From the IMG/VR virus record IMGVR_UViG_3300042538_000001, positions 1 to 45,232 of that record: 45,232 nucleotides of DNA. One strand, written 5' to 3'. This DNA comes from a virus. How positions within the stretch are numbered: the stretch's first letter is position 1; each line of letters begins with the position of its first letter. Positions 1-45,232 of the stretch are shown piece by piece. The position numbers and the translations under genes are program-made. The notes beneath the pieces are model-generated. The model made no database searches and was not told where the DNA came from. It saw nothing but the letters and a program-made list of their open reading frames with translations.

Positions 1-127
1 CATCCGGACGCCGTCCGGGTCGGGGAGGCCGTGCGGGCGCTCGATGGCTGCGCCCTGTGTCTGCCCGCAGACTGGAACCCGCTCGCCGACTGGTCGAGCC
101 TTGCCGAAGAGGGCCAGCGCGCCGTGC
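1..127. repeat. 127-bp terminal repeat, left copy (assembly overlap of a circular genome)
   Basis: Bases 1-127 are identical to bases 45106-45232. The repeat lies inside an intact reading frame, with no dyad or cos-like feature at its edges. The length of exactly 127 equals a common maximal assembly k-mer. This is best explained as the overlap left by a de Bruijn assembler on a circular or permuted molecule, not as a biological terminal repeat. Confidence 0.9.
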
Positions 128-681
128 AGCGCGCGATTGATCAAGAGACTCTTGTTGGTCGTGACGGCGAGCGGCGCTTCAAGACCTCGCTCAGCCGCCT
201 CGTGATGCGCCATGCCCTGCTCGGCGACACGCCGGTCTGGGAAGGGGAGGAGCCGCAGCTGAAGTATGTGTGCGGCGGCAACGGCAAGCCGCGCTGGTTC
301 CGGCGGGTGGATGTGCTGGCTGATCCCGGCGATGTGGCCCAAGGCATTGATCCGGTCTGGCAGAGCGTCGAGGTCGACGGCATGGATCCGAAGCGCCGCA
401 TCCCGTACCCGGATGCCTACCGCAAGACCTATCTTGATCCAGATCCGAGCGAGACCATCGTGTCGCGCGCCGAGTATGAGATCTGGTGCGCGGCGCTCGA
501 CATGCTCACCCACGACCTGGCCAGCGTGCTCGAAGCGCACGAGATCGTGGCCTCGGCCCGTCCGGCGCGGCCCTGGGAGACAGGCGCGGCGGAGCGCCCC
601 CGGGTGCTGGACGGGGCTGGCGGTCCCGGTCCGTGGCTGTCCCTGTTGAATGGCTGTTGGATCGACGCGCGACCCGCTTGA
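1..681 (+). CDS. Conserved phage protein of unknown function, 3' part (gene starts at 44893)
   Basis: This is the end of a gene cut by the arbitrary linearisation. Position 1 is in frame with the ATG at 44893, because the 127-base end repeat makes 45106 equal to position 1. Joined across the junction, the protein is about 297 residues. The stop is TGA at 679-681. No signal peptide, membrane segment or catalytic motif is evident. Acidic and proline/tryptophan-rich stretches occur, such as the Trp-rich patch near the circle junction. It lies directly downstream of the iteron array and upstream of a strong terminator, so it is probably the last gene of the rightward early/replication unit. Function is not recognised. 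Confidence 0.75.
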   Translation, partial: HPDAVRVGEAVRALDGCALCLPADWNPLADWSSLAEEGQRAVQRAIDQETLVGRDGERRFKTSLSRLVMRHALLGDTPVWEGEEPQLKYVCGGNGKPRWFRRVDVLADPGDVAQGIDPVWQSVEVDGMDPKRRIPYPDAYRKTYLDPDPSETIVSRAEYEIWCAALDMLTHDLASVLEAHEIVASARPARPWETGAAERPRVLDGAGGPGPWLSLLNGCWIDARPA

Positions 682-727
682 CACGCGCCTGGAATTTGGC
701 GCACCTTCATCCACGGTGAATCAGATC

Positions 728-765
728 AAGAAAACCCCGGGACGCGAGTCGCCGGGGTTTTTGCT
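728..765 (+). terminator. Rho-independent terminator after the junction-spanning gene
   Basis: A 10-bp perfect stem (AAAACCCCGG at 731-740 with CCGGGGTTTT at 752-761) closes an 11-base loop and is followed by further T and TTGCTT. It separates the replication-side gene ending at 681 from the packaging/structural genes that begin at 780. The A-tract before the stem means it could also work in the opposite direction. Confidence 0.8.
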
Positions 766-779
766 TGGGAGGGCGTCAT

Positions 780-1346
780 GTGATCGAGATCAAGATCCAG
801 GACGTCGACATCTCCCGGCTGGCCAACGCGATGGCGGCAGCTGGAAAGGATCTCCCTCACGCCATCCGCCGCGCGGTGAATCATACCGGCGACAAGACCC
901 GTACCCAGGTGGTGCGGGCGCTGGCGGCACAGACCGGGGCCAAGTACGGCGTGGTCCGCAAGGCGCTGCACATCACGCGCGCCAACTACTCGAACCTCTC
1001 CTACATCATCCATGGAACCGGGCGGCACATGTCGCTCAAGGAATTCGGGATGCGGACTCGCACAGTGCGGCTCGGCAGCCTCAAGACGAAACGCGTGCAG
1101 CGTTATCGGGTGGTGAGTGCTGCCCCGTGGAACAAGCGGCGTGACTTCCCTGGTGTGTTCCTCGGCCCTGGTGGGCATGCCTACAAGCGCGCCAGCGACA
1201 AGCGCCTCCCGATTGAGAAGCTGTGGGGCCCGTCGATCCCGCGCGAGATGGTCCGCGATATGACCCGCGAGGCCTTCTTCTCGACGGTGCAATCCACCCT
1301 GCCGGCTCGCTTCGAGCACGAGCTCTATCGCGTCCTGCCGAAGTGA
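780..1346 (+). CDS. Minor tail protein Z-like (gpZ family)
   Basis: A protein of 188 residues resembling the prophage minor tail protein Z family, which in lambda contributes to tail completion. The N-terminal part (IKIQDVDISRLANAM, then a region rich in Lys/Arg) and the Thr/Arg-rich middle segment fit that family. The GTG at 780 is chosen as start because GGAGGG lies at 768-773 at ideal spacing. An upstream TTG at 765 would place the ribosome site inside the gene, and the ATG at 778 is followed at once by a stop. It sits before the terminase genes, away from the Mu-like tail genes, an unusual place for a tail-completion gene. It could instead have a head-tail role. Confidence 0.65.
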   Translation: MIEIKIQDVDISRLANAMAAAGKDLPHAIRRAVNHTGDKTRTQVVRALAAQTGAKYGVVRKALHITRANYSNLSYIIHGTGRHMSLKEFGMRTRTVRLGSLKTKRVQRYRVVSAAPWNKRRDFPGVFLGPGGHAYKRASDKRLPIEKLWGPSIPREMVRDMTREAFFSTVQSTLPARFEHELYRVLPK

Positions 1347-1357
1347 TCCGGCACCCC

Positions 1358-1420
1358 GCCGACCCCCTCGATGGGGGGATGGTCGGCACCCCCTCCGAGG
1401 CCCCCGGGCAGCCCCCGGGT
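1358..1420 (+). other. Candidate cos/packaging site: GC-rich dyad and direct repeats
   Basis: Between the gpZ-like stop and the small terminase is a noncoding stretch of about 200 bp. It holds an inverted repeat (GCCGACC at 1358-1364 with GGTCGGC at 1381-1387, plus internal C5/G5 runs) and two direct copies of CCCCCGGG (1401-1408, 1412-1419). Lambda-type terminases cut at cosN just upstream of the small-subunit gene, and this is the corresponding position. The exact nicking sites cannot be read from the sequence. Confidence 0.35.
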
Positions 1421-1494
1421 CCCTCCTGGCCGCCACCCCCTCGCGGGTGCGCAGCGGCCCGGAATTTTTCCAGTAAACCACTCTCGCAATCAGG

Positions 1495-1533
1495 GTTGAC
1501 AGAGTTGACAGCCGTATCAACCAGCGTTGACAG
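1495..1533 (+). repeat. GTTGACAG repeats upstream of small terminase (candidate TerS binding site)
   Basis: Three perfect copies of GTTGACAG occur at 1495-1502, 1504-1511 and 1526-1533, plus one inverted relative (GTATCAAC, 1514-1521). They lie directly before the helix-turn-helix small terminase, as the cosB R sites bound by gpNu1 do in lambda. The repeats could also be an autoregulatory operator. Confidence 0.5.
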
Positions 1534-1546
1534 CCCGCGCGCCGTC

Positions 1547-2101
1547 ATGTGGTCGATCGGCCAGCTGGCGGATCGGGAGCGGGTGTCGAAACAGGCCGTG
1601 TCGCGCGCGGTCAAGTCTCTTGTCGAGCGCCACGGCCTGACGGTCGAGTTGGACGCACGCGGACGCATCGCGAAGCTGAATGTGGCCGAGTACGATCATC
1701 TGCGCGGTCGCTTTGCCGATCCCTCCAAAGCACAGGCCCCGCGCCAGGCGGAGGAGCCGGTGCGCCCGGCATCCGAGAGCTACGACGAGGCGCTGCGTCA
1801 GAAGACATGGCACGAGGCTGAGAAGCGCCGCCTCGAGCTGGCCGAGATCAAGAAGCAGCTCGTGCGGGTGGATCGCCTGCAGGATGCCCTGGCCCGGGCG
1901 GGTGAGGACATCGTGCGCACCATGGACCGCCTGCCCAACGCCGCCGACGAGCTCGCTGCGGCGTTCGCCCGTGAGGGTGTGCATGGCATGCGGGTGGCCC
2001 TGAAACAAATCACAGTGCGCATGCGCCAGGATGTGGCCCAGGCGCTCATCGACATCGCAGCGGCGGCCCCATCCGAGGAGCATGCGCCAACGGATCTTTG
2101 A
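1547..2101 (+). CDS. terS: Terminase small subunit (Nu1-like)
   Basis: A DNA-recognition subunit of the packaging motor, about 184 residues from the ATG at 1547. The N terminus carries a winged helix-turn-helix (IGQLADRERVSKQAVSRAVK) followed by a wing-like segment. The middle is a charged helical region (EAEKRRLELAEIKKQLV) of the kind that links Nu1 proteins to the large subunit. The gene abuts the large terminase: its stop is at 2099-2101 and the next ATG at 2104. No clear ribosome site precedes 1547. In-frame TTG codons at 1496 and 1505, the latter with CAGGG ten bases upstream, are alternative starts that would translate the GTTGACAG repeats. The frame stays open further upstream, but that part looks noncoding. 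Confidence 0.8.
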   Translation: MWSIGQLADRERVSKQAVSRAVKSLVERHGLTVELDARGRIAKLNVAEYDHLRGRFADPSKAQAPRQAEEPVRPASESYDEALRQKTWHEAEKRRLELAEIKKQLVRVDRLQDALARAGEDIVRTMDRLPNAADELAAAFAREGVHGMRVALKQITVRMRQDVAQALIDIAAAAPSEEHAPTDL

Positions 2102-2103
2102 CC

Positions 2104-4158
2104 ATGAGCGGACATCCCAACGCCCTGCACCTGGTCGCCAGCGTGCTGGCTGAGGCCATCCGCCCGCCGCGTCCCATGCCGCTCTCCGAGTGGCTGTCCG
2201 AAAACATGGTGCTGATCGACGGCCCACTCGCCGGCGAGCTGTGGAACCCCGACGGCGCACCCTACCTTGTCGAGATCGCCGACTGCCTGTCGGACGATCA
2301 CCCCTGCAATCTGGTCACGGTGCGCAAGTCGCAGCAGACCGGCGCCTCGATCCTGGCGCTGGGCTGGTGTCTCTACGTGGCCGACCGCGAGCCGGGCAAT
2401 CTGCTCTATGCCGTGCCGGGGATCGACGCCCTGCGCGATCTCAACAGCGGCAAGCTGCAGCCGTTGATTGAAGCCTGGCAGAAGCGCACTGGCCGCCAGG
2501 TGATCGTGCCGCAGACCTCGCGCTCGGGCGCCGGCTCGACCACCTACGAAAAGATTTTTCCCGGCGGTCGGATCTGGCTCGGCAACGCCAACACAGTCAT
2601 GGACCTTTCGTCGAAGACGGCCCGCAAGGGCGTCAAGGACGAGTTGTCCAAGTGGCAGGACATCCCAGGCTTCGGCGATCCCGAGACCCTGTTCTTTGGC
2701 CGCTTCACCGCGTTCCGCCGCACCAAGGGCTACAAGATCCTGGAGATCTCGACTCCTGAGGTCGACACCGGCGACGAACTCGGCGAGATGCCCGGCCATT
2801 GCCGCATCGATCGCTCCTTCAAGCGCTCCGATCAGCGCTTCTGGAACATCAGTTGTCCCGAATGCCAGCGCCTTCTGGTGCAGCAGCACGAGCGCATGGT
2901 GTTCGACGAGAAGCACCTGCATCGCAGCACGCACAAGTGCCCCCATTGCGGTCACCACATCAGCGAGCCCGAGCGGGTCGCAGCCGTAAGGGAAGGGCGC
3001 TGGGTGCCGATGTTGGAGGATCCGGACCGTCATCCGGGGTTTCACATTGACGCCTTCGTGTCGCTGATGATGTCCTATGAGGCCATCGCCGAGGACTGGA
3101 AGCGGGCGCAGAAGTCCGAGAAGGACAAAAAGGACTACTACAACCTGACCCTCGGGTTGCCGTTCAAGTTCCGCGGCGACGCGCCCGATCACGTTAAGCT
3201 GATGGAGCGGCGCGAGGACGATCTCAAGCGCGGGCATGTGCCGGCGCGCGGATTGATCCTGGTGGCGGCCGCCGACGTGCAGATGCGTGGCATCTGGCTG
3301 GAGATCATGGCCGTTGCGCCGAACCGGGAAACGTGGACGGTCGAGCAGCTCTATCTCGACGGCGACACCTCCAGCCCGGACGGCGAGGCGTTTGAGAAGC
3401 TTAAAAAAGAAACGCTTGAGCGCACGTTCCCGGACGCTTTCGGGCGCCCGCGCACGATTGATGCCCTCGGTATCGACTCGGGCTTCCGCACCCACGTGGT
3501 CTATTCCTGGGTGCGCAATCATCAGCGTCCGCATCCGGACACCGGCCGCGATCTCATCCTGGCGCTGAAGGGTGCCGACGGCTGGGGCAAGCCCGCGATC
3601 GGCACGCCGACGCTGGTCGACATCGACCTGGCGGGCCGCAAGGTCAAGCAGGGCGCAAAGGTCTGGGCCATCGGCACCTGGCCGCTCAAGGGCAGCTTCT
3701 ACGCGGACCTGCACAAGCAGGGCATCCGTTCCGGAAAACTGACCGATCCGGACGGCTACTGCCATTTCGGCATGTGGCTCGACGACGAGTACTTCAAGCA
3801 GCTCACCGCTGAGACGCTGGAAGACATCATCGTCAAGGGCCGGGTGACCGGGCGGCGCTGGGTGCCGTTGCGGGTGGACAACCATCTGCTCGATTGCCGG
3901 ATCTACAACCTGGCACTCGCTGAATACCTCGGCCTGTCGACCATGATGGACGAGGACTGGGCTGCGCTCGCCAGAGCGCGCGGATTGCCGGATGACCTGC
4001 TGAAAGTCGACCTCTTCACGCCAACGCAGAGCGCATCGACTGAACAGGAGGCGTCCGGCGCCCCTGACTCGGAGCCCACGCCTCAGGCGGCGGCTTCGCC
4101 ACCGGCTGAATCCTCATGGTTCGGCGATCGCACGCAAGACTGGTTTTCGAGGGGTTGA
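2104..4158 (+). CDS. terL: Terminase large subunit (lambda GpA family)
   Basis: The packaging ATPase-nuclease, 684 residues, the usual length for the GpA family. The N-terminal ATPase shows a variant P-loop (VRKSQQTGAS, about residues 73-82) and an acidic Walker B-like segment around KDELSKW. A CPEC...CPHC zinc-ribbon pair lies near residues 250-285. The C-terminal nuclease half contains acidic motifs (AAADVQ and GIDSGF) typical of the family. The C-terminal tail of about 45 residues is Pro/Ser/Glu-rich and presumably contacts the portal. The ATG at 2104 is preferred over the TTG at 2098. GpA-type terminases usually package from cos sites, which supports a cos mechanism here. Confidence 0.95.
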   Translation: MSGHPNALHLVASVLAEAIRPPRPMPLSEWLSENMVLIDGPLAGELWNPDGAPYLVEIADCLSDDHPCNLVTVRKSQQTGASILALGWCLYVADREPGNLLYAVPGIDALRDLNSGKLQPLIEAWQKRTGRQVIVPQTSRSGAGSTTYEKIFPGGRIWLGNANTVMDLSSKTARKGVKDELSKWQDIPGFGDPETLFFGRFTAFRRTKGYKILEISTPEVDTGDELGEMPGHCRIDRSFKRSDQRFWNISCPECQRLLVQQHERMVFDEKHLHRSTHKCPHCGHHISEPERVAAVREGRWVPMLEDPDRHPGFHIDAFVSLMMSYEAIAEDWKRAQKSEKDKKDYYNLTLGLPFKFRGDAPDHVKLMERREDDLKRGHVPARGLILVAAADVQMRGIWLEIMAVAPNRETWTVEQLYLDGDTSSPDGEAFEKLKKETLERTFPDAFGRPRTIDALGIDSGFRTHVVYSWVRNHQRPHPDTGRDLILALKGADGWGKPAIGTPTLVDIDLAGRKVKQGAKVWAIGTWPLKGSFYADLHKQGIRSGKLTDPDGYCHFGMWLDDEYFKQLTAETLEDIIVKGRVTGRRWVPLRVDNHLLDCRIYNLALAEYLGLSTMMDEDWAALARARGLPDDLLKVDLFTPTQSASTEQEASGAPDSEPTPQAAASPPAESSWFGDRTQDWFSRG

Positions 4159-4161
4159 GGC

Positions 4162-4359
4162 ATGGCCTGGACGCAAGCGGACATCGATCGGCTGAAACAA
4201 GCCATCGCAACCGGTGCGCGTAAGGTCCGCTATGCCGACGGCCGTGAAACCGAGTTCCGGTCGCTGAAAGAGATGTGGGACACGCTCGCCCGGATGGAGA
4301 GCGAGGCTTCCGGCCAGCAGCGCGTTCTGGTCGGCTACGTGCAGCACAGTCGAGAGTAG
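4162..4359 (+). CDS. Head-tail joining protein, gpW-like
   Basis: A 65-residue protein with the size, position and pattern of lambda gpW: an N-terminal helix (TQADIDRLKQAIATG), a short beta hairpin (KVRYADGRETEFRS) and a second helix (LKEMWDTLARME). gpW-like proteins plug the portal after packaging and prepare it for the tail. The gene lies between terL and the portal gene, exactly where gpW lies in lambda, with only a few bases on either side. Confidence 0.9.
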   Translation: MAWTQADIDRLKQAIATGARKVRYADGRETEFRSLKEMWDTLARMESEASGQQRVLVGYVQHSRE

Positions 4360-4361
4360 TG

Positions 4362-5840
4362 ATGTCCACAATCCTCAAAGCTCTCGCCTGGGTGGCGCCC
4401 AAGGCGGCGCTGGCGCGCGCCCATGCCATCGACGTGATCGGCCGTGCCTATGATGGGGCCCGCCCTGGCCGGCGCGGGGCATCGTTCGGCAACAAGGGCG
4501 GATCCGCCAACACGGCGATCGGCCCGAGTCTGTCCCGTCTGCGCGACCGCTCGCGCGAACTCGCCCGCAACACCTGGATCGGCCAGCGCATCCTCGACGT
4601 GCTGGTGTCCCATGTGGTCGGTACCGGCATCATGGCGGTGCCGGACAATGGCTCCGACCGTCTCGACCGGCAAGTGTCCAACTTGTGGGAAGAGTGGAGC
4701 GATCAGGCCGACATCACTGGCGAAACCGATTTTCCAGGCCTGCAGGCACTCGCCCTGCGCAGTATGCTGGAAGGCGGCGAGGCCGTGCTGCGTTTCATTC
4801 CGCGTCGGATCGGCGACGGCCGGGTGGTACCGCTGGCCCTTCAGGGGCTTGAGGGCGATCACATCGACACCGCCCGCGAGGGCACGGTCGAGGGGCATCG
4901 CACCCGCCTCGGCGTCGGTCTTGGTGACTGGGACGAACGCACCGGCTACTGGCTGTTCCGCGACCATCCCGGCGAGATGACTCTGCCGTCATCCTCGACC
5001 CAGTCGGTATTCACGCCCCGCACGGATGTGATTCATCTCTACCGTTCTCTGCGCTTCGGCCAGGTGCGCGGCGTGCCGGTGTTTGCGCCGATCCTGCAAT
5101 CGAGCCGCGACATCGCCGACCTGATGGACGCGATTGTCGTCAAGAGCCGCACCGAGGCGAGCTTCGCGGCCTTCGTCAAGTCGAACGGCGGCCAGCGCAC
5201 CTTGGGCAACCAGGTGCAGCAGGCCGGTCGCACCCGCATTGAAGAGCTGCGGCCCGGATCGGTCAACTATCTCGACCAGGATGAAGACATCATCTTCTCC
5301 AACCCGTCGGGCACGGGGCAATTCGAGCCCGCCATGCTGATGGCCCTGATGGCCGCCGCCGCGGGCGCAGGGATCACCTACGACCAACTCACCGGCGACC
5401 TGCGCCAGGCCAACTATTCGAGCCTGCGTGCCGGCAAGATCGAGTTCCGACGCCTGGTCGAGCAGCTGCAGTGGCTGGGGCTCGTGCCGAAGCTGCTGAA
5501 GCCCACGACCGGGCGCTTCACCGACACCGCCGTCATGGCGGGCAAGTTGCGCGAGCGTCGCGAGGGCTACCGCTGGAACTACGTTATGCCGGCGGTCGAG
5601 CCGATCGATCCGAAGAAGGATCTCGAGGCCGACATCATGGCGGTGCGCGCCGGGCGCCTGTCGCCGCAGGAATTCATCGCCGCCTGGGGCCGTGACTGGC
5701 GCAAGGTGGTGGCGGACATGGCGACCTTCCTGGAAGAGCTCGACCGGCAAAAGCTTGTTCTCGACATCGACCCGCGCCGCACCACCCAGACCGGCGCGGC
5801 GCAAGCCAATCCCGCCGAACTTCCGCCCCCGGCGGAGTGA
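4362..5840 (+). CDS. Portal protein (lambda family)
   Basis: A 492-residue portal, which forms the dodecameric ring at the capsid vertex. It fits the lambda-type portal family in length, in the Arg-rich N-terminal region (RDRSRELARNTWIGQRIL), in the conserved core (EGGEAVLRFIPRR) and in a GITYDQLTGDL segment followed by the SSLRAGKIEFRR stem region. The ATG at 4362 is used, two bases after the gpW stop. An open frame further upstream overlaps gpW and is not needed. The C terminus is Pro/Ala-rich. The gene is followed by the protease gene with a short gap, a standard head operon order. Confidence 0.93.
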   Translation: MSTILKALAWVAPKAALARAHAIDVIGRAYDGARPGRRGASFGNKGGSANTAIGPSLSRLRDRSRELARNTWIGQRILDVLVSHVVGTGIMAVPDNGSDRLDRQVSNLWEEWSDQADITGETDFPGLQALALRSMLEGGEAVLRFIPRRIGDGRVVPLALQGLEGDHIDTAREGTVEGHRTRLGVGLGDWDERTGYWLFRDHPGEMTLPSSSTQSVFTPRTDVIHLYRSLRFGQVRGVPVFAPILQSSRDIADLMDAIVVKSRTEASFAAFVKSNGGQRTLGNQVQQAGRTRIEELRPGSVNYLDQDEDIIFSNPSGTGQFEPAMLMALMAAAAGAGITYDQLTGDLRQANYSSLRAGKIEFRRLVEQLQWLGLVPKLLKPTTGRFTDTAVMAGKLRERREGYRWNYVMPAVEPIDPKKDLEADIMAVRAGRLSPQEFIAAWGRDWRKVVADMATFLEELDRQKLVLDIDPRRTTQTGAAQANPAELPPPAE

Positions 5841-5854
5841 CCCGGAGAGTTTTC

Positions 5855-6490
5855 ATGAAACACGAAACTGCCGCCCGGATCGGGGAGCACGCGATCCCGC
5901 TGATGGTGCGCGAGGCGACCGTCGAGTCGCTCGACGCATCCAAGCGCACCTTCGAGGTGATCTGGACCACCGGCGCGCCCGTCGTACGCCGCGACTTCTG
6001 GACCGACGAGACATGGACCGAGGAGCTGGTGGTCAGCCCGACCGCCATCCGCATGGAGCGCCTGGCGAGCGGCCGTGCGCCGTTCCTTTCGGAGCACTAT
6101 CGCGGCATGGGCGTGGTCGAACGCGCCTGGCTCAACGGCGCCGAAGGCCGCGCCCTGATCCGTTTTCCCAAGGCCGGCATCGACGCCGAGGCCGACCGCA
6201 CCTTCGCGCTGATCGAGGACGGCATCCGCTCGAACATTTCCTGCGGCTACCGCGTGCACAAGTTCGAGCAGGAGCGCGACGCGCAGAACCGGCTCATCCG
6301 CCGCGCCGTCGACTGGGAGCCGTACGAGATCTCGACCGTGACCATCGGGGCCGATCCGACGGCGCATGTGCGCAGCGCCGAGCGCGGCTCCTTCGCCTGC
6401 CACTTCGTCGGCTCTGCCGTGCCCGTGCAGGGTCCCCAGGCCGTCGCCGCCCGCATGCGCATGCGCGCCGCTCAGTTGCTGCGCGTCTGA
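5855..6490 (+). CDS. Prohead protease (U35-type serine protease)
   Basis: A 211-residue head-maturation protease. The pattern of the HK97-type assemblin family is visible: a beta-rich N-terminal half, a candidate catalytic His in SEHYRGMG, a candidate Ser in SNISCGYRV, and the family signature WEPYEISTVTIGADPTAHV near the C terminus. It should cut the scaffolding segment from the capsid protein encoded next. The ATG at 5855 is chosen because GGAG sits at 5845-5848. A GTG at 5837 in the same frame overlaps the portal stop and is less likely. The Arg-rich C-terminal tail may bind scaffold or DNA. Confidence 0.9.
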   Translation: MKHETAARIGEHAIPLMVREATVESLDASKRTFEVIWTTGAPVVRRDFWTDETWTEELVVSPTAIRMERLASGRAPFLSEHYRGMGVVERAWLNGAEGRALIRFPKAGIDAEADRTFALIEDGIRSNISCGYRVHKFEQERDAQNRLIRRAVDWEPYEISTVTIGADPTAHVRSAERGSFACHFVGSAVPVQGPQAVAARMRMRAAQLLRV

Positions 6491-6516
6491 CGCCTTTCCT
6501 TTGCCGCCTGTGCTCC

Positions 6517-6551
6517 ACCGGGGCCACAGGAGAACGGCGCATCGCCCCGGT
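6517..6551 (+). repeat. Inverted repeat in the leader of the capsid gene
   Basis: ACCGGGGC (6517-6524) and GCCCCGGT (6544-6551) form a perfect 8-bp stem with a 19-base loop, 20 bases before the capsid ATG and its AAGGAG site. No T-run follows, so it is not a terminator. Such hairpins upstream of highly expressed capsid genes can stabilise or delimit processed mRNA, which is an inference here. Confidence 0.5.
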
Positions 6552-6571
6552 CTTCCAAGGAGACAGCCATA

Positions 6572-8200
6572 ATGGCTAAAACCTTCCGTCTTGCGGCGAT
6601 GCTGATCGCATGCGCCGTCGTTGCTACCTTTGTGCTTTCCCCCGAGGCCTTCGCGGCCGTCGGCCCGCTGCCGGTCTCCGGCCATCACGGCCAGGGCCTG
6701 ATGGACCTGCTGGTGCAGGCGAGCCCCGCGCTGCTGTCCCTGCGCAGCCAGCGTGACGATCTGACGACCCGCGCGGCCGCCAAGATCGCCGAGGTCAAGG
6801 ACGATACCAAGCCCGAGGATGCAGCCCGCATCGAGAAAGAGCACCAGGACCTCCTGCGCGAGCTCGATCGGGTGAACGGTGAGATCACGACGCTCGAGCG
6901 CGCCGCACCAGGTGCTCCGGATGCTGAGGCAGCCGTCCGCGCCGAGCGTGAGCGCATCGACACGATCACCGAACTCGGACGCCGCTCCGGCATGACCGAT
7001 CAGGACATCCGGTCGGCGGTGACCGGCGGCACGACGGTGGACACCTTCCGCCAGCGCGCCTTCGACCACATGGCCTCCCAGGCTGATCAGACCCGCACCT
7101 CCGGGATCCGCGGCGGTCAGGACGAGACCGAGACCCGCCGCGCTGCGCTCGGCGAAGCGCTCGGCGCCCGCCTGCTCTCCGCAGGCGGCCAGCGTGTCGA
7201 GGTGTCGGATGCCGCCCGAGGCTTCATGGACTTCGGCATTGCAGAGTTCGCCGCCGAGTCGATCGGCCATCGCAGCTCGATCCGCTCGCTCGGTCAGCGT
7301 GAAGAGGTGCTGCGCCGCGCCTTCCACTCGACCTCGGATTTCCCGGCGATCTTCGAGAACGCCCTCAACCGGGCGCTGCAGGCCCGCTACCAGGCGGCCG
7401 CTCCGACCTATCGCCGGATCGCGCAGCAGCGCACCTTCCGCGATTTCCGCCCGCACAAGGTGGTGCGCGCCGGTGACTTCCCGCAGCTGCAGCGGGTCGG
7501 CCAGGGTGGCGAGATCAAGAACGGCACCTTCGGCGATCAGAAGGAAGAGATCTCGGTGCTTGCCTATGCGGTGCAGTTCGGGATCACCCGCGAGATGATC
7601 ATCAACGACGATCTCGGCGCGATCGACCAGGTGATGGGCTCCTACGGCACCACCGTGGCCTACTTCGAGGAAATCACGTTCTACGCCATGAAGAACGTGA
7701 ACTCCGGTGCCGGTCCGGCGCTGAAGACCGACAACAAGGCGGTGTTTCACACCGACCACGGCAACCTCGCCGGCACGGCTTCCGCCATCACGGTCGACGC
7801 CCTTGGCAAGGCCCGCGCCGCCATGCGCAAGCAGACGAGCCTGGATGGCAAAACTAAGCTCAATATCTCGCCCCGCATCCTCCTGGTGGGTCCGGACAAG
7901 GAAACCGAGGCCGAGATCATCACGGCATCGGTGACGCCGCAGCAGGCTTCGAGCGTCAACCCGTTCTCGGGCAAGTTCGAAGTCGTGGCCTCGGCCGAGA
8001 TCGCGGGCAACGGCTGGGAACTCTATGCCGAGCCCTCGCTCATGCCGGTGTTCCAGTGGGGCTATCTCGAAGGCTACACCGCCCCGCGCGTCCGCATGGA
8101 CCAGCCCTTCGGCATGCAGGGTGTCGGCATGTCGGTCGAGCACGACTTCGGCTGCGGCGCGATCGACTTCCGCGGCGCCTTCCGCAACGCCGGCGGCTGA
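6572..8200 (+). CDS. Major capsid protein (Mu gpT-like) with N-terminal signal-peptide-like and coiled-coil segments
   Basis: A 542-residue HK97-fold major head subunit. The C-terminal 300 residues match the Mu gpT pattern (FRDFRPHKVVRAGDFP, GITREMIINDDLGAI, FHTDHGNLAGT). Residues about 45-110 are a charged coiled coil, probably the internal scaffold (delta domain) removed by the U35 protease encoded just upstream. The first 30 residues are odd: a basic start (MAKTFR), a hydrophobic core (LAAMLIACAVVATFVLS) and an AFA-A cleavage-like site, exactly like a Sec signal peptide. The start is supported by AAGGAG upstream of 6572, so this segment should be translated. An internal ATG at M44 has no ribosome site. 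Confidence 0.9.
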   Translation: MAKTFRLAAMLIACAVVATFVLSPEAFAAVGPLPVSGHHGQGLMDLLVQASPALLSLRSQRDDLTTRAAAKIAEVKDDTKPEDAARIEKEHQDLLRELDRVNGEITTLERAAPGAPDAEAAVRAERERIDTITELGRRSGMTDQDIRSAVTGGTTVDTFRQRAFDHMASQADQTRTSGIRGGQDETETRRAALGEALGARLLSAGGQRVEVSDAARGFMDFGIAEFAAESIGHRSSIRSLGQREEVLRRAFHSTSDFPAIFENALNRALQARYQAAAPTYRRIAQQRTFRDFRPHKVVRAGDFPQLQRVGQGGEIKNGTFGDQKEEISVLAYAVQFGITREMIINDDLGAIDQVMGSYGTTVAYFEEITFYAMKNVNSGAGPALKTDNKAVFHTDHGNLAGTASAITVDALGKARAAMRKQTSLDGKTKLNISPRILLVGPDKETEAEIITASVTPQQASSVNPFSGKFEVVASAEIAGNGWELYAEPSLMPVFQWGYLEGYTAPRVRMDQPFGMQGVGMSVEHDFGCGAIDFRGAFRNAGG

Positions 8201-8274
8201 TCGCCAGCTGACTGAACCGCAGGGCCGGCTCAACCCGGCCCTGTCCTTCGGCTTCTTCTCGAAAGTTTTCCGCG

Positions 8275-8607
8275 ATGAAAAACTACATTCAGGATGGCAA
8301 GACCATCACCCTGACCGCCCCGGCCGGCGGCGTGACCTCCGGCATCGGCGTGCTGATCGGCGCGCTGTTCGTCGTGCCGCTGTTCAGCGCTGTGCAGGGC
8401 GAGTCGTTCGAGGCCCGCACCACCGGCGTGGTGAGCTTGCCCAAGGCCGCCGGCGCCGTCACCGAGGGCGCCAAGCTCTACTGGGACAACGCGGCTAAGA
8501 ACGTCACCACGACGGCCACGGCCAACACCTTCATCGGCTACGCCGCCGGGGCTCAGGCTTCGGGTGATGCCACGGTGAACGTGCTCCTGCGCCAGGCCGG
8601 CGTCTAA
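8275..8607 (+). CDS. Capsid decoration/cement protein (DUF2190)
   Basis: A 110-residue protein of the DUF2190 type: IQDGKTITLTAPAGGV at the start, a Gly/Val-rich small beta barrel, then a segment with KLYWDN and VTTTATANTFIGYAA. Members act as capsid cement or decoration proteins and are encoded directly after the major capsid gene, as here. It should bind the outside of the expanded head. No membrane function is implied, although the Gly/Leu/Val segment near residues 22-40 is hydrophobic. Confidence 0.85.
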   Translation: MKNYIQDGKTITLTAPAGGVTSGIGVLIGALFVVPLFSAVQGESFEARTTGVVSLPKAAGAVTEGAKLYWDNAAKNVTTTATANTFIGYAAGAQASGDATVNVLLRQAGV

Positions 8608-8611
8608 GCCC

Positions 8612-9001
8612 ATGCCGTCGCTGTTCGCCCATCTGGAGCGCGTCGCGGGCGCCACCATCGACCAGGTCATGGCCGAAGGGTTCGTGTTCACGCCGCGCCA
8701 GAAGGCGGGCGGCGACGTCAATGGCCGGGCCTCCGATGCCGGCCTGCCCATCCTCGTCACCGGCATCTTCGTCTGTGACGGCAAGCTGATCCACGCCGAA
8801 GGGCGTGGCCAGGCGGACGAGGACGCCCCCGCCATGATGGCGGCCCCGGCCTTCATCGATGCCTTCGCCAGCGAGTTCCCGGACCGGCCTGAAGAGGGCT
8901 GGCACGTGCGGCGCGTCGACACCGGCGAGCGCTTCCGGGTCGGCGATGTCAAGGACATCGAGGGCGGGCGCCTCTACATCGCACTCACGAGGCAGAAATG
9001 A
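8612..9001 (+). CDS. Head completion / head-tail adaptor-like protein
   Basis: A 129-residue protein lying between the cement protein and the tail-completion gene, the slot normally used by head-tail adaptors such as lambda gpFII. The N terminus (LFAHLERVAGATIDQVMAEGFVFTP) and the C-terminal beta strands (GERFRVGDVKDIEGGRLYIALTRQK) fit the general pattern of these small adaptors. No specific catalytic residues are seen. Its stop overlaps the next start (ATGA at 8998-9001), so translation is coupled. The assignment rests mainly on position. Confidence 0.6.
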   Translation: MPSLFAHLERVAGATIDQVMAEGFVFTPRQKAGGDVNGRASDAGLPILVTGIFVCDGKLIHAEGRGQADEDAPAMMAAPAFIDAFASEFPDRPEEGWHVRRVDTGERFRVGDVKDIEGGRLYIALTRQK

Positions 9002-9750
9002 GTCTCGCCCGCACTGCCCTGCGCCTGGCGGCCGTCGAGGCGCTCACCACTGACGCGGTCATCGCTGCCCTGTGCGACAAGCGCGTCTACGACTCGCGCC
9101 TGACGGATTTCGACCGCGAGGAGCCGGTGCCCGTGCTTATCGTCACCACCGACGATGACCAGGGCGAGGCCTACTCGCAGAACGGTGGCCCGCCCTTCGA
9201 CACCACGGTGGAGCTGTCGATCGAGATCGCTATGAAAGCGGTTGCGGTCGATGACCAGAACCAGGTGGTGGGGATCGGCTCGCCCGCCACCGACCGCGAG
9301 CTGGAGGCCTCCCTCGATCTCCTCGAGGAGCGCGCCGTCGCGGTGCTCGCCACCAATGCGCTGGTCCGCAAGGTCACGCGCCGGGTCACCCGCAAGAAGT
9401 CCGTGCGCTTTGTTACCGACGATGTCGGCGAAAAGCTCGCCGTCCGCTTTGTGACCCTGACCGCCGCGCTCAAAGGCGAGGAGCGGCATGCGCTTGATCT
9501 GCCGACCGGGCCCTTCGCCCGGCTGCCGGATCCGCTGCGCACGGTCTGCGTGGCGATGCCGGAGGGCTCCTCGGCGCGGGCCACCTGCCAAATGATCTTC
9601 GACGCCCTGCCGCCGCTCGCGGCTGAGCCCTTCACCGGCGCCAACCTGGCACTGCAGCCGTCCGCCCTATCGCCGTCCGGTCCGCCGGTTCGGGCCGATC
9701 AGGAGGGCGCCAACCCTGAGATCCACGACAACACCCATCGCATTCCGTGA
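8998..9750 (+). CDS. Tail terminator/completion-like protein
   Basis: A 250-residue protein following the adaptor. The N-terminal 150 residues have the alternating strand/helix pattern of tail-terminator proteins (LIVTTDDDQGEAY, then TTVELSIEIAMKAVAV), and the position between head genes and tail sheath fits. The C-terminal part (about 190-250) is low-complexity and Pro/Ser-rich, longer than in typical gpU-type terminators. Start and stop overlap the neighbouring genes by a few bases. The function is inferred from gene order. Confidence 0.5.
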   Translation: MSLARTALRLAAVEALTTDAVIAALCDKRVYDSRLTDFDREEPVPVLIVTTDDDQGEAYSQNGGPPFDTTVELSIEIAMKAVAVDDQNQVVGIGSPATDRELEASLDLLEERAVAVLATNALVRKVTRRVTRKKSVRFVTDDVGEKLAVRFVTLTAALKGEERHALDLPTGPFARLPDPLRTVCVAMPEGSSARATCQMIFDALPPLAAEPFTGANLALQPSALSPSGPPVRADQEGANPEIHDNTHRIP

Positions 9751-9758
9751 GGCCTCGC

Positions 9759-9947
9759 ATGCGCAAACACGTGACCCCGGCGGACCCTGCCGCCTCGATC
9801 CCGGATCCGGCCCACGGCCGCGACCTGCCGCCTGAGGGCGCGGAGGTTGACTGGGATGCCTACTGGGCCGGCCTGCAGCTGCGCGGCGATATCACCGTCA
9901 CCGAAATCGCGGAGGCCGCCCAGCCGCCCGCTAAAGCCAAACCCTGA
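9759..9947 (+). CDS. Mu gp38-like protein (DUF2635)
   Basis: A 62-residue protein with the DUF2635 pattern: MRKHVTPADP, a Pro/Asp-rich middle, then LPPEGAEVDWDAYWAGLQLRGD. In Mu and relatives this small protein is encoded just before the tail sheath, exactly as here. Its role is unknown but it belongs to the contractile-tail set. The ATG at 9759 is preferred to the in-frame GTG at 9747, which overlaps the previous stop. Confidence 0.85.
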   Translation: MRKHVTPADPAASIPDPAHGRDLPPEGAEVDWDAYWAGLQLRGDITVTEIAEAAQPPAKAKP

Positions 9948-9979
9948 TCCGTCCACCCGATTGAGGAGAGCCCGACACC

Positions 9980-11515
9980 ATGGTCGCCTTCAACAACATG
10001 CCCGGCGACATCCGGGTGCCCCTGTTTTATGCCGAGGTCAATGCGGGCGTGCCGCCCTATTCCGGCACCTCCCGCCTGGTGCTCCTTGGCCGCAAGACGA
10101 ACGCCGGCTCGGCGGCCAGCATGACGCCGCGCAACCTCGGCTCGGCCGATCCGAATGCCCTGTTCGGCGTCGGCTCCATGCTCGCCCTGCAGGCCGCCGC
10201 TGCGCGCTGGCATAACCCAACCGGCGAGATTTGGGCCCTGCCGGTCGCCGATCCATCCGGCACAGCCGCCACCGGCACGATCGCGATCACCGGCACGGCC
10301 ACCGCCGCCGGCACGCTGGTGCGCTACATCGCCGGCGAGCGGGTGCAGGTCTCGGTCGCCGCAGGCGACACAGCAGCCGTCGTGGGCGCGGCGTTCGCCG
10401 CTGCCGTCGGCAAGGGCTTCACGAAGTATGGCCGCACGCTGGCGCACCCGGTGACCGCCGGGCATGCGACCGGCACCGTGACGCTCACGGCCCGCCACGT
10501 CGGCACGGAAGGCAACAGCATCCGCCTCGAGGCCGGTCTTGACGGCGACGAGGTCGATCCCGCTGGCCTCACCGTCACCATCGCCTCTGCGACGCTCACC
10601 GGCGGCACAGGCGATGTCGACATGGCGGCCGCGCTCGCCGCGCTCGGCGCCGAGCCGTTCGACTGGATCGCTGGCCCGTACGCCTCCACCGCCCAGCTCG
10701 ATGCGGTGCGCAGCTTCCTGTCGGATGCTGGCTCTGGCCGCTGGTCGCCGACGGTGGGGCTTGATGGCCACTACATTACCTACCTCAACGGCAACCTGTC
10801 GACGCTCACCGCCTTCGGCGCGGGACGCAACGACCGCCACGTCACCATCAAGGGCGGCCTCAATTCGCCGAGCGCGCCCTGGCAGCATGCGGCGATTGAC
10901 GGCGCCATCACGGCGTTCTCGAAGAACCTCGGGCGCTCGATCTCGGAGGCGGTAGAGATCGCCCGTCCCCTCCACACCCTGGTCAAGCAGGGCGTGCGGG
11001 CGCCGAAGGCCTCAGCCGACCAGTGGAAGCTCGCCGATCGCGACTCGCTCTACCGCAATGGGATCGCTGCGGACGTGGTGCGCGCCGACGGCCAGGTGGC
11101 GATTGACCGCATGGTCACCACCTACCAGACCAATGACTGGGGGCAGGCCGACATCACCTTCCTCGATGTAGAGACGCTTGCGATCGCAGCCTATGTGAAG
11201 CGCTACCTCAAGACGCGCATCACCTCGCTCTACCCGCGCCATGTGCTGAAGGATGAGAACCCAACCAGTCAGCAGGGCATCGTCACGCCCAAGCAGATCC
11301 GGGCGGCGATCATCCACGTGTATGGCGAGCTCTACGACGCCGGCCTGGTCGAGAAGCCCGACCTGTTCGCGCAGTACCTGATCGTCGAGCGCTCGGGCGA
11401 CCCGAACCGGATCAACGCCTACCTGCCGGTCGACGTGGCCAACCAGTTCCGGGTGTTCGCGGCCAACATCACGATCTTCCCGGAGCTCAACTCCAACATC
11501 GCGGCGCTCCAGTAG
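9980..11515 (+). CDS. Contractile tail sheath protein (Mu gpL-like)
   Basis: A 511-residue sheath subunit that polymerises around the tail tube and contracts on infection. The opening (VAFNNMPGDIRVPLFYAEV) is the hallmark of Mu-type sheaths. The C-terminal half includes the conserved core region with ITSLYPRHVLKDEN and the final beta strand region ending VFAANITIFPELNSNIAALQ. The residues about 85-215 form a variable, Thr/Gly/Ala-rich domain that is likely surface-exposed. It is followed by the tube gene after about 50 bp. It defines the phage as a myovirus. Confidence 0.95.
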   Translation: MVAFNNMPGDIRVPLFYAEVNAGVPPYSGTSRLVLLGRKTNAGSAASMTPRNLGSADPNALFGVGSMLALQAAAARWHNPTGEIWALPVADPSGTAATGTIAITGTATAAGTLVRYIAGERVQVSVAAGDTAAVVGAAFAAAVGKGFTKYGRTLAHPVTAGHATGTVTLTARHVGTEGNSIRLEAGLDGDEVDPAGLTVTIASATLTGGTGDVDMAAALAALGAEPFDWIAGPYASTAQLDAVRSFLSDAGSGRWSPTVGLDGHYITYLNGNLSTLTAFGAGRNDRHVTIKGGLNSPSAPWQHAAIDGAITAFSKNLGRSISEAVEIARPLHTLVKQGVRAPKASADQWKLADRDSLYRNGIAADVVRADGQVAIDRMVTTYQTNDWGQADITFLDVETLAIAAYVKRYLKTRITSLYPRHVLKDENPTSQQGIVTPKQIRAAIIHVYGELYDAGLVEKPDLFAQYLIVERSGDPNRINAYLPVDVANQFRVFAANITIFPELNSNIAALQ

Positions 11516-11568
11516 CGCCGCCTTCCTTCCTTCCGACCTTTCCCGTCACAGCTTAGGAGAGCCGCGCC

Positions 11569-11934
11569 ATGGATACCAAAGGCGGTCGCTATTCCATCGA
11601 CATCAACGGCCGCGTGTTTTCAGGGCGCGGCGAGGCCACCATCAACCCGAGCACGGTCTCAATCACGGCTGGCGCCAACATGGACGGCACGGCCTATCGC
11701 ACGATCGCGCCGAAGCTCGCGTCGCTCGAGCTGACCTTCGACCGCGGCTCCGGCTTCAAGTGGGATGCCGCCATGCTGCTCGAAGAGGTCAACGTGACCT
11801 TCATCGAGGACGATGTCGGCGTCACGCACCTGTTCACCAAGGCCAGCTGGGTTGGTGAGGGCGCGTCGATCAACACCGCCACCGGCGAGGTCTCGGGCAT
11901 CAGCGTCCAGACCGACCGGTACCGGGCGGCCTAA
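11569..11934 (+). CDS. Tail tube protein (Mu gpM-like)
   Basis: A 121-residue tube subunit. The order sheath-tube, the size and the sequence pattern (GGRYSIDINGRVFSGRGEATINPSTVS, and near the C terminus WVGEGASINTATGEVSGISVQTDRY) fit the Mu gpM family. It forms the inner hexameric rings of the contractile tail. A good ribosome site (AGGAGAG) precedes the ATG. It is the last gene before the inserted leftward moron. Confidence 0.93.
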   Translation: MDTKGGRYSIDINGRVFSGRGEATINPSTVSITAGANMDGTAYRTIAPKLASLELTFDRGSGFKWDAAMLLEEVNVTFIEDDVGVTHLFTKASWVGEGASINTATGEVSGISVQTDRYRAA

Positions 11935-11970
11935 GGGCCTTCAGGCCGGCGGGGCTCCACGCTCTGCCGG

Positions 11971-12315
11971 CTACTGGATCTCGAAAGACGCGTCGGCCGT
12001 GGTCGGCTTCCGGCAGGCGACATAGACCCGCTTGAGGCGCTCCAGCCGGGCGTCGAAGCGCACGTCATTCGAGGTCATAAGCTCCGACAGCCAGACTTCG
12101 CTCGACTGGCCCCGGGCGATCGCCACGTTCATCGCCTTATAGCGAGAGTTGACGGCGATGTAGCAGTCACCCAGGTCGAAGCCGTTGGGGTTGGACAATT
12201 CCAGGACCCGATCGTTGGCCCGGACCCGGAGGTTGAGCGAGTCATAAGCCTGCGCCCCCGCTGGCAGCAGCATCACGCCGCCGATCAGCAGCGCTGTCAA
12301 ACCAAAAAATCGCAT
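11971..12315 (-). CDS. Secreted protein, probable moron inserted in the tail operon
   Basis: A leftward gene of 114 residues inside an otherwise wholly rightward structural operon. It has a clear Sec signal peptide (MRFFGLTALLIGGVMLLPAGAQA, cut before Tyr) and two Cys residues (GDCYIAVN and YVACRKP) able to form a disulfide. The mature part looks like a small beta-sandwich of the kind seen in bacterial exported proteins with an N-x-F-D...C pattern. That resemblance is from memory and not certain. The ATG at 12315 has GGGGGAA upstream; an ATG at 12330 would overlap the chaperone start. Its own promoter would have to lie inside the chaperone gene. A role in altering the lysogen surface is possible. 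Confidence 0.75.
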   Translation of the reverse strand: MRFFGLTALLIGGVMLLPAGAQAYDSLNLRVRANDRVLELSNPNGFDLGDCYIAVNSRYKAMNVAIARGQSSEVWLSELMTSNDVRFDARLERLKRVYVACRKPTTADASFEIQ

Positions 12316-12328
12316 CGAGCATTCCCCC

Positions 12329-12685
12329 ATGAAAACCGTTGATCTCAGTCAAGCTTATACGACCCACGCCGGTGAGGAAAAGTCTCTCACCCTGAGGGAG
12401 CCCAAGTTCAACGACATCATGGCTCTGGGTGAGCCGGTCGCGTCCGGCTGGATGCCTGGTGGGGTTGTCGTGCGCAACGTGAATTACGAATGCGTGCAGG
12501 GCTATGCTGAGCGCCTGGTGCAGAAGCCCTGGGACCCGGTCCTGCTCGGGCGGCTGAACGTCCGTGACACCCAGGCTGTCGTGGAGGCGATCCTTGATTT
12601 TTTTCGGCAGCCGGAGACGCCTCCGGCCGAGCCGACGAACTCGTCCTCGTCCTCGGCTGGGACGCCGGCACCGTCGGCAACCTGA
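12329..12685 (+). CDS. Tail assembly chaperone, short form (Mu gp41-like)
   Basis: A 118-residue protein of the phage tail assembly chaperone family: MKTVDLSQAYTTHAGEEKSLTLREPKFNDIMALGEP, then a helical part ending in AVVEAILDFFRQ. It holds the tape measure protein until the tube assembles around it. The last 25 residues (Pro/Thr/Ser run) are low complexity, as expected for a frame that is usually only a by-product of the overlapping reading. The ATG shares two bases with an alternative start of the leftward gene. See the frameshifted product for the long form. Confidence 0.85.
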   Translation: MKTVDLSQAYTTHAGEEKSLTLREPKFNDIMALGEPVASGWMPGGVVVRNVNYECVQGYAERLVQKPWDPVLLGRLNVRDTQAVVEAILDFFRQPETPPAEPTNSSSSSAGTPAPSAT

Positions 12686-12771
12686 CCCTGTCGCAGCTCG
12701 CCTACTGGTCCGAGCGTGCCCGGACGGCTGCCAAAGACCCTAAACATCCGATCTGGAGGCGGCTGCGATGA
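12329..12771 (+). CDS. Tail assembly chaperone, long form by programmed -1 frameshift
   Basis: Seven T residues (12598-12604) lie in the order T-TTT-TTT in the gp41 frame, a canonical slippery site. A -1 slip continues reading at 12604 in a frame that stays open for 55 codons and stops at TGA 12769-12771. This overlaps the tape measure ATG at 12768. The fused product would be about 147 residues. The extension contains LTLSQLAYWSERARTAAKD, a helix pattern like Mu gp42-type T extensions and lambda gpT. It has normal amino acid composition, unlike the Ser/Thr/Pro tail of the zero frame. This is the conserved arrangement in long-tailed phages. Confidence 0.8.
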
Positions 12772-14810
12772 GCCTGATGGGCGCCAGAACAATGGAAGCG
12801 CGCGCGATCATCAGCGCGCAGGACCGCACCGGCCGCGTGTTCCAGCAGGTCGCCGGCAAGATGCGCGCGCTCGATCATCAGGCCCGGGCCGTGAGCCAGT
12901 CCATGGTGGCGAGCAATGGGATGCTGGCCGCTTCCGCGCGGGCTCTCGCGCCGCTGCTGGCTCCGGTCGCCATCGGGTATGGCATCAAGACGCTTGCGGG
13001 GGAATCGCTCTCCCTCGAGCGCACGATGATCCAGGTGCAGAAGGCGACCAACGCCTCCGGCGCCGATCTCAAGGCGTATGAGCAGAACATCCTCGACCTG
13101 GCGCGCGAAACCGGCAAGTCGAAAGAGGAGATCGGCTCGATCATGGCGGCCGCCGCTTTCGCCGGGCGCCCGCTGGAAGATCTCGCCCGATACACCGCTT
13201 TTGCCGCCAAGGCGACCAGCGCCTGGGGCACCAATGCCGAGGAGACGGGCCAGGCCTTGGCCGAGCTCGGCAACATCTACAAGGCGAGTCAGGGCCGACT
13301 GGAAGAGATCGGTGACGCCATCAACCATGTGGCCGACAATGCAGCGGCCAGCGAGAAGGATCTCGTCGAGTTCCTGCGCCGCTCGGGTGCCGTTGGCAAT
13401 CAGGCCGGATTGACAGCCGAGCAGACCATCGCCTTCGGCGCGGCCATGAAGGAGGTCGGCGTCGGCACCGAGGTCGCGGCCACCACCTTCAATACGCTGA
13501 TGAACGCGATGGCGCTCGGCAACGAGTTCCTCGACGACAGCAAAGAAGGCTTCAAAGCGCTCGGGATCAACGCCGCCAAGGTGCAGAAGGAATTCGCCAA
13601 GAAGCCGCTGGAGACCACGGTCAAGCTGCTTGAACGCATCTCCAAGATCAAGGACCCGATCAAGCGTAGCCAGGTCCTGACCGACCTGTTCGGCAAGGAG
13701 TACCAGGACAACATCGCCATCCTCGCCGGGAACCTGGGCGGGCTGGAGAAGGCGCTCGGCCTCGTCGGCAACAAGGGCGCCTATGCCGGCTCGATCATGC
13801 AGGGCTTCCAGAAGGCGATGGACACCGATGTTGGCCGGATCGAACGGGCGACGCAGGCGCTGGATGTGTTGGCAACCCGCAGCGGCAACGCTTTCAAGGT
13901 GATGGCCGGCTCGGCGGCCGAGGAGATCAACAGGTTCGTCGATTCTGTCGAGAAGGGGGACACCAGCGTCCAGCGCCTCCTGACCTACTACAACGAGCTC
14001 CAGAAGGGGCGCGATGGAACGAACGACATCCAGAGCCCGGCGGAGGATCTCAACCGCTGGGCCGAGGAAAACTGGGGCCGGTTCACACCCCGAGCGCTGT
14101 TCGATGAGTATTTCGGACGGACCGGCGCGGAGGCGCGGGCGAAGGGTCAGTCCGCGGCCATTGCTGAGGATGTGGCGCGAGAGAACGAAGCCTTGGCGCG
14201 GGAGGCACGGGCGCAGCGGGCCCGTGACGAGGCGCAGCGCCGCCTGACAGGCGGGCCCTTATTGCCCTCTGAGCGCCGTCGGTTCGAGCTGGAGCGCGGA
14301 CGGGCGGAGGACGAGCTCAGGGCAGCGGCTCCCGCTGCCACAGAGATCCGTCGCACCCGCGCGGCCTTGCCGGGCCAGGTGGCGGATCTTGAGCGCCGGG
14401 TGGCGTCGGGTGATCGGCTGATGTCCTTCGCCCGTCCCCCGAGCGAGCCGGTCTTTCAGGCCGGTCCAGGCCTGCTGTCGTTCGCACCGAACCGCTCGGG
14501 TATGGCCCTGACTGGTGGTCTCACCGGCAAGGCCGAGGCGGTGGTCTCCCAGCCAGTCGACGTGACCGGCAAGGTCGAAGCTGTGCTCTCCCAGCCGATT
14601 GATCTCACCGGCAAGGTCGAAGCTGTGGTCACACAGCCGGTCGACGTGACCGGCAAGGTCGAGGCTGAAATCGTCGGGCAGGCCACTGTCAACGTGCGGG
14701 TGCAGGTCGAGGGTGGCGGGCGTGTCGTCGGCATGGGGGCGGAATCCACTGGCAATATCCGCGCCAATCTCGGCACCTCCATGCCGCACATCAAAGCAGG
14801 ACCGCGATAG
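12768..14810 (+). CDS. Tail tape measure protein
   Basis: A 680-residue tape measure that sets tail length and is ejected with the DNA. It has an N-terminal helical region, a hydrophobic segment (about residues 43-65), a phage-tail minor domain (ETGKSKEEIGSIMAAAAFAGR...), long charged helices between residues 430 and 560, and a C-terminal repeat region. The repeats (about 585-640) are four units of a 14-residue motif, TGKVEAVVSQPVDV-like. The final segment is beta-rich. The start overlaps the chaperone frameshift stop. The length fits a short-to-medium contractile tail of roughly 100 nm by the usual 0.15 nm per residue rule. Confidence 0.92.
   Translation: MSLMGARTMEARAIISAQDRTGRVFQQVAGKMRALDHQARAVSQSMVASNGMLAASARALAPLLAPVAIGYGIKTLAGESLSLERTMIQVQKATNASGADLKAYEQNILDLARETGKSKEEIGSIMAAAAFAGRPLEDLARYTAFAAKATSAWGTNAEETGQALAELGNIYKASQGRLEEIGDAINHVADNAAASEKDLVEFLRRSGAVGNQAGLTAEQTIAFGAAMKEVGVGTEVAATTFNTLMNAMALGNEFLDDSKEGFKALGINAAKVQKEFAKKPLETTVKLLERISKIKDPIKRSQVLTDLFGKEYQDNIAILAGNLGGLEKALGLVGNKGAYAGSIMQGFQKAMDTDVGRIERATQALDVLATRSGNAFKVMAGSAAEEINRFVDSVEKGDTSVQRLLTYYNELQKGRDGTNDIQSPAEDLNRWAEENWGRFTPRALFDEYFGRTGAEARAKGQSAAIAEDVARENEALAREARAQRARDEAQRRLTGGPLLPSERRRFELERGRAEDELRAAAPAATEIRRTRAALPGQVADLERRVASGDRLMSFARPPSEPVFQAGPGLLSFAPNRSGMALTGGLTGKAEAVVSQPVDVTGKVEAVLSQPIDLTGKVEAVVTQPVDVTGKVEAEIVGQATVNVRVQVEGGGRVVGMGAESTGNIRANLGTSMPHIKAGPR
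14520..14681 (+). repeat. 42-bp tandem repeats in the tape measure gene
   Basis: Units begin at 14520, 14562, 14604 and 14646 (the last is shortened). Each encodes the 14-residue pattern G-K-(A/V)-E-A-(V/E)-x-x-Q-(P)-(V/I)-D-(V/L)-T. Units are similar but not identical at DNA level, so they have diverged after duplication. In-frame gain or loss of units would change tail length slightly. Confidence 0.85.
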
Positions 14811-14819
14811 GGGCACACG

Positions 14820-15296
14820 ATGCGTGACTGGACAAAGACCCTGCGCAAGGCCTCCTTTCGCGGGGTGCCGTTCCAGGTCGAGAGCGAGGGGTTGGCTGGG
14901 GGCGGCCGCCACATCGCGGTGCACGAGTATGTCCGCTCGGAGGATATTCAGACAGAGGACATGGGTCGCAAGGCCAACCGCTATCGCGTGACGGCCTATA
15001 TCGCCAACGATCTTGCCGACGTGCAGGGCGCGGCACTGGTGGCGGCGCTCACCGCGCCGGGTGTCGGCATTCTGATGCTGCCGATGCTCGGGCCGCTGGA
15101 AGTGAGGATCTCGGGCGACATCAGCACCAATCATTCCAGGGATCAGCTGGGCTATGTCGGTTTCGACTTCGAGGCCGTGGAAGCGGGCTCGGGTTCGCTC
15201 TTCCCGAGCTTGCCGCTCGGCAACCGGCTCGCCGCCGCCGCGGCCGCCTCGATCGCGGGCCTGGCCCGCACCTTCCTCGGAGGTTTCCGGCCATGA
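14820..15296 (+). CDS. DNA circularization protein N-terminal domain (Mu gpN-like, first half)
   Basis: A 158-residue protein with the pattern of the DNA_circ_N domain: the start MRDWTKTLRKASFRGVPF, then the HEYVRSEDIQTEDMGRKANRYRV core and a C-terminal Ala/Leu-rich tail. In Mu gpN this is the first part of a single protein of about 490 residues, a baseplate/tail hub component despite its name. Here the gene ends at 15296 and overlaps the next start by four bases (ATGA), so the two halves are translated as separate proteins in a coupled way. Confidence 0.8.
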   Translation: MRDWTKTLRKASFRGVPFQVESEGLAGGGRHIAVHEYVRSEDIQTEDMGRKANRYRVTAYIANDLADVQGAALVAALTAPGVGILMLPMLGPLEVRISGDISTNHSRDQLGYVGFDFEAVEAGSGSLFPSLPLGNRLAAAAAASIAGLARTFLGGFRP

Positions 15297-16012
15297 CGGA
15301 ACGGGTTTCGCTTGCGGCCGGCGTCGTTCAGGCGCTGTGTGATCGGATCGAGAGCGTGCGCGCAGGTGTGACGCTGGAGGCCGATATTGCCTCTGGGCTC
15401 GGCACGCGCATCGCCCGCACGCGGGCTAGCCTCGTCGGTGCCGTGAGTGTGGTGACGGTGGCTGGGGCAGTCGGCGATTTGTGCGACGTAATCCGGGACC
15501 TCAGCCGTGAGGCTGATCCGGCGCAGGTCGAGGGCTTGGGCTCTGTCGCGCTGCCGCTCCTGGCTGAGGTGTTGCCGATCACCTCGTCTCCGGCGGTGAC
15601 CCTGGCCCTGGATCTGGCTCGGGCGGCGCTGGCCTGCGTCGAGGCTGCGCTGCTGGCCGAAGTGGCCGTCGCCGTCGCCGAGCGCGCTTATGACGATCGC
15701 CTGCAGGCGCAGTCTGCGGCCGGGCGTCTGTCGGCTTTGGCTGAGGGCTCACTGGAGCGCATTGCAGAGACTGGCGGCGAGGAGATCTGGCGGGCGGCCG
15801 GCGAGGCAGTGCGCCAGGCAATCGATTATCTGGGGCGCGGCGCACTCGATCTGAAGCCCGTGGTGCTGGTCGAAGCCATGCGCTCGTTCCCATCAACCCT
15901 GCTCGCCTGGCGCCTCTACGGCGATCCGGAGCGGGCCGAAGAGCTGGTGGCTCGCAACGGGGTGTCCACCCCTCTGTTCATGCCGACATCCTTTGAAGCG
16001 CTGGCCTCATGA
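15293..16012 (+). CDS. Mu gpN-like second half (split DNA circularization protein)
   Basis: A 239-residue helical, Ala/Leu/Val-rich protein directly after the gpN N-terminal domain. Its last 40 residues (FPSTLLAWRLYGDPERAEELVARNGVSTPLFMPTSFEALAS) match the C-terminal end typical of gpN. Residues 30-120 have many hydrophobic runs that could pack in the tail hub. It should form part of the baseplate with gp44. A read error causing the split is possible, but both overlaps are ATGA, which suggests a real gene boundary. Confidence 0.7.
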   Translation: MTERVSLAAGVVQALCDRIESVRAGVTLEADIASGLGTRIARTRASLVGAVSVVTVAGAVGDLCDVIRDLSREADPAQVEGLGSVALPLLAEVLPITSSPAVTLALDLARAALACVEAALLAEVAVAVAERAYDDRLQAQSAAGRLSALAEGSLERIAETGGEEIWRAAGEAVRQAIDYLGRGALDLKPVVLVEAMRSFPSTLLAWRLYGDPERAEELVARNGVSTPLFMPTSFEALAS

Positions 16013-17070
16013 TCGATGAAATCGTCACCCTTGTCGTCGGCGGGAAGCGCCTCTCCGGGTTTCAGGAGGTGAACGTGACCCGCTCGATGGAGCAGGCGGC
16101 GATCGCCTTCGGGTTGCAGGCAACCAATCCGGCCTGGCACGAGGACGCCTGGGCGCTGCGCGTCGGCGCCGAAGTCGAGCTCTATTCGAACGGCACGCTT
16201 CTGTGCCGGGGCTATATCGACACTTACGAAGCCGACCACGACGCGGAAGCCGGTCAGCATGACGTGCGCGTTTCCGGCAGCTCCAAGGCGGCCGACGCTC
16301 TCGATTGCCCGCCGGCGAAGCACAAGACCGGCCGGGTCGAGGGTAAGACGCTTCTCGATGTGGCCAAAGAGTTCGACGAGTTCGGCATCGGCTATGAGGC
16401 CGATGTGCCGCTGAAGCCGCTGGCCAAGGTACAGCGCTATCCGACCGACAGCGTGCACGACACACTGGAGCGCAAGGCGCGCGAGCAGGGCCTGATGCTC
16501 ATGGGCAAGCCTGATGGCGGCGTGCTCATCACCCGGGCGGGCTCAAAGCGCCATGCCGGGGCGCTGATCGAGGGCCGACCGCCCATCAAGCGCTATGGCG
16601 TTCGTTTCTCGGCAAAAGACAAGTACAGCGAAATCACAGGCCGGGCGCAGCGGGCGCTCGGCACCAGTGCCAAGGATCTGCGGCAGGAGGTCAAGGAATA
16701 TGACCCGGAGGTCGGCCGCTACCGTCCGCTGATCGTGTTTCTCGAAGGCGACGGCACCGAACAGGATCTGAAAACCCGCGCTCAGTGGGAGCGCCTGCGC
16801 CGACAGGGGCAGGGGACCTCGATTCCGATTAGGGTTTCGACCTGGCGTGACGAGGCCGGCGAAATCTGGGAGCCCGGGCGTCTGATGGCCCTGGTGTTGC
16901 CAAGCGAACGTGTCGATCAGGACATGACGCTCTCCAGCGTCACCTTCACCCAGAACCATCAGGGCACGGTCGCGGAGCTCACCTTCGTCGATCCGCGCAG
17001 TCATGGCGGCAAGAATCCGAAGGGCAAGTCCGACAAGGCCTATGACGCCGGAAAGGGCCTCGATCCGTGA
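16009..17070 (+). CDS. Baseplate hub protein (Mu gp44/gpP-like)
   Basis: A 353-residue late-control/hub protein. The opening (MIDEIVTLVVGGKRLSGFQEVNVTRSMEQAAIAFGLQ) and the EVELYSNGTLLCRGYIDTYEADHD segment are typical of the gpP/T4 gp27-like hub family. Gp44 forms the trimeric hub onto which the spike attaches. The C terminus is Lys/Gly-rich. It overlaps gpN-second-half by ATGA at the start and reaches the gp45 ATG at its stop. Confidence 0.9.
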   Translation: MIDEIVTLVVGGKRLSGFQEVNVTRSMEQAAIAFGLQATNPAWHEDAWALRVGAEVELYSNGTLLCRGYIDTYEADHDAEAGQHDVRVSGSSKAADALDCPPAKHKTGRVEGKTLLDVAKEFDEFGIGYEADVPLKPLAKVQRYPTDSVHDTLERKAREQGLMLMGKPDGGVLITRAGSKRHAGALIEGRPPIKRYGVRFSAKDKYSEITGRAQRALGTSAKDLRQEVKEYDPEVGRYRPLIVFLEGDGTEQDLKTRAQWERLRRQGQGTSIPIRVSTWRDEAGEIWEPGRLMALVLPSERVDQDMTLSSVTFTQNHQGTVAELTFVDPRSHGGKNPKGKSDKAYDAGKGLDP

Positions 17071-17552
17071 TGTACGATCTGTTTCGCACCGAACTGCGCG
17101 AGACGCAGGATGATGGCGATCAGCAGACGGTGAGCCTCTACGGGGTTGGCGGCGAGGAGCTCTCCCGGGTGCACCGGGTGCAGCCCTTCGGTCTATCAAC
17201 CCATCCGCCTGCCGGCGCGCACGGCATCGGCATGGCCCTGCACGGCCGGCGCGATCTCGCCGTGGTGCTTGGCCTGGAGCATGCCCAGTACCGGCCCAAG
17301 GCCACCCCGGCCGGCGGCACGGTGCTCTATGACATGCATGGCTCGGCAGTCTCGCTGGTACAGAACAACCTGCGCGTTGTGCATGCGCAGAAGATCGAGT
17401 TCGCGGTGGGTGGCTGCACCATGACAATGACAGCCTCCGGCTTTGAGTTCACCGGCGGCACGATCAAGCACGACGGCAAGAGCATCGACAAGAACCACAT
17501 CCATGGCGGGGTGATGTCAGGCCCGGCCAACACTGGCGTTCCGGCCAACTGA
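17070..17552 (+). CDS. Baseplate spike protein (Mu gp45/gpV-like)
   Basis: A 160-residue spike. The N-terminal OB-like half includes LSRVHRVQPFGLSTHPPAGAHGIGMAL. The C-terminal half is a beta-helix with KHDGKSIDKNHIHGGVMSGPANTGVP at its end. The HIH pair in this tip is where Mu/P2 spikes bind an iron ion. The spike pierces the outer membrane at contraction. ATG 17070 is used; a GTG three bases earlier is equally placed. Confidence 0.92.
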   Translation: MYDLFRTELRETQDDGDQQTVSLYGVGGEELSRVHRVQPFGLSTHPPAGAHGIGMALHGRRDLAVVLGLEHAQYRPKATPAGGTVLYDMHGSAVSLVQNNLRVVHAQKIEFAVGGCTMTMTASGFEFTGGTIKHDGKSIDKNHIHGGVMSGPANTGVPAN

Positions 17553-17560
17553 GGCGTTCC

Positions 17561-18070
17561 ATGCTCACCATCAAGCCGCTCTCCACGGCGGACCGCACGG
17601 TCCTGCCGCCCGATGTCGTGATCGTCGATGGCACGCGGGGAGACTTCGTTCTGGATGAGCGAACAGGACTGCGGGCGCAGAACCCGATTGCCACTGCGAT
17701 CGTGTTGTGTCTGCTGACTGACGCCCGCGCATCAGGCGACGAGCTGCGCCACGAGCATGCCGGCGACGCCCGCGGCTGGCCTGGTGACGGCTTTGACATC
17801 GATCTCGCGCGTGGTGAGACCGAGCTCGGCTCAAGGCTCTGGCTTTACCGACGGCGCGAGCTCACTGCCGAAACCGGGCGGCTGGTGGAGGATGAAGCCC
17901 GCCGCGCCTTGCACACCCTGATCCGCCAGGGTGTGGCTGCCCGTATCGACGTGAGCGCGACTGTCCAGGAGGCAGAGGGGCGGGTTGCCCTGGAAGTGGC
18001 TGTGATCGGCCGGGACGGTCGCGCTGCTGTCAATGTTCGCTTCGATCCCCTTTGGAAACTGGTTCAATGA
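17561..18070 (+). CDS. Baseplate protein, Mu gp46-like
   Basis: A 169-residue protein with the GP46 pattern: DFVLDERTGLRAQNPIATAIVLCLLTD in the first half and GSRLWLYRRRELTAETGRLVEDEARRALHTLI in the second. These resemble gpW/gp25-like wedge proteins that join sheath to baseplate. It sits between spike and gp47 and overlaps the gp47 start. Confidence 0.88.
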   Translation: MLTIKPLSTADRTVLPPDVVIVDGTRGDFVLDERTGLRAQNPIATAIVLCLLTDARASGDELRHEHAGDARGWPGDGFDIDLARGETELGSRLWLYRRRELTAETGRLVEDEARRALHTLIRQGVAARIDVSATVQEAEGRVALEVAVIGRDGRAAVNVRFDPLWKLVQ

Positions 18071-19158
18071 CCTTCGTCGTACCTAAGCTCCTTGAGCTGT
18101 CGCAGCGGGCGCGTCTCACCATTGTCAATGCAATGGAGGGGGCAACCATCGACCTGTGGCCGAACCTGAACGTCATCCTGGCCAAGATCCTGGCGTTGAT
18201 CAGCAAGGAATGGCACCTGCGGCTGGCGTTTCTCTATAGGCAGATCTTCGCCTCCACGGCCAATGAGGCCTGGCTTGCCCGCCACGGCTTTGAACTTGGC
18301 ATGTCTCGGATCTCCGCGAAGGTCGCCACCGGCTTTATCACCGTGGACTGTCCGGCCGGAACGGTCGTTCCCTATGGCGTCATCTATCGACGCGACGATG
18401 GTGTCCTGTTCCGGACGCGAACGAGCGCGATCGCGACAGGGCCCGGCACCGGTCTCGAAGTTGAGGCGGTCGAGGCTGGCGCTGCCGGCAATACGAATGC
18501 CGGACAACCCCTCCGCCTGGTCGACACCGGTCTGATTGGCGGTCTGAGCGAGCTTGCAACGGTCTGGTCGGCCGGCCTAGGCGGTGGAGCCGAGGCCGAG
18601 GCGGTCGAGAGCTTCCGCCAGCGGATCCTCGAGCGCAAACGCAATCCACCACAAGGCGGATCGGCCACCGATTGGATCCGGTGGGTCAAGGAAAGTTCGG
18701 GTGCGATCTCACGTGTGTTCGTTGACAGCTTTCTTGGGGACTCACGGGAAGTGTGGATCACGTTCACACGCTCGGACCGACAGGATGGAATCCCGAGCGC
18801 CGCCGATGTCGCGGCCGTGCAGGCCTATGTCGCAGACCCGGTGCGGAGACCTGTCACCGCAAGGGTATCCGTGGTTCGGCCTGAGCCGCAATTGGTCAAC
18901 ATTGTCATCAGCAGTCTCGACGCTGATAGTCCCGCGACGCGCGAAGCCATCGAGGCCGAGCTGAGGGCAATGTTTACCGATCGAGTAGCGCCGGCCCTGC
19001 CGCATCAATCTTTCATCCTCTGGCGAGCATGGATCTCGGAAGCAATCTCACGAGCCATCGGGGAAAACCGCCATGTTCTAGTCCAGCCCGCGACGGACCT
19101 CGTCTACACAACGGGCGGTCACATGCCGGTGCTTGGCACAATCAGCTACAGCTCATAG
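18067..19158 (+). CDS. Baseplate wedge protein J (Mu gp47-like)
   Basis: A 363-residue baseplate J-family protein. The signature includes TGFITVDCPAGTVVPYGVIYRRDDGVLFRTRTSA, a long beta-domain, and the ESFRQRILERKRNPPQGGSATDWIRWVKE segment. It forms the wedge with gp48. The ATG at 18067 (overlapping the gp46 stop as ATGA) is preferred over a TTG at 18052. Confidence 0.92.
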   Translation: MTFVVPKLLELSQRARLTIVNAMEGATIDLWPNLNVILAKILALISKEWHLRLAFLYRQIFASTANEAWLARHGFELGMSRISAKVATGFITVDCPAGTVVPYGVIYRRDDGVLFRTRTSAIATGPGTGLEVEAVEAGAAGNTNAGQPLRLVDTGLIGGLSELATVWSAGLGGGAEAEAVESFRQRILERKRNPPQGGSATDWIRWVKESSGAISRVFVDSFLGDSREVWITFTRSDRQDGIPSAADVAAVQAYVADPVRRPVTARVSVVRPEPQLVNIVISSLDADSPATREAIEAELRAMFTDRVAPALPHQSFILWRAWISEAISRAIGENRHVLVQPATDLVYTTGGHMPVLGTISYSS

Positions 19159-19170
19159 AGGAGGTGCAAA

Positions 19171-19869
19171 ATGGCTGTCCCATCCGGCTGGCCTTGTGCC
19201 CTTCTGTCAACGACGCCGCCTTCCGTTGCAGACCGCCTGAGTGCACCTGCATCTGATGAGCTACTCCCGCAGGTGATTGCAGTTGTGCCTCGCGGCGTCA
19301 TCTGGGGCACTGATGAAGTGAGCGACGGCACAGGCGCCTCGCCCGTGATGCGCAGGATGTGGCTGGCGCTTTCCACTTGGCTGGCCGATCAGTACTCGAC
19401 CGCTTTCCAGGCTGCTGTCCAGTGCTTCCCCTCGTCGGCCACGTTCTCCTTGGATGACTGGGAGGCGGAATATGGCCTGCCGGATCGCTGTCTCTCACCA
19501 GACTCCGGGTTGCAAGGTCGGATCAATGCGGTGCGGGCACGGTTCGGCGCTCGGGGTGATGCAAGCCCTGACTACTTTGTCTGTTTGGCGGCATCGGTCG
19601 GATACGACATCAGCATCACTGAACCGGTCGACTTCATCTGTGATCTGTCCGAGTGCGACAGCGACGATACCGTGGTGGCGGTGAACGGGCATCACGAGTG
19701 GATCGTCCATCTCATCGCGCTCGGAGACACCTGGTTCTACTGCGATGAAGGTGAGTGCGACTGGACCCCGATCGAGGGGTTTTCGGTCGCCACGGATCTT
19801 GAATGTGTCCTGCGCCGCGTCGCGCCTGTTCATACCACCCTGATATTCGACTACAGCGGAGTTTCGTGA
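19171..19869 (+). CDS. Baseplate protein Mu gp48-like (DUF2313)
   Basis: A 232-residue protein of the DUF2313/YmfQ family, the last Mu-type baseplate gene before the fibres. A strong AGGAGGT precedes the ATG. Features include the helical stretch MRRMWLALSTWLADQYSTAFQAAVQCF and the TFSLDDWEAEYGLPDRCL motif typical of the family. Residues 130-200 hold an unusual cluster of Cys and Trp (FICDLSECDSDD, WFYCDEGECDWTPIEG). Confidence 0.9.
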   Translation: MAVPSGWPCALLSTTPPSVADRLSAPASDELLPQVIAVVPRGVIWGTDEVSDGTGASPVMRRMWLALSTWLADQYSTAFQAAVQCFPSSATFSLDDWEAEYGLPDRCLSPDSGLQGRINAVRARFGARGDASPDYFVCLAASVGYDISITEPVDFICDLSECDSDDTVVAVNGHHEWIVHLIALGDTWFYCDEGECDWTPIEGFSVATDLECVLRRVAPVHTTLIFDYSGVS

Positions 19870-20828
19870 TGAAGTATCAAGCCCCGACAGGTGCAGCCGA
19901 TCCGAGCGAGGGTTATGTTGGCCGCAACCTTGCGGCGGGTCTTCAGGGCTCCCGCATTCCGCCAAAGGCGGTTGAGCATCCCCAGCGTGAGCTGGACCAC
20001 CTCATCGCGTATGCCAACCAATTGCGCCCGGCCGATGTGGACCCGCCCACCGAGGGCGACTTGCAGCAAGTCCGCAAGGCCATCGAAGGCCTAATCAACT
20101 ATTACATCGACAACATCGGTGCGGGCGCGGGTTTTGTGCTCGAGGCCGATGCCTATGCCAACCTCCCCATCTTTCCCGAAATCGTCACGGGCGGCGGCAA
20201 CCTCACGATCAACGCGAGCGGCGGCTCAGTGGTGGTGGCAACCGGGCAAGAGTGGACTTGGCGCGGCATTAAGCGGTTTAGCTCTACCAATATCCCGGTG
20301 GGCGAGCGCACCTTTGCTACCCTCGCCAATAAAACCTATCACCTCCGGTGGTACCCCCCAGGCTCACCCCAGGCGCCTTTGCCTGCCAACCCCAACGGCC
20401 GCTTTTACCTTCGCGATGTGGCTGATGCCGGTTACAATCCGGCCGCCTACACCGAGGTAAATGCAAACCTCGATACGCGTTATGATGATATGCTCGTTGC
20501 TCGCGTGGTGACCAACGGCAGCAACGTGGCCAACATCACCCCGGTTTATAACCGCACCCGGCTCGAGGCGGCGCTCACGCCCACCATCAACATCACGAAC
20601 AACAGCGGCGCGGATGATTCCAGCGGCTCGGCCACCGTTGCTCTCAATTGGGGGCGCACGCCCAATGTGACGGCCAGCATCAAGAACGCCACCAACATCG
20701 GTGCCTCGGGGGTGGCCGACGTTGACCATTCAATCGATTGGTCAGGCGTGACCCGATACGGGCTCACAATCACAATGGTGCGCGACTATGCCTCGCAAAT
20801 GATTGCGGCCGTTCATGTGTGGAGTTGA
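19869..20828 (+). CDS. Tail fibre / tail protein N-terminal adaptor-like
   Basis: A 319-residue protein that begins one base before the gp48 stop ends (TGATG). The N terminus (YQAPTGAADPSEGYVGRNLAAGLQGSRIPPKAVEHPQREL) looks like a baseplate-attachment segment. The rest is beta-rich, Asn/Gly/Thr-rich (NLTINASGGSVVVATGQEW...), with a C-terminal domain ending in HVWS. The same VWS ending occurs in the collagen-like fibre (21842), so the two may share a C-terminal domain. It is likely a fibre or fibre-adaptor, although no receptor-binding motif is recognised. Confidence 0.65.
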   Translation: MKYQAPTGAADPSEGYVGRNLAAGLQGSRIPPKAVEHPQRELDHLIAYANQLRPADVDPPTEGDLQQVRKAIEGLINYYIDNIGAGAGFVLEADAYANLPIFPEIVTGGGNLTINASGGSVVVATGQEWTWRGIKRFSSTNIPVGERTFATLANKTYHLRWYPPGSPQAPLPANPNGRFYLRDVADAGYNPAAYTEVNANLDTRYDDMLVARVVTNGSNVANITPVYNRTRLEAALTPTINITNNSGADDSSGSATVALNWGRTPNVTASIKNATNIGASGVADVDHSIDWSGVTRYGLTITMVRDYASQMIAAVHVWS

Positions 20829-20832
20829 GCAG

Positions 20833-21477
20833 ATGAAAGCGTTGATTGAAAACGGCATCGTTACCGGATTTGCAACGGGCGATGTGCCAGGGCTCGAAAT
20901 CCCCGAGCAATTCTGCGATCTCGATGCCCTCGAAATGCGGGCCCGCTTGCGCGTGGTGGATGGCAAAATCGTGGACGCATCCAAAGAGGATGTGTTTTTC
21001 GTGGATGAGGCGGGCACCAAGTTCCTCGAGGCAGGCGAGGACCGCACCAAGATCGAGGCCCGGTTTGATACCCCGCTCGTGCGCGAGGGCGACACATGGC
21101 GGGCCCGCACCGATGAGGATGATAGGGCCGACAAGCGGCGCGAGCTCGTGCGCGTGGTGGAGGCCGCCCGCGTGAGCCTCGAGGCCCAGGCCATCACCGT
21201 GGGCGGGGTCGAGATCCCCACCGATACCGACACCCTCGCCCGGCTCAACACCGAGCGGGTGGCGGTTTTCACGGGCGACCGTGAGAACGGTGAGGATTTC
21301 GTGATCAACGGCGTGCCCACCTCTCTCACCAACGATGAGGTATCCGAGGCATGGCGCACGGTGCGTGACCGATCCAAGGCCCTTGCCAGCAAGGCGGCCG
21401 AGGTTCTCGAGAAAATCGAGGCAGGCAAAATCACCAATGCGGCACAAATCCGCAAAGCCATGGGGAGCGTGGCCTAA
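20833..21477 (+). CDS. Tail fibre-associated protein (DUF4376-like)
   Basis: A 214-residue protein that starts MKALIENGIVTGFATGD and ends in a helical DUF4376-like region (ITNAAQIRKAMGSVA). DUF4376 proteins accompany tail fibres and are probable fibre-assembly or fibre-tip proteins. Leucine codons here are 11 CTC, 2 TTG, 1 CTT and no CTG, unlike the upstream packaging genes where CTG is common. The gene overlaps the next start (21477). Confidence 0.6.
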   Translation: MKALIENGIVTGFATGDVPGLEIPEQFCDLDALEMRARLRVVDGKIVDASKEDVFFVDEAGTKFLEAGEDRTKIEARFDTPLVREGDTWRARTDEDDRADKRRELVRVVEAARVSLEAQAITVGGVEIPTDTDTLARLNTERVAVFTGDRENGEDFVINGVPTSLTNDEVSEAWRTVRDRSKALASKAAEVLEKIEAGKITNAAQIRKAMGSVA

Positions 21478-21845
21478 TGCCCGCACGCGTCACAATCCGC
21501 ACTCGCACAAATGCCGATTGGGCGCGTGCGTTCATCTATCGTGAGAAGAATAGCGGCCCGCGCATCCCGCTTGCGGTGAACGGCACACCCGTGGTGCTCA
21601 AACTCAACGTGCGTCGCACGCCTGAGGCGGCCGAGGCCATCGCTATCACCTCCCAGGGCGCCCAGGGCATCACCATCACGGACCACGATTTAGGGGCGTT
21701 CGCGGTGCGTTTCACGCGGGCCCAACTCACCATGCTCGGCAAGGGTGAATTTGTGCACGACCTCATTGGCACTTGGCCCGATGGGCACACCGAAACCATT
21801 TGGACCGGCACGCTTGAAAACGAAATCGGAGTGACTCGCACATGA
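21477..21845 (+). CDS. Small tail fibre-module protein, unknown
   Basis: A 122-residue beta-rich protein (VTIRTRTNADWARAFIYREK...GPRIPLAVNGTPVVLKLNVRR...). It resembles the small beta-domain proteins that attach fibres to baseplates (BppU-type N-terminal domains), but this is a weak structural impression only. It overlaps both neighbours by a few bases, so it is part of the fibre operon. Confidence 0.5.
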   Translation: MPARVTIRTRTNADWARAFIYREKNSGPRIPLAVNGTPVVLKLNVRRTPEAAEAIAITSQGAQGITITDHDLGAFAVRFTRAQLTMLGKGEFVHDLIGTWPDGHTETIWTGTLENEIGVTRT

Positions 21846-23023
21846 TTGAGCCCATTTCGATTGAGGCTGGGTTGCCCGATGTTGAGGTGACCAACTCGAG
21901 CGAGGAGCCGGTGAGCATTGATGTGCCGCCCCAGGGCCCGCCCGGCCCTCCTGGGCCCACCGGCCCCAAAGGTGATATCGGGCCTCGAGGCTACCAGGGC
22001 CTAACCGGCGTGCGGGGCGGCAGCGGGTGGAGCCCGGTTTACACCGTTGCTACCGATGGCGAGCGGCGCGTTTTGCGGCTCCTGGATTGGACAGGCGGCG
22101 AGGGCACCAAGCCCGCGGTTACCGAAAACGGGGCGCCTCTTTATGTCGGCTCGGGCGGGCTCGTGACCTCCATCGGCAACGCCACCGATATCCGCGGCCC
22201 GCAGGGCGCCCAGGGCGTGAAGGGCGACACGGGCGCCAAGGGCGATACCGGCGCGACCGGGCAAACCGGCGCCAAGGGCGACCCCGGCGACAGCCCGCAC
22301 GGGCAATGCTATCTTGAGCTCGTGACGGCCGATCAATTGCGGCTCTCGCCCCTCGATGGCGGCAAAATCACCATCAACGGGGTATCGCGGCAAATCCCGA
22401 GCGGTGGCGTTGTGCTTAACCGCCCCTCAACCCTCACGCCCAATGCCCTATACCACGTTTATGCCTCATGGAGCGGCTCGGCCGTTGTTCTCCAACTAGA
22501 GACGGCCGCGCCAAGCGCAAACGCGCAAGGCATCCTCGTGCGCAATGATGCGCCATCGCTCGCCTATGTGGGAACGGTGGCGGGTTCGTCCGGCGGCACT
22601 TTTATCGACAGCCCACAATTTCGCTATGTGGCGTCCTACTTCAACCGGCGCAAAAAATCTCTCTCGGCCCCATCCAACACCATCACGGGCATTGGTTCGG
22701 CCGAGGCCGAGCGCACGACAGATGCCTATAAGGTTTTTCTCGTGGGGCTTGCAGGCGTGCCCGCAGAATTTGAGGTTGGGGTTACCGGGCACATGGCGGC
22801 AACCGCAGCGGGCGTTGTGCTCACTAGCTATGCGACCATCAACGGCGCCCGGCAGCTTATCGGGCTCGAAAACACATCAGCTAATGCTGGTTGGAACGCG
22901 AGCCCTTGCCCTCCTGTTCACGGCGTTGCCGGGTTAGCGGTGGTTAATGGCGGGTGGGGCGGTCATTGCAACTCGGGCAGCGCATCGGCACAGGTTCAGG
23001 TTCACGGGGCGGTTTGGTCATGA
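21842..23023 (+). CDS. Collagen-like tail fibre protein
   Basis: A 393-residue fibre with two collagen-like blocks. The first (residues about 31-60) contains GPPGPPGPTGPKGDIGPRGY. The second (about 118-150) contains GAQGVKGDTGAKGDTGATGQ. Such G-X-Y repeats form phage collagen-like triple helices in fibres. Between them is a beta-strand spacer. The C-terminal 200 residues are beta-rich and probably the receptor-binding trimer head, ending in an AVWS motif shared with the 19869 gene. Leucine is again almost always CTC. Its stop overlaps the next ATG. Confidence 0.85.
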   Translation: MIEPISIEAGLPDVEVTNSSEEPVSIDVPPQGPPGPPGPTGPKGDIGPRGYQGLTGVRGGSGWSPVYTVATDGERRVLRLLDWTGGEGTKPAVTENGAPLYVGSGGLVTSIGNATDIRGPQGAQGVKGDTGAKGDTGATGQTGAKGDPGDSPHGQCYLELVTADQLRLSPLDGGKITINGVSRQIPSGGVVLNRPSTLTPNALYHVYASWSGSAVVLQLETAAPSANAQGILVRNDAPSLAYVGTVAGSSGGTFIDSPQFRYVASYFNRRKKSLSAPSNTITGIGSAEAERTTDAYKVFLVGLAGVPAEFEVGVTGHMAATAAGVVLTSYATINGARQLIGLENTSANAGWNASPCPPVHGVAGLAVVNGGWGGHCNSGSASAQVQVHGAVWS

Positions 23024-23496
23024 CGCACTTCGACACTTCGGCAGCGCTTGCGCGACTTGTCGCACGCGGGCTGTCGCACATTCCCGCCGCCATGTCGGAA
23101 GACGGGGCCGTGGAATTCAGCGAAGGTGTGTCTGACGCCGACAAAGCGGCGTATCTGGAGGCCGTTCAGGACACGTCTGCGCCGCCGCCAGCCCCATCAG
23201 CAACAGCTGGCGTTTCCGCTATGGCCGAGCTGGTGGTCACAGGTGAGGAAATAACCGGCTTCGAAACGGCTGTTGGCGTCGGCTTCGGAATGGTCTTGGA
23301 CGTCGGCATCTTCTGGCTGTTCTTCGCCGTGCCGGAGCCGGACACGTCTTATATTCCCTTCGTCCAGTCACCGGGTTTCAACGTGGACGTGACGGACCGC
23401 TCAACTGATTACTTCGAAGTTACAGTGACGGACCGCCTAACCGGGGGCGCGGCCAACCCGGCGCGCCTATCCATTTCTGTTCAGAGGATCAAATGA
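23020..23496 (+). CDS. Fibre-module protein, unknown
   Basis: A 158-residue protein with a Pro/Ala linker near residue 55 and a beta-rich C-terminal half (VGVGFGMVLDVGIFWLFFAVPEPDTSYIPF). The hydrophobic stretch is likely an amphipathic or beta segment, although a transmembrane reading cannot be excluded. It overlaps neighbours by ATGA. Possible fibre chaperone or small tail-tip protein; not recognised. Confidence 0.45.
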   Translation: MTHFDTSAALARLVARGLSHIPAAMSEDGAVEFSEGVSDADKAAYLEAVQDTSAPPPAPSATAGVSAMAELVVTGEEITGFETAVGVGFGMVLDVGIFWLFFAVPEPDTSYIPFVQSPGFNVDVTDRSTDYFEVTVTDRLTGGAANPARLSISVQRIK

Positions 23497-23768
23497 CCAT
23501 GAAGCTCGTATGCAATGTCGTGATCAATGGCATCGAGACCACGAAGGTCTTGACGACGGTTGATACCATGGACCAGGGGCGGCTGGTCCAAACCAAACCG
23601 GGGATCGGCAAGCCATTCCTGATGTTTGCTGGCCTTCCAGGTTCGGTGATCGCAGCCGACTTTGAAGGTGCTCCGATCGTGAGCGCAAGCATTGCGGAGA
23701 ATAACACCGCCATTCAAGCCATGCTGAACGATCCTGAGCCCTATCTCGCGCGATTGACGTTCGCGTAG
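23493..23768 (+). CDS. Small fibre-module protein, unknown
   Basis: A 91-residue protein (MTMKLVCNVVINGIETTKVLTTVD...). It is the last gene of the fibre operon, with ATGA overlap at its start and a strong terminator 46 bases after its stop. Beta-rich, no recognised motif. An ATG at 23499 is an alternative start. Confidence 0.5.
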   Translation: MTMKLVCNVVINGIETTKVLTTVDTMDQGRLVQTKPGIGKPFLMFAGLPGSVIAADFEGAPIVSASIAENNTAIQAMLNDPEPYLARLTFA

Positions 23769-23813
23769 CTGGCCGCTCGATCTCTAATACTTGCTGATTG
23801 AAGACTACAGAGT

Positions 23814-23836
23814 GCCGCCTTCGGGCGGCTTTTCTT
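23814..23836 (+). terminator. Rho-independent terminator after the fibre operon
   Basis: GCCGCC (23814-23819) and GGCGGC (23824-23829) pair around a TTCG tetraloop and are followed by TTTTCTTTT. UUCG loops are exceptionally stable. The lysis genes that follow have their own ribosome site (GGAGG at 23839-23843) but no obvious promoter, so some readthrough is likely. Confidence 0.9.
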
Positions 23837-23848
23837 TTGGAGGTAAGC

Positions 23849-24082
23849 ATGAAGCTCATCGACAACGTAAAGGCTGTGCTGACGAAGGGTCTCAGCGCCC
23901 ATGTGATCTACATCGGCGCCTTGGCCGAGGTGGTGCTCGAATACATCCTCCAGGTCGGAGGATTGCCGACCTGGGCGGTGCTGGGGCTGCTTGGGCTTGT
24001 GCTCGTCGGCCGAGTGATCAAGCAGGACAGCGTCAGCGGCTCCACCCAGTCCGAGGAGCCGTCCTATGACGATGCCGTCTAA
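23849..24082 (+). CDS. Holin (2-TM, DUF7940-like)
   Basis: A 77-residue membrane protein. Two hydrophobic segments (HVIYIGALAEVVLEYILQV and TWAVLGLLGLVLVGRVI) are joined by a short Gly-Leu-Pro turn, and the C-terminal tail is acidic/polar (SEEPSYDDAV). GGAGG precedes the ATG. It overlaps the endolysin start. It should open the inner membrane or depolarise it; with a SAR endolysin a pinholin is expected. Confidence 0.75.
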   Translation: MKLIDNVKAVLTKGLSAHVIYIGALAEVVLEYILQVGGLPTWAVLGLLGLVLVGRVIKQDSVSGSTQSEEPSYDDAV

Positions 24083-24545
24083 GCGCCGGGGAGCAACCCG
24101 GTTGATTGGAGCCTGTGCGGTCCTCGCCTGCACCGTCGTCGGCGGCTTCGAGGGTCTGCGGCAGACGGCCTACCGCGACGTAGTGGGCGTGCCAACCATC
24201 TGCTACGGCGAAACCCGTGGTGTGAAGATGGGCCAGACCGCCACCAAGGCCGAATGCGACACCATGCTGATCGAAGGCCTGAAGGACTTCGAGGGGGGCG
24301 TCTACAGCTGCGCGCCGGGGCTCTATGACGCTCCACCCGAGCGCGTGGTGGCCCATGTCTCGCTCGCCTACAACATCGGCAAGGGCGCCTATTGCAAGAG
24401 CACCGTGGTGCGCCGCTTCAACGCGGGCGATATCAAAGGCTCCTGCGAGGCCTTCCTGATGTGGAACAAGGCCAAGGGCATCACCTGGCCGGGTCTGACG
24501 CGGCGCCGGAAAGCCGAGCGCGAGCTCTGCCTGAAGGGGGCGTGA
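24066..24545 (+). CDS. SAR endolysin (GH24 lysozyme)
   Basis: A 159-residue lysozyme. The catalytic triad is E29-x8-D38-x5-T44 in FEGLRQTAYRDVVGVPTICYG, the canonical E-8-D-5-T. An N-terminal weakly hydrophobic stretch (RLIGACAVLACTVVGG) is rich in Ala/Cys/Gly, typical of a signal-arrest-release anchor, so export does not need a large holin pore. Additional Cys residues could form the disulfide switch that activates SAR enzymes. ATG 24066 has GAGGAG upstream; ATG 24072 is an alternative. Overlaps the holin gene by 17 bases. Confidence 0.9.
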   Translation: MTMPSKRRGATRLIGACAVLACTVVGGFEGLRQTAYRDVVGVPTICYGETRGVKMGQTATKAECDTMLIEGLKDFEGGVYSCAPGLYDAPPERVVAHVSLAYNIGKGAYCKSTVVRRFNAGDIKGSCEAFLMWNKAKGITWPGLTRRRKAERELCLKGA

Positions 24546-24546
24546 G

Positions 24547-24876
24547 ATGCTGCCGCATCCCTACGTCCTTGTGGGCGCGCTGCTTGCCTGCCTGGTGACC
24601 GGCGCCGGCGGGTACTGGAAGGGCTATGCCGACGCTGATCGCAGCGCCGATCTGCGGGCGGTCACCGAGGAGCGAGACAATCTGCTCCAACTCTGGACCG
24701 CCGAGCAGACGGCACGCGCGGCCGATGCCGAGCGCTTCGCCGAAAATGAAACCCTCCTGCGGGACCTCCAGCAGAAAGCCGAGGCCGATGCCCAGAGCCT
24801 TCACGACCGGGATCGTGTCTGTTTCGATCCTGCTGACACTGACAGCCTGCGTCAGCACTTCCGCACCGCGCGCTGA
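24547..24876 (+). CDS. Inner-membrane spanin (Rz-like)
   Basis: A 109-residue type II membrane protein. One N-terminal hydrophobic segment (YVLVGALLACLVTGAGGYW) is followed by a long charged coiled coil (about residues 38-85), the standard i-spanin architecture. With the o-spanin it fuses the inner and outer membrane in the last step of lysis. The o-spanin gene starts inside this gene in another frame. Confidence 0.85.
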   Translation: MLPHPYVLVGALLACLVTGAGGYWKGYADADRSADLRAVTEERDNLLQLWTAEQTARAADAERFAENETLLRDLQQKAEADAQSLHDRDRVCFDPADTDSLRQHFRTAR

Positions 24877-25069
24877 TCTGCCGGCCCTGCCGTCGGATCT
24901 GTCCGCCTGTTTCGGGCGCCTGGTGCCGGAGCCCGGCCCCGGCGCCCTGACCAAGGGCCAGGTCTTCAGCCTGATCGCCCAGCTGCGCCGCTCCGAGCTG
25001 GAGAAGGCGCAGTGCGGGCGCCGGGCGCTCGCGTTCTACGACGATCTGCGGCGCGGTCTCGCCCGCTAG
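24788..25069 (+). CDS. Outer-membrane spanin lipoprotein (Rz1-like), nested start
   Basis: A 93-residue lipoprotein that starts inside the i-spanin gene, in a different frame, and extends 193 bases beyond it. Signal peptide MPRAFTTGIVSVSILLTLTA is followed by the lipobox LTAC (Cys at residue 21). The mature part is Pro-rich (RADLPALP, VPEPGPG), as in Rz1, and ends in helices. This nested layout is typical for phage spanins. Confidence 0.85.
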   Translation: MPRAFTTGIVSVSILLTLTACVSTSAPRADLPALPSDLSACFGRLVPEPGPGALTKGQVFSLIAQLRRSELEKAQCGRRALAFYDDLRRGLAR

Positions 25070-25112
25070 GCCCCTCGTCGGTCTCCCGCACTCCTGATCC
25101 CCCGGGGCCCCC

Positions 25113-25496
25113 ATGCCAGAAACCAATGCCGCGCAGTTCGCGAAACTCGAAAGCCGCGTCGATGCCATCGAAACCGGGCTCCACGGCCTAACCAAGCAGA
25201 TCTCCGGACTGGCCGACAAAATCGATCAGCGCGGGCAGACGCCTTGGAGCCTGATCATCTCGGCGCTGGCCCTGTGCTTCACCGCCTGGGGCGCCTTCGG
25301 CTGGCTGATCTATGCGCCAGTGGTCAAGGATCAGACCCGGATCGAGGCCGACATCAAGGCGCTGGAGACGCAGATCGTGCCGCGGGCCGAGCACATGGAG
25401 CGCTGGCGCCAGCAGGAGCGCGCGGGCGACGACATGCGCAAGCGCCTCGACCGCCTGGAAGAAGACCGCTTCCGGCGCACCGCCGAAGCCCGCTAG
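25113..25496 (+). CDS. Membrane protein with flanking coiled coils, unknown (lysis-linked?)
   Basis: A 127-residue protein with an N-terminal heptad-rich segment (LESRVDAIETGLHGLTKQISGLADKI), one hydrophobic segment (WSLIISALALCFTAWGAFGWLIYA) and a C-terminal coiled coil (EDDMRKRLDRLEEDRF-like). It directly follows the spanins. It could be a second holin, antiholin or tail-anchored scaffold. No family is recognised. Confidence 0.65.
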   Translation: MPETNAAQFAKLESRVDAIETGLHGLTKQISGLADKIDQRGQTPWSLIISALALCFTAWGAFGWLIYAPVVKDQTRIEADIKALETQIVPRAEHMERWRQQERAGDDMRKRLDRLEEDRFRRTAEAR

Positions 25497-25518
25497 CCAT
25501 TCGATGAAGGCCTGACCC

Positions 25519-26823
25519 ATGACAAGATCCAAGAAGGCCGTCCAGGGGCGGCATATTTCCGAAGCTGTGGCGGCCGAGCTCGAGCGTCGCATCCGCGCCG
25601 GTGAAGTCCCCTCGCATGCCGCTGATGCGCTCGGCGTCGGCCGGCGCTCGGCGTACCGCATTGCGGCCCGGATCCGGACGGAGATGCCGGACGAGCAGCC
25701 GGAGGCCCCGGAAGCTGAAGCCGCCGGCGCCTTCCGCCTTGGTGGATCGGCCGCCGACCGGCGCGTGGTCGCCCTTGAGGACGAGGTCAAGCGGCTGCGC
25801 AAGGAGCTGCGCGACGTGCACCGGGCCGAGCTGACCGAGGAGAGCGTGCGCGGAATCCTTGGGCGCATGGCCGTGGCCCCGACCGAGCCGCCGGAGTGGC
25901 TGCTGTCGCCGCCCAAGGGCAAGGCCAACCGCACCCCGGAGGTGCCGGCGACGATCTTCTCGGACTGGCATCTCGGCGAGGTGGTGTCGCGCGCCGAGAC
26001 CAACGGCCTCAACGTCTACGATCTTGAGACGGCCGAGGCGCGGGTGCGCCGCCTGGTCGAGGCGATCATTCATCTGTGCCGCAACCATGGCCCCGGCCGC
26101 TATCCCGGCTTTGTGCTCAACCTGCTGGGGGATTTCGTCTCCGGCGGGCTGCATCCCGAGCTCGCGAAGACCGATGCCGAGGAGTCGATCCCGTCCGCAC
26201 TGCGGGCGCGCGACCTGCTGGTGTGGTGCATCGAGACGCTGGCAGCGGAGTTCGGTCGGATCTATGTGCCGTGTGCCTCGGGCAACCATGGCCGGGCAAC
26301 ACCGAAGCCGGAACACAAGCGCTATGTGTTCAAGAACTATGACTGGCTGATCTACCAGCTGCTCGCGCGCCACTTCGAGGGCCGGAAGGACATCCACTTC
26401 GACATCCCGGAGTCGAACGAGGTCTATTATCGGATCTACAATCAGCGCTATCTCGCCATGCACGGCGACCAGCTCGGCGTCAAAGGCGGCGACGGCATCA
26501 TTGGCGCGATCGGCCCGATCATGCGCGGCGAGGTCAAGACGCGGGGCCAGGCGACCTCCTCGGGCCGCGATTACGACATCCTGCTGATGGGCCATTGGCA
26601 CCAGGAGCTCTGGCTGCCGCGCGCCATTGTGGCGAACTCCATCAAGGGGTTTGACGAATTTGCCAAGAACGTGCTGCGGGCACCACCGTCCGAGCCGTCG
26701 CAGCCGCTGTGGTTCGTGCACCCGCGCCGGGGCATCACCAGCCGCTGGAGCGTCAAGGTCGAGGAGCCGCGCTCCGCCGAGGGCGCGGGCTGGGTCTCGT
26801 GGCCGGGAAGGAATGCCGCATGA
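25519..26823 (+). CDS. HTH-metallophosphoesterase fusion (calcineurin-like)
   Basis: A 434-residue protein. Residues 10-55 look like a helix-turn-helix (EVPSHAADALGVGRRSAYRIAARI). A coiled coil covers about 80-105. The C-terminal part is a calcineurin-type phosphoesterase with a full metal set: D149-x-H151 (FSDWH), GDF with D205, GNH at 255-257, H315 (MHGD) and GHWH at 358-361. Such enzymes hydrolyse phosphodiester or nucleotides. A phage role in DNA processing or anti-defence is possible. It overlaps the dNMP kinase by ATGA. An HTH-fused metallophosphoesterase next to the lysis genes is unusual. Confidence 0.85.
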   Translation: MTRSKKAVQGRHISEAVAAELERRIRAGEVPSHAADALGVGRRSAYRIAARIRTEMPDEQPEAPEAEAAGAFRLGGSAADRRVVALEDEVKRLRKELRDVHRAELTEESVRGILGRMAVAPTEPPEWLLSPPKGKANRTPEVPATIFSDWHLGEVVSRAETNGLNVYDLETAEARVRRLVEAIIHLCRNHGPGRYPGFVLNLLGDFVSGGLHPELAKTDAEESIPSALRARDLLVWCIETLAAEFGRIYVPCASGNHGRATPKPEHKRYVFKNYDWLIYQLLARHFEGRKDIHFDIPESNEVYYRIYNQRYLAMHGDQLGVKGGDGIIGAIGPIMRGEVKTRGQATSSGRDYDILLMGHWHQELWLPRAIVANSIKGFDEFAKNVLRAPPSEPSQPLWFVHPRRGITSRWSVKVEEPRSAEGAGWVSWPGRNAA

Positions 26824-27359
26824 AGCCCGTCATCATTGGCCTGATGGGCTTTGGCGGCGCCGGCAAGAGCACGGTTGCCGACCGTCTCGTCGCTGCCCAT
26901 GGCTTCGAGCGCTACCACCTGCTCACCCCCGGCAAGCAGATGTTGCGGGCCCTGCTGCGCGAGTTCGGCTACGACGCCGCGACGATCGAGCGGTATGTCG
27001 AGGGCGATCTCAAGCGCGCGGTGATCCCGGAACTCACGGTCACCTCGACCGAGGCGCAGCAGCACATCGGCACCGAGCTCGGTCGCAACCTCTGGAACGA
27101 GCGCGTGTGGCTCGATCACTGGCTGCGCTGGGCTCAAGGGCGCCGAGCCGTCGTGCAGGAGAGCGTGCGCTCTGCCGACGAGGCCGAGGCGATCCGGGAG
27201 CGCGGTGGCGTGCTGGTAGAGGTGCGCCGGCCGGGTGTCGGTCCCCTCTCGGGCCATTCCTCCGAGTCTCTTCCGGCCGCGCCGGACCAGGTGCTCGTCA
27301 ATGCGGGCAATCTGGCCGAGCTTGCCGGGATGGTCGACAGCCTCGTCAGGGCGCTCTGA
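26820..27359 (+). CDS. Deoxynucleoside monophosphate kinase-like
   Basis: A 179-residue P-loop kinase (GFGGAGKST near residue 11) of the T4 gp1/dNMP-kinase type: a LLTPGKQMLRALLREFG segment, a TEAQQHIGTELGRNLWNERVW region and a short C-terminal Rossmann strand (VLVNAGNLAELAGMVDSLV). It would phosphorylate dNMPs to supply dNTPs for phage replication. The start overlaps the phosphoesterase stop. The stop overlaps the convergent replication gene by 14 bases. Confidence 0.85.
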   Translation: MKPVIIGLMGFGGAGKSTVADRLVAAHGFERYHLLTPGKQMLRALLREFGYDAATIERYVEGDLKRAVIPELTVTSTEAQQHIGTELGRNLWNERVWLDHWLRWAQGRRAVVQESVRSADEAEAIRERGGVLVEVRRPGVGPLSGHSSESLPAAPDQVLVNAGNLAELAGMVDSLVRAL

Positions 27360-28077
27360 GCCGCGGCAAGGGAATTTGACGGGGTCGGTGCTCCGGCTCC
27401 TGCCTCCATCGCGGCTCCAGTGCCACGGTGATCACCTGCTCGGCTTCAGATTCTCCCAAATGGCCCCAGCTATCGGCTGAAGGGGTGGCGGGGGTGGAAT
27501 CTGTTGAGCCAATAAATCCCTCCTGTATTAGGGAGTCGCGCGCAGGTTGAGCCGGTTTCCGGAAACGGAATCGGATCTTGCGCACGGCAAAGGAGAGCCA
27601 GCCCACGAAGTCGTGGCCGAACTCGAACAGGGTCGGTTTGCGGCGGGCGCGCTCCGGGTGGTAGCCGTCCTCGAGGTCGTAGCGCTGCCACTTGGTCAGG
27701 CTGGCGGTCTCGGCTCGGCGGGTAAAGCCGACGGCTTCCAGAATCTCTCTGGCGCGCCGGAGCATCCATTCATTGAGATTCAGATTCTTGCCGACGTGCG
27801 CGTCGTCCCGGCTCATGGCGCGCCGGTCGAAGTAGAACGGCCGCATGTCGCCGCCATGGCAGAGCACCAACGCGATCGCGACCTGGTTGGCGGCGAGCGC
27901 CTCGGCCGGGCTGACCACAAAGCGCCCTACCCTGTCCCGATCGCGCACCAGGCGCGCCAGGCGCTGCGTCAGCTCCTCGTGCACCTTGGACGGCATCTTG
28001 AACTGGATCACCTCACCATCCCGGGTGACCCACGGCAGCCATCGGCTCATGCGATGGGCAGCAAGCATCCTCACCAT
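27346..28077 (-). CDS. Winged-helix protein, candidate plasmid-type replication initiator
   Basis: A 243-residue leftward protein. The core (about residues 50-140) has a winged-helix look: AEALAANQVAIALVLCHGG, a recognition-type helix LNLNEWMLRRAREILEAVGF, then a hairpin RKPTLFEFGHDFVG. The last 90 residues are low-complexity and basic. It lies third in the order parA, small RHH gene, antisense RNA, this gene, the same order as repA-repB-ctRNA-repC in alphaproteobacterial plasmids, but it does not look like RepC itself. Start 28077 is chosen because GAGGG lies 8-12 bases upstream; ATGs at 28110, 28089, 28068 and 28047 are alternatives. The function is inferred from position and fold pattern. 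A transcription factor is the main alternative. Confidence 0.6.
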   Translation of the reverse strand: MVRMLAAHRMSRWLPWVTRDGEVIQFKMPSKVHEELTQRLARLVRDRDRVGRFVVSPAEALAANQVAIALVLCHGGDMRPFYFDRRAMSRDDAHVGKNLNLNEWMLRRAREILEAVGFTRRAETASLTKWQRYDLEDGYHPERARRKPTLFEFGHDFVGWLSFAVRKIRFRFRKPAQPARDSLIQEGFIGSTDSTPATPSADSWGHLGESEAEQVITVALEPRWRQEPEHRPRQIPLPRLRAP

Positions 28078-28133
28078 GACAACCCTCATCGGGCCGCGGC
28101 GCAAAAGCATCCTGTTCGGAGAAATGATCCCCG

Positions 28134-28162
28134 TTGACAGGCTTCGATTGTCGTGGGAAAGT
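28134..28162 (+). promoter_or_regulatory. Promoter for the ctRNA-like RNA
   Basis: TTGACA at 28134-28139, a 17-base spacer, then GAAAGT at 28157-28162. The -35 is perfect, the -10 weak. Alphaproteobacterial promoters tolerate poor -10 elements. It drives a short RNA opposite to the leader of the winged-helix gene. Confidence 0.5.
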
Positions 28163-28168
28163 CGCTTT

Positions 28169-28245
28169 GCAAAGACGGGCGACCAACCCACTCAGAATTT
28201 CCAAGGCCTCGAAGTTACCAGCTTCGGGGCCTTTGCTTTTTCTAC
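28169..28245 (+). ncRNA. Counter-transcribed RNA (ctRNA, repABC-like)
   Basis: About 75 bases ending in a strong intrinsic terminator: AAGGCCTCGAAG and CTTCGGGGCCTT pair around TTACCAG (28203-28233), followed by TGCTTTTTC. The single-stranded part contains CGACCAACCCACTCAGAATTT, which resembles the conserved part of repABC ctRNAs such as that of plasmid p42d as I remember it. It is antisense to the 5' leader of the leftward winged-helix gene and would limit its expression, hence copy number. Start point is estimated from the promoter. Confidence 0.6.
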
Positions 28246-28324
28246 GTCACGGCATCTTCTCCGCTGGACGATTCCAGCAACCGCCCATTGAGCGGTCATC
28301 AGCCCTTAAGGTCAAGTTAACCAA

Positions 28325-28352
28325 TGAAAAAGCGCGGGGATGAGCCCGCGCT
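28325..28352 (-). terminator. Rho-independent terminator after the parA operon
   Basis: On the leftward strand, AGCGCGGG and CCCGCGCT (28345-28352 and 28331-28338) pair perfectly around a 6-base loop and are followed by five T. It lies 35 bases after the RHH gene and separates parA transcription from that of the downstream winged-helix gene, which therefore needs its own promoter (TTGACC near 28310 on the leftward strand is a candidate -35). Confidence 0.85.
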
Positions 28353-28362
28353 CCTAGAGTTC

Positions 28363-28414
28363 GCTACTGATAGCTATGGGCTGCTATCACTTGCTAGCAA
28401 TAAGTTTTACTAGC
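28363..28414. repeat. Phased GCTA/TAGC repeats, downstream end of par operon
   Basis: GCTA or TAGC cores occur at 28363, 28371-28376 (TAGCTA), 28383, 28393-28398 (GCTAGC) and 28411. Steps are 8-12 bases, about one helical turn. The array spans the end of the RHH gene. The same motif fills the region upstream of parA, so both are candidate centromere/operator sites for the small RHH protein. Confidence 0.6.
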
Positions 28415-28662
28415 TCGTGGAAACCTTCCCTATTCGAATAACGATTGCGCTCGCACCAGCTGACGAAGGCGTTGATGTCCTCTATCGACGCGCGCAGGTT
28501 GAGCTGATCGGTCGGTCCGCTGGAGGCCTGCCGCTTGCGGCGCACGACGGGCTCGCGGCTCGGAAATCCCAGCACTTCGGCCTGAGCTTTCGGCAGCTCC
28601 TGGCGCGGCGGGATATCCTCTGGGCGGTCGGGTTGAATCTCATCGAGCCAACGGTTGGTCAC
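28387..28662 (-). CDS. Small partition protein, ribbon-helix-helix-like (ParG/ParB-type partner of ParA)
   Basis: A 91-residue basic protein encoded directly after ParA (GTGA overlap, GTG start with AAGGAG upstream). The N-terminal half is Pro/Arg-rich and flexible. The C-terminal 40 residues (TDQLNLRASIEDINAFVSWCERNRYSNREGFHELV) have the strand-helix-helix look of an RHH dimer. In type Ib partition systems such proteins bind the centromere and activate ParA through a flexible arginine tail. It would bind the GCTA repeats at both ends of the operon and repress the operon. Confidence 0.7.
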   Translation of the reverse strand: MTNRWLDEIQPDRPEDIPPRQELPKAQAEVLGFPSREPVVRRKRQASSGPTDQLNLRASIEDINAFVSWCERNRYSNREGFHELVKLIASK

Positions 28663-29345
28663 GCTGCCATCTCCTTCGCCGGCACAAGATAGCTAATGAG
28701 CTCATTCACGAGCGTCCGGGCGTTTTCCCTGGCCTTGTCGATCTGATCTGCCGTCGCTTTGGTGCGGGGCAGGGCCGACAGGGGCACTTTCTTCCGGAAG
28801 ATCGCGCGGTAGGGCTGGCGATCGTGCAGCTGCGTCTCGAAGCACGGGATGTTGTTGGCCCTCACCTCCTCCACCAGCTCGCGCTCAAGTGTGGATTTCA
28901 CGGCCACGGGTGTGCGGGTCCAGAGCACCCGATGCGCAATCTGGCGACCGAAGCTCTTCTCCTCGGCACGCACCAGGCGGACGGCTTTGGCGGCCTCGTC
29001 AGCGTCCAGATCGCTCGGCTGCAGCGGGATCACCACGAACTGGCTGCGCCCAACGGCGCGCGACATCAGGAGTGAGCCAGCGCCTTCCAGGTCGCAGATC
29101 ACGAACTTCGCACGGGTGCGGGCTTCGTCGAGCTTATCGACGATATCAAGCTCGTCGGTGGTCTGGATGATTTCGATCGGCAGACCTGCGATCGCGGTGC
29201 CCCATCTCTTGGCGATCGGCTTGTTCCTGTCGCAATCGAAGATGATCACTGAAGCTCCCATTTCCGCGAGGGTGGTGGCGAGCACGACTGCTGTCGTCGT
29301 TTTACCCGCGCCCCCTTTGGGGCTCGCTACTGCTAGAACCGGCAT
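28659..29345 (-). CDS. parA: ParA-type partition ATPase
   Basis: A 228-residue ParA without an N-terminal HTH, i.e. a small type Ib partition ATPase. Deviant Walker A KGGAGKTTT (residues 10-18), a Walker A' region (FDCDRNKP), Walker B FVICDLEG and a VIPLQPSDLDADEA segment are all present. ParA moves replicated plasmid or chromosome copies apart. In a phage without integrase this points to prophage maintenance as a plasmid. Upstream (29346-29487) lies an array of GCTA repeats. Confidence 0.92.
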   Translation of the reverse strand: MPVLAVASPKGGAGKTTTAVVLATTLAEMGASVIIFDCDRNKPIAKRWGTAIAGLPIEIIQTTDELDIVDKLDEARTRAKFVICDLEGAGSLLMSRAVGRSQFVVIPLQPSDLDADEAAKAVRLVRAEEKSFGRQIAHRVLWTRTPVAVKSTLERELVEEVRANNIPCFETQLHDRQPYRAIFRKKVPLSALPRTKATADQIDKARENARTLVNELISYLVPAKEMAA

Positions 29346-29487
29346 GCTATGTCTCCCTAGTGGGTACTAGGGCAAGCTACCGTAGCAATCGTTAGATATT
29401 GGTTAATAGCGGGCGCTATTCCTAGCACGTTGTAGCTATCAATAGGAGTTGCTAGGAGATGCTAGCAACTCATAGCACTCTGTAGCG
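29346..29487. repeat. GCTA/TAGC repeat array upstream of parA (candidate parS and operator)
   Basis: About a dozen TAGC or GCTA cores lie in 140 bp: 29346, 29376, 29383, 29407, 29415, 29423, 29433, 29435, 29451, 29461, 29463, 29473, 29483. From 29423 to 29483 they recur about every 10 bases. CTAG also occurs at 29357 and 29367. About one is expected by chance, fewer in GC-rich DNA. The region is AT-richer than its surroundings and holds the parA promoter. Confidence 0.65.
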
Positions 29488-29811
29488 ATGCCGATCTATT
29501 GGATGAAAACCGCCGATGTGTACCCGGATGGTGGATACGACGGCACCTCCTTCATGGCCTTCGATCCGGAGGTGCGGTTTCCACGCTTTCACATGACCGA
29601 GGGTGACGAGACGATCGGCAACGTGCACCAGATCAGGGGCGGGCCACAGAACGGGCGCTGGCAGTGGTCGATGACCGTGTCGTTGCCTGGACCGCGCTAC
29701 GGCCAGCCGACCAACGGCGTAGAGGAGGGCAGGGGCGCCGCCGGCCGCTGTGTCGTGACAGTGTACCGGCATTACCTGGCGACCCGGCCGGAGCGTTACC
29801 TGCGTGCGTGA
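29488..29811 (+). CDS. Hypothetical protein
   Basis: A 107-residue rightward protein divergent from parA: MPIYWMKTADVYPDGGYDG at the start, then a GRWQWSMTVSLPGPRYGQPTNGVEEGRGAAGRCVV core. It resembles small proteins of unknown role seen in Methylobacterium and related bacteria. That resemblance is from memory. No ribosome site is obvious, and the array of GCTA repeats lies directly upstream. Confidence 0.55.
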   Translation: MPIYWMKTADVYPDGGYDGTSFMAFDPEVRFPRFHMTEGDETIGNVHQIRGGPQNGRWQWSMTVSLPGPRYGQPTNGVEEGRGAAGRCVVTVYRHYLATRPERYLRA

Positions 29812-29823
29812 TAAGGCTTGCAA

Positions 29824-30141
29824 TCAGGTGAATGCATCAAGATAGGGGAGGGGGAAGGGGGACACGATGAACGTGGTGCCGTTGTTGTCTTGCTTCCAGC
29901 CGACGTAAACGGTCGTACCCATATTGTCCGGGTCCGGGAGCACCGACACGAAGGGGCCTTCCCGGAAGTCGCCTTCCCATCCGACTTTGCGAGCGGCCTC
30001 GAGGGCACTCTTGAGAAACGTCTCATATTTGACAGTGGCCTCGGGCAGATCGTCTGTTCCGGTGAAAGGGTTCGTCTGTGCCCCCTTGGCCTTCATCCAT
30101 CCCTGCCAGTCGTCGATCGGGGGCAAGCTGTAAACAAACAT
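29824..30141 (-). CDS. Hypothetical protein
   Basis: A 105-residue leftward protein starting at 30141 with AAAGGAGA upstream (MFVYSLPPIDDWQGWMKAKGAQTNPFTG...). Beta-rich with a YVGWKQDNNGTTFIVSPFPLPYL end. Not recognised. About 220 bases on its upstream side (30142-30359) appear noncoding apart from possible promoter elements. Confidence 0.55.
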   Translation of the reverse strand: MFVYSLPPIDDWQGWMKAKGAQTNPFTGTDDLPEATVKYETFLKSALEAARKVGWEGDFREGPFVSVLPDPDNMGTTVYVGWKQDNNGTTFIVSPFPLPYLDAFT

Positions 30142-30359
30142 GGTGTCTCCTTTGGAACAGGACCCCGTCCGATATGGGGAGTGCGCAGGCGCTGGCAATG
30201 TGCAACAAATTTTCAGCACGTGGATTCGCATAACGTCCAGTATGGAACGCGATTTGAAGTGTTCGGAAAGTGTTACCGCGAGTTTATGGAACCTCGCCCT
30301 CCCTTATTCAGTTTATGCCGCCTCGCGCGACCCTCGCCAAGCTGAATCTCTACTGGCTA

Positions 30360-30593
30360 TTACTTGACCGGGATCGGGCCTTGTGGTGTCAGCAGGACAT
30401 ACCTGCTCTCGCACCCATCAATCCGTGCGGTCATCGGCGGGATCGTGTCTCCTGGGCCTGGCGTGATGATGAGGCGACAACGGTCGTTCGGGTCGCGCAT
30501 CACCCTCGCCATGGCCCGGCCCTCAGTCTCAAAGTCCCTGCTGCATCCGACGAGCGTCAGAGTGGCTGCTGCGATAAGGACACGGCGGATCAT
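30360..30593 (-). CDS. Small lipoprotein
   Basis: A 77-residue lipoprotein: signal peptide MIRRVLIAAATLTLVG and lipobox LVGC (Cys at residue 17), then a short mature part with two further Cys residues. It overlaps the DUF4326 gene by ATGA at its start. Phage-encoded lipoproteins often alter the envelope of lysogens (superinfection exclusion). This is a possibility only. Confidence 0.7.
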   Translation of the reverse strand: MIRRVLIAAATLTLVGCSRDFETEGRAMARVMRDPNDRCRLIITPGPGDTIPPMTARIDGCESRYVLLTPQGPIPVK

Positions 30594-30928
30594 GCGACCT
30601 CCTCGCAGATTGGACTGTTGGCGATCGCGATTAGCACGGCGGCGTGGCAGGCATCCTCATAGGGATCTGGCTGGCTGCACCAGCAGGCGAGGTTCTTGCC
30701 GCGCAGCTCACGCCGGGCTGCTGCCACCAATTGCTTGTTGTGAGGAGCATGGGCGCGATAGAGGGTGTAGGCGTGGCGCTTGTCCTCGATCAGGCGGCCG
30801 GGAATGAACGGGTTCTCCTTGCCTGGGACGAAGGGGTTTCCCCACTTACCCGGTCGGGTCACCTTGACCGTGTTCGGGGGCATGCGCCAGCCCTTCTGGC
30901 GCGACAGCTGGATGCGTTGAGGCGTCAT
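30590..30928 (-). CDS. DUF4326 protein
   Basis: A 112-residue member of DUF4326, a phage and bacterial family of unknown role: MTPQRIQLSRQKGWRMPPNT with TKWGNPF-like core (RPGKWGNPF), HAYTLYRAHAP, and LRGKNLACWCSQPDPYEDACHAAVL at the C terminus. The Cys/His cluster (CWC...CHA) suggests a metal site. ATG 30928 has AAGGA upstream; the frame is open further upstream but has no support. Confidence 0.85.
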   Translation of the reverse strand: MTPQRIQLSRQKGWRMPPNTVKVTRPGKWGNPFVPGKENPFIPGRLIEDKRHAYTLYRAHAPHNKQLVAAARRELRGKNLACWCSQPDPYEDACHAAVLIAIANSPICEEVA

Positions 30929-31092
30929 GCTATGTCCTTGGATCAAAAGGGCAGGATGGCTGGTCCGAGAAGTTAAACCGGAGTTCGCTATGGTCTGGCA
31001 GGTGGCTGGGATCGCCAGCAGATTGGTATCGATAATCACCCCTTATCGTTACCTGCCGGATTCCGCTAAGAGGCCTTCTGACAAGAATCGCA

Positions 31093-31121
31093 TTGAACTC
31101 CGCGATCTGCGATGCTAGTCT
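31093..31121 (+). promoter_or_regulatory. Promoter for the 31128 small RNA
   Basis: TTGAAC (31093-31098), 17-base spacer, TAGTCT (31116-31121). A plausible sigma-70-type promoter with 5 of 6 matches in the -35. It precedes a two-hairpin RNA with a terminator. Confidence 0.45.
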
Positions 31122-31127
31122 CACTCC

Positions 31128-31208
31128 GTACTCAATACCGACTTCCGCAAGCCCTTCCAGAGCAGTTGCGGTTGATACGAAGGCCGGGGCGGCAGCCCCG
31201 GCTTTTTC
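31128..31208 (+). ncRNA. Candidate small RNA with two hairpins
   Basis: A stretch of about 80 bases without a convincing protein frame, rightward and opposite to its neighbours. It has a CCGCAA (31145-31150)/TTGCGG (31166-31171) hairpin. It ends in an intrinsic terminator, GCCGGGGC (31183-31190)-GGCA-GCCCCGGC (31195-31202) plus TTTTTC. It lies in a 410-bp gap (30929-31339) between leftward genes, where nothing else is seen. It may be an antisense or trans-acting regulator. Confidence 0.55.
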
Positions 31209-31339
31209 TTTGGCTAAAACCAAAGCGTGATGTTCCGCTTCCCGCATTCAATGAGGAAGCAATGCTTGGTCAGGATGGCCCGAAACATCCGGTTCTTGTA
31301 CTTCCGTGTGGTTAGTCTCACTGGTCTGCGCCTTTCTTT

Positions 31340-31597
31340 CTACGGCAAGGGTTCGGAATCGCTGGCAAACGGTGAGTTCAGCGTCTGCCCCACAAGGTCC
31401 GCGATGGCCTCAACGGCTGGGGCGGGAAAGCGCGTCTGCGCGATGGTGCCGGCCTTCTGCAGCGCCTTCCAAAGCCGCTCGATCTCATCAGCTGCTTCCG
31501 TCAGGACCGGCGCAGTTGAGTTGCCGGTATGCTCGCAGGTAAAGCCCTCGTGCATCTTCCGCAGCCGTTCCACTATATCACTGGTCTTATCGGCCAT
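31340..31597 (-). CDS. Hypothetical protein
   Basis: An 85-residue protein (MADKTSDIVERLRKMHEG...EAADEIERLWKALQ) with the helical look of small phage proteins carrying 'DIVERLR...EAADEIERL' repeats. The start 31597 is preferred, with ATG 31609 and TTG 31630 as alternatives. Function unknown. Confidence 0.55.
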   Translation of the reverse strand: MADKTSDIVERLRKMHEGFTCEHTGNSTAPVLTEAADEIERLWKALQKAGTIAQTRFPAPAVEAIADLVGQTLNSPFASDSEPLP

Positions 31598-31670
31598 CTG
31601 TAATGCCATCCGTGTAAGAGTTGTCTTCAAACGATCGTTTGCTCGTGACTTCCGAAACTGTACAAACCAC

Positions 31671-31913
31671 CTATTCGGCCTCGCAGCGGTGGCGAACCTT
31701 TATGGCTTCCTCGTTGTCGCCATAGTCGCAATCCCCGCATTTGCTGCATTGGTGGACCGGGACGGAGCATCCGCCACCGTCGCAGCCGCAATTCCGGCCG
31801 CCGATGTGCTGCCAGTCGTGGCCGACCTCACTGCAATGGGCCTCGGCTACGGCTCGCTTGGCGGCGGCGAGCTCGGCCTCTGCGGCGGCCAAGCGGGCAA
31901 GAACGTCGCTCAT
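31671..31913 (-). CDS. Small Cys-rich protein, possible zinc ribbon
   Basis: An 80-residue protein with an N-terminal coiled coil (LARLAAAEAELAAAKRAVAEAH) and a C-terminal Cys-rich part (GGRNCGCDGGGCSVPVHQCSKCGDCD) with HQCSKCGDC and RHRCE, consistent with a zinc site. Overlaps the next gene by ATGA. Not recognised. Confidence 0.6.
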   Translation of the reverse strand: MSDVLARLAAAEAELAAAKRAVAEAHCSEVGHDWQHIGGRNCGCDGGGCSVPVHQCSKCGDCDYGDNEEAIKVRHRCEAE

Positions 31914-32392
31914 GCTACGTCCCCGCCCATGATCGCCGCAAAGGCTTCCTGCGCTTCGGTCGCCACGGCATGGTCGTGCGACGTGGCTGCAGGGGATGTC
32001 GGTTTCTCTGCCTCCGCGCGGTCAAGCCGCTCGATCTCGGCGATGATCAGTGCCGCAGCCCGCACCAGGTCCGCGCGATCTCCCTTGGGCTTCCACCAGG
32101 TGGCATCCCAGGGCCACTCGGCCGGCGGCGCAGAGATCAAGGCAGCCTGTGGGTGATTGCGGCGCCAGCAGACTTCGCCAATGTAGCAAAGGGCAGCAGC
32201 TGCCATCTCGCCGTGTGTGTGCTGATCGTCGTGCTCTGGCGTCCAGCCTTCGCTGTCCTGCTGCCGCAGGCGTTCGTTGATCACATCATTGGTGGCATTG
32301 GAGATGTCCTCACCGGATCTCCAGCCATCCTCGAGGAGCTGGCTGACGCTGGCGTAATCGTCGTCGTTATCGCCCCAGGCTTCGTAGCTCAT
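31910..32392 (-). CDS. Conserved phage protein (WTPEHDD...WWKP family)
   Basis: A 160-residue protein with the pattern found in many phages: DVINERLRQQDSEGWTPEHDDQH, MAAAALCYIG, then PWDATWWKPKGDRADLVRAAALIIAEIERLDR. Clustered His/Asp/Glu residues (EHDDQHTHGE) could bind metal, suggesting a nucleotide hydrolase, but no activity is established. GAGAGG precedes the ATG. Confidence 0.75.
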   Translation of the reverse strand: MSYEAWGDNDDDYASVSQLLEDGWRSGEDISNATNDVINERLRQQDSEGWTPEHDDQHTHGEMAAAALCYIGEVCWRRNHPQAALISAPPAEWPWDATWWKPKGDRADLVRAAALIIAEIERLDRAEAEKPTSPAATSHDHAVATEAQEAFAAIMGGDVA

Positions 32393-32433
32393 AGTGGCCT
32401 CTCTTAGTTTTCGGATTCGACGGTGCGGTTTAG

Positions 32434-33555
32434 CTAGAATGGCGGCAGCGGCGTCTCAGAGTGGATGACGCGATCAAGGGAGCGGCCTGCGGCCTTCTTG
32501 CCGACATTCCTCACGAAAACGACGCGATCGCCGTGGAAGCCATGTCCACCGGCGAGGTTGAGGTATCTCTCGCGGTCATCCCGAGCCTGCGGGCATCTGC
32601 GCCAATCAGGGTCATCCCGATCGCGGTCGTAGACCGTCTCCCAGTTGCCCCACTGCTTGAAGAAAAACGACACGCTGGCTGCTCGGCACTGGTTGCGGAT
32701 GGACCTGGCCCAGTCCGGGTGCATCGGCCGGGCCTTGGGGCCGCTCTCGCCGCCGACCACAACCCAGTCCAGGGCGGCAGTGCGCGGCGGCAAGGAGGGA
32801 AGTGTGCTGATTGCTCTCTGCGCATCGCGGAAACCGACCATCGGCACAGTTGCTGAATGCGCGCCAGTCAGCGCGTCCAGAGTTTTCGAGCCGATCGCGA
32901 TGTTGCGAAAGTCAATCGCGCCGAGCAGGGGCTCCGCGCTGACCCAGCGCACGGCGGCCGGTGTGGCGAGCAGGTCAGGGATTCGCTCATCGGCGCGCGC
33001 CTGGTCCTCGGTCGAGACGCCGAGCCAGACGTTCGGGAGAGGAAGGTGCATGCCAACCCAGCCGCGCTGACTGTCGCACTCAGGCGCATACCATCCTTTG
33101 CGTTCCTCTCCCCCGATCTTCCCCATCAGCTCGCCGAGGTGCTCTCGGCGATCCCACATGCCGCTCACATAAGCCCGCATCCGGTCAGCGCGCTTGGTCA
33201 GCACCTGAAACGTGTGCTGCGGTGCAAGGGCAATGACGGCGAAGATTTGGTCGATCCATTCGTCCGGCACGCTCTCGTGGAACAGGTCTGACATGGAGTT
33301 GACGAAGATCTGGCGCGGGCGCTTCCACCGGAGCGGCTTGAGCAGCGCGTCCTCCACCAGGCGCACCGCGCCGGTCCAGACCGGACCCGCATTGCTGTCC
33401 TTCGTCAGCCCGGCATAGGTCTCCACACCCATGCCCACGAGGCGGTATGCCATCTTCATCGCATAGCAGTTGGTGCAACCAGGGGAGACAATCGAGCAGC
33501 CGACGATCGGATTCCAGGTTGCTTCGGTCCATTCGATTGCGCTCTTATCGGCCAT
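32434..33555 (-). CDS. DUF5131 protein (phage Gp37/Gp68 family)
   Basis: A 373-residue member of DUF5131. The signature TWNPIVGCSIVSPGCTNCYAM near the N terminus holds three Cys residues (C-x6-C-x2-C-like), a candidate iron-sulfur site. Other conserved stretches are FVNSMSDLFHESVPDEWID, VLTKRADRM, NVWLGVSTEDQARADERI and VVGGESGPKARPMHPDW. The family is common in phages and is thought to resemble radical-SAM-fold proteins, but its reaction is not known to me. Start 33555 was chosen from the motif position; the upstream extension is noncoding. Confidence 0.88.
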   Translation of the reverse strand: MADKSAIEWTEATWNPIVGCSIVSPGCTNCYAMKMAYRLVGMGVETYAGLTKDSNAGPVWTGAVRLVEDALLKPLRWKRPRQIFVNSMSDLFHESVPDEWIDQIFAVIALAPQHTFQVLTKRADRMRAYVSGMWDRREHLGELMGKIGGEERKGWYAPECDSQRGWVGMHLPLPNVWLGVSTEDQARADERIPDLLATPAAVRWVSAEPLLGAIDFRNIAIGSKTLDALTGAHSATVPMVGFRDAQRAISTLPSLPPRTAALDWVVVGGESGPKARPMHPDWARSIRNQCRAASVSFFFKQWGNWETVYDRDRDDPDWRRCPQARDDRERYLNLAGGHGFHGDRVVFVRNVGKKAAGRSLDRVIHSETPLPPF

Positions 33556-33607
33556 GGTCGCTCTCTTGGTTAACGGGGATTCGCACAAGCGGCGTTCGGT
33601 AAAGTTC

Positions 33608-34468
33608 TCAGGCGGCCTGCCGGGTGGCGCCGAGCTTCTGCGCCAGGATCTCCCGCAGGCGGTTCGCCAGCACGACGGCGACGCCGATGTTGCGCTTCTG
33701 AGCTGAGATGGTGCGGGCGTTTCCGATCTCCTCCTCGAGGTTGATCTCGTCGAACACATCGAACAGGGCAGATCCTGCATTGCACCAGTGCGGATTCTCG
33801 GCGAGAACCTCGCAGATCGCGACGATGACGGGAGCGATGAGCAGCCCGACGTTGCCATCGTTGGTCTGGGTCACGCACTGCAGGGCCGTGATGACCGTGT
33901 CGCGGCCGTGGCGCTTAAATGCCTTCTCGATCGTAGAGACGGCCATGGTCTGGCCCGCCTTCTGCTCGGTCGCAGCAACCGGATAGCGCAGGATTTCGAC
34001 CTCAGCGCAGTCGCAGGCCTCCTTGACTGCGATCGCCTCCTCATCGCCGGCGAGAAGCGCGGCGTGAAACGTCGCCATCGGGCTCATCTTGGTGGTGGCC
34101 CCGTTGATGGCCTTGAAGGCGGCTGCCTGGCCCTTCTGGTCGACAAGGATGATCGCACACGGCACCTGCTCGATGCCGCAGATCGCGGCGGCTGTGGTAC
34201 GGTGCTGGCCGTCGACGATGGCATACTTGCCGCCCGGTACCGGGGATACAATCACCGGGGCAAACTTCGCCCAGGAAAACTCCTCGACAATCCGGTTGAT
34301 GTTACTGCGTCCGACGCGGGTGATCTCACGCTGGTACGAAACATCGACGATCAGGTCAGCGATCGCGATCCACTGCAGCATCGCAGCGGGCCCAAAGTCT
34401 TTCGCAGCCGAAACGGAGCCGTAGCCCGTGGTCATAATGCTGCGAACCTGGGTTCCTTCTGGTGACAT
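33608..34468 (-). CDS. ParB/sulfiredoxin-domain protein (DUF6551-like)
   Basis: A 286-residue protein with a ParB-like nuclease/CTPase fold motif (GGKYAIVDGQHRTTAAAICG) and conserved DVSYQRE and NRIVEEFSWAKFAPVIVSP. No clear centromere-binding HTH follows. It is likely a standalone ParB-like enzyme rather than part of the partition system (parA is 5 kb away with its own small partner). GGAG lies before the ATG at 34468. Role unknown; possible nuclease or nucleotide enzyme. Confidence 0.8.
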   Translation of the reverse strand: MSPEGTQVRSIMTTGYGSVSAAKDFGPAAMLQWIAIADLIVDVSYQREITRVGRSNINRIVEEFSWAKFAPVIVSPVPGGKYAIVDGQHRTTAAAICGIEQVPCAIILVDQKGQAAAFKAINGATTKMSPMATFHAALLAGDEEAIAVKEACDCAEVEILRYPVAATEQKAGQTMAVSTIEKAFKRHGRDTVITALQCVTQTNDGNVGLLIAPVIVAICEVLAENPHWCNAGSALFDVFDEINLEEEIGNARTISAQKRNIGVAVVLANRLREILAQKLGATRQAA

Positions 34469-34510
34469 GGCGAGACTCCTGTCTCAATGGTTGTGGAGTG
34501 GGGAAAGTAC

Positions 34511-34762
34511 TCAGGCAGCCTGCCGCTGCTCGCGTCGCATGGTGGCGACCAGGCGCTCGAGTTCCGCGATCCGGGTCTCAAGCGTCTGAGCCTTGCGCTT
34601 CGGGGCGCGGCTGACGGCGCGCACGTCCCCCTCCTGGCGCTTGCGGTAGACATGGCCGAGCACCTGCGACTTGGTCAGGCCGAGGCGCTTGCCAATCTGG
34701 GTGGCGCTGAGTTCCGTGGTCTGCCAGAGCCACAGGATTCCATCTTGTTGGCGCGGTGTCAT
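34511..34762 (-). CDS. GcrA-like small DNA-binding protein
   Basis: An 83-residue protein with a helix-turn-helix resembling the GcrA N-terminal domain: WLWQTTELSATQIGKRLGLTKSQVLGHVYRK. GcrA is an alphaproteobacterial cell-cycle regulator that binds methylated GANTC sites and activates sigma-70 promoters. The C-terminal coiled coil (LETRIAELERLVATMRREQ) would dimerise. The phage copy could redirect host cell-cycle transcription. It may equally be a generic HTH repressor. ATG 34762 overlaps the upstream gene by ATGA. Confidence 0.65.
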   Translation of the reverse strand: MTPRQQDGILWLWQTTELSATQIGKRLGLTKSQVLGHVYRKRQEGDVRAVSRAPKRKAQTLETRIAELERLVATMRREQRQAA

Positions 34763-35259
34763 TGGCGGTAGTACCCTTCGCGCTGAAGCTGCTCCCGCAT
34801 TCGCCGGGCCTGTTTCTGCGCGCTCGCATCCATGCGCTCGATTGCGAAGCCGTGCTCGAACATCGGCATCAGGATCTGCATGGTTTCGGCGAAGGCGGAG
34901 CCGTCCCACAGGTGAATGACGCCGCGCTGCAGCAAGTCCTCAAGGAAGTAGTAGAGCGCCATCCCAATCTTCGCGGCCGGCTGCTGGTCGAACTCTTCGG
35001 CGACAGTGTTCGTGACCCGCTCGATCCGGCGGGCGACGCTGGATCGCTTCCCAGCGGGAAGGCCATCAAGCGGCTCGGCACAGGCGACTGCGAGCAGCTC
35101 CTTCAGACGCGCAACGTTTCGGTCGAGCTCGGCCTGTGCCTCGTCGGGATCGGACTCCGGATTGATGCCGAAGCAATCCGCGACCACTAGTCCGAACACG
35201 AGCCGCGGCGGGATCGCCAGTTCGACTCGCTGTCTGTCGGTCAGAAGTGCAAAGCTCAT
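34759..35259 (-). CDS. Hypothetical protein
   Basis: A 166-residue protein, mostly helical, with an LLAVACAEPLDGLPAGKRSS core and a C-terminal helix ending QREGYYRQ. Lies in the ParB-like/GcrA-like cluster. No motif recognised. Confidence 0.6.
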   Translation of the reverse strand: MSFALLTDRQRVELAIPPRLVFGLVVADCFGINPESDPDEAQAELDRNVARLKELLAVACAEPLDGLPAGKRSSVARRIERVTNTVAEEFDQQPAAKIGMALYYFLEDLLQRGVIHLWDGSAFAETMQILMPMFEHGFAIERMDASAQKQARRMREQLQREGYYRQ

Positions 35260-35277
35260 TGTGAATCTCTTAATATT

Positions 35278-35598
35278 TCAGAGGAGCAGCGGCGCTTCAC
35301 GGCGCGCTCTTGCATGCGCGATCCGGTCGAGCATCGTCTGGTTACCCTCGCGTTTGGCGACGAACTCGGAGGCCCCATAGCGGTCAGTGGCGATCGCGCC
35401 GTGCCGGATGGCTTCGGCGCGCTTTGACAGGCAGATGTCGAAGTGCAGCCAGCTGGCCTTCGGCGGTTGCTGCAGCCATTTGCGCGCCACGCCGATCCGG
35501 TCGGCCATGGCGAGCAGCTCCTCGCGGGTGTCCGCAAACATGTGGCACATCTTCATGCGCCCGTAGGGGATCTGCAGGTCATCGACATAAACGGCCAT
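35278..35598 (-). CDS. DUF4031 protein
   Basis: A 106-residue DUF4031 protein (MAVYVDDLQIPYGRMKMCHMFADTREELLAMADRIGV, then WLHFDICLSKRAEAIRHGA). The family is widespread in phages and bacteria with unknown role. AGAGGGA precedes the ATG. Confidence 0.9.
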   Translation of the reverse strand: MAVYVDDLQIPYGRMKMCHMFADTREELLAMADRIGVARKWLQQPPKASWLHFDICLSKRAEAIRHGAIATDRYGASEFVAKREGNQTMLDRIAHARARREAPLLL

Positions 35599-35622
35599 GG
35601 CAATTCCCTCTGGCGGGCCTGA

Positions 35623-35934
35623 TCAGGCGCTGGCGACCATGCGCTGCGCTTGGCATTTGCGGATGCGCCGGGCGAGCTTCACCAGCGCAAGGCCCTCGCG
35701 TTTGCCTGGTGACAGGGCAGGGCGGTTCGCCTGCGGGCGATCGGACAGGATGGCACGGGCATCGTCGGCATACGTGACGATCTCCGCCTCGGTGAAGCCT
35801 TCGGCGCGCAGATGGTTGCGGTCGCAGCCACCGTCGACGGCGGCGCGCTCGCGCATGGTTTCTGCCATGCGCTCAATGCGCTGGCGGCGGTCGGGAGCCA
35901 TGCGGGCGGCGGAGAGTTGTGAGGGGCTAGCCAC
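35623..35934 (-). CDS. Hypothetical protein
   Basis: A 103-residue basic protein with a GTG start supported by AGGAG. No recognised motif. Overlaps the stop of the small membrane protein gene by 8 bases. Confidence 0.55.
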   Translation of the reverse strand: MASPSQLSAARMAPDRRQRIERMAETMRERAAVDGGCDRNHLRAEGFTEAEIVTYADDARAILSDRPQANRPALSPGKREGLALVKLARRIRKCQAQRMVASA

Positions 35935-36055
35935 GGGGCGGCTCCTTGATATCGATCGGAAAGAAAACGCAGACGAGGAAGGTGAGGGCGGCGACCACGC
36001 CGCATCCGGTCAGGACGTAGAACGCGAAAACCTGGAAGTCGCTGAGGCTGGGCAT
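35927..36055 (-). CDS. Small membrane protein
   Basis: A 42-residue protein with one transmembrane segment (FAFYVLTGCGVVAALTFLVCVFF) and a short Pro-rich tail. Good ribosome site (GAGGG) upstream of the ATG at 36055. Role unknown. Confidence 0.6.
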   Translation of the reverse strand: MPSLSDFQVFAFYVLTGCGVVAALTFLVCVFFPIDIKEPPRG

Positions 36056-36114
36056 GGGCCGCCCTCGATCTCGATAAAGGGTGGGAGCGGGCCCGGAGCC
36101 CGCTCGGATGGTGA

Positions 36115-37086
36115 TCAGGTTTCGGGTTGACCCTCGAAGGTCGGCAGCTCGGTGTCCTTGCCGGCGGCTTCGAGATCCTGCTGCACGCGCTCGCGCAGGA
36201 AGAACTCCCAGCGATAGAGCTGGTAGAACCACACGATCGAACCGCCGGAGATGCGATAGCGCAGGCGCGCCGGGATCCGGACAGGCTCGCCGTCCATGAA
36301 GGCGCGCACCGACACCATAAAGATGCCCGGGATGTCGACCTTCTCGCCCTTGCCGTTGGTGTGCTCTTCGATGAACTCCACCGTGCGCTCACCGGTCTGC
36401 AGGCGCTCGCCGCGCTTGACCTTGGCGCCGACGAAGACTTCGAGATGGCGCGAAAGGTCGATCAGCTCGATCGGATTCGAAAACCGCTCCTTGAACAGGT
36501 GCTCGTATTCTTGCTTTTCACCATCGAATGGGGAGGCGAGCTCGGCGGCGTGATCCTCCAGGAAGGTGGCGAACTCGGCCTGCTCCATCGGCTTGCCGTT
36601 CTGCCCGATCCACACCTTGATCTCGTCGGTGAGCGGGAAGGGATAGACGATGCGGTGCTTGCCGCGGCGCGCCGTCCGGTCGGTCCCGTGATAGTCGATC
36701 ACGGCCGTGAGCTTCGGCTCGGGCCAGCTGGTCTTGCCGAAGATTGCCGTGCCCTCGTCCTTGTGGCGGTTCACCAGATCGGTGAAGGATTGCAGGGTTG
36801 TGACCGTCGCGGTGCCCTCGCGGCGCTCTGGAGTGAGGCGGTAGCTCTCGACGATGTCGCGCAGACCCTTGACCTGGCCGCCAGTGCGCTGGTCGAGGAT
36901 CAGGGGGATGTTCTTCGGCAGGCCCTCGCCCAGCCCTTCGGTCGAGAGCAGCCTCACATCGACGCCGCCGGCTTGCTGCGCCAGCTTGATGATCGCCTCG
37001 ACGCCCTCGCCATGACTGGGGATCAGATTGGCGGACGAAGCGCTGATGAGAGTCTCGCCGAGAGTCGGAGTTGTATTGTTTTCCAT
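36115..37086 (-). CDS. YfdQ family protein (DUF2303)
   Basis: A 323-residue DUF2303 protein, the family of E. coli prophage YfdQ: GLRDIVESYRLTPERREGTATVTTLQSFTDLVNRHKDE, AVIDYHG, HRIVYPFPLT. It is often found beside recombination or nucleotide genes in phages; its biochemical role is unknown. ATG 37086 with AAGGA upstream. It pairs with the next two genes to form a YfdQ-(YfdP-like)-YfdR cluster. Confidence 0.9.
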   Translation of the reverse strand: MENNTTPTLGETLISASSANLIPSHGEGVEAIIKLAQQAGGVDVRLLSTEGLGEGLPKNIPLILDQRTGGQVKGLRDIVESYRLTPERREGTATVTTLQSFTDLVNRHKDEGTAIFGKTSWPEPKLTAVIDYHGTDRTARRGKHRIVYPFPLTDEIKVWIGQNGKPMEQAEFATFLEDHAAELASPFDGEKQEYEHLFKERFSNPIELIDLSRHLEVFVGAKVKRGERLQTGERTVEFIEEHTNGKGEKVDIPGIFMVSVRAFMDGEPVRIPARLRYRISGGSIVWFYQLYRWEFFLRERVQQDLEAAGKDTELPTFEGQPET

Positions 37087-37115
37087 GAGGGAAAGTCCTT
37101 GCGTGACGAAAGGGA

Positions 37116-37457
37116 TCAAGCGCGATCGCGATCGCGGTCAGCGGCGTCACGAGGGCCGCTGAAGATGTCGAGCTGGCTGGGGTGTTGCACCGAGAGGCCG
37201 CCCTCGTAGGTCCAGAATGGCGTGCCGGAGAAACCCTTCTCCTCGGGCAGCTTCGATTTCACGACCGGCTTGATGTCGATCCGGCCGGATTCGTAATTGA
37301 ACGTCAGCGTCACCGTCAGGGTGGCGACACCCTTCTCACCTGGCAGGGCTTCGAGTGTCTCCAGGGCGTGCGTCAGATGCTCGTCGCACTTCTCGGCAAA
37401 CCGGCCGCGGCTGAGCAGGCCGATAAGTTCATCAAACTTCCGGATGGTACGTTTCAC
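37116..37457 (-). CDS. Partner protein of YfdQ/YfdR cluster
   Basis: A 113-residue protein with GTG start (AGGAG upstream) and a conserved beta-rich middle (ATLTVTLTFNYESGRIDIKPVVKSKLPEEKGF). It sits exactly between the DUF2303 and HD-hydrolase genes. Similar small genes occur in yfdQ-containing prophages. Unknown role. Confidence 0.7.
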   Translation of the reverse strand: MKRTIRKFDELIGLLSRGRFAEKCDEHLTHALETLEALPGEKGVATLTVTLTFNYESGRIDIKPVVKSKLPEEKGFSGTPFWTYEGGLSVQHPSQLDIFSGPRDAADRDRDRA

Positions 37458-37475
37458 AGGTGGCTCCTTGAGAGA

Positions 37476-38087
37476 CTAGGCCGCGCGGCCAGTGGCGCCG
37501 GACAGGGCCGGCAAGTAGCGGGAAAACAAACCGAACAGCTGCTCGGCGGCTTTGGCCGGCGGCATCGGACGGCAGACGCGCGAGTGCGGCTGAACCTTGT
37601 AGAAGTCGATCCACCATGGGCGCTGCTGGGCGGCGTGGAAGTCGCGCCGCTCGGTGGCCAGTGCGATCCAGTCGATGCGCTTGATCTCGATCTGCTGCGT
37701 CCTGCTCGGCAGGGGCAGGCCGGCGGCCTGGTGGATGACGATGTCGTGGCGCTCCTCAAGCAGCTGGCGCACGCCCTCGACGATTTCGACGCCCTGCTCG
37801 CCGTACTTCTCGCGGGCGATATCCCTCATCGCCTCCTTGAGGGGCGCGATGACGTCGCCGACACGCTCCTCGTGGGCGTCGTGCAGGAGCCACCAGGGTC
37901 GCAGCTCTGGCGAGGCAATCTCGCAGCCAATGATCAGGTGCTGCGCGACGCTGATGGTTTTGGGAGTCTGGCCGTTGAATCGGTTGATCTGCGCGAGGGC
38001 AGTGGCCATCTCGCGGAAATTGACCTCAGCGACAACAGGGCGCGCGAGCTCGATCGACGCGCCGGACATGGAGGGCATCCAGGTCAT
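37476..38087 (-). CDS. HD-domain hydrolase, YfdR-like (5'-deoxynucleotidase)
   Basis: A 203-residue HD phosphohydrolase: SVAQHLIIGCEI, LLHDAHEERVGDV, and the RFNGQTPKTISVAQH start region typical of YfdR/YfbR-type nucleotidases. It would dephosphorylate deoxynucleoside monophosphates and so change the nucleotide pool, here opposite in effect to the dNMP kinase at 26820. ATGA overlap with the previous gene. Confidence 0.85.
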   Translation of the reverse strand: MTWMPSMSGASIELARPVVAEVNFREMATALAQINRFNGQTPKTISVAQHLIIGCEIASPELRPWWLLHDAHEERVGDVIAPLKEAMRDIAREKYGEQGVEIVEGVRQLLEERHDIVIHQAAGLPLPSRTQQIEIKRIDWIALATERRDFHAAQQRPWWIDFYKVQPHSRVCRPMPPAKAAEQLFGLFSRYLPALSGATGRAA

Positions 38088-38293
38088 TGCACCCTCGCGC
38101 TCTGAGAGGGCAGGACCGGGTCTGTCCAGAGCCGTTCGTATTCCGAGGCCATCAGGGCGAGGGCCTCGTCGCTGAAGGCGTCGGAGCCGAGCTGTTCGAG
38201 AACAGCGTTCTGCACCCGCTCGTCGATTGCCGCATCGATGCCGGTGAGGGCGGCGATGACAGCCATGCTGCTGTTGCGCGATCCCGGGGTCAT
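38084..38293 (-). CDS. Hypothetical protein
   Basis: A 69-residue acidic helical protein. GGGGG precedes the ATG at 38293. Overlaps both neighbours by ATGA. Not recognised. Confidence 0.6.
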   Translation of the reverse strand: MTPGSRNSSMAVIAALTGIDAAIDERVQNAVLEQLGSDAFSDEALALMASEYERLWTDPVLPSQSARVQ

Positions 38294-38415
38294 GATGCGC
38301 CCCCAGTCATCAGGGGCAGCAGGGCCAGCACGAGTCCGAGGCTGGTGCTGGCCAGCGCAATGACGTAGCCGGAGCGGTGGAACCGTCCGGCGAAATGAAA
38401 GGGAGTGATCAGCAT
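38290..38415 (-). CDS. Small membrane protein (41 residues)
   Basis: A short gene: MLITPFHFAGRFHRSGYVIA and a hydrophobic stretch (ALASTSLGLVLALLPLM), one probable transmembrane segment. Start at 38415 with GGATGAG upstream; stop TGA at 38290-38292 overlaps the next ATG. First gene of the leftward operon after the operator region. Confidence 0.6.
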   Translation of the reverse strand: MLITPFHFAGRFHRSGYVIALASTSLGLVLALLPLMTGGAS

Positions 38416-38444
38416 GGGGCTCATCCGAAGGAGGACAAGCCCAA

Positions 38445-38493
38445 GGTTATTAATTATACCCTAACTGTCAAGCGCAAAGGTATTAAACGTACC
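38445..38493 (-). promoter_or_regulatory. Leftward early promoter with two repressor operators
   Basis: Two dyads lie upstream of the leftward operon: GGTTATTAATTATACC (38445-38460, variant spacing) and GGTATTAAACGTACC (38479-38493, GGTA-N7-TACC). A leftward TATAAT (38458-38453) lies inside the first, and a TTGACA lies at 38471-38466 on the same strand, only 7 bases upstream of it, so the exact -35 is unclear. Repressor binding would shut the operon off, as at PL in lambda. Confidence 0.6.
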
Positions 38494-38501
38494 CATTCCG
38501 T

Positions 38502-38852
38502 CTAAAGGACAAGGTAAGTTCCGCGCACAATTCCCGTGATGTCAGCCTGGATGAAGCCGTTTGCCGCGCTCGTGTCCCCAGGTCGGACGAAGAGAGGCGG
38601 CATGCCGCAGGGCGGCTGCAGCCGGATCTGGCCGGAGCAACCCTGCGCCGGCAGGCACGTGGCGAGGCAAAAGGCATTAGGCTGCGGATCGAGCAGAACC
38701 ATGTCCCCAGGGCGGATCTCGGTGTCGGCGCCCCAGGCAATCAAGGTCTCGGCTGGATCGTCGCTCGAAGGGGCTTGACAGCGTCTGCAGGGATTCCAAG
38801 AGGTGATTTTGTGGTTTTTGACCTGCTCGTGAAGACCTGCATCGTGCAACAT
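38502..38852 (-). CDS. Hypothetical protein downstream of the repressor
   Basis: A 116-residue protein (start 38852, GGAGGGG upstream). Cys-rich middle (NPCRRCQAP, CLATCLPAQGCSGQ, PPCG). A C-terminal beta region. It lies between the repressor gene and the left operator and may be co-transcribed with the repressor. Unrecognised; a regulatory or superinfection role is possible. Confidence 0.6.
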   Translation of the reverse strand: MLHDAGLHEQVKNHKITSWNPCRRCQAPSSDDPAETLIAWGADTEIRPGDMVLLDPQPNAFCLATCLPAQGCSGQIRLQPPCGMPPLFVRPGDTSAANGFIQADITGIVRGTYLVL

Positions 38853-38959
38853 GACCCCTCCCCATACTCGGGTTCGCATATCGTTACCGACTCGAACGGG
38901 GCGACGAAAGGAGTACTACCGAAGGGTTAACTTAGCACAAGGTCGGGGTGTGGATTGCG

Positions 38960-39679
38960 TTAATAGTTTGACCCGAATGGCCGGTACCGACCGATTACCA
39001 GCGCCATCAGCTTGACCGTCTTGCCGTCGGCCTCCACGGGGAAGCTACCATCCTTGCGCGGCTCGGTCCTCGGGATCACGATCGGATCCTGGAACGACGG
39101 GTGATCCGATCGCGGCCATAGTTCAAAGGATTGCGCGGCCACAATGAGCTCCTTGCAGGTGCGCTCGACCTTGCCGGCATCGTGGGTTTCGACGATCACA
39201 ATGTCATGGTTCTGCGGCATGCCGCGAGCTTCCGAGTACGGAACCGTGATCAGGAAATCGCCATCATCGATCTTGAGCCGGTTCATGGACGGTCCGGCCA
39301 CGCGGTAGGCGCTCTGCTGCAGGTCAGGGAAACGGCCTGGCACATAAGGCACTGGCTCCCAGCGGCTCTCGTCGTGATAATCGACGTTGAGCCAGCGCCC
39401 GGCCGCCACTTCGCCGATCACCGGCGCCACCGGCACATGCTCAGGCTCGGCACTGTCGATGCCGGTCATGAGCCAGGCGGGGCTGACCTTGTAGCGCCGG
39501 GCATATTGCCGAGCCTGGGCGGTGTCAAAACCGTTCCGGCCTGACTCGTGCGCCTTATATGTTTCCTTGGGCCAGCCGCATTCGCGAATGGCGTCCGCCA
39601 TCGTGGCAAAGCCGGCATTGACCCGCGCCTGCCGCAGACGGGACGCGCGATCCTCGCGCTCGGCTCGTTTATCGACCAT
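38960..39679 (-). CDS. CI/LexA-like prophage repressor (XRE HTH + S24 peptidase)
   Basis: A 239-residue repressor. The N-terminal HTH of XRE type covers about residues 10-70 (RLRQARVNAGFATMADAIREC, YKVSPAWLMTG). A cleavage-like site is EVAAGRW (A93-G94). The S24 catalytic Ser is S131 in GPSMNRL, and the Lys is probably K176. RecA-stimulated self-cleavage would induce the prophage. Start 39679 has GAAGGCGG upstream. The frame is open to 40159, but that extension is shadow. Transcription would begin near the divergent operator at 39771-39785. Confidence 0.9.
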   Translation of the reverse strand: MVDKRAEREDRASRLRQARVNAGFATMADAIRECGWPKETYKAHESGRNGFDTAQARQYARRYKVSPAWLMTGIDSAEPEHVPVAPVIGEVAAGRWLNVDYHDESRWEPVPYVPGRFPDLQQSAYRVAGPSMNRLKIDDGDFLITVPYSEARGMPQNHDIVIVETHDAGKVERTCKELIVAAQSFELWPRSDHPSFQDPIVIPRTEPRKDGSFPVEADGKTVKLMALVIGRYRPFGSNY

Positions 39680-39757
39680 ACCGCCTTCAAATTCTTGCTG
39701 ATTTTGTTCCCCGCTGTCCCTGTAGCGGTCGTCTGGGTATGATTCATCACTCGCAGC

Positions 39758-39785
39758 TTGACAGCTTCCGGGTACAAAATATACC
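39758..39785 (+). promoter_or_regulatory. Rightward (PR-like) promoter overlapped by operator O3
   Basis: TTGACA (39758-39763), 16-base spacer, TATACC (39780-39785). The dyad GGTACAAAATATACC (39771-39785; GGTA-N7-TACC) covers the spacer and -10, so repressor binding blocks the promoter. The predicted transcript start (about 39792) is only 2-3 bases before the ATG at 39794. Confidence 0.75.
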
Positions 39786-39793
39786 TTCGGGGT

Positions 39794-40051
39794 ATGACCG
39801 AATTCTGCTTTGTCGATAAATGGCCGACGCTGAGTGCCTTCGCGGAAGACACCGGCATGACCTACGGCACCGCCAAGGCCATCCGCCGCAAGGAGCGCTT
39901 GGGTGTCGCGATCCTGCCGGACCGTTATTGGCGTCGCGCCCTGCTGGGCGCCCGCCGCCGAGGCCTGCGCGGTGTCACCCTGGGCCGCCTCGCCGCTGCC
40001 GCCGAAAAGCTGGCCGAGATCAAGACGGGTAGTGCCGGAGGTCCGGCGTGA
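39794..40051 (+). CDS. Cro-like early regulator
   Basis: An 85-residue HTH protein (VDKWPTLSAFAEDTGMTYGTAKAIRRKERL), first gene rightward from the switch and divergent to the repressor. Basic, with an Arg-rich second half. It is likely a Cro-type repressor of the switch. The transcript seems nearly leaderless. No strong ribosome site is present, only GGGG just before the ATG. Confidence 0.8.
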   Translation: MTEFCFVDKWPTLSAFAEDTGMTYGTAKAIRRKERLGVAILPDRYWRRALLGARRRGLRGVTLGRLAAAAEKLAEIKTGSAGGPA

Positions 40052-40071
40052 TGCGCGCGACAGGTTCGATT

Positions 40072-40383
40072 TCATGGGGTCCTCTTCGAATTGCTGGGCT
40101 TGGCCTTGGGTATAGAGCATACCCGCGTCTTGACCAATGTGTGACCAGCGGATCCGCAATTTCCGGCAATTTCGGGGTACGGCCCCGCTTCAAGTCCCTC
40201 CCGGCTGGCGTGTTTGAGCGTTTCCGCCAGCCCGCCTGCCCCGGCGCTTTGCAGCGTCGGGGCCTTTTCTTCCCTGTCAGCGCCCCCGATGCGGGCCACC
40301 AGCGCCGCAAGCATAGCCCGCAGGTGGCGTCGCACAGCCGTGCTCTGCTCCTCATCCGGCTCGTTGGTTCCTGCGTCCGCCAT
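40072..40383 (-). CDS. Doubtful leftward gene opposite the Cro-CII interval
   Basis: A 103-residue leftward frame from ATG 40383 (AAGGGGG upstream): NEPDEEQSTAVRRHLRAMLAALVARIGG is a plausible helix, but the last 40 residues look noncoding. It overlaps a terminator-like hairpin and operator O4. It may be a real small gene whose C terminus is degraded, or a chance frame. Confidence 0.3.
   Translation of the reverse strand: MADAGTNEPDEEQSTAVRRHLRAMLAALVARIGGADREEKAPTLQSAGAGGLAETLKHASREGLEAGPYPEIAGNCGSAGHTLVKTRVCSIPKAKPSNSKRTP
40109..40123. promoter_or_regulatory. Operator O4 (GGTA-N7-TACC) with possible leftward promoter
   Basis: GGTATAGAGCATACC is a 15-bp dyad of the same form as the other operators. 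On the leftward strand TTGGTC-N17-TATACC overlaps it, a possible promoter that would run antisense to the Cro-like gene toward the repressor, resembling PRE. Confidence 0.5.
40236..40268 (+). terminator. tR1-like terminator after the Cro-like gene
   Basis: GCCCCG-G-CGCT and AGCG-T-CGGGGC pair (11 positions, one mismatch) around TTGC, followed by CTTTTCTT. It would end early rightward transcription between the Cro-like gene and the next regulator, as tR1 does in lambda. The gap 40052-40469 otherwise holds O4 and the doubtful leftward gene. Confidence 0.75.
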
Positions 40384-40469
40384 GGCGGCGATCCCCCTTG
40401 ATCTGACACGGCCAAGCTTCGTCCAGACCACCCCTTCCCGTCATCTGGAAAATCAGGAGTTTTTTCCAG

Positions 40470-40969
40470 TGTCCGATTTTCACGCTCACGATGAAGCCGG
40501 CCGCCTCTCTCTCTCGGCCACCGCCCGCAACCGTCTCAAGCTTGCCGCCAAAGAGCTTCGCAATCTCACGGGGCTCACCCTGCAGGAGATTGCCGACCGC
40601 GTTGGCGTGTCCAAGTCGCAATGGCACAACTATGAGTCTCTCGACGCTCCGGATCTGGTCCCGGTGCATGTCTACCTGCCGCTCGAGCTGGAGCTGGGTC
40701 GCGCGCCGGTGACCCGCGCGCTGGCGTCGATGAACGGTCTCTCGGTGATGACGGGTGCGCAGATGCAGCACCAAGCCCGCGTCAACGAGCTTGTGGCGCA
40801 GGTGGCCCGCGAGCAGGGCGAGGCCCTGGCGGAGCTCGCCAGCGCCGCCGCCGACGGCACATTCTCGCGCAATGAAGCCAAAAGGCTCGATGCTGAATTC
40901 GCCGACGTGGAGCAGGTTGCCGGGGTCGTGCGCACGCTCGCGGCCCAGATCCTCGCAGACAAGGGCTGA
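40470..40969 (+). CDS. HTH early regulator, possibly CII-like
   Basis: A 166-residue protein from GTG 40470 (CAGGAG upstream). HTH: LRNLTGLTLQEIADRVGVSKSQWHNYES. The C-terminal half is helical with a QARVNELVAQVAREQGEALAEL coiled-coil-like stretch and acidic end. An ATG at 40382 in the same frame is possible but lacks a ribosome site. It precedes the primase by 4 bases. Role could be activator of repressor synthesis or replication regulator. Confidence 0.65.
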
Positions 40970-40973
40970 CAGC

Positions 40974-42158
40974 ATGGCCCGAGGGCAACGTGATCTGGCC
41001 TTCGAGGATTGGGTGCACGACGCGAGGTCGGTGCCGATCCTGCAGGCCGCGCAAGAGCGTGGCGCGCGCCTCAAGGGCGCCCGCGAAAAGATCGGACCGT
41101 GTCCCGCCTGTGGTGGACGCGACCGTTTCAGCATCAACACCGTCAAGGGCATCTTCCACTGCCGTGCCTCGGCGAAGGGCGGCGACGTCATCGCCCTCGT
41201 GCAGTATCTCGACGGGGTCGATTTCCTCGGCGCCTGCGAGCGTCTGACCGGCAGCCCGCCGCCGCGCGGCACATCCACGATCGATCCCGCCGAGCTCGCC
41301 CGCAAAGCCGAAGAGCGCCGGACAAAGTTCCAGGAGCAGGAGCGTCAGGCGCGCTGGCACCGCGAGCAGGAGCGCCGCCGCCTGTATGCCATGTGGCAGG
41401 CCGGTCAGCCGGTCCCGGGCTCACCGGTCGAGGCCTATCTTGCCTTGCGCCTTGTGGTGCTGCCTGCCGGCGCAGCCGTCCGTTATCTGCCCGAGGCGCA
41501 GCTTTACGCCTCGGGCGCCAAGGACGCCAAAGTCATCCACACTGGCCCCGCCATGATGGCGGCCGTCATCGGTCCGGAGGATCGCTTCGTCGGCCTGCAC
41601 CTGACCTGGATCAATCTCGCGGATGCCGACGGCAAGGCGCGCGTCGCCGATCCCGAAACCGGCGAGGTCGAGGCTGCCAAGAAGATGCGCGGCTCGATCG
41701 GTGGCGGTCGCATCGAGCTGGTGCGCTGCGCCGAGCCGCAGCGCCTGGTGCTGGGCGAGGGGATCGAGGAGGTGCTCTCAGTCTATCGTGCCCTGCAGGC
41801 TGCCGGTTGGGATCTGTCGCGCACTGCCTTTTGGACGGCGCTCAGCCTCGGCAATCTCGGCGGCCCGCATCGCGGCTCGGTCGAGCATCCGACCCAGCGC
41901 CGCACCGATGCGCGCGGCCGGGATCTCGGCCCGCAGAAGGTTCCGGGCGACGTGCCGGATCTCACCGTCCCGGCGATCCCGGTGCCGGACAGTGTCACCG
42001 AACTCGTGCTGCTGGGTGATGGTGATTCCGATCGCTTCACCACCGATCTCGCGCTGCGCCGTGCAGCACGCCGTCATGCCCGCCGGGGGCGCACGATCCG
42101 GGCGGTATGGTCGCCCGCCGGAGGCGACTGGAACAAGCTGCTGCGGGGCGCTGCATGA
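40974..42158 (+). CDS. DNA primase (CHC2 zinc finger + Toprim)
   Basis: A 394-residue primase. Zinc finger near the N terminus with C43, C46, H62 and C63 (GPCPACGGRDRFSI...GIFHCR), then a linker of charged residues (about 110-150), and a Toprim domain with VLGEGIEEVLSVYRAL and LLGDGDSDRF. It makes primers for phage replication and works with the SF3 helicase encoded two genes downstream. The stop overlaps the next ATG (ATGA). Confidence 0.92.
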   Translation: MARGQRDLAFEDWVHDARSVPILQAAQERGARLKGAREKIGPCPACGGRDRFSINTVKGIFHCRASAKGGDVIALVQYLDGVDFLGACERLTGSPPPRGTSTIDPAELARKAEERRTKFQEQERQARWHREQERRRLYAMWQAGQPVPGSPVEAYLALRLVVLPAGAAVRYLPEAQLYASGAKDAKVIHTGPAMMAAVIGPEDRFVGLHLTWINLADADGKARVADPETGEVEAAKKMRGSIGGGRIELVRCAEPQRLVLGEGIEEVLSVYRALQAAGWDLSRTAFWTALSLGNLGGPHRGSVEHPTQRRTDARGRDLGPQKVPGDVPDLTVPAIPVPDSVTELVLLGDGDSDRFTTDLALRRAARRHARRGRTIRAVWSPAGGDWNKLLRGAA

Positions 42159-42736
42159 TGAGGCAAGGCGCGTCGCAGCATGCCCATAAGGATCGCGGGC
42201 ACGATCTCTACGAAACCCCGGCCATAGCCACTCAGGCGCTGCTGCGCGTCGAGCGCCTGGCGCCGCGCGTGTGGGAGCCGAGCGCAGGTCGCGGCGCGAT
42301 CATGCGCGAGTTGCTCAGCGCTGGGCATCAGGTGGTAGCCTCGGATCTCATCGCTTATGCGGGCGCGGATGCCGGGATCGAGACCTCGGTCGATTTCCTC
42401 GACGTCCAGCAGGCGCCAGCCGGCTGCACCGACCTGGTGACCAACCCGCCCTACAAGCTCGCCAATGCCTTCGTGCGGCACGGCCTCACTCTGGTGCCGC
42501 GCGTCATCGTTCTGCTGCGGCTGATGGCGCTCGAAGGCGCGCGCCGCTCCGATCTGATTGACCGGCACCTGGTGCGGGTCTGGGCTGGCATCGAACGGCT
42601 GCCGGCCATGCACCGTGAAGGTTGGGACGGGCCGAAGCTCAAGGCCTCGGCGGCACCGTTCGCATGGTTTGTTTTCGAGGCCAAAGAGCGCGGCGACACG
42701 CCGATCGAGCTGCGGCGCATGTCGTGGAGAGCGTAA
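42155..42736 (+). CDS. Adenine-type DNA methyltransferase-like
   Basis: A 193-residue class I methyltransferase: SAM motif VWEPSAGRGAIMRELL and catalytic NPPY in TDLVTNPPYKLANAF. The FxxC-type specificity domain seems absent, so it may be a minimal orphan enzyme with a small target-recognition region or an RNA/protein methylase. It is embedded in the replication operon, between primase and helicase, with overlapping start and stop (TAATG). It could mark phage DNA against restriction. Confidence 0.8.
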   Translation: MMRQGASQHAHKDRGHDLYETPAIATQALLRVERLAPRVWEPSAGRGAIMRELLSAGHQVVASDLIAYAGADAGIETSVDFLDVQQAPAGCTDLVTNPPYKLANAFVRHGLTLVPRVIVLLRLMALEGARRSDLIDRHLVRVWAGIERLPAMHREGWDGPKLKASAAPFAWFVFEAKERGDTPIELRRMSWRA

Positions 42737-44514
42737 TGAACACCAACGATCCTCTCAGCCAGATCGCCGCGGCGGTGGGAGCCGCGCCCGTGATTGATCT
42801 CGGCCAGGATCTCGCCGAGGCAGATGACGCCTTCGTGCCGGAAGACGAGGCCTCGTTCGAGGATGATGGAGCTGAGCCTCCGGAGCCACCGGAGGAGGGC
42901 GCGGCGGTCAATCAGGACATCCTCGCGGATTGCGCCAGACTGGAGCAGAACGACACCGACAACGGCCAGCGCCTGCTGCGGCATTTCGGGGACAGCGTGC
43001 TGCACGTGCGCGAAGTCGCTTGGCATGCCTGGACCGGCACGCACTGGGATCCGGATGGCGGCACCGAGGCCGTCGAGCGTTTCGCCCAGAAGACGGCCAA
43101 GCGCATCGCGCTCGAGGCTCCGTTTCTGAATCCCTCACCCCGCGATCGCGACGCGATCAAGGCGGCCGAGCCTCTGAAGGGTAAGCCCTTCGACACGCTG
43201 ACCGACGCCGAGAAGGAAACCTTGAAGGGCGGGCAGCGGGCAGAGGAGAATTTAGGGAAACGGCGCGGCGACCGGCGCAAGTTCTCGGTCTCCTGCGGCA
43301 ACCGCGCCCGCACGGTGGCGATGATTGCCCAGGCTCTGCCACACCGCACCGTGGGCCCGCACGACCTCGATGCTGATCCGATGCTGTTCAACGTCCAGAA
43401 CGGCACTCTGCGGTTTGTACGCAAAGTGGTCGAGGTCGAGGATCCGGAGTGCCCGGATCCGAATGAGCGCCGCATGATCCGCCAGGTCGAGGCCTCGGTC
43501 GAGCTACTGCCGCACAACCGCGGGCACCTGATCGCCAAGATCTCGCCCATGACCTACGACAAGGCGGCAACGTGTCCGCGCTTCACGGCTTTCCTCGATC
43601 GCTTCCAGCCGGACGAGGAGCAGCGGCGCTACCTGCAGCTTGCCGTCGGCCGTGCGTTGCTCGGGGGTGCTTCCACTCAGGTGCTGATCTACCTCTACGG
43701 CGATGGCGCGAACGGCAAGTCGGTGTTCATGGAAACGATCGCCGAGCTGCTCGGCGCCTATGCCGGGCGCCTCAAGCCGGAGTCGATCTCTGGCAACCTG
43801 GAGGGGCGGGGCGATCAGGCCACGCCGGATTTCGCGCGGCTGCAGGGCAAGCGCTTCGTCGGCATTGCCGAGCTGCCGCGCGGCGCACCGCTGCGCGAGG
43901 GTCTGGTGAAGACGATGACCGGCGGCGAACCGATCCCGGTTCGCCACCTCAACAAGGGCTTTTTTGACCTCACGCCTGAGTTCATTCCCTTCATGTCCGG
44001 CAATGAGCTGCCTGACGTGGGCGGTCTCGATCACGGAATCTGGCGTCGCCTCAAGTTCGTGCACTGGCCGGTGAAGATCCCGGACGGCGAGCAGCGTCCG
44101 CTTAAGGAGGTGGTCGGGGAGTTCTGCGCGGAGAGTGCCGGCATCCTCAACTGGGCGATCGAGGGAGCGCTGCACTTCCTGCGCGAGGGTCTCAAGGAGC
44201 CCGCGGCCGTCACCGCTCTCACCGCCTCCCACCGTGAGGATCTCGATCCGGTTGGCGCCTTCGTGCGCGATTGTGTGGTCGCTGTTCCGGGTTCGGATGT
44301 GCAGGCCCGTATGCTGTTCGAATCCTTCCGCAGCTACTGCGAGGCCAATGCCATCAGGCCATGGACCGAGAAGACGTTCGCGCTGGCCATGAAGAAGAAG
44401 GGCTTTGTGCGCGAGGACAAGCGCATCCGGCGCTGGATCGATATCGACCTGCAGGATGTGCCGCAGCGCCCTGAGCCCCGCAGCCCCTATGGAGAGCCGA
44501 CCTATGGAAATTGA
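42736..44514 (+). CDS. SF3 helicase (D5-type primase/helicase C-terminal)
   Basis: A 592-residue protein. The N-terminal 60 residues are acidic and disordered. Residues about 65-270 resemble the D5_N/phage-P4 type middle region. The helicase has Walker A LYGDGANGKS (about residues 320-329), Walker B-like GIAELPRG and the arginine/sensor segment FIPFMSGNELPDVGGLDHGIWRRLKF. The C-terminal 70 residues form a winged helix-like region. It should unwind the origin next to its own 3' end. No primase catalytic domain is present, consistent with the separate primase gene. Confidence 0.92.
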   Translation: MNTNDPLSQIAAAVGAAPVIDLGQDLAEADDAFVPEDEASFEDDGAEPPEPPEEGAAVNQDILADCARLEQNDTDNGQRLLRHFGDSVLHVREVAWHAWTGTHWDPDGGTEAVERFAQKTAKRIALEAPFLNPSPRDRDAIKAAEPLKGKPFDTLTDAEKETLKGGQRAEENLGKRRGDRRKFSVSCGNRARTVAMIAQALPHRTVGPHDLDADPMLFNVQNGTLRFVRKVVEVEDPECPDPNERRMIRQVEASVELLPHNRGHLIAKISPMTYDKAATCPRFTAFLDRFQPDEEQRRYLQLAVGRALLGGASTQVLIYLYGDGANGKSVFMETIAELLGAYAGRLKPESISGNLEGRGDQATPDFARLQGKRFVGIAELPRGAPLREGLVKTMTGGEPIPVRHLNKGFFDLTPEFIPFMSGNELPDVGGLDHGIWRRLKFVHWPVKIPDGEQRPLKEVVGEFCAESAGILNWAIEGALHFLREGLKEPAAVTALTASHREDLDPVGAFVRDCVVAVPGSDVQARMLFESFRSYCEANAIRPWTEKTFALAMKKKGFVREDKRIRRWIDIDLQDVPQRPEPRSPYGEPTYGN

Positions 44515-44870
44515 CCCTCGCTCGCGCGCCAGTGCTCTCTCCGACGGGAGAAAAAGCCGCATGGCACAAGCATGTCCGGATCTGTACCGCGAGGGTTGCG
44601 AGGGTTTTGCGAGGGATGCTTTCGACCCTCGCAGAGCAAATAGAGATTTTTTATCAGTGGCTTAACGGCAGGGCGCGAGGGTTGCGAGGGTTGCGCGCCC
44701 GCTACGTATAAGCAAAGGGGCTCCGGGGAGAGAAATAAGAGTTCAATCTATACACGTTAGGAGGGTTAACCCTCGCAACCCTCGCAAACATAAAATAAGA
44801 TATTGAAAACGCTGTGAAATTTGAATTGCGAGGGTTGAAAACGACCCTCGCGGACCATCGCAACCCTCGC
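44514..44870. other. Candidate replication origin: twelve iterons and AT-rich core
   Basis: The 9-bp motif GCGAGGGTT (or close variants) occurs twelve times in about 360 bp: plus-strand copies at 44589, 44598, 44609, 44675, 44684 and 44828; minus-strand copies at 44514, 44625, 44768, 44777, 44844 and 44862. Direct pairs are spaced exactly 9 bases (44589/44598, 44675/44684, 44768/44777). Between 44786 and 44827 lies a roughly 42-bp stretch of about 75% AT. The region has no coding gene. Iterons plus AT-rich DNA beside a primase-helicase pair resemble P4-type origins. Confidence 0.75.
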
Positions 44871-44892
44871 ACAGGGGATTTTGGGGGCGGGC

Positions 44893-45232
44893 ATGAAGAA
44901 GCGGATTACCATCGAGAATTTGCTGCGCTGGACCTACAGGGATGAGTTGCCCAAGGAGCAGGCCTCAGGCGGCTTCCTGCGTCCGGCAGGTTTTGGCGGG
45001 GCCTGGGGCGGGATCGAGCGCTACGGCGAGATCCTGACCATCGTCGACGAGTCCAAGGAAAACCGCTTTGGCTTGGTGCCGGATCTCTCAGCCGCCAACG
45101 ATCCTCATCCGGACGCCGTCCGGGTCGGGGAGGCCGTGCGGGCGCTCGATGGCTGCGCCCTGTGTCTGCCCGCAGACTGGAACCCGCTCGCCGACTGGTC
45201 GAGCCTTGCCGAAGAGGGCCAGCGCGCCGTGC
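44893..45232 (+). CDS. Conserved phage protein of unknown function, 5' part (continues at position 128)
   Basis: ATG at 44893 starts the gene that continues after the circle junction to 681 (total about 297 residues). The N terminus MKKRITIENLLRWTYRDELPKEQ is basic and helical, followed by a Gly-rich GGFLRPAGFGGAWGG segment. It lies 22 bases after the last iteron. Position beside the origin suggests a replication-associated or packaging-linked role. The weak ribosome site is GGGGGCGGGC. Confidence 0.75.
   Translation, partial: MKKRITIENLLRWTYRDELPKEQASGGFLRPAGFGGAWGGIERYGEILTIVDESKENRFGLVPDLSAANDPHPDAVRVGEAVRALDGCALCLPADWNPLADWSSLAEEGQRAV
45106..45232. repeat. 127-bp terminal repeat, right copy
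   Basis: Identical to 1-127. See left copy: marks a circular assembly, and one copy should be removed, giving a genome of 45,105 bp. Confidence 0.9.

Follow-up and report, generated by a model that had tools for sequence, protein, structure and literature searches.

The known kinds of array closest to the one described here are alpha and ori of phage P4 and the pri-rep-ori modules of PICIs and SaPIs. The alpha protein of P4 is a fused primase-helicase. The annotated ori of the P4 record contains six type-1 iterons (-9310, -9320, -9331, +9353, -9396 and -9406), and crr, comprised of two 120-bp repeats, lies about 4.5 kb away. The origin-binding domain of alpha belongs to the RFX1-like winged-helix class (PMC10516667). 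Through a C-terminal domain, SaPI Rep and SCCmec Cch2 bind iterons located a short way 3' of their own genes, and they are believed to work as two hexamers (PMC7581432). PICI origins are found 3' of rep and consist of two iteron sets that flank an AT-rich region; the pri-rep-ori segment of EcCICFT073 sustains a plasmid. Two further kinds are of interest: a noncoding, ori-like element of 302 bp that belongs to the replication module of the tailed phage Sfi21 (PMC6356513), and Rep-iteron plasmid origins of the Rep_3 type, in which short repeats and AT-rich DNA are found near the initiator gene.

The locus considered here is part of a viral record of 45,232 nucleotides (IMG/VR record IMGVR_UViG_3300042538_000001); "the window" denotes this whole stretch. 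An array of 9-bp iterons directly 3' of a gene for an SF3 helicase of the P4 family is read as a probable replication origin, used by a temperate phage through its own helicase as proposed below (probability roughly 0.88, judged from the sequence). No description of the array was found in the open-licence literature. The features are as follows.

40755..42158, plus strand: gene for a DnaG-like primase (zinc ribbon, Toprim; phrog_510, 2e-64)
42622..44514, plus strand: gene for the P4-family SF3 helicase, the putative initiator (D5_N, DUF5906 and Pox_D5 regions)
44513..44521, minus strand: extra iteron GCGAGGGTC, overlapping the helicase stop codon and outside the symmetric array
44589..44617, plus strand: left outer iteron triplet (44589-44597, 44598-44606, 44609-44617)
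44624..44632, minus strand: left inverted iteron
44634..44674, no strand: left arm, 56% AT
44675..44692, plus strand: left inner tandem iteron pair
44693..44767, no strand: dyad core, centre at about 44730, including TACGTATA, GGGGCTCCGGGG and TATACACGT
44717..44728, plus strand: G element GGGGCTCCGGGG, an instance of the core element GGGG-N1-5-GGGG
44768..44785, minus strand: right inner tandem iteron pair
44786..44827, no strand: right arm, 79% AT
44828..44836, plus strand: right inverted iteron
44843..44870, minus strand: right outer iteron triplet (44843-44851, 44853-44861, which is degenerate, and 44862-44870)
44896..45232 (start), plus strand: gene 3' of the array (phrog_9306), about 294 aa if continued through the 127-bp terminal repeat

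The iteron GCGAGGGTT occurs in 8 exact copies within 44589-44870 and in one stray copy at 19906, compared to 0.69 exact copies expected in the whole window and at most 3 in 100 shuffles. Allowing for up to one mismatch, exactly 12 copies are found on both strands of 44513-44870. An earlier sequence-only reading, which had proposed an iteron origin of twelve repeats around an AT-rich core, was thus right about the cluster itself, about its two orientations and exact 9-bp tandem pairs (44589/44598, 44675/44684 and 44768/44777), and about its position in a noncoding gap bounded by the helicase stop (TGA, 44512-44514) and by a gene that begins at about 44896. The figure of twelve holds for near-exact copies; one of these is the copy at 44513-44521, and the twelfth site of the symmetric array is instead the degenerate GCGATGGTC at 44853-44861 on the minus strand. 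Iterons scattered over many unrelated places, named beforehand as evidence against an origin, were not observed: the best 7-mer count per 400 bp is 12 at the array and at most 5 elsewhere in the window, with no second iteron cluster. The GC-skew profile proposed as a check places the cumulative minimum at 12370 and the maximum at 45030; the array is near the maximum, not the minimum, and skew is uninformative here as an origin marker. Bidirectional origins do not usually show such a maximum, but skew in phages can be governed by the orientation of genes.

The array consists of two halves of six iterons each (>>> < >>), mirrored about position 44730. The left half reads +44589, +44598, +44609, -44624, +44675, +44684, and the right half -44768, -44777, +44828, -44843, -44853 (degenerate), -44862. 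All six mirror pairs agree within 1 bp, four of them exactly; both outer pairs are off by 1 bp, and a description of the symmetry as perfect was dropped. Random positions gave a mean of 2.5 mirror pairs, and none of 60 trials reached six. Controls with shuffled strands are weak for single loci. The core between the halves comprises 75 bp with 48% AT, and single-strand folding of the core is no better than that of shuffles, so that a role in secondary structure was discarded. The AT-rich block that the earlier reading had placed at the centre (44786-44827) is in fact the right arm, between inner and outer repeats, and probably acts as the duplex-unwinding region.

Each half corresponds to the P4 ori in having six iterons in the order >>> < >>, with spacings of 9, 11, 15, 51 and 9 in the window half and 10, 11, 22, 43 and 10 in P4; in both, an AT-rich arm lies between the inverted site and the inner pair. 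The iteron sequences differ, as does the arrangement: P4 has one six-site ori at a distance from crr, whereas the window has two facing halves directly 3' of the helicase gene, and in place of a separate ori and crr with a fused primase-helicase there is a single array with a separate gene for a DnaG-like primase. Like the PICI/SaPI-type pri-rep-ori, which follows rep, the array follows the helicase gene immediately, as arrays do in 121 of 157 relatives (see below), and it comprises two iteron sets, as for SaPI5 Rep and EcCICFT073. The two PICI sets flank AT-rich DNA, whereas here the sequence between the halves is 48% AT and the AT-rich DNA is found in the right arm; the intervening stretch contains GGGG-N-GGGG and purine/pyrimidine elements. 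PICIs are satellites, whereas the window is an entire tailed phage and encodes head and tail proteins itself. The Sfi21 element resembles the locus in its general description: it is noncoding and ori-like, and it is found among the replication genes of a tailed phage. Rep_3-type origins share short repeats and AT-rich DNA near an initiator gene; they and RPA-type origins differ in that no Rep_3 or RPA gene was found in the window, and the putative initiator is itself a helicase. By analogy, the array would work like a P4 or PICI origin. It is a member of neither type as strictly defined, because it belongs to a whole phage, is accompanied by a separate primase and joins two P4-like halves.

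The comparison with P4 also suggests another reading, in which the array is a helicase-binding enhancer or cis-required region like crr and the strands are opened elsewhere in the genome. The P4 iterons located directly downstream of alpha are those annotated as crr, and the P4 ori is about 4.5 kb away. Against this, the window has no second iteron cluster, the array includes an AT-rich arm, and each half has the orientation pattern of the P4 ori, not of crr; we consider a crr-like role improbable.

The assignment of the helicase to the P4 family is based on TIGR01613 (NCBIfam 'phage/plasmid primase, P4 family'; 210.3 bits, cut-off 108.7), and the Pfam search gave D5_N at 2.4e-20. The full protein matches the SaPI5 primase-helicase 7ola by sequence and by fold, and its AlphaFold2 model has a mean pLDDT of 88. 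The model predicts a C-terminal winged helix at residues ~543-610 (pLDDT ~95 in the domain), of which residues 583-592 form helix 3 and residues 596-610 the wing strands. For the isolated tail, the best fold in the PDB is the RFX1 DNA-binding domain (1dp7), followed by RFX5 and the tail of ASFV PrimPol; the similarity is modest (best E 2.9e-3), and the 50 matches listed do not include the structure of the P4 domain. The tail is thus predicted to be an RFX-like winged helix, corresponding to the C-terminal origin-binding domain of the P4 type. A gene for a DNA methyltransferase (phrog_799; 42107-42736, plus strand) is found between the primase and helicase genes and overlaps both open reading frames.

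Relatives were identified in two ways. The 18-mer GCGAGGGTTGCGAGGGTT, a tandem pair, was retrieved from 60 viral contigs, most of which show the same +/- arrangement; 52 of these 60 contigs, picked solely by the 18-mer, encode a homologous helicase in the same locus, and several others end at the contig edge. A second set was collected by helicase similarity alone, to avoid circularity. Searching contigs with the single helicase protein gave no matches; an alignment of helicases retrieved the relatives. A comparison of the 377-bp region with named phages yielded a single chance match, because the iteron word differs between phages, and relatives were reached through the helicase instead.

Any repeated 7-mer in the 560 bases past the helicase stop was evaluated against 100 shuffles. 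A significant repeat family, exceeding all shuffles, is present in 121 of the 157 non-redundant loci selected through the helicase. The remaining 36, RR1-A and BPP-1 among them, have no such family by this simple 7-mer count, which misses weak or divergent origins. Control regions (one within the helicase gene, one 2.4 kb upstream, and two downstream at 0.9 and 1.5 kb) gave 2/173, 8/166, 6/168 and 8/163 (1-5%), compared to 135/171 at the origin. Repeats of the GCGAGGG kind account for only 13 of the 121 loci; other iteron words are AGGGACG, GGGAGGA, GATAGTT, TGCACCA, GCAGGGT and TGTAGGG, as well as TGTTACT in Bacillus phage phi105 and GGGAGGCTA in AmM-1. Same-strand repeats at the helicase-selected loci are spaced most often by 9 bp (312 instances, next 67). 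Relatives with clear iterons mostly show 3-6 mirrored pairs and never more than 6; Pan4 and others have a variant half (> > > then >>>), again with six sites. The same layout is also found in prophages within bacterial chromosomes. The cultured phages AmM-1, RcapNL (a Rhodobacter phage), Pan4 and phi105 have arrays of this kind built from other iteron words, and the annotation rows listed for these arrays include no origin label. We note that clades are unevenly sampled, mostly from Alphaproteobacteria.

The core between the halves has conserved elements of its own. At the 102 loci whose centre can be defined, the longest run of alternating purines and pyrimidines has a mean of 13.5, compared to 6.7 in shuffles; the run in the window is short (9). 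The element GGGG-N1-5-GGGG is located on the helicase coding strand in 60 of the 102 loci and on the opposite strand in none, with 1.9 expected. Collapsed to 61 helicase clades, a run of at least 12 is present in 40 and the G element in 37. These elements are separate from the iteron, because they are found together with different iteron words. Averaged across relatives, the right arm has 62% AT and the left arm 47%.

Distances between iterons were compared with distances between proteins by partial Mantel tests. At the helicase-selected loci, the iteron follows the C-terminus when the ATPase is controlled for (partial r 0.22; reached in 0 of 1000 permutations) and, weakly, the ATPase when the C-terminus is controlled for (partial r 0.11); with only the 44 clearest loci, these coefficients become 0.36 and 0.04. 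Since the ATPase also shows a correlation, shared ancestry may account for some of the signal. An initial partial r of 0.41 was overstated and discarded; its set included loci chosen by iteron sequence. In a sliding scan with 22-column blocks, residues 583-604 or 587-608 rank first at every threshold; in the predicted winged helix they correspond to helix 3, the recognition helix, and to the wing. From the covariation and the structural model we infer, with good support, that the helicase binds the iterons of the array.

These observations also bear on a reading in which the repeats are operators: bound to them, the helicase or a phage repressor would control transcription of the following gene or of the helicase operon, and replication would be initiated at another site. 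The extra iteron overlaps the helicase stop, inverted pairs can serve as operators, and the genome encodes a CI-like S24 repressor and a CII-like regulator. Against this reading, in relatives too the array comes after the helicase gene, and the repeat word varies with the tail of the helicase; moreover, some 12 sites over ~280 bp, in a two-fold layout matching the annotated P4 ori, exceed what an operator needs. We regard operators as very improbable in place of an origin; a regulatory role is possible as a second function beside it.

In the preferred reading, an origin used by the adjacent helicase, the C-terminal winged helix would recognize the 9-bp iteron, and the six iterons on each side of the dyad at 44730 would nucleate one hexamer, one iteron per subunit, resulting in a head-to-head pair of hexamers. 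The AT-rich right arm, the core, or both would then be melted and the helicases loaded, after which the neighbouring DnaG-like primase, whose role at the array is plausible, would start synthesis. The linkage in relatives, the conserved geometry and the covariation with the tail uphold in essence the origin suggested by the sequence-only reading, which was incomplete in having missed the two-fold layout. A more general scheme is tentative, and we rate it at somewhat below even odds: a shared modular origin of two inverted six-iteron halves (an iteron per subunit, two hexamers) around a directional core (purine/pyrimidine tract and one-strand GGGG-N-GGGG). In this scheme, helix 3 and the wing would determine the 9-bp word, which would change freely between phages, whereas the core would be conserved across words and would position strand opening or priming. 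The P4 ori would then represent one half.

A 127-bp direct terminal repeat (1-127 = 45106-45232) indicates that the record is probably complete, with a genome of 45105 bp (~45.1 kb). With genes for terminase, portal, head protease/major head, sheath, tape measure and baseplate, and with the CI-like repressor named above, it reads as a contractile-tailed temperate phage. A 42-bp tandem repeat (3.5 copies, 14523-14667) is located within the tape measure gene. A ParA gene (28659-29345, minus strand) and a ParB-like gene (33608-34468, minus strand) are present; searches of the genome for tyrosine and serine recombinases gave no match to an integrase. A search of the window for initiators of the Rep_3 and RPA types found none. 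The array is therefore the only replicon recognised in the genome, and the suggestion that it is a second replicon besides a par-linked one finds no support: ParA and ParB-like genes are present, but no second Rep gene was found.

With ParA and ParB-like genes and no integrase found, the phage is probably a phage-plasmid, and it is reasonable to suppose that the array may also serve a plasmid-like prophage. A 46-kb circular plasmid of Methylobacterium currus (NZ_CP089299.1) has the same iteron, a close helicase, ParA and an S24 repressor; it also carries type I-E cas1/cas2 genes. That the array is a parS-like partition site bound by the phage ParB is hardly credible even with ParA and ParB-like genes present and iteron-like centromeres in existence, given its distance of ~10 kb from the ParB-like gene, the same layout in chromosomal prophages and a repeat sequence that tracks the helicase tail.

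That many full-size temperate phages have a closely similar layout, in which the iteron word changes along with the helicase tail, provides a natural data set that bears on the recognition code of self-loading SF3 helicases. It makes the stoichiometric idea of six sites for one hexamer testable. For a large group of uncultured phages and prophages, moreover, the sequence by itself suffices to locate the origin.
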